Shown one piece after another: positions 1-20,233 of a stretch of 20,233 nucleotides of DNA (within the stretch, counting starts at the first letter, position 1; each line of letters begins with the position of its first letter). The stretch covers positions 1 through 20,233 of the IMG/VR virus record IMGVR_UViG_3300037963_000187. One strand, 5' to 3'. The notes beneath the pieces are model-generated. The model did not search any database and had not been told where the DNA came from. It saw only the letters and a program-made list of their open reading frames with translations. The translations under genes and the position numbers were made by a program. The stretch is from a virus.

Positions 1-32
1 GAAATCTCTGGCATCAATAATGGAGAACTCAA

Positions 33-416
33 ATGCTTAACTTACTCGGACCTGTCGCTGGAGCAGTCTTTAAAACTATTGATAAAGTTGTCGATAATAA
101 GGGAGAGGCTGACAAACTTAAAGCTAAAGTACAAGAAAAGATTATCGCAGGAGAACTAGCAGAGCTAGAAGGTGCTGCGAAAACTATACAAATAGAAGCA
201 CAGGGAGGATTCTTACAAAGAAACTGGCGACCAATTATGATGTTGGTCTTTGCTGGTTTAATGGTAGCTCATTGGTTTGGATTTACTGCACCAAACATTC
301 CAGAGTCTGTACAGAACTCTCTATTAAATATTATCCTAGTGGGGATAGGAGGGTATACAGTTGGAAGATCAGCAGAAAAAGTCGCAGGTAAATTTAAAGA
401 TAATAAAAAGGGGTAG
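33..416 (+). CDS. Phage holin, 3TM (GTA-holin-like) family
   Basis: Small membrane protein expected to permeabilise the inner membrane at lysis. The 127-residue chain has a hydrophobic/amphipathic N-terminus (about 1-20), a Glu/Lys/Ala-rich helical stretch (22-58), then the hallmark QRNWRP (62-67) leading into a membrane segment (about 67-84) and a second glycine-rich hydrophobic segment (97-111), with a Lys-rich tail. The W-R-P motif entering a transmembrane helix is typical of the GTA_holin_3TM family. The ATG has a GGAG about 7 nt upstream. The preceding bases may be the end of an upstream gene (a stop TAA at 18-20 in one frame, or at 38-40 in another), but too little is visible to choose. 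The Lys-rich C-terminus is overlapped by the next gene. Family assignment is fairly secure; holin function is inferred from it. Confidence 0.85.
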   Translation: MLNLLGPVAGAVFKTIDKVVDNKGEADKLKAKVQEKIIAGELAELEGAAKTIQIEAQGGFLQRNWRPIMMLVFAGLMVAHWFGFTAPNIPESVQNSLLNIILVGIGGYTVGRSAEKVAGKFKDNKKG

Positions 417-1173
417 GGGTAGACCTAGGAAGGATGAAAGTACCCCTTCTACGGCTCTTAAAACAGGAAAAAACGACAGAATTTTGGTCATCTCTGACCT
501 TCATGTGCCTTATCACCACCCTGATAGTTATAGGTTCTTGGAGTCTTTGGCTGCTAAGTATGATCCTACGAATGTTATTCATATCGGAGACGAAATGGAT
601 TGGCACTCAATTAATGTTTCTCACATAATCAATCCAGATCTACCATCACCTGCTGATGAACTAGAAATCGGTAGATATCACATGAAGAAACTAGAATCTA
701 TGTTTCCTGTAATGACTATACTAGAATCTAATCATGGTTCTATGGTCCTTAGACGTGCTATGGCAAAGGGTATGTCTAAGTTCTTTCTGAAAGACTACAA
801 TGAAATACTAGATGTAGGTCATGGTTGGCAATGGAAAGAATCCCATTGGGAAGAAACTGCTATGGGTAGAGTTTACTTTGCACATCAAGTATCTAAAAAC
901 ATTGTGAAGGCAGTACAGATGATGTCTGCTTCGGTAGTTCAAGGACACTATCATACTCAGTCAAACATAGAGTATGTAGGTAATGACTTCCATCTAAACT
1001 GGGGTATGTCCGTTGGTTGTTTAGTTGATAAGAAGTCTATGGCTATGGCTTACATGAAAGTAAACATGGCAAAGCCAATCTTATCTTGTGGTGTCATCAC
1101 TAATGGTGTACCATCCATAGTTCCAATGTTATTGAGGAAGGATGGTTCATGGGATGGCAAAGTATACGTCTAA
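361..1173 (+). CDS. Calcineurin-like metallophosphoesterase with N-terminal AT-hook
   Basis: Predicted metal-dependent phosphoesterase (nucleotide, phosphoprotein or nucleic-acid substrate unknown). Metal-site motifs appear in family order: D46-x-H48 after a hydrophobic strand, G76-D77-x-x-D80, N124-H125, H175 and G195-H-Y-H198. Residues 16-24 read KRGRGRPRK, a classic AT-hook minor-groove DNA-binding motif. The start is TTG 361: an AGGAGGG at 347-353 sits 7 nt upstream, and the next in-frame ATG (597) would remove the first catalytic motif. The first 56 nt overlap the holin C-terminus in the +1 frame, so the AT-hook is written over the holin's Lys-rich tail. It lies between holin and an HNH-like gene in what looks like the end of the late operon. 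Enzyme class is secure, substrate unknown, and the DNA-targeting role of the AT-hook is inference. Confidence 0.85.
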   Translation: MEDQQKKSQVNLKIIKRGRGRPRKDESTPSTALKTGKNDRILVISDLHVPYHHPDSYRFLESLAAKYDPTNVIHIGDEMDWHSINVSHIINPDLPSPADELEIGRYHMKKLESMFPVMTILESNHGSMVLRRAMAKGMSKFFLKDYNEILDVGHGWQWKESHWEETAMGRVYFAHQVSKNIVKAVQMMSASVVQGHYHTQSNIEYVGNDFHLNWGMSVGCLVDKKSMAMAYMKVNMAKPILSCGVITNGVPSIVPMLLRKDGSWDGKVYV

Positions 1174-1444
1174 AGATAAAAAATATTTTAAGAAAATAAT
1201 CCAAGAAGGATGCTGTGTTCCAGGTTGTATGTCTAATTCACCAATGAATGTTCATCATCTACGTGGTAGCCAGGTTCAACATAATAGATCTAATCAGCTT
1301 GTAGTACCATTGTGTTTTGAACACCATTCGGATCTGACATGGGGTAAGTATAAACCAGAACATAAGTTTTGGGAACATCATAGTTTTGATGCAGTAGAAT
1401 ATGCTAATGAACTGTACCAGAAATACGTGTCTGAACGACACTAA
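1154..1444 (+). CDS. Small HNH-like (Ref/DUF968-type) zinc-binding nuclease candidate
   Basis: A 96-residue protein with the ligand pattern C20-C21-x3-C25, then NVHH (32-35), then PLCFEHH (52-58). A cysteine pair, a His-His strand and a C-x-x-H-H after a beta turn is the pattern of small treble-clef HNH proteins such as phage Ref/DUF968 relatives, which nick or cut DNA. An ATG at 1142 is also in frame, but GAGGAAGG (1134-1141) directly abuts it. The ATG at 1154 (MAKYTSK) leaves a 12-nt spacer and is preferred. It overlaps the phosphoesterase by 20 nt, and its 3' end overlaps the convergent - strand gene by 41 nt. Fold assignment is likely; nuclease activity is inferred. Confidence 0.7.
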   Translation: MAKYTSKDKKYFKKIIQEGCCVPGCMSNSPMNVHHLRGSQVQHNRSNQLVVPLCFEHHSDLTWGKYKPEHKFWEHHSFDAVEYANELYQKYVSERH

Positions 1445-1637
1445 GTTCTTTCATACGTTCTTTGATAGCATCTGTAGTTTGATTTTTGTTTATCTTTTTG
1501 CCTGATAGCGAAGCTGCCATGATGGCATATGCTGCAAAAATAGTATCGGTACTATAACCGAACTGTTTAAGGTAGACACTGTAATCGTTGAGTGTGTCTA
1601 CTAACTCGTCTAATTCACCTTTAACAATCATTGTCAT
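1404..1637 (-). CDS. Hypothetical small protein, last gene of the early operon
   Basis: A 77-residue protein I do not recognise. The N-terminal half is acidic (ELDELVDTLNDY), followed by a helix rich in Ala/Ile/Met (about 28-43, containing TIFAAYAIMAASLSG) and a basic/acidic C-terminus. No signal peptide or clear transmembrane helix. Two possible ATGs lie 6 nt apart (1637 and 1631), with only a weak GAAAG upstream. It is the promoter-distal gene of the leftward operon and runs 41 nt into the 3' end of the convergent HNH-like gene, so the two transcripts would be complementary there. It is separated from ssb by a structured gap of about 270 nt, one stem of which falls in its 5' leader. Confidence 0.55.
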   Translation of the reverse strand: MTMIVKGELDELVDTLNDYSVYLKQFGYSTDTIFAAYAIMAASLSGKKINKNQTTDAIKERMKELSVVQTRISGTVH

Positions 1638-1658
1638 TAATTCTTTCTATCATTTAGG

Positions 1659-1724
1659 GGGTGCTAATACTAGAGGATATATACACGAAAATAATTCCTT
1701 TCACTATAGTTTGTACTAGCACCC
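1659..1724 (-). promoter_or_regulatory. Stem-loop in leader of the 77-aa gene
   Basis: Arms GGGTGCTAATAC (1659-1670) and GTACTAGCACCC (1713-1724) form a 12-bp stem with a 42-nt loop. The single non-Watson-Crick position is A-C in a + strand RNA but a G-U wobble in a - strand RNA, which favours the - strand as the transcript. The stem ends about 21 nt upstream of the 1637 start codon. It could terminate or shield transcripts from ssb or control translation of the downstream gene. No U-tract follows, so a simple intrinsic terminator is not evident. Confidence 0.5.
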
Positions 1725-1784
1725 ATATTCCCCAACAACCTAGCTAGGTGAAGGTTTTACCTTACATAACGAGGGGGAAACTTT

Positions 1785-1894
1785 ACTGTGTAGGCGTGTA
1801 GCCACCTGCATTATAGACCATGAGCACAGAGCCTTACCTCAGGAACTTTCGTCTATTGCATTAAGCTCACTACCTTATGTCTTTCCTACACAGT
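1785..1894 (-). ncRNA. Candidate structured RNA downstream of ssb
   Basis: A 110-nt segment closed by a perfect 10-bp stem, ACTGTGTAGG (1785-1794) with CCTACACAGT (1885-1894). Inside it is a second stem, TGCA-TT-ATAGAC (1807-1818) with GTCTAT-TGCA (1851-1860), plus a short pairing of GTAG with CTAC between them on the - strand. The nesting is consistent and gives a rod-like fold with an apical loop of about 32 nt. G+C is 29/60 at 1801-1860. The closing stem starts 12 nt after the ssb stop codon. It may be a 3' stability element, a terminator-like structure, a separate small RNA or a DNA-level element. No tRNA, tmRNA or other RNA family was recognised. Confidence 0.45.
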
Positions 1895-1906
1895 TCCATA
1901 TGGAAA

Positions 1907-2311
1907 CTAAAATGGTATATCACTAGGGATATCATCATCTGGTAAGTCATTAGATGACTGCTGTTTAGCATCACCTTTGCTGCTTACCATCTTCATAATA
2001 CCCATTCTAGGGATAATGATAGAAGTGTTATAACGTTTGTTACCATTACTATCTGTGTATTCAGATACATCTATCTCACCTTCAAGATATAACATTGTAC
2101 CTTTCTTCACATAGTTCTTGATAGTCTGTGTTAGATTAGGATCAAAGGTAGTAACCTTGTGCCAAGTAGTTTTCTCTTGCCACGTACCATCTTTGGTCTT
2201 GATCTTCTTTGAAGTTGCAAGGCTAAAGTTAGCAAACTCATCACCTTTACTGGTAGCTTTGATCTCTGGATCTGTACCCAATCTACCTACTAGTATTACT
2301 CTGTTAATCAT
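1907..2311 (-). CDS. ssb: Single-stranded DNA-binding protein (SSB)
   Basis: OB-fold SSB that coats single-stranded DNA in replication and recombination. The 134-residue chain opens with MINRVILVGRLGTDPEI, the standard bacterial SSB first strand, continues through W-x-E-K-T-T-W-H-K-V around 44-53, and ends in the acidic tip DDDIPSDIPF, the usual partner-docking tail. It is shorter than most bacterial SSBs because the linker is brief. AAGGAGG lies just upstream of the ATG. It is in the same operon as the annealing protein and the YqaJ exonuclease, which fits a phage recombination/replication module. Confidence 0.95.
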   Translation of the reverse strand: MINRVILVGRLGTDPEIKATSKGDEFANFSLATSKKIKTKDGTWQEKTTWHKVTTFDPNLTQTIKNYVKKGTMLYLEGEIDVSEYTDSNGNKRYNTSIIIPRMGIMKMVSSKGDAKQQSSNDLPDDDIPSDIPF

Positions 2312-2312
2312 A

Positions 2313-2621
2313 TTACCTCCTTAACTCTACTAGGTTATCTTCTGACTTTACCTTTGGTCTAGGAAAAGCCTTTTCAATCTTCTTAATGATGTCATTCATT
2401 AATAGATTCTCACACATTCTAATCGCTTTCCTCTTAGCAGTTGCGTAAGAATCCCAATCAGATTTATGTTGATTCTTGATGAGAGTATCATCAATAGTTA
2501 GCCTCCATTTAGTAACGGAGTCTTGAAAGCGAGGAGTTACCTTCACTATGTTTACTATAATATTTAGGCTATGCCCATATGCTATAGTTGTTTGGTAATG
2601 TCCAGCTCTTATACACTTCAT
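2313..2621 (-). CDS. Hypothetical protein in the recombination module
   Basis: A 102-residue protein of unknown function between the annealase and ssb genes. The N-terminal half looks like beta strands (IIVNIVKVTPRF), the C-terminal half is helical and basic (KRKAIRMCENLL, then IIKKIEKAF). No metal-binding or catalytic motif is visible. An AAGGAGG precedes the ATG. The start overlaps the annealase stop by 4 nt (ATGA), which suggests coupled translation, and the stop lies within the ribosome-binding region of ssb. The position suggests an accessory role in DNA metabolism, but nothing in the sequence proves it. Confidence 0.75.
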   Translation of the reverse strand: MKCIRAGHYQTTIAYGHSLNIIVNIVKVTPRFQDSVTKWRLTIDDTLIKNQHKSDWDSYATAKRKAIRMCENLLMNDIIKKIEKAFPRPKVKSEDNLVELRR

Positions 2622-3112
2622 GTAACCTCCTTAACTTTTGACTTATCTACATTAGATTTAATATCTGCTTTGACTTTTTCAACGTACTTACTGCTATCAT
2701 GTAAACCTAAGAATACATCTGCACTCATACCTAGATGCGACATAGCTTTAGTTAGTGCATCTGTCATAGCTTTCTTAGGTGCTTCATCATCTAGCTTACC
2801 ATTGTTTTTGTACAATGATTGAACTGAAGATACAGGTCCAAAGCCACCAACACTTGAATGTGAACCAGCCCACATCTTTAACTCACAGAACACTAAAGTA
2901 TCTGTATACTTGTACTCAGCGTTCCACTGCCAACCTTCACCAATCGGACCGAATACTTCAGTCATCTTTCCGATCTGCCACATTGGATCAATAGTTGTTA
3001 TCTCACCAAAGCCTTTGTTGATCTTCTTAGTAAAGTCTGGGTTAGTAACTTTAAGTTGATCCCAGTATCTTTTGTGTTCTTCTGGCTTAGCCAGTGGTTT
3101 ATATTTAGTCAT
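2618..3112 (-). CDS. Rad52/Erf-type single-strand annealing protein
   Basis: Predicted recombinase that anneals complementary single strands exposed by the neighbouring exonuclease. The 164-residue chain contains a glycine-rich beta region (about 60-100, ending in GGFGPVSSVQSL) followed by the conserved helix-turn DEAPKKAMTDALTKAMSHLG (109-128) and ADVFLGLHDSSKY (131-143). This matches the D/E-x-x-K-K-A-x-T-D-A-L-x-K-A pattern of Rad52/Sak/Erf-like phage annealases. The C-terminus is Lys/Val-rich and unstructured. It follows the exonuclease with an 8-nt overlap (ATGACTAA). Family-level call is good; the exact subfamily is uncertain. Confidence 0.8.
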   Translation of the reverse strand: MTKYKPLAKPEEHKRYWDQLKVTNPDFTKKINKGFGEITTIDPMWQIGKMTEVFGPIGEGWQWNAEYKYTDTLVFCELKMWAGSHSSVGGFGPVSSVQSLYKNNGKLDDEAPKKAMTDALTKAMSHLGMSADVFLGLHDSSKYVEKVKADIKSNVDKSKVKEVT

Positions 3113-3716
3113 TAGTTCCTCCTATTGAATCGAACTCTACATAATCAGCAGGTTCTTCATCATTGATAATATGTTGCCAAAACATTTCCTCTGCCTTGAT
3201 TAGTTTCTTTTGAAACTTCTTGTCAGCTTGTACATGAAATGATTTCCATTTATTATTACCAAAGATAATAGATAACCATGCTTGTGGTAAATTAGATACA
3301 ATCATATAGTGCTGTATCTGTGCATAGTATTTCTCTAGTATAGTATCATCTTTAGTAAATGCGTGTACGTGCTTTGCTTCAAAGACACCTACTGTTTTAA
3401 GATCTTGGTTTAATACAAAGCCATCTAGATTAGCCATCATCCACTTACTTCCATTCTTATCTACTGGATTGTGTACGAGTGTCCAATCACATTCTTTAAC
3501 TGGCATATCTGTTTGTGCAGTAAACCAATCTCTATTGAAATCTTCGGTATATATACCTAGCTGTACTGGTAGCACAAAAGATAGATCTTCATTTTCTTTC
3601 AGACCTTTCTTCTCTAGGTATAGATCTTTCCAAGTACCAGCTACTATCTTAGTAGCATCACTTCCTCCGATCCCTTGACTTCTGTCTATAACTTTCTTTT
3701 GCTTGTGAATATTCAT
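3105..3716 (-). CDS. YqaJ-type (lambda-exonuclease-like) recombination nuclease
   Basis: PD-(D/E)xK nuclease expected to resect DNA ends for the adjacent annealing protein. Visible motifs are GIGGSDA (15-21), the helix glycine/acid G54-x4-E59 region (GIYTED), the catalytic aspartate in NLDGFVL (D98) and the E113-A-K115 motif in GVFEAKHV. The motif YYAQIQHYMIV downstream is also typical of the YqaJ family. At 203 residues it is of normal length. AGGAAGG lies 3 nt before the ATG, and the first 59 nt lie inside the preceding gene. Operon order exonuclease, annealase, unknown, SSB is a Red-like module. Confidence 0.9.
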   Translation of the reverse strand: MNIHKQKKVIDRSQGIGGSDATKIVAGTWKDLYLEKKGLKENEDLSFVLPVQLGIYTEDFNRDWFTAQTDMPVKECDWTLVHNPVDKNGSKWMMANLDGFVLNQDLKTVGVFEAKHVHAFTKDDTILEKYYAQIQHYMIVSNLPQAWLSIIFGNNKWKSFHVQADKKFQKKLIKAEEMFWQHIINDEEPADYVEFDSIGGTND

Positions 3717-3996
3717 TTACCTTCCTCTCGATAATATTATCAAATTCTTTTTTTCTTGACCATATTTCATTAGCTATCTTTTTGATACTAGGTTGAACAT
3801 ATGGTTTAGTTAGTTCAATACGTAATGCGTTAGCTACATCCCTGCCTTTTTCTAGATATGCAAAGTAACAAACGGATCTGATCCATGCTTGTTTACGCTG
3901 CATGGGATCACGAAGATTATACTTTCTTCGTTGTGGTTTGAGTTTCTTTTCATTAACTAGTTTTCGGGCCAGAAATTTAGGATCTATCGTATTCAT
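3658..3996 (-). CDS. Hypothetical basic protein upstream of the exonuclease
   Basis: A 112-residue, strongly basic protein (clusters KKLKPQRRKYNLR near 17-29 and RQKSRDRRK at the C-terminus) with helical segments and one conserved-looking stretch, AWIRSVCYFAYLEKGRDVANALRI. No zinc or catalytic motif. The start ATG overlaps the DUF3310 gene by 20 nt and has no strong Shine-Dalgarno sequence, which suggests coupled translation. Its last 59 nt encode the exonuclease N-terminus in another frame. Charge suggests nucleic-acid contact, but function is unknown. Confidence 0.65.
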   Translation of the reverse strand: MNTIDPKFLARKLVNEKKLKPQRRKYNLRDPMQRKQAWIRSVCYFAYLEKGRDVANALRIELTKPYVQPSIKKIANEIWSRKKEFDNIIERKVNEYSQAKESYRQKSRDRRK

Positions 3997-4177
3997 CTAT
4001 GGCTTTTTGTAGATACCACAGAGCTTTCTGTAGATCTACGACTCCTCCTTTGAACTTATGTCTAACAATATATTTTATCACATTTCCTAATGGATATGAT
4101 AATTTTTTTTCCATTATAAAATCATAAGTTTCAATTTTGCCTTGCTTGTAATGGCTCGGATTTATCTGATCTGTCAT
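3977..4177 (-). CDS. DUF3310 family protein
   Basis: A 66-residue protein with the full DUF3310 signature: INPSHYKQG at 5-13, a Phe-Ile helix, then GNVIKYIVRHKFKGG (32-46) and DLQKALWYLQKAI. Family members are widespread in phages, often near nucleotide metabolism or replication genes; some databases name them nucleotide kinases, but no kinase motif is visible here. The start has GGTGG about 10 nt upstream and lies 47 nt inside the preceding gene. Family secure, biochemical role unknown. Confidence 0.85.
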   Translation of the reverse strand: MTDQINPSHYKQGKIETYDFIMEKKLSYPLGNVIKYIVRHKFKGGVVDLQKALWYLQKAIDEYDRS

Positions 4178-4415
4178 AGGGATTCCACCTCACATCTATT
4201 AGTCTATAAGTCTTACCACTATACACTGATTTCTGTGGTGTGCCTATATTTAAATCAATATCTTTAAGCCTTGATGGTGTAAGCATCATTACTTCACCTT
4301 TGTGAACTGCCTGGATAGTATAGTTCTTATCAATGGCTTGTTGGATTTCGTAATCTCTTAACGAGATATACATACCTTTCCATAGTTTTTTAACTATTCT
4401 TGTTTTTGTTTTCAT
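4131..4415 (-). CDS. Hypothetical protein upstream of DUF3310
   Basis: A 94-residue unknown protein with a very basic N-terminus (KTKTRIVKKLWKG), a predicted beta-rich middle (YTIQAVHKGEVMMLTPSRL) and a hydrophilic tail. AGGAG lies 5 nt before the ATG, a good start. It is the first gene after a 158-nt noncoding gap that follows the DUF932 gene, so it may begin a new translational or transcriptional unit. Its last 47 nt overlap the DUF3310 gene. Confidence 0.7.
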   Translation of the reverse strand: MKTKTRIVKKLWKGMYISLRDYEIQQAIDKNYTIQAVHKGEVMMLTPSRLKDIDLNIGTPQKSVYSGKTYRLIDVRWNPYDRSDKSEPLQARQN

Positions 4416-4491
4416 AATAACTCCTGTTGTAACATTTGATACATAACAGATTATTTCCTGTCGTATCTATGTTTATCATCATTGGTAAAGT

Positions 4492-4567
4492 GTACTTCCT
4501 CCCACATAGAAAGCATTGTTGGATGGGAGTACTTTTGGAGGAGGAAGGATTAGATTGTACTCCCATC
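4492..4567 (-). promoter_or_regulatory. Hairpin with competing pairings in the DUF932 3' region
   Basis: A perfect 11-bp inverted repeat, GATGGGAGTAC (4522-4532) with GTACTCCCATC (4557-4567), begins 6 nt past the DUF932 stop codon. In the - strand RNA the loop carries CCTTCCTCCTCC (complement of 4537-4548), which matches the GGAGGAAG complement of 4494-4501; the segment at 4492-4504 can also pair with TGGGAG of the stem. Two mutually exclusive folds are therefore possible. No U-run follows, so it is not a textbook intrinsic terminator. The remaining bases of the 4416-4573 gap show no gene. Confidence 0.5.
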
Positions 4568-4573
4568 TAAACT

Positions 4574-5377
4574 CTAGGCAGCTTGGCTAAACCAAGCCAT
4601 GTTAGACACTTTCCTCTCTCTATCATAGCGAGTATTTACTGAATCGCTAGGATAATGTGTACTCCAATGCGTGATTGCTTGATATGCACTGAATTTATTA
4701 GGTCCAAACTTCTGTGCATAGTTATCATTGTACTCAATAAGAATAAAATTCTTGTGGTTTTGATTGACATGACTCTTGTCAGTACGTGTTGGTTGATAGC
4801 ATAACTTATCTACTTCAGCTTCGAACTGATAGTCATCTACTGGTATTTCTAACCAGTTAGTCATGTAGTTATGTACAGTATGTAGTCCATCAATAGCTGC
4901 ATAACCACCAGGTAATGCTAGTTTAATCTCACCACTACCTTTGTGTGCAGTATTTAAACTGATATCCCATACTGAACTCTTGAGTCCATTAAGACATAGC
5001 CATAGATAGAAACCTAAATCAAATCTAAATGAACGCATACCATTGTAGCTGTTCCATATCACAGCTTCTAGACCAATAGATGTATCTTTGAATGGTATCT
5101 GATACTCTGGTAAAGAGAATCTAGTAGCCATCACAGCACCATTGTTAGAGTGCTTGTGTTGTTCAGTCATACCGTTGGTATCAAAGTGTTCATTGAGAAA
5201 GTCAATAGCTTTATCATACGCTGTGTCATGTGAAATGACTCGGTATGTGTTTTTGTGAACTGCAATCAGTTCGTTGTTATCTTCTTTAACCAACTGCTTG
5301 TAGCCATCTAGCCTTGAGCCATGTTGATTGTATACAGGTTCTTCACGAACCTGAAATAGTAGTTCTTGTGGTAACAT
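4574..5377 (-). CDS. DUF932 (phage/plasmid-like) protein
   Basis: A 267-residue protein of the DUF932 / phage-plasmid-like family. It opens with a region that presents GSRLDGYKQLVKEDNNELIAV and KNTYRVISHDTAYD, the usual N-terminal beta-rich part, has a middle with RSFRFDLGFYLWLCLNGL and ends in a helical region with YAQKFGPNKFSAYQAITHW. The biochemical function of DUF932 is not established; members are common in phages and plasmids and often well expressed. AAAGGAGG lies just upstream of the ATG. Unlike its neighbours it overlaps no other gene: about 290 nt of structured sequence precede it and a hairpin-bearing gap follows, so it looks like an insulated expression unit. Confidence 0.8.
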   Translation of the reverse strand: MLPQELLFQVREEPVYNQHGSRLDGYKQLVKEDNNELIAVHKNTYRVISHDTAYDKAIDFLNEHFDTNGMTEQHKHSNNGAVMATRFSLPEYQIPFKDTSIGLEAVIWNSYNGMRSFRFDLGFYLWLCLNGLKSSVWDISLNTAHKGSGEIKLALPGGYAAIDGLHTVHNYMTNWLEIPVDDYQFEAEVDKLCYQPTRTDKSHVNQNHKNFILIEYNDNYAQKFGPNKFSAYQAITHWSTHYPSDSVNTRYDRERKVSNMAWFSQAA

Positions 5378-5390
5378 ATTTCCTCCTTTG

Positions 5391-5432
5391 TTACATTCGC
5401 CAAGGGCGAGGGATTAGTGTTATTACCCTCAT
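5391..5432 (-). CDS. Possible 13-residue leader peptide of DUF932
   Basis: A short open frame, MRVITLIPRPWRM, starts at 5432 after a GAAAG and stops 13 nt before the DUF932 start codon, directly before its Shine-Dalgarno sequence. Its codons cover both arms of the small hairpins at 5398-5408 and 5408-5430, so a translating ribosome would open them. The arrangement resembles a leader peptide, but an ORF this short can arise by chance. Confidence 0.2.
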   Translation of the reverse strand: MRVITLIPRPWRM

Positions 5433-5671
5433 GCTTTCAGCTACAGATATACATTCATCATTTGCCTACTTACAACCACCTTCGAATACCTCAGGCATTT
5501 GCCCATACTTCATCTCCAGTGTACCTTACGCCTCTGTATAGACGTTATTCAGTCAGCCGATACTGATAGCTATTCAGTACCACGAAACTTCGAGAGCCGA
5601 CACCATGCTATTCATAGGTGCTTTAGCGGTGATCATGGTCCACTAGCACTAGCTCTCTCGCTCAGCGAAAC
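5391..5671 (-). ncRNA. Candidate structured RNA / long leader upstream of DUF932
   Basis: A gap of about 290 nt in an operon where genes otherwise overlap. G+C is 30/60 at 5581-5640 versus 18/60 in the adjoining coding 5701-5760. At least five inverted repeats follow one another: GAGAGC/GCTCTC (5592-5597, 5652-5657) enclosing ACCATG/CATGGT (5602-5607, 5634-5639); TACTGA/TCAGTA (5561-5566, 5574-5579, 7-nt loop); TGCCT/AGGCA (5463-5467, 5493-5497); GAGGG/CCCTC (5408-5412, 5426-5430); CGCC/GGCG (5398-5401, 5405-5408). A direct repeat CGAAACTT (5583-5590, 5666-5673) flanks the first domain. No known riboswitch, tRNA, tmRNA, group I intron or RNase P signature was recognised. Strand is inferred from the flanking genes. 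Confidence 0.5.
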
Positions 5672-6082
5672 TTATAACTCTGCTCTAAATGAACAGAACT
5701 TATCTGATTTAACACGATCTAGTATTTTTTTACCTAGTTCATATCGTGCATACCACATTAGATAGTAGTGGTATTTACTTTTTTGATGATCTTCTATTGA
5801 CTGACCTGTTTCTGGTACAGGTACATTCAATAGCTTACACATTTCTTCTCTAGTATAGCCATCATTCTTTTTGAAGAAATCATCTAGTAAACCTTTTCTC
5901 CAATCTAAACGCTGACAACATTCATCTAAACCTGCTTGTATTTTTGGTATATGTTCATCATCAAAATAATATTCAAGATAATCTGGTTGAAATCCTATTG
6001 ATCCAAAGAAATCTGCATCATTACTAGATTGTATACCAAACCAGAACTTACCTTCTATATCACCCTCGTAATATCTACCCAT
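5672..6082 (-). CDS. Conserved hypothetical protein
   Basis: A 136-residue acidic/aromatic protein. The opening MGRYYEGDIEGKFWFGIQSS, followed by DYLEYYFDDEHI, is a pattern I associate with a small unknown phage/metagenome family; no function is known to me. The middle (EEMCKLLNVPVPE) and the tyrosine-rich helix KYHYYLMWYARYELGKKIL complete it. AAAGGAGG lies 9 nt before the ATG, and the start overlaps the upstream gene by 8 nt (ATGGGTAG). It is the last gene before the structured gap upstream of DUF932. Confidence 0.75.
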   Translation of the reverse strand: MGRYYEGDIEGKFWFGIQSSNDADFFGSIGFQPDYLEYYFDDEHIPKIQAGLDECCQRLDWRKGLLDDFFKKNDGYTREEMCKLLNVPVPETGQSIEDHQKSKYHYYLMWYARYELGKKILDRVKSDKFCSFRAEL

Positions 6083-6326
6083 TTCTAATAGCCTCCTTTA
6101 GTTTTACTGCTGCTTCATTTAAATACTTAATCGTATGTGTTGTTTGAATTAGTTCTGCTTCTACATTATCTATAGTAGAACAGAGTTGTGTTATCATTTC
6201 ATTATGTACTAACACAACCTCATCAAACTTATGTCTAGATACAACATCAGTAGGAGCTATATCATCATACATTTTTTGTACTGACTCAATCCATCTGAGT
6301 TGTAATACTTTCATTGACTCACTCAT
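6075..6326 (-). CDS. Hypothetical helical protein
   Basis: An 83-residue, almost fully helical protein with heptad-like hydrophobic spacing (KVLQLRWIESVQKMYDDI, then MITQLCSTIDNVEAELI), suggesting a coiled coil. No catalytic or zinc motif. GGAGG lies upstream of the ATG, and it overlaps both neighbours by exactly 8 nt (ATGAGTGA upstream, ATGGGTAG downstream). Function unknown. Confidence 0.7.
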   Translation of the reverse strand: MSESMKVLQLRWIESVQKMYDDIAPTDVVSRHKFDEVVLVHNEMITQLCSTIDNVEAELIQTTHTIKYLNEAAVKLKEAIRNG

Positions 6327-6510
6327 TATCTTCCTCCTTCATATCCACTGGCTCTAGCCATTCACCATGTCCTTCACATTCTTCACATGGATCACATTCA
6401 TCAGGAGCATTACCCCATGGTATTACACCTAGTCCATTACATCTAAAGCATGGTACGGACACACTAAACTCAACGTTTAAGTCCGTTTCTGCATATGTTT
6501 TTGTACTCAT
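6319..6510 (-). CDS. DnaJ-type zinc-finger miniprotein
   Basis: A 63-residue protein containing two CxxCxGxG motifs, CFRCNGLG (21-28) and CEECEGHG (42-49), the zinc-binding unit of DnaJ/Hsp40 cysteine-rich domains, but with no J domain. Such stand-alone units can bind proteins or act in disulfide or zinc chemistry. The start is ATG 6510: GGGAGG lies 6 nt upstream, whereas a longer reading from TTG 6531 would place that Shine-Dalgarno inside the gene. Overlaps the preceding gene by 41 nt and the following one by 8 nt. Zinc binding is well supported by motif; role unknown. Confidence 0.75.
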   Translation of the reverse strand: MSTKTYAETDLNVEFSVSVPCFRCNGLGVIPWGNAPDECDPCEECEGHGEWLEPVDMKEEDNE

Positions 6511-6697
6511 CTCGTTCCTCCCAAGTTTCAATTAGTTTATTCAAACGATCACTTACATCTTTGATACGATCCTCTAAATTTTGTGATGCTTCAAATACAT
6601 ATTTAGCATCAGTCATAATTACTCCTGCTTCTTCTTGGCATTTACCAAGATCAGTTAGTATATTCTCAATGACATTCTTATCTAATAGATTACTCAT
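6470..6697 (-). CDS. Hypothetical coiled-coil protein
   Basis: A 75-residue helical protein (ENILTDLGKCQEEAG, then NLEDRIKDVSDRLNKLIETWEER) with heptad-type spacing. A longer frame starts at 6781, but that part lies wholly within the preceding gene. GAGAGGGAAG stands right before ATG 6700/6697. ATG 6697 gives the 8-nt overlap (ATGAGTAA) seen at several junctions in this operon and is chosen here. Function unknown. Confidence 0.65.
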   Translation of the reverse strand: MSNLLDKNVIENILTDLGKCQEEAGVIMTDAKYVFEASQNLEDRIKDVSDRLNKLIETWEERDEYKNICRNGLKR

Positions 6698-6980
6698 CAT
6701 CTTCCCTCTCTGGTATATCTTCGTAGTCTGGATCTGGATAGTCATCTCGGATTGCATCATCAACAACATCATAGATCTCATCCTTTAGTCTGAATGGATA
6801 TCCTCCTTGCAACATTGATATATAGCAGTTTTCTTTTAGTTCCTCCCATGTATCAAATCCTACGAACTTGTTTTCATCATATACTTTCATTAGATAATCT
6901 AATGCTTCATCATCTAGAGTATCACCCTCATAGTCTGATGGTGGTATATCACTGTCTTGTATTTTCTTTAGTAATGACAT
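6690..6980 (-). CDS. Hypothetical highly acidic protein
   Basis: A 96-residue protein very rich in Asp/Glu, with about half of its C-terminal quarter acidic (DDAIRDDYPDPDYEDIPERE). The centre (FVGFDTWEELKENCYISML) looks helical. Highly acidic early phage proteins sometimes mimic DNA or inhibit host nucleic-acid-binding proteins, but there is no direct evidence here. AAAAGGAGG lies about 6 nt before the ATG, one of the stronger ribosome-binding sites in the operon, and a 17-bp palindrome lies next to it. Confidence 0.7.
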   Translation of the reverse strand: MSLLKKIQDSDIPPSDYEGDTLDDEALDYLMKVYDENKFVGFDTWEELKENCYISMLQGGYPFRLKDEIYDVVDDAIRDDYPDPDYEDIPEREDDE

Positions 6981-6990
6981 TTATTCCTCC

Positions 6991-7007
6991 TTTTGAATAA
7001 TTCAAAA
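6991..7007. repeat. Perfect palindrome upstream of the acidic-protein gene
   Basis: TTTTGAATAATTCAAAA reads the same on both strands around a central base, with 8-bp arms. It lies immediately upstream of, and on the - strand runs into, the AAAAGGAGG ribosome-binding site of the 6980 gene. It could be an operator for a dimeric regulator or a hairpin that hides the ribosome-binding site. The 7008-7034 stretch holds no gene. Confidence 0.45.
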
Positions 7008-7034
7008 CATCGGATTCGGACCTTACAATCTAAC

Positions 7035-7052
7035 GCAAGGCTTAAGCCTTGC
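7035..7052 (-). repeat. Perfect 18-bp palindrome at the 3' end of the 41-aa gene
   Basis: GCAAGGCTTAAGCCTTGC is a perfect palindrome with no spacer and contains the TAA stop of the small membrane-protein gene. As RNA it would fold with a tight loop centred on the stop codon; as DNA it is a dyad. No U-run follows on either strand, so termination is uncertain. It may separate two parts of the operon. Confidence 0.5.
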
Positions 7053-7167
7053 TGTCGTCATCCAGTATTTGACGTACAAATTTATATGATAGATATCCTC
7101 CTACTATCATAGATATAATATATAATACTAGAACAATAGATCCTAGCACAGATAGTACTGTCATCAT
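7042..7167 (-). CDS. Small single-pass membrane protein
   Basis: A 41-residue protein, short N-terminus then a long hydrophobic segment (VLSVLGSIVLVLYIISMIVG) and a charged tail ending in QILDDDSKA. A single-span membrane peptide of unknown function. Two ATGs (7167, 7164) are adjacent; the first overlaps the stop of the preceding two-span membrane protein by 4 nt (ATGA), which supports coupled translation. AAAGG is present about 8 nt upstream. The stop codon lies inside an 18-bp palindrome. It is easily missed because of its length. Confidence 0.6.
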   Translation of the reverse strand: MMTVLSVLGSIVLVLYIISMIVGGYLSYKFVRQILDDDSKA

Positions 7168-7457
7168 TGTTTCTTACCTTTCTTTTTGTTCACAATGTAT
7201 TTGGTTACACGATTAGCAGTAAACACAATGTATATCCATACTGGAGCTGCGATTACAGATAGCACCAGAGTTGGATTGATACCCAACAATAGCATCATAA
7301 ATACAAACCCACCACCAAGTGATAGATATACGATAACAAATGTTCCTATATAATCTGCATTAGATTGGAAATCAAAACTTGTCAGAGCTTTGAATATATC
7401 CTTGAACATCGTTATGATTGATAGACTTAATACGCCTAATATTTTTCCTATGGTCAT
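7164..7457 (-). CDS. Two-span membrane protein
   Basis: A 97-residue protein with an amphipathic hydrophobic N-terminus (about 5-17), two membrane helices (39-59, with GGGFVFMMLLLG; and 62-81, with VLSVIAAPVWIYIVFTA) and a strongly basic tail (KKKGKK). Two spans plus a basic tail is a shape shared by holins, antiholins and superinfection-exclusion proteins, so the function cannot be fixed. GGAAGGAGTG lies about 5 nt before the ATG. It is preceded by an overlapping tiny membrane-protein frame and followed by another one. Confidence 0.75.
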   Translation of the reverse strand: MTIGKILGVLSLSIITMFKDIFKALTSFDFQSNADYIGTFVIVYLSLGGGFVFMMLLLGINPTLVLSVIAAPVWIYIVFTANRVTKYIVNKKKGKKQ

Positions 7458-7509
7458 TGTTACACTCCTTCCACATTACATATATTAGAAAACATAAAGC
7501 TAATTCCAT
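7372..7509 (-). CDS. Possible 45-aa membrane peptide overlapping the two-span protein
   Basis: From ATG 7509 the frame encodes a 45-residue peptide with an N-terminal hydrophobic stretch (ELALCFLIYVMW) and a basic hydrophilic remainder (HRKNIRRIKSI). GAGGGAGG stands 6 nt before this ATG, a strong reason to believe it. The last 86 nt overlap the next gene in another frame, and that gene's own ribosome-binding site lies inside this one. A longer frame from TTG 7560 has no matching site. Function unknown. Confidence 0.45.
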   Translation of the reverse strand: MELALCFLIYVMWKECNNDHRKNIRRIKSINHNDVQGYIQSSDKF

Positions 7510-7541
7510 ACGGACCTCCCTCAGTTCATCCCACTCGATAT

Positions 7542-7576
7542 AAAAAAAATAGTTGGACAATGGGGTAGAAACCCCA
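7542..7576 (-). terminator. Possible terminator after the 167-aa gene
   Basis: TGGGGT (7561-7566) and ACCCCA (7571-7576) form a 6-bp stem with a 4-nt loop just past the stop of the gene ending at 7595. On the - strand a run of eight T follows (complement of 7542-7549), but 11 nt after the stem, further than in a classic intrinsic terminator. It could cause partial termination within the operon. Confidence 0.4.
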
Positions 7577-7594
7577 CTATCCCAAATAAAACTT

Positions 7595-8098
7595 TTACTT
7601 CAGCATAGACTCTGTCAATCGCTGCACATCTGCCAATTCCTTTGGTGTCATGTCTTTCAATGTTCTGACACTACCATTTGACTTCTGTGGCAATTTACGT
7701 TTTTTGTAATCCTCTTGGTATAATTCAAGATACAACTTAGCTGCTGCCTCATTCATAGCTTGAAATTTACGATACAAAGCATCATATGTTTTTGCAAGAG
7801 CTACCTGACTGTCAAAGTTAGTCTGTGCTATTTCTTGACCTGTCGTTGCAACACGCTCATTGATAATACTGTCTTGCAAATTATCTTTTGCTTTATCGTA
7901 ATATCCTTTGAATGTTTGCATTGATTTGAAAGTGCTGTTGCAAATACCCCACAGGTAGATATTCATATACTTGGTATCAATACCAGATGTTTGATCTACT
8001 TGTGCTTGGTAAATACTATACCAATCTACCCCTGTCATTGCATTGATTGCATCAATTTCAGCGGCATTAGTTTCGATACGTGGAACAAAATTAGTCAT
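7595..8098 (-). CDS. Hypothetical early protein
   Basis: A 167-residue hydrophilic protein with many helices, Tyr- and Gln-rich (VDWYSIYQAQVDQ; LYLELYQEDYKKRK), and a C-terminal motif TLKDMTPKELADVQRLTES. I do not recognise it. The start ATG 8098 (MTNFVPRIE) follows GGAGG by 6 nt; an upstream frame to 8131 lies within the preceding gene and is rejected. It overlaps that gene by 8 nt (ATGACTAA). Third gene of the leftward operon, so likely expressed early. Confidence 0.7.
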   Translation of the reverse strand: MTNFVPRIETNAAEIDAINAMTGVDWYSIYQAQVDQTSGIDTKYMNIYLWGICNSTFKSMQTFKGYYDKAKDNLQDSIINERVATTGQEIAQTNFDSQVALAKTYDALYRKFQAMNEAAAKLYLELYQEDYKKRKLPQKSNGSVRTLKDMTPKELADVQRLTESMLK

Positions 8099-8282
8099 AT
8101 ACAACCTCCAATTCTTGTTGTGTTTGTTCATCTAGCTCTGCAAGATCCTCATAACCCATATACTGGTTAATACTTGCTAGAGTATTTTCCTCTAGAGCTG
8201 CCTCATCAAACTTTTTCTGAGCTTTTAAATCCCTAATTCTCTGAACTTGTTTGACGTATTCTTCTTCAAATGGATTAAACAT
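8091..8282 (-). CDS. Hypothetical small acidic protein
   Basis: A 63-residue, helical, acidic protein (FEEEYVKQVQRIRDLKAQKKFDE, then DLAELDEQTQQELEVVYD). ATG 8282 is preceded by GAGG at 6 nt spacing. Overlaps both neighbours by 8 nt (ATGTTTAA at its start, ATGACTAA at its end). Function unknown. Confidence 0.65.
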   Translation of the reverse strand: MFNPFEEEYVKQVQRIRDLKAQKKFDEAALEENTLASINQYMGYEDLAELDEQTQQELEVVYD

Positions 8283-8466
8283 TTTTATCCTCACTTTCTT
8301 CTATCGCCTTGGCGAGATCCTCTATCGCCTGATGGTAACCATCTATGTAAAGCCAATCTGGTCCATCACCACCCCCTGATTTCTCAAGTTCTTGTTTTTT
8401 TGTAATACCGATCCATTTGAGTTTCTGAAGCAGTATGAAGCCAGTACGTAAATCTAGTTTTTTCAT
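8275..8466 (-). CDS. Hypothetical first gene of the leftward operon
   Basis: A 63-residue protein, MKKLDLRTGF at the N-terminus, a Gly-rich turn (SGGGDGPDW) and an acidic C-terminal helix (AIEDLAKAIEESEDKNV). AAAGGAG lies 7 nt before ATG 8466, so the longer frame from 8502 is not needed. It is the first gene transcribed leftward from the divergent control region, and one arm of the long inverted repeat there (8481-8505) forms its 5' leader, immediately upstream of the ribosome-binding site. Function unknown. Confidence 0.65.
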   Translation of the reverse strand: MKKLDLRTGFILLQKLKWIGITKKQELEKSGGGDGPDWLYIDGYHQAIEDLAKAIEESEDKNV

Positions 8467-8480
8467 TATATAACTCCTTT

Positions 8481-8648
8481 CTAGATTTCTAAAGATTATC
8501 ATAAACTTTAGTCAAGGTTGGCGAGACGCACGAGCCTATCTCAATGTCGCACACCTTCGTGCGATATTTAGACGATTTTGGAGGAATCAGCGCCTCGAAG
8601 CGCCCTCCAAAATTGCCTTGCACTTTTATGATATCCTAGTAAATCTAG
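8481..8648. repeat. 168-nt element with long imperfect terminal inverted repeats
   Basis: The left end 8481-8505 and right end 8625-8648 are reverse complements with few mismatches: CTAGATTT (8481-8488) with AAATCTAG (8641-8648) and ATCATAAA (8498-8505) with TTTATGAT (8625-8632), joined by mostly matching spacers. Inside, TCGCAC (8547-8552) pairs with GTGCGA (8559-8564), or CGCACGA (8527-8533) with TCGTGCG (8557-8563), and ATTTTGGAGG (8575-8584) pairs with CCTCCAAAAT (8604-8613) around an inner GCGC/GCGC stem with a 6-nt loop. It lies exactly between divergent early and late genes. A replication origin, a bidirectional control element, a structured RNA or a MITE-like insertion are possible. 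Confidence 0.6.
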
Positions 8649-8779
8649 AGAGAGAGAAGGACTAACCGAACAGACTCGATTGTCTTGGCATCTGCGTAGC
8701 AGATCTAAACACGTGGATCGCTGTGAGCTAGTCTTAGAACTCAGAATACTATGTATTCATCGGCTAGGAGGGTGGTTCT
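8649..8779 (+). promoter_or_regulatory. Leader of the late operon
   Basis: A 131-nt noncoding stretch before the small terminase gene. It begins with a purine-rich GAGAGAGAGAAGGA and contains a tight hairpin, ATCTGC-GTA-GCAGAT (8690-8704). AGGAGGG about 7 nt before ATG 8780 is the ribosome-binding site. A late promoter must lie here or in the adjoining repeat element, but I could not place -35/-10 boxes with confidence. Confidence 0.45.
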
Positions 8780-9238
8780 ATGCCACCACGAGTAGACGAT
8801 ACAAATGATTACAAAAAAGTACTTGACAGCCAATATTGGCACAAGGTATCTATCGTTATGGCTAGGACAATGAAAGGTCAAGACGGTTTGACATATAAAC
8901 AGAGGTTATTGGTCGATACCCTCGTAACGTCTGGTTGCACCATAACCGAAGCTGCGAAAAAGGCAGGATATTCTAAGACAGAAAGTGGTAGAGTAATAGC
9001 GTCAAGGACGTTACGAATCCCAAAGGTCCAAGAGTACTACCGACAACAGGTAGCCGAGATAGGACTGCTTGGTTCAATCCCAGCAGTTAAGACTTTGGTT
9101 AGGCTTTCCAGTGAAGCCAAGAGTGATTACGTGAAGCTCGAAGCCAGTAAAGATATCCTTGATCGGTCTGGGTTCAAAGCTCCTCAGACTCCTACTATAG
9201 CTGCTGCAAATTTGTCTATAAAGATCGACATAGACTAA
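8780..9238 (+). CDS. terS: Terminase small subunit
   Basis: DNA-recognition subunit of the packaging motor. The 152-residue chain contains the Terminase_2-type helix-turn-helix region: LTYKQRLLVDTLVTSG (37-52), TEAAKKAGYSKTESGRVI (56-73) and RIPKVQEYYRQQ, the pattern of an LT-x-KQ-x-x-F/L-V helix, an A-A-x-x-AGYS turn and the V-x-x-Y/F helix. AGGAGGG precedes the ATG. It is the first gene of the rightward operon and lies about 1.35 kb ahead of the large subunit, separated by small basic-protein genes, an unusual spacing. Confidence 0.8.
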   Translation: MPPRVDDTNDYKKVLDSQYWHKVSIVMARTMKGQDGLTYKQRLLVDTLVTSGCTITEAAKKAGYSKTESGRVIASRTLRIPKVQEYYRQQVAEIGLLGSIPAVKTLVRLSSEAKSDYVKLEASKDILDRSGFKAPQTPTIAAANLSIKIDID

Positions 9239-9245
9239 GTAGAGC

Positions 9246-9470
9246 ATGGGGGTTAGAAAAGCAGGGCGACAGCAAGATAAAACCACCTCTACACACAACA
9301 TAGGCGAAAAAGGTCCGTGTTACAATCAGTTACAAATACTGAACTGGACACATAAAGAACACATTAAGTACTGTCGTTGCCGAGAGTGTGGAGAGTTTGC
9401 TCCGTTTCATATCAAGAACGATATAGGTAGTTATTTCTTCCTGTGTTATGAACATTACAAACAACGTTGA
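9246..9470 (+). CDS. Small zinc-binding protein (hypothetical)
   Basis: A 74-residue protein with candidate zinc ligands in CRCREC (C43/C45/C48) and CYEH (C67, H70), and a basic N-terminus. The spacing resembles a small treble-clef or zinc-ribbon. No clear Shine-Dalgarno precedes ATG 9246, which lies 7 nt after the small terminase stop, so translation may be coupled or the start may differ. A run of ten T follows at 9476-9485. Function unknown. Confidence 0.55.
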   Translation: MGVRKAGRQQDKTTSTHNIGEKGPCYNQLQILNWTHKEHIKYCRCRECGEFAPFHIKNDIGSYFFLCYEHYKQR

Positions 9471-9500
9471 ATATATTTTTTTTTTGGGTAAAGTACGCCT

Positions 9501-9782
9501 ATGAGTCAGAGTTTATTAAAACGAATAGGTGTATCTGGATATAACAAACCTAAACGTACCCCTGGACATCCAAAGAAATCTCATGTGGTAGTTGCTAAAG
9601 AAGGCAATAAAGTAAAAACAATTAGATATGGTGAACAGGGAGCTAGTACAGCTGGTAAACCAAAAGCAGGAGAGTCTAAGAGAATGAAGATGAAAAGAAA
9701 ATCATTTAAGGCAAGACACGCAAAGAATATAGCTAAAGGAAAGATGTCAGCTGCGTTCTGGGCTAATAAATCAAAATGGTAA
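9501..9782 (+). CDS. DUF6321-like small basic protein
   Basis: A 93-residue, extremely basic protein. The pattern SLLKRIGVSGYNKPKRTPGH, followed by PKKSHVVVAKEGNKVKTIRYGEQG and a Lys/Arg/Met-rich C-terminus (SKRMKMKRKSFKARHAKNI), matches my recollection of DUF6321 proteins of marine phages. Net charge suggests DNA or RNA binding. Ribosome-binding site is weak. It overlaps the next gene by 7 nt. Family likely; function unknown, possibly a DNA-condensing or packaged protein. Confidence 0.75.
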   Translation: MSQSLLKRIGVSGYNKPKRTPGHPKKSHVVVAKEGNKVKTIRYGEQGASTAGKPKAGESKRMKMKRKSFKARHAKNIAKGKMSAAFWANKSKW

Positions 9783-9949
9783 AGAGTAGAGTTAATGAGG
9801 CTGGTAATTATACTAAGCCTGGAATGAGAAAGAGTTTATTTCAAAGAATTAAAGCTGGAGGTAAAGGAGGTAAGCCTGGACAGTGGTCAGCTAGAAAGGC
9901 TCAGATGTTAGCCAAACAATATAAAGCTAAGGGTGGTGGATATCGGTGA
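9776..9949 (+). CDS. Small basic protein, 57 aa
   Basis: ATG 9776 to TGA 9949 encodes a 57-residue basic protein with a Gly/Lys-rich centre (KAGGKGGKPGQWSARKAQML) and tail KQYKAKGGGYR. The G-x-W-S-A-R-K-A-Q-x-L-A-x-x-Y motif recurs, as I recall, in small proteins of marine phages. It overlaps the genes on either side (7 nt and 4 nt, the latter GTGA), so it is clearly part of a coupled series. No assigned function; nucleic-acid binding is inferred from charge. Confidence 0.7.
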   Translation: MVKSRVNEAGNYTKPGMRKSLFQRIKAGGKGGKPGQWSARKAQMLAKQYKAKGGGYR

Positions 9950-10188
9950 AGAAGCCACAAAGAAGTTTGAAAGCATGGACTAACCAGAAATGGAGAACTA
10001 AATCTGGAAAGCCATCTGCCAAAACTGGTGAACGCTATTTACCAGAAGCTGCGATCAAAGCATTGACTCCTGCTGAGTATGCAGCTACAACTAAAGCGAA
10101 ACGAAAAGGCAGTAAGAAAGGGAAACAATTTGTCAGACAACCCAAATCTATATCTGCTAAAACAAAACCTTTTAGGAGGGTATCATAA
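9946..10188 (+). CDS. DUF5872-like small basic protein
   Basis: An 80-residue basic protein starting with GTG inside a GTGA overlap. The run LKAWTNQKWRTKSGKPSA, then TGERYLPEAAIKAL and AEYAATTKAKRKGSKKGKQF, matches the DUF5872 pattern as I recall it. Rich in Lys/Thr/Ser/Ala with no acidic patch, like the flanking proteins. Third in a set of four basic proteins. Function unknown. Confidence 0.75.
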   Translation: MKKPQRSLKAWTNQKWRTKSGKPSAKTGERYLPEAAIKALTPAEYAATTKAKRKGSKKGKQFVRQPKSISAKTKPFRRVS

Positions 10189-10298
10189 TGTATGGAATGA
10201 AAAAACCAGCCGCTGGATCTAAAAAGTTAAAAGGAAAACAAAATAAACTTCCACCTGCTTTGAAGAAAAAGATTATGGCTAGTAAGAAGAAGAAGTAA
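10188..10298 (+). CDS. Tiny Lys-rich protein, 36 aa
   Basis: ATG 10188 shares its A with the preceding TAA stop, and AGGAGG lies about 9 nt upstream. The 36-residue product is mostly Lys/Pro/Ala (KKPAAGSKKLKGKQNK, ending KKKK). Strong ribosome-binding site and tight packing argue that it is translated. It extends the basic-protein series and could bind nucleic acid. Function unknown. Confidence 0.6.
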   Translation: MYGMKKPAAGSKKLKGKQNKLPPALKKKIMASKKKK

Positions 10299-10300
10299 TC

Positions 10301-10402
10301 ATGGAATATTTAAAAACAAAATGGAATAAGCTAAACAGAAATGCAAAGATATTTGTATGCTGTGTTCCTGTTCTAATTATTTTAGGATTAATATTTAATT
10401 AA
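10301..10402 (+). CDS. Tiny single-span membrane peptide, 33 aa
   Basis: ATG 10301 to TAA 10402 encodes 33 residues: a basic N-terminus (KTKWNKLNRNAK) and one hydrophobic helix (IFVCCVPVLIILGLIF). Two nt separate it from the preceding stop, and AAGAAGAAG serves as a weak ribosome-binding site. Positive-inside topology would place the N-terminus in the cytoplasm. Similar tiny membrane peptides occur in phage late operons; role unknown. Confidence 0.55.
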   Translation: MEYLKTKWNKLNRNAKIFVCCVPVLIILGLIFN

Positions 10403-10404
10403 AT

Positions 10405-10596
10405 ATGAGGTATGCAGAGGAGCTATCTTACGAGGATCGTCAAAGACTTCGTAAGATAGTAAAGAAGGAACATTTCAAACACTATCCTAAAGATCTAAGA
10501 TTCTCGGATCATGAAGCCGATAAATTTATAGATTCTCTATTACCAGAAACTATCTACAAGTTAATCAAAAGATCTGTAGATAATGGTATTGCTTGA
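10405..10596 (+). CDS. Hypothetical protein preceding large terminase
   Basis: A 63-residue, helical, charged protein (SYEDRQRLRKIVKKEHFKHYPKD, then EADKFIDSLLPETIYKLIKRSVD). Overlaps the large-terminase start by 4 nt (TTGA), which suggests coupled translation and a packaging-related role. No recognisable family or motif. Weak ribosome-binding site. Confidence 0.65.
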   Translation: MRYAEELSYEDRQRLRKIVKKEHFKHYPKDLRFSDHEADKFIDSLLPETIYKLIKRSVDNGIA

Positions 10597-12116
10597 CAGA
10601 ATTAAACTATAAAGCTCCAGGTAAAATAGTTAAAACCTTTATGAAGGATGATTCCTTCTTTAGAGGATTACGTGGTCCAGTAGGATCTGGTAAATCTGTA
10701 TCTTGTTGTATTGAAATCTTTAGACGTGCATTAACACAAGAACCTAGTCCAGATGGTAAACGTAAATCTAGATGGGCAGTTATAAGAAATACTAACCCAC
10801 AGTTAAAGACTACAACCATTAAGACATGGTTAGATTGGTTTCCAGAAAGTTCATTTGGAAACTTTACATACTCAGTTCCTTACACCCATAACATTAATGT
10901 AGGTGATGTAGAACTAGAAGTTATTTTTCTAGCACTAGATAGACCAGAAGATGTAAAGAAACTCTTGTCTTTAGAACTAACTGGTGTATGGGTAAATGAA
11001 GCAAGAGAGATTCCCAAATCTATTGTGGATGCCTGTACTATGCGTGTTGGCAGATTCCCTTCAATGAAAGATGGTGGACCTACTTGGTATGGTGTTATCG
11101 CTGATACCAACGCACCTGATGAAGATCATTGGTGGTCAATTATGTCTGGTGAAGTTCCTATGCCAGATCATATGAGCCAAGAAGAATCTGTCATGTTAGT
11201 CAAGCCAGATAACTGGAAGTTTTTTGTACAGCCTCCAGGTATGATTGAAAAGAAAGAAAACGAAAAAATTAAAGGTTATGAACTTAACACTGATGCAGAA
11301 AATATTCAAAATGTTACACCAGATTACTATCCAAATATCATACGAGGAAAGTCTAAAAGTTGGATTGATGTTTATGTTTTAAATAAACTAGGAACTATAG
11401 AAGATGGTAAACTTGTATATGGATCATTTAGAGAAGATGTTCATATAGCAGATGAAGAAATACCTTTTGCACCTACTACTGTTTATATTGGATTAGACTT
11501 TGGACTAACACCTTCTGCTGTATTTGGACAGAAACTACCTGATGGTAGATGGTTAATCTTACATGAACTAGTTTGTTTTGATATAGGTACAGTTAAATTT
11601 AGTGAATTACTAAAGCATGAGATTATTAAACATTGTGCAGATAAAGATTTAAAAATATTTGGAGATCCTGCTGGTGATTTTAGAGCACAGACAGATGAAA
11701 CAACTCCATTTCAAATACTTAGACAACAAGGCATCCAAGCATTTCCTGCACCATCTAATGATGTAGGACTAAGAATAGAATCTGTAGAAACAGCATTGAA
11801 TAGAATGGTAGATGGTAAGCCTGGATTCTTATTGAATAGATCTTGTAAATCTTTACGTAAAGGATTTTTAGGTGGATATCATTACAGAAGAATACAAACT
11901 TCTGGAGAAAGATATGAAGATAAACCTAATAAGAATAAATTTTCACACGTACATGATGCACTACAATATTTGATGCTAGGTGCTGGTGAAGGTAGATCAT
12001 TGACTGTAGGTCCAGCTAAACCTCAAGTATCTAATGCTTATAAGAACTGGAATATATTTGATCGTAGTACAATGAATAGGAGGAAGAAGTGGGATATTTT
12101 CCGAAGGAATGGTTAA
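10593..12116 (+). CDS. terL: Terminase large subunit
   Basis: Packaging ATPase and headful/end-cutting nuclease. Residues 28-35 read GPVGSGKS (Walker A), about 131-137 GVWVNEA (Walker B with E136), and the C-terminal RNase H-like nuclease shows GLDFG (D302), GDPAGD (D358/D362) and HVHDALQYL (D455), giving the expected acidic triad. Length (507 aa) is typical. The chosen start is TTG 10593, which overlaps the preceding stop; the first in-frame ATG is residue 17, still before Walker A, so the true start may be later. Followed by a gene that overlaps its 3' end by 28 nt. Confidence 0.95.
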   Translation: MTELNYKAPGKIVKTFMKDDSFFRGLRGPVGSGKSVSCCIEIFRRALTQEPSPDGKRKSRWAVIRNTNPQLKTTTIKTWLDWFPESSFGNFTYSVPYTHNINVGDVELEVIFLALDRPEDVKKLLSLELTGVWVNEAREIPKSIVDACTMRVGRFPSMKDGGPTWYGVIADTNAPDEDHWWSIMSGEVPMPDHMSQEESVMLVKPDNWKFFVQPPGMIEKKENEKIKGYELNTDAENIQNVTPDYYPNIIRGKSKSWIDVYVLNKLGTIEDGKLVYGSFREDVHIADEEIPFAPTTVYIGLDFGLTPSAVFGQKLPDGRWLILHELVCFDIGTVKFSELLKHEIIKHCADKDLKIFGDPAGDFRAQTDETTPFQILRQQGIQAFPAPSNDVGLRIESVETALNRMVDGKPGFLLNRSCKSLRKGFLGGYHYRRIQTSGERYEDKPNKNKFSHVHDALQYLMLGAGEGRSLTVGPAKPQVSNAYKNWNIFDRSTMNRRKKWDIFRRNG

Positions 12117-12496
12117 TATATTTTTATGATCCACCCCATGAGGAGTGGTATCATGTATTTAGAAGAAAGAATATGGCTCATTGTGGTATGTTAGGATTTG
12201 ATGTGAAACAACAAAAATGGATAGCTATAGAACATATTCACAAAAGATTAGATATTAAAATACTCGATGGTGAAGATGTAGCTAAAGTCTTTGATTTTGT
12301 TAAAGCTATGAATGGTAAGTTTATAAAAGCTAAATTATTCAAGCAAAAGTTTAGATTATTCCAGGCTGCATGGTTAAGAGAACATTCATGCGTAACTACT
12401 ATAATGAGAGTACTAGGAATAAATAAGTTGATTATTACCCCTTATCAGTTATATAAATATTTAAAGAAACAAGGTTGTGAACAATGGGATTTTTAA
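12089..12496 (+). CDS. Possible permuted papain-like (NlpC/P60 or LRAT-like) protein
   Basis: A 135-residue protein starting with GTG 12089 after AGGAGGAA. It begins with short strands (WLIYFYDPPHEEWYHVFRR), then H31-C-G-M-L-G-F-D and W-I-A-I-E-H49, and later S-C101-V-T-T-I-M-R-V-L-G followed by TPYQLYKYL. A histidine on an early strand, an acid/His on the next strand and a cysteine at the start of a later helix is the order of circularly permuted papain-like folds. This is my reading of spacing, not a proven family. In virions such enzymes may cleave peptidoglycan or lipids. It overlaps terL by 28 nt. Confidence 0.6.
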   Translation: MGYFPKEWLIYFYDPPHEEWYHVFRRKNMAHCGMLGFDVKQQKWIAIEHIHKRLDIKILDGEDVAKVFDFVKAMNGKFIKAKLFKQKFRLFQAAWLREHSCVTTIMRVLGINKLIITPYQLYKYLKKQGCEQWDF

Positions 12497-12705
12497 AACC
12501 ACCAAAATATAGAAAATCAGCTAGTGAAGAAGCATTAGAAAAACAAATGGAAGAAGAAAGAAAAGCAGCTGAAGAAGAAAAGAAAAGATTAGAAGCAGAA
12601 GAAGAACGCAGAAAAAAAAGATTTGCTGCTGGTAAGTTAGGATCTAGATCTTTATTTTCTAGAGCTGGTGGTCGTGGATTTTATACTGAAGGTGAAGAAA
12701 CATAA
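12484..12705 (+). CDS. Small coiled-coil protein
   Basis: A 73-residue protein whose middle (about 14-47) is an uninterrupted Glu/Lys/Ala/Arg helix (EEALEKQMEEERKAAEEEKK), followed by a Gly/Arg/Ser-rich, flexible end (GSRSLFSRAGGRGF). A single alpha-helix or coiled coil. It overlaps the preceding gene by 13 nt and shares one base with the next (TAATG). Position between terminase and portal suggests a virion or assembly role; unknown. Confidence 0.65.
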   Translation: MGFLKPPKYRKSASEEALEKQMEEERKAAEEEKKRLEAEEERRKKRFAAGKLGSRSLFSRAGGRGFYTEGEET

Positions 12706-13472
12706 TGGGATCTAGTACATCTACATCAAGTGGTGGAGGAAATAAAACATATGGAATGGGTCCAGGTCAGTCAATGGCTATGGCAGGAAATACTGGACTA
12801 GCTACTGCTACAACAGAACAAGCAGAAATTATTAAAAAAGGAACTGGTAAATCATTTAAAGCTATTGGTCAAAATATTGGTGAAGTAGGTTCTAAATATC
12901 GTAGACCAGCTGATGTTGATAAATATGCAGATAAAGTTCGTATGATGAATGAAGGTTTAGAAAAAGGTGGAAAAATTTTTGTTGGTGCAGATGGAGTAGA
13001 AAGAGTGAGTTTAATGGGAACTGGTGTTAAAGATGCACAAGGTAGAACTGTGTTATCAATTTTAAAACCAGAGCTTACTGCAAAAGCACCTACACTTAGA
13101 CAATTAGGTGGAGATATTGGTAGAGGATTAGTGGGTTATAATACATTAAAGTATAAAGATAATACTAATAAAGTTGAGATGGTTAGAGAAAAAGGTTTGA
13201 TTCCATCTTTATTTGATGCTGCTATAAAAGGACAATTTAGTCCAATAGGAGCTGCATTAAGTATTGGAAATAATTTTTTCTCATATGGATCTGCATCTAA
13301 AAATAATCAAACACAAGATCAAGTAACTAATTTGCCAGAAAGTGATATTAGAGAAAACGAAAGAAAAATGAAAATAGAAAAAAGATTAGCAGCTCTTGGT
13401 AGTTCAACTACAGATAATACTAGACCTTTCCTTACTATTAAAAGGCAAGGGTTTGGTGGGTCAATGAGTTAA
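12705..13472 (+). CDS. Hypothetical structural-region protein
   Basis: A 255-residue protein with a low-complexity Ser/Thr/Gly N-terminus (SSTSTSSGGG), Gly/Met-rich segment (GMGPGQSMAMAG), a helical middle and a second Gly-rich region with a possible amphipathic or membrane-active stretch (SPIGAALSIGNNFFSYGS). No enzyme motif. Shares one base with the genes on each side. Such proteins in this slot may be minor virion or internal proteins; that is inference from position. Confidence 0.6.
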   Translation: MGSSTSTSSGGGNKTYGMGPGQSMAMAGNTGLATATTEQAEIIKKGTGKSFKAIGQNIGEVGSKYRRPADVDKYADKVRMMNEGLEKGGKIFVGADGVERVSLMGTGVKDAQGRTVLSILKPELTAKAPTLRQLGGDIGRGLVGYNTLKYKDNTNKVEMVREKGLIPSLFDAAIKGQFSPIGAALSIGNNFFSYGSASKNNQTQDQVTNLPESDIRENERKMKIEKRLAALGSSTTDNTRPFLTIKRQGFGGSMS

Positions 13473-15049
13473 TGTATAGTTATAATTATAGATCAGGACC
13501 TAATGAAGGAGTAATGAATCCTAAATCATTTCTTAAAAAGTTTAGTCATGCAGAACAATTAAAGACACATTGGATTCCAAAGTTTGAAGAAGCATATGAA
13601 TATACAATGCCAGGGAGAGAAGCATTTTATGATGAAGCTCCTGGAGAAAAAAGAACTGATAGAATTTTTGATGAAACAGCTGTAGTAGGCATACAAGAGT
13701 TTGCATCAAGACTACAAGCAGGTATTACACCTACGTTTGGTAGATGGATAAATTTAAAAGCAGGTTTAGAAATACCTACACAATTAGCACCACAAGTAGA
13801 TGAACAATTAGATTCTATTACAGATTATATATTTGAAATACTTCATGCTTCTAACTTCAATCAAGAAGTACATGAATCATTTATGGACTTAGCTATTGGT
13901 ACTGGTGTGATGTTAGTAAATGAAGGAACATCTACTAATCCTATAGTATTTAATTCTATCCCATTACCACACGTATACTTGAATGGTGGACCAGACAACA
14001 AGATTGATTGTGTATATAGAAAACGTCAAATTAGATTAGGTGATATAAAAGTATTATATCCAGAAGCACAACTAGATACATTAGAAGATAAAATATTAAA
14101 TGATGGTGATGCTAAGTGTACTGTAATTGAAGGTACAATGAGAAACTACAAAGATCCAAACAAAGAAGTTTATGACTATGTAGTATGTGTAAAAGACTTT
14201 GAACAAATAATATTTGAAGATCAGTTTGAAGGACAAGGTTCTAATCCATTTATTACATTTAGATGGAACAAAGCTAGTGGTGAAGTATATGGTCGTGGTC
14301 CAGTATTTAACGCTATGTCTGCAATCAAAACTACTAACCTTACTATTGAATTAATTTTAGAAAATGCACAGATGAATATATCTGGTGTATATCAATTAGA
14401 AGATGATGGAGTAATTAATCCAGATAACATTCAGTTAGTACCTGGCACAATTATTCCAGTAGCTCCAGGATCTAGAGGTTTAGTTCCTATTAATGGAGCA
14501 GGTAGATTTGATGTAGCACAATTAGTATTAGATGATATGAGGCAGAATATACGTAAAGCATTATACATGGAAACACTTGGTCCAACCAAAGGTACACCTA
14601 TGTCAGCTACTGAAGTAGCAGAAAGAATGGCAGATTTATCTAGACAGATTGGATCTTCATTTGGCAGACTACAGTCAGAGTTTATTATGCCTTTGATTAG
14701 ACGTGTAATTTATATTTTAAAGAAGCAAGGTAGAATAGAATTACCTTCATTGAACAATAAAGAGATTAAAATTATTCCAGAATCACCATTATCTAGAGCG
14801 CAGAATGAACAAGATATAGCTGATATAAATAGATTTAATGCAACACTAGGTCAAACATTTGGACCACAAGTATTAAATTTAATTGTTAAACAAGAAGAAG
14901 TAGCTAGATATCTAGCAGAAAAAATGAATTTACCTGAAAAATTAATTAGAGATGCAGCTGAACAACAACAAGTTGTACAACAGATGCAGCAGGTAATGCA
15001 ACAACAGGGAGGTATGAATGAGTTGGGAGCAGCTCCAGAACAAGCCTAA
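13472..15049 (+). CDS. Portal (head-to-tail connector, T7 gp8-like)
   Basis: Dodecameric portal through which DNA is packaged and ejected. The 525-residue chain shows the gp8 family pattern: an early helical region with YEYTMPGREAF and DRIFDETAVVGIQEFASRLQ, the ITPTFGRWINLKAG strand, a central VYGRGPVFNAMSAIKTTNL, then the C-terminal MSATEVAERMADLSRQIGSS and FGRLQSEFIMPLIRR. The extreme C-terminus is Gln-rich (VVQQMQQVMQQQGG). Normal length for the family. Overlaps the next gene by 32 nt. Confidence 0.95.
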   Translation: MYSYNYRSGPNEGVMNPKSFLKKFSHAEQLKTHWIPKFEEAYEYTMPGREAFYDEAPGEKRTDRIFDETAVVGIQEFASRLQAGITPTFGRWINLKAGLEIPTQLAPQVDEQLDSITDYIFEILHASNFNQEVHESFMDLAIGTGVMLVNEGTSTNPIVFNSIPLPHVYLNGGPDNKIDCVYRKRQIRLGDIKVLYPEAQLDTLEDKILNDGDAKCTVIEGTMRNYKDPNKEVYDYVVCVKDFEQIIFEDQFEGQGSNPFITFRWNKASGEVYGRGPVFNAMSAIKTTNLTIELILENAQMNISGVYQLEDDGVINPDNIQLVPGTIIPVAPGSRGLVPINGAGRFDVAQLVLDDMRQNIRKALYMETLGPTKGTPMSATEVAERMADLSRQIGSSFGRLQSEFIMPLIRRVIYILKKQGRIELPSLNNKEIKIIPESPLSRAQNEQDIADINRFNATLGQTFGPQVLNLIVKQEEVARYLAEKMNLPEKLIRDAAEQQQVVQQMQQVMQQQGGMNELGAAPEQA

Positions 15050-15293
15050 AGGAAGTCAATTATCTATTGATGGATTTTATCGTACAGAAGAAAGAGAAAG
15101 ACAGCTTAATTCTGATATGGCTGCTGTATTTAGTACAGTAGTAGGAGAACAAGTTTTGGATTATTTAAGGTCCATTACAGTAGATGCAGTTGCAGGTAAA
15201 GACGTAAGCAACGAACATTTACGACATCTTGAAGGTATGAGATATTTATATTTTATCATCAAGAAAAGAATTGAATCTGATAAGGAGGTCTAA
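15018..15293 (+). CDS. Small portal-adjacent protein (Bbp19-like)
   Basis: A 91-residue helical protein with a pattern seen in small proteins next to podovirus portals: an early basic/aromatic region, then AAVFSTVVGEQVLDYLRSIT and later LEGMRYLYFIIKKRI. This resembles Bbp19-type proteins (F-x-T-x-x-G-x-x-V-L-x-x-L). AGGGAGGT lies about 5 nt before ATG 15018. It shares one base with the scaffold gene start. Role probably in head assembly or connector function; not proven. Confidence 0.65.
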   Translation: MSWEQLQNKPKGSQLSIDGFYRTEERERQLNSDMAAVFSTVVGEQVLDYLRSITVDAVAGKDVSNEHLRHLEGMRYLYFIIKKRIESDKEV

Positions 15294-16042
15294 TGTCAGA
15301 AGAACAAGTACAAGAAACACAAGAAACAACACAAGAGGTATCTCAAGAAAACACTAGTGAAGTTCAGATACCTGAGTATATTCCAGAAAAGTTTTGGGAT
15401 ACAGATAGAAATGAAATTAAAGTTGAAGAACTGGGTGCATCATACAAAGCATTGGAGCAAAAACTTGGGATGCGAACTGAAGATCTTACGAAACAATTAC
15501 GTGAAGATCTGGAATCAGAAAGAAAATCTAGCGTTCCTGAATCATATGAAATAAAGCTACCAGAGATACCACAAGATGTTGAAATATCAGTTGATCCAGA
15601 ACAAGAACTTGTTAAGTCTTGGGAACAAATTTGTAGAGATAATGGGTTATCACAGGAAGTATTCAACCAGGGAGTGGCGGCTTTTGTTAATAATGAAATT
15701 GCTGGTTTGCCGAACCTTCAAGAAGAAATGGGTAAATTGGGAGATAACGCAAAAGAACGCATTGAAGCTGCTGATCTTTGGAGCAAGAAGTATTTATCTA
15801 ATGATGCCTATAATGCTATTGCCAATATGGCTGCTACTGCTGAAGGCGTTAAAGCTCTAGAAGAAATCATGGCTTTATCTAAAAACAAGCCATTACCTAA
15901 TACCAATACTGTAGTAGATGTAGAACTAGATGAAGGTGATTTACAGTCTATGATGAGAGATCCTAGGTATTGGAAAGATGGTGAAAAAGATCCATCATAT
16001 ATTAGGAAAGTAACAGATCTATATCAAAAGAAATATGGCTAA
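15293..16042 (+). CDS. Capsid assembly scaffold (T7 gp9-like)
   Basis: Internal scaffold that directs capsid shape and then leaves. The 249-residue chain has a Gln/Glu/Thr-rich acidic N-terminus (EEQVQETQETTQEVSQE), the motif YIPEKFWD..IKVEELGASYKALEQKLG that is typical of phage scaffolds, a helical middle, and a basic C-terminus (YIRKVTDLYQKKYG) suited to bind the coat protein. AAGGAGG precedes the ATG. Its end overlaps the next gene by 8 nt (ATGGCTAA). Confidence 0.85.
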   Translation: MSEEQVQETQETTQEVSQENTSEVQIPEYIPEKFWDTDRNEIKVEELGASYKALEQKLGMRTEDLTKQLREDLESERKSSVPESYEIKLPEIPQDVEISVDPEQELVKSWEQICRDNGLSQEVFNQGVAAFVNNEIAGLPNLQEEMGKLGDNAKERIEAADLWSKKYLSNDAYNAIANMAATAEGVKALEEIMALSKNKPLPNTNTVVDVELDEGDLQSMMRDPRYWKDGEKDPSYIRKVTDLYQKKYG

Positions 16043-16289
16043 GAAGTTTCCATATAAGAAATACGTACTTATATGGGAAGATCCTACTGGGGATAGTGCA
16101 TGGATGTCTGATAAAGATATGGAATACCTATCTCCAGCTATTATTACTACAGAAGCATACATTTATTCAAAGAATAAGAAGTATATCAAGACATTTGCAA
16201 GTTATATTAGAGAAAGCGATGGATCATACACATACGCTGATGTCAATGTTTTTCCTGCATCTTGTCTTGTAAAGATGACGAAAATATAA
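16035..16289 (+). CDS. Conserved hypothetical between scaffold and capsid
   Basis: An 84-residue, probably beta-rich protein (KYVLIWEDPTGDSAWMSDKD, then IYSKNKKYIKTFASYIRESD and FPASCLVKMTKI). The pattern of W-E-D near the start, a strand with K-K-Y-I and a final P-x-x-x-I/L-V strand resembles small phage proteins of unknown role. It starts by an 8-nt overlap with the scaffold stop and ends 106 nt before the capsid gene. Confidence 0.65.
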   Translation: MAKKFPYKKYVLIWEDPTGDSAWMSDKDMEYLSPAIITTEAYIYSKNKKYIKTFASYIRESDGSYTYADVNVFPASCLVKMTKI

Positions 16290-16316
16290 TATATCTCAAC
16301 TAACAAGCCGATTTAA

Positions 16317-16333
16317 ACTGGACTTTGCCCAGT
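16317..16333 (+). promoter_or_regulatory. Small hairpin in the capsid leader
   Basis: ACTGG (16317-16321) and CCAGT (16329-16333) form a 5-bp stem with a 7-nt loop within the 106-nt gap before the capsid gene. No U-run follows, so it is not a terminator. The gap may carry a promoter or processing site for the abundant capsid transcript; none can be placed with confidence. Confidence 0.3.
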
Positions 16334-16395
16334 AATGGATAACTTAGAAATGTTTATGACGACAACTTGGATTTAATAATGAAAGGTAAAACACA

Positions 16396-17229
16396 ATGAC
16401 AGCAACAATAGATCAAGCATTTGTGAAACAGTTTGAAGCTGAAGTTCACATGGCTTATCAACGTATGGGTTCAAAATTGAAGCCCATGGTACGTAATGTC
16501 AATGGTGTAAAAGGAAATACTGTTCAGTTCCAAAAAGTAGCGAAAGGTTCTGCTTCAACTAAAGCAAGACACGCTGAGGTTGTCGCTATGAACTCTGTTC
16601 ACTCAAATGTAACTGCAACACTATCAGACTTTTATGCTGCTGATTACGTAGACAAACTAGACGAACTAAAAGTAAACATTGATGAGAGAAACATTGTAGC
16701 ACAAAATGCTGCATATGCTCTAGGTCGTAAGACTGATGAAATCATCACTGATACTTTTGATGCAGGTGCAACTGCTTTAGCTAACAACTCTGCTGGTTCA
16801 ACTACTGGTATGAACTTAGACAAAGCTCAGAATGTTTTTGAAATCTTTGGCAACAATGATGTGCCAGATGATGGAGGAAGATACTGGGTAGTCGGTCCAA
16901 AACAGTGGTCTGACCTATTAGATATAGATCAGTTCTCAAGAGCTGAATATATCGGTGAAGCAGATCTACCTTACAAAGGTGGAATGACAGCTAAAAGATG
17001 GTTGTCTTTCATGTGGTGTGGTTTTAGTGGTCTACCAACATCTGGTTCAACAGATAGACACACTATGGCTTTCCATAAATCATCTCTAGGTTTAGGTGTA
17101 GGTTCAGACGTAAGAACTGAAGTGAACTATATCCCTGAGAAAGTAGCACACCTTACAACTTCATATATGTCAATGGGAGCAGTCCTAATTGACGGTGATG
17201 GTGTAAGAATCCAGAAGTGTGCAGAGTAG
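16396..17229 (+). CDS. Major capsid protein
   Basis: A 277-residue coat protein. Position after the scaffold, length, and the pattern TIDQAFVKQFEAEVHMAYQR, GNTVQFQKVAKGSA, VDKLDELKVNIDERNIVAQN, the long Ala/Thr-rich stretch and the C-terminal domain with MSMGAVLIDGDGVRIQKC fit phage capsid proteins of the HK97-fold group found with T7-like portals. AAAGG is 8 nt before the ATG. It is followed by a small probable decoration protein and a terminator, which fits high, separate expression of capsid components. Confidence 0.85.
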   Translation: MTATIDQAFVKQFEAEVHMAYQRMGSKLKPMVRNVNGVKGNTVQFQKVAKGSASTKARHAEVVAMNSVHSNVTATLSDFYAADYVDKLDELKVNIDERNIVAQNAAYALGRKTDEIITDTFDAGATALANNSAGSTTGMNLDKAQNVFEIFGNNDVPDDGGRYWVVGPKQWSDLLDIDQFSRAEYIGEADLPYKGGMTAKRWLSFMWCGFSGLPTSGSTDRHTMAFHKSSLGLGVGSDVRTEVNYIPEKVAHLTTSYMSMGAVLIDGDGVRIQKCAE

Positions 17230-17238
17230 GAGTAAATA

Positions 17239-17487
17239 ATGGCATACGCAACTTCAAACCCTGTAAAAAAAATCTCTCAAATGGGAGATTCTAATTCACT
17301 TTGGTATTATGCTGATGGTGATGCTATCGGTACTATTGATGATAATGAATACTTTTTAGCATCAACTGGCGATTTAAATGCTGGTGATGTTATCATAGTC
17401 AATAGTGGTGGATCAAATGGTGTTGTAGATATATTAATTGTAACTACAGCATCTTCAACACAAGTAAGAACTGCCTTACTATCATAA
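17239..17487 (+). CDS. Small capsid-associated (decoration-like) protein
   Basis: An 82-residue, beta-rich protein (NPVKKISQMGDSNSLWYY, YFLASTGDLNAGDVIIVNS, VVDILIVTTASSTQVR) with AGGAG upstream. The pattern N-P-x-x-x-x-S, L-W-x-Y, Y-F, L-x-x-G-D-x-I is, as I recall, seen in small proteins directly after phage capsid genes. Likely a head decoration or fibre protein. The assignment rests on position and composition. Confidence 0.6.
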   Translation: MAYATSNPVKKISQMGDSNSLWYYADGDAIGTIDDNEYFLASTGDLNAGDVIIVNSGGSNGVVDILIVTTASSTQVRTALLS

Positions 17488-17494
17488 TGATATT

Positions 17495-17516
17495 GGGGGG
17501 ATTTATTCCCCCCTTT
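17495..17516 (+). terminator. Intrinsic terminator after the capsid genes
   Basis: GGGGGG (17495-17500), loop ATTTATT, CCCCCC (17508-17513), then TTT. A 6-bp all-GC stem followed by a short T run. It lies between the capsid/decoration pair and the tail genes, ending 6 nt before the next start codon, so it likely limits tail gene expression and may also hamper ribosome loading there. A 13-bp palindrome TATCATAATGATA (17480-17492) lies just upstream. Confidence 0.7.
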
Positions 17517-17521
17517 AAATA

Positions 17522-18118
17522 ATGGCAGATACTAAAGTAGACATTTGTGCAAGAGCCTTAATTATGATAGGCGCACAGCCTATATCTTCTTTTGATGATG
17601 GCTCAACAGAAGCATTAGTAGCTTCAAACATTTACGAAAATATTACTCAATCAATTCTTTGCAGACATAGATGGAGATTTGCAACAGAACAACAACAACT
17701 TTCTTTATTAGCTGCAACACCTACAGGTAGATATGAATATGCTTATCAGCTACCTACCTCACCAGATTTATTACAATTAAATACAATTACAGTTGCTGAT
17801 GTACCTATTGAATATGCTAGGTATGGAGATAAAGTATTTGTAAATGGGTATGATTCACAGTCAGCATTGATTGCTGATTATATATTTAGACAAGATGAAT
17901 CAGAGTTTCCTGCGTATTTTAAATTAAGTTTAGAATATACATTAGCTTCTATTTTTGCTGGATCAGTAGCAAGAGATGCAGCTATGATAAAACAGTTTTC
18001 AGACTTAGCAGAAAGACAAGTATTAATAGCTAAGAATACAGATAGCCAAGAAGTAACAAACAAAAAACTTAGCACAAAGAGATTTATAACAAACAGATTA
18101 ACTACTAGGGGATATTAA
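17522..18118 (+). CDS. Tail tubular protein A (T7 gp11-like)
   Basis: Tail gatekeeper ring joined to the portal. The 198-residue chain has the family opening TKVDICARALIMIGAQPISSF, then ALVASNIYENITQSIL, the W-rich RHRWRFATEQQQLSLL and the strand region YEYAYQLPTSPDLLQL; the C-terminus is helical and basic. The usual length is about 190-200. No Shine-Dalgarno is visible; the ATG lies 6 nt past a terminator-type stem. It shares one base with the next gene (TAATG). Confidence 0.9.
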   Translation: MADTKVDICARALIMIGAQPISSFDDGSTEALVASNIYENITQSILCRHRWRFATEQQQLSLLAATPTGRYEYAYQLPTSPDLLQLNTITVADVPIEYARYGDKVFVNGYDSQSALIADYIFRQDESEFPAYFKLSLEYTLASIFAGSVARDAAMIKQFSDLAERQVLIAKNTDSQEVTNKKLSTKRFITNRLTTRGY

Positions 18119-20233
18119 TGGCTAACACCCTAAGAACTGTTTACACTAACTTTGCAAGTGGAGAGCTAAATCCATTACTAGTCACTAGAACAGATGCTAA
18201 CGCATATTTTAGTGGTGCTAAAACTTTACGTAATTGGTACTTACTAGATGAAGGTGGTATTATGCGTAGACCTGGAACTACATATAAGGCTACTTTGCCA
18301 GGAGCATCAAGAATTATACCATTTATATTTTCTAATGATGAACTAGCAGTATTTGTTTTATCTAATAATAGATTAGATGTTTATGGATCTGATGGTGCAG
18401 CCATACAAACAAATATAACTAGTAATTGTAATTGGACTACAGCTCAGTTATTTGAATTAAACTTTGCACAGTTTGGCGATACTGTGTTTATGACACATCG
18501 AAATAATTCTATTAGAGAAATAAAAAGAACTAGTGCTTCTGCATTTACTGTATCTGCTTTTACGTTTGAAGAAGATACAAGTGTAACTGTAGGTGGTGTA
18601 AACAAAACTACACAACCTTTTTATAAATATGCTGCTGCTAGTTTAACTATTACATTATCTTCTCATGCTACTGGAACAGGTAGAACACTAACAGCAAGTG
18701 CAGATTTTTTTACAACCAATCATATTAACACATATTTAAAAATAAATGGTAAGCAAGTTTTTATTACAGCTAGAACTAATGCTACTGAAGCAACTGCAAC
18801 TGTGTTAGAAGATGTTGGTACTACTGGACCTCATGCAGATTTTGAAGAACAATTAATATCTGCTGAAAGAGGATTTCCACAAGCAGTTACATTTCATGAT
18901 AACAGATTATATTTTGCTGGAGTTAGAGATGCTCCTGCTGCTGTAGTAGGATCACAGGTTGGTGGATATTTTAACTTTGAAGTAGGTAGTGGTGCTGCTG
19001 ATGATGCTATTGATGTAACAGTTGCTGGTGATAGAGTAAACGAAATTAGACATTTAGTATCTTCAAGAAACTTACAAGTATTAACAGATGGTGGTGAATA
19101 CTTTGTTCCTACATCTACAGATACTTCTGCTGTAACACCAGCTAACATTACATTTCTTAGACAAACACCTTATGGTTGTAGTAGAGCAAAGCCAATTATT
19201 TTTGATGGAGCAACATTATATGCACAGAAGAATGGTAAAGCGATTAGAGAATATTTATTTAGTGATGTAGAAAATGCTTATGCTTCTACATCTATATCTA
19301 TATTAGCCTCGCATTTAGTTAATGATCCAGTAGATATGGCTATGATAACAGGTAGCACAACTAGACCAGAACAGTTTGCTTTCTTTACAAATGATGATGG
19401 AACACTTGGATTGTTTCATAGTGTACGTGCAGAAAAAATAGCTGGTTGGACATTATGGAGTACTAAAAGTGGAGATGAGTTTACTAGTATTACAGCAGTA
19501 AATGAAAATTTATTCTGTGTTGTTAAAAGACAATTAGAAGGTGGAACTGTATATACATTAGAAAAGTTTGCTGAACAGGATGATTTAACATTAGATTGTT
19601 CTGGAACAACTACTGTAAATCAACAAGGAACTCCTTTAGTAAATGGTGCTAGTCAAACAGGTACAAGTTTAAATGTAGATGGATATTCAACTGCACCTAA
19701 TACAGGTGATGTTATTACCATAGCTGGGATTACTGGTAGTTATGAAATACAAACAGTTACAGCTACAGCTAGTGGTCATACTGTAGTTTTAGACCAGGCA
19801 CTAGCTTCTTCACCTGCTGATAACGCTGCTATTACTATTACTTCAGGTCGTGTCCATAACAGTCCAGCTCACTTAACACAAGAAACTGTTAATGCTGTTG
19901 ATGGTACATTTTCATTAGGATCATTTACAACATCAGCTAGTGATACAATTACATTTGATGTGGCTCATAGTGCAGGTGTAATTATAGGATTTAATTATGA
20001 GCCTAGTTTAGAAACTATGCCTATTGATAGAGAAGTACAAAATGGTCCATTGACAGGTCAGATAAAGCGTATATCTAGAGCAGTTATAGACTTATCAGAT
20101 TCTTTAAATGTAGCTTTACAGGCAGCGGACAGTACTGCTAAAAGTTTAGTTATAAGAGATGTAGCATTTGATGTAGCAGCTCCAGTAGCTAAAGTAACAG
20201 GAAAGAAAGAGTTTTTCTTTTTAGGCTATGATA
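18118..20233 (+). CDS. Tail tubular protein B (T7 gp12-like), partial
   Basis: Tail nozzle protein. The frame starts at ATG 18118 and runs without a stop to the end of the window (705 residues seen; 3' end missing). The N-terminus NTLRTVYTNFASGELNPLL, followed by TDANAYFSGAKTLRNWYLLDEGGIMRRPGTTY, is diagnostic for gp12-type proteins, and later RLYFAGVRDAPAAVVGS and LRQTPYGCSRAKPIIFDGATLY continue the beta-propeller pattern. A Thr/Ala/Ser/Gly-rich region near 525-595 looks like an inserted beta domain, perhaps surface exposed. Confidence 0.92.
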   Translation, partial: MANTLRTVYTNFASGELNPLLVTRTDANAYFSGAKTLRNWYLLDEGGIMRRPGTTYKATLPGASRIIPFIFSNDELAVFVLSNNRLDVYGSDGAAIQTNITSNCNWTTAQLFELNFAQFGDTVFMTHRNNSIREIKRTSASAFTVSAFTFEEDTSVTVGGVNKTTQPFYKYAAASLTITLSSHATGTGRTLTASADFFTTNHINTYLKINGKQVFITARTNATEATATVLEDVGTTGPHADFEEQLISAERGFPQAVTFHDNRLYFAGVRDAPAAVVGSQVGGYFNFEVGSGAADDAIDVTVAGDRVNEIRHLVSSRNLQVLTDGGEYFVPTSTDTSAVTPANITFLRQTPYGCSRAKPIIFDGATLYAQKNGKAIREYLFSDVENAYASTSISILASHLVNDPVDMAMITGSTTRPEQFAFFTNDDGTLGLFHSVRAEKIAGWTLWSTKSGDEFTSITAVNENLFCVVKRQLEGGTVYTLEKFAEQDDLTLDCSGTTTVNQQGTPLVNGASQTGTSLNVDGYSTAPNTGDVITIAGITGSYEIQTVTATASGHTVVLDQALASSPADNAAITITSGRVHNSPAHLTQETVNAVDGTFSLGSFTTSASDTITFDVAHSAGVIIGFNYEPSLETMPIDREVQNGPLTGQIKRISRAVIDLSDSLNVALQAADSTAKSLVIRDVAFDVAAPVAKVTGKKEFFFLGYD

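Follow-up and report, generated by a model that had tools for sequence, protein, structure and literature searches.

The phi29-type pRNA is about 170 nt long, has paired 5′ and 3′ ends and a junction bearing hairpins, and keeps its structure while its sequence varies; the phages that use it are not known to carry a TerS/TerL pair. Antisense regulators with which a structured phage RNA may be compared include lambda OOP and the plasmid copy-number antisense RNAs. In staphylococcal phages, a structured RNA from the terminase region, the cabRNA, triggers CBASS immunity (PMC10686824). The put RNA of phage HK022, in turn, is about 70 nt long, and its two stem-loops form a short way 3′ of an early promoter (PMC9378689). 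Further, GOLLD, ROOL and other large structured RNAs, some of them in phages, were found comparatively and have no assigned function (PMC12286853, PMC2864571).

The locus considered here lies in a stretch of 20,233 nucleotides, hereafter the window, comprising the whole of the 20.2-kb IMG/VR record IMGVR_UViG_3300037963_000187. It is a fragment of the genome of a marine podovirus belonging to the group of pelagiphage EXVC031P “Hodr.” In the large terminase it shares 65.9% identity with this Pelagibacter phage, which is available as an isolate together with its cultured host, Pelagibacter HTCC1062. A BLASTN search with the element described below against 50,697 phage records gave no match, since its sequence turns over too fast for such a search; homologues were reached through the terminase proteins instead, and 280 loci were gathered in this way, the IMG/VR contigs of the relatives being mostly fragments. 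The genes and sites around the element are laid out as follows.

~1400-8466, minus strand: leftward genes (SSB, exonuclease-type, RecE-like, DUF932)
8275-8466, minus strand: first gene of the leftward operon, with start codon 8466-8464, product MKKLDLRTG... and a Shine-Dalgarno sequence that is the complement of 8474-8480
8450-8457, plus strand: U repeat AAATCTAG, where the leftward gene encodes Leu-Asp, identical to sequence in the R arm of the element and complementary to the L arm
8474-8656, plus strand: probable structured RNA element, with a closing helix P1 and a multi-branch core of three hairpins, from minimum free energy (MFE), covariance model and covariation
from ~8780-8858, plus strand: rightward genes (TerS, TerL, head-tail adaptor, capsid)
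8780-9238, plus strand: terminase small subunit gene, terS (PF03592), true start probably 8858
8823-8852, plus strand: promoter-like site TTGACA-N18-TATCTA of the terminase operon, 3′ of the element and kept in most relatives
OQ414635.1, ~12200-12370, minus strand of that record: the corresponding element of Hodr

The start at 8780 corresponds to the longest open reading frame and is probably wrong; in four relatives (L047, L048, L053, and L171) a TAA directly precedes the ATG equivalent to 8858.

The element is 183 nt long, with a G+C content of 42.9% against 35.8% for the window. Its MFE is −75.5 kcal/mol, and comparison with shuffled sequence, a check put forward in the original prediction, gave a z of −10.2 on the plus strand, where none of 200 shuffles folded as well, and of −6.0 on the minus strand, where again no shuffle was as good. 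The fold is thus far beyond chance. With the scan aligned on the element, nothing else met in the window folds as well, 180-nt stretches elsewhere reaching −60.9 at best. The second-best folding region (16786-17100, plus strand, z about −5) lies inside the major capsid gene. The parts of the element and the region directly 3′ of it are as follows.

8474-8516, plus strand: 5′ arm of P1 (L arm), forming 36 pairs with 8617-8656; P1 covaries (helices 1 to 5)
8520-8536, plus strand: hairpin H1, GGC-GA-G..C-GA-GCC, with tandem G.A mismatches
8539-8572, plus strand: hairpin H2, with two-sided changes in 8 of 13 pairs
8573-8615, plus strand: hairpin H3, with a 5-nt bulge AAUCA (8585-8589) and an inner GCGC stem
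8617-8656, plus strand: 3′ arm of P1 (R arm), ending in AGAGAGAGAG; the GAGAGAG terminus recurs in relatives
8658-8740, plus strand: second, weaker folded domain, with z −1.7 alone, conserved in close relatives (89% mean identity)

All coordinates in the original prediction proved correct. Its terminal arms, 8481-8505 and 8625-8648, form 22 base pairs, and this helix grows outward and inward to the 36 pairs of P1; the 10-bp arms 8575-8584/8604-8613 match perfectly and enclose the inner GCGC stem (8590-8593/8600-8603), and the G+C of 30 in 60 at 8521-8580 is borne out. Two competing folds had also been suggested. Indeed, both CGCACGA (8527-8533) and TCGCAC (8547-8552) can pair with 8557-8564, and this complementarity is kept in six close relatives; however, the alternative is 11 kcal/mol worse (−64.4 versus −75.5) and hence a minor state at best, and the more distant members of the class do not conserve it.

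A covariance model built from the six close relatives, for which E-values are rough, matched in more distant loci (among them L051, L060, L018, L045, L037, and L027), always just upstream of terS. In the resulting alignment of the window class, which was fitted to the structure and whose related sequences are not independent, 91.9% of the cells are paired and 53 of 64 pairs have changed on both sides. The covariation score is 0.469, as compared with 0.155 after shuffling and no more than 0.084 when partners are slid. These figures come from a version that included antisense rows of the near-palindromic element; on removal of these rows and of L109, 17 distinct sequences are left, with at least two Watson-Crick types at 38 of 64 pairs and 57 G.U against 4 A.C. 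In H3, both sides have changed at 10 of the 11 outer pairs and at 3 of the 4 inner ones, and the bulge is kept as RAUCA or UUCA in relatives, and the CGAG..CGAG of H1 is kept in alignments A1 and A2, with L003 having fully Watson-Crick pairs instead. Comparable signals come from two other, independent classes: class B (52 G.U against 0 A.C) and the Hodr class (21 against 7) both have two-sided changes, which in the alignments A5 and A6, made without a model, number 7 of 64 and 16 of 61 pairs. The compensatory changes in the arms, for which the original prediction itself had asked, and the asymmetry between G.U and A.C support the structured RNA that it listed among its options.

The occurrence of the element across the clade was surveyed in 121 nonredundant regions upstream of terS, with z-scores resting on 30 to 50 shuffles. 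A strongly folded element (z < −4) lies just upstream of terS in 107 of the 121 relatives, as against 30 of 117 control windows obtained by the same selection in the neighboring region starting 100 bases into terS; the median z of the best-folding 180-nt window is −6.2 upstream of terS and −2.4 in the control. No place in the entire Hodr genome folds better than its element. A few relatives seemingly lack it (L268, z 0.6; L260, z −1.7), and MEP301, which has a related TerL and co-oriented genes, shows no strong fold upstream of terS. Single-linkage clustering by sequence divides the 107 elements into 38 clusters, between which no similarity can be detected; as all occupy one site, structure and place have been kept while sequence has been lost. 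Certain pieces nevertheless recur between classes, which share the termini CTCCTTTC...GAGAGAGAG. By inspection, a submodule GTGCGACCAG...CTTGTTGCAC with ACCC..GGGTTGAC is found in L023/L094/L181 and L039/L043 (L012 has something akin to it), and another, GTAGTTCG-stem-CGAATAGAGCAT, in L014/L032/L044 and L023. These recurring submodules suggest domain exchange between phages. A second folded domain also follows the element in L044 and L048, before terS; in class B this domain is a different conserved structure, ATTGGGTTGCCT...AGGTCAAT.

To determine the strand under selection in a strand-neutral manner, every element was folded without allowing G.U pairs, and a tally was made of the isolated mismatches that interrupt its helices. 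These number 145 G.T versus 25 A.C on the plus strand and 15 versus 149 on the minus strand, as compared to 25 versus 44 in control regions and a ratio of 1.2 predicted from base composition; each of the two major groups shows this bias (81:11 and 64:14). Therefore, the selected molecule is that of plus, late-gene sense, and a cruciform and a fold of the leftward RNA are both rejected. The excess of G.T over A.C could also reflect a role as folded single-stranded DNA. On the whole, we think it very probable that the element acts as RNA.

Comparison with the described systems points to differences in each case. Like the cabRNA (PMC10686824), the closest functional precedent for a structured phage RNA of the terminase region, the element differs in sequence between phages while its hairpins persist; however, the cabRNA lies inside the terS/terL coding sequence, whereas the element is intergenic, upstream of terS, and covaries strongly over the whole clade. 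The phi29-type pRNA shares with it a similar size, paired ends, a hairpin junction and conservation of structure over sequence, but the phages studied here have a classical TerS (PF03592)/TerL pair, and no conserved loop-loop pairing was noticed on by-eye inspection of the elements. The put RNA is likewise a phage RNA near an operon start, but it is shorter and its placement differs; against its two stem-loops, the element comprises 183 nt with a closing helix and three hairpins. At the element loci, the only promoter-like sites that recur are downstream of the element. GOLLD, ROOL and other large structured RNAs (PMC12286853, PMC2864571) are likewise structured RNA classes, but the element is much smaller, has no Rfam match, and shows extreme sequence turnover at one syntenic site. 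The folded antisense RNAs (lambda OOP, CopA, and c4, RF01695) also overlap a ribosome-binding site on the other strand, the element differing in its multi-branch fold with internal motifs. No family of Rfam 15 matched the window or 20 relatives at gathering thresholds, and this covers c4 (RF01695), which is present in Rfam, along with any curated model for pRNA that Rfam may contain; a group II intron match in the element (E 4) is at chance level and was rejected as noise. The open-licence literature yielded no description of a pelagiphage noncoding RNA or of a structured RNA near the terminase.

Taking these findings together, our best reading is a new class of phage noncoding RNA. We envisage that rightward transcription across the junction would produce a plus-sense RNA clamped at its ends by P1, a helix of ~36 bp that RNase III would be likely to cleave. 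A protein of the host or the phage might then bind the clamped multi-branch core, which includes the tandem-GA hairpin and the hairpin with the AAUCA bulge. The element would work as RNA and apart from the mRNA of terS, for which a separate promoter further downstream appears to be used. A stand-alone or processed, protein-bound RNA is preferred because the tandem G.A, the AAUCA bulge and the junction CUUUAGUC persist amid the loss of sequence and because the promoter-like site of terS lies downstream of the element. That the element is both stand-alone and protein-bound is put forward tentatively, at somewhat less than an even chance. The proposal as a whole, namely, a plus-sense noncoding RNA of a fast-evolving class at the early/late junction of Hodr-like podoviruses, clamped, protein-bound and apart from the terS mRNA, falls a little short of being an even bet.

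The flanks of the element furnish the main alternatives. On the left, 8474-8480 in the L arm is antisense to the Shine-Dalgarno sequence of the leftward gene, and 78 of the 107 loci have such a complement immediately ahead of a leftward start codon close to this arm, with pairing in the long helix in 44. In the window class, AAATCTAG is a third copy of the P1 sequence, and the choice of CTA or CTT follows the L arm across loci (ATCTAG with CTAGAT; ATCAAGA with TCTTGAT); complementarity between the Leu-Asp codons and the L arm averages 5.1 versus 4.2 for arms swapped between loci (maximum 4.5). As these codons covary with the L arm, the leftward mRNA can form a hairpin that has the ribosome-binding site in its loop (8450-8488). 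In other classes, the Shine-Dalgarno sequence lies in a small hairpin loop, ATATC-TCCTTT-GATAT. It is conceivable, by analogy with lambda OOP, that the plus RNA is an antisense regulator that would cover the leader and Shine-Dalgarno sequence of the first leftward gene and shut off early translation at the onset of late transcription, in keeping with the selection on the plus rather than the minus fold. Moreover, the leftward mRNA usually must start inside or beyond the element, so that overlap with the plus RNA is built in. We nonetheless consider such a role unlikely: the Shine-Dalgarno complement is buried in P1, the folds of L227, L232, L243, and L246 are clear of the leftward start by tens of bases, and an antisense RNA has no need of a conserved tandem-GA hairpin or bulge. 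On the right, the element has the same sense as the late operon and always lies just upstream of it, and there is no clear terminator before terS (a search for a general terminator 3′ of the element found none, with 29 loci versus 12 expected and 25 on the other strand), as might suit a cis-acting leader that controls late transcription through antitermination or attenuation, in the manner of HK022 put and the lambda late leader. The conserved promoter-like site speaks against this, since its position between the element and terS means that the terS mRNA probably starts downstream and would not carry the element, which is thus probably not a terS leader; further, put RNAs have only ~70 nt and two stem-loops (PMC9378689), and the distance to terS varies widely among relatives. 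A leader function is accordingly improbable in our estimation. The promoter search across loci found no consistent rightward promoter left of the element. This result, that of the terminator search and the few relatives seemingly lacking the element count against the favored reading, in which the element would be transcribed as a unit. For the bidirectional switch once suggested for this site, the pertinent context is the overlap of the L arm with the leftward ribosome-binding site and the promoter-like site to the right.

A role in replication, recombination or packaging, as folded single-stranded DNA, primer RNA or packaging RNA, would fit the intergenic position adjoining the terminase genes, and the early genes of the window are only SSB and exonuclease-type, with no polymerase, helicase or primase recognized. 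The cumulative GC skew does turn at the element, as anticipated for an origin of replication; however, the skew tracks gene direction, becoming positive again at 1-1500, where rightward genes lie left of the element, and an origin is therefore unsupported. Given also the strand asymmetry against a cruciform, the standard TerS/TerL pair, the want of a strong fold upstream of terS in MEP301, and the presence in Hodr of a protein resembling replication initiators, such roles seem distinctly unlikely. The long inverted repeat in intergenic DNA might also recall a mobile, MITE-like element or a chance hairpin, and the site had originally been labeled a terminal-inverted-repeat element. This label is misleading, as the record contains a single copy at a site fixed across the clade, and what the label calls repeats pair to close a strongly covarying structure; a mobile element is rejected on the former grounds, and a chance fold by the z of −10.2 and the excess of relatives over control windows, leaving both most improbable. 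The original interpretation is thus partly supported.

Returning to the noncoding RNA that we favor, the maintenance of structure over 38 dissimilar clusters at one syntenic site is unusual and raises the question of what recognizes it, and nearly every member sampled devotes 170 to 260 bases of a compact genome to the fold. Pelagiphages are among the most abundant marine viruses. It is possible, albeit doubtful, that this is a clade-wide RNA under pressure to keep its fold while diversifying its sequence, with domains swapped like cassettes; if so, the drivers might be, for example, recognition by host defenses or competing phages, or action as an RNA decoy against the host. Hodr and cultured Pelagibacter HTCC1062 offer a directly testable system for the element. 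In the Hodr record (OQ414635.1, L281), the locus tags belong to phage Baldr (EXVC032PBaldr), and every product is named “hypothetical protein,” though TerL, RecE, SSB and RusA are recognizable.

Some further features were observed around the late promoter-like site, at 8823-8860 in the window and upstream of terS in L002 and L201-L219. In the window type, TTGACA stands at a fixed distance from TATCGTTATG, and with the arrangement TTTACAAT-N-TTGACA-N22-TATCGTTATG the transcript start would fall at or near the ATG, making the mRNA leaderless. The Hodr relatives have TTGACA-N17-TATACT (score 13.0), and in these TTGACA is enclosed by a dyad, GGTAGC..CTACC, the two halves of which change together (GGTGGC..CACC in L209), behaving as an operator with changing specificity would. 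Finally, paired G tracts recur, as GGGGGGAACC..GGGGGAACC in a hairpin of the L201-L208 elements and as GGGGGGGAACACAAGGGGGGG near the promoter in L263-L280, and these could form G-quadruplexes.
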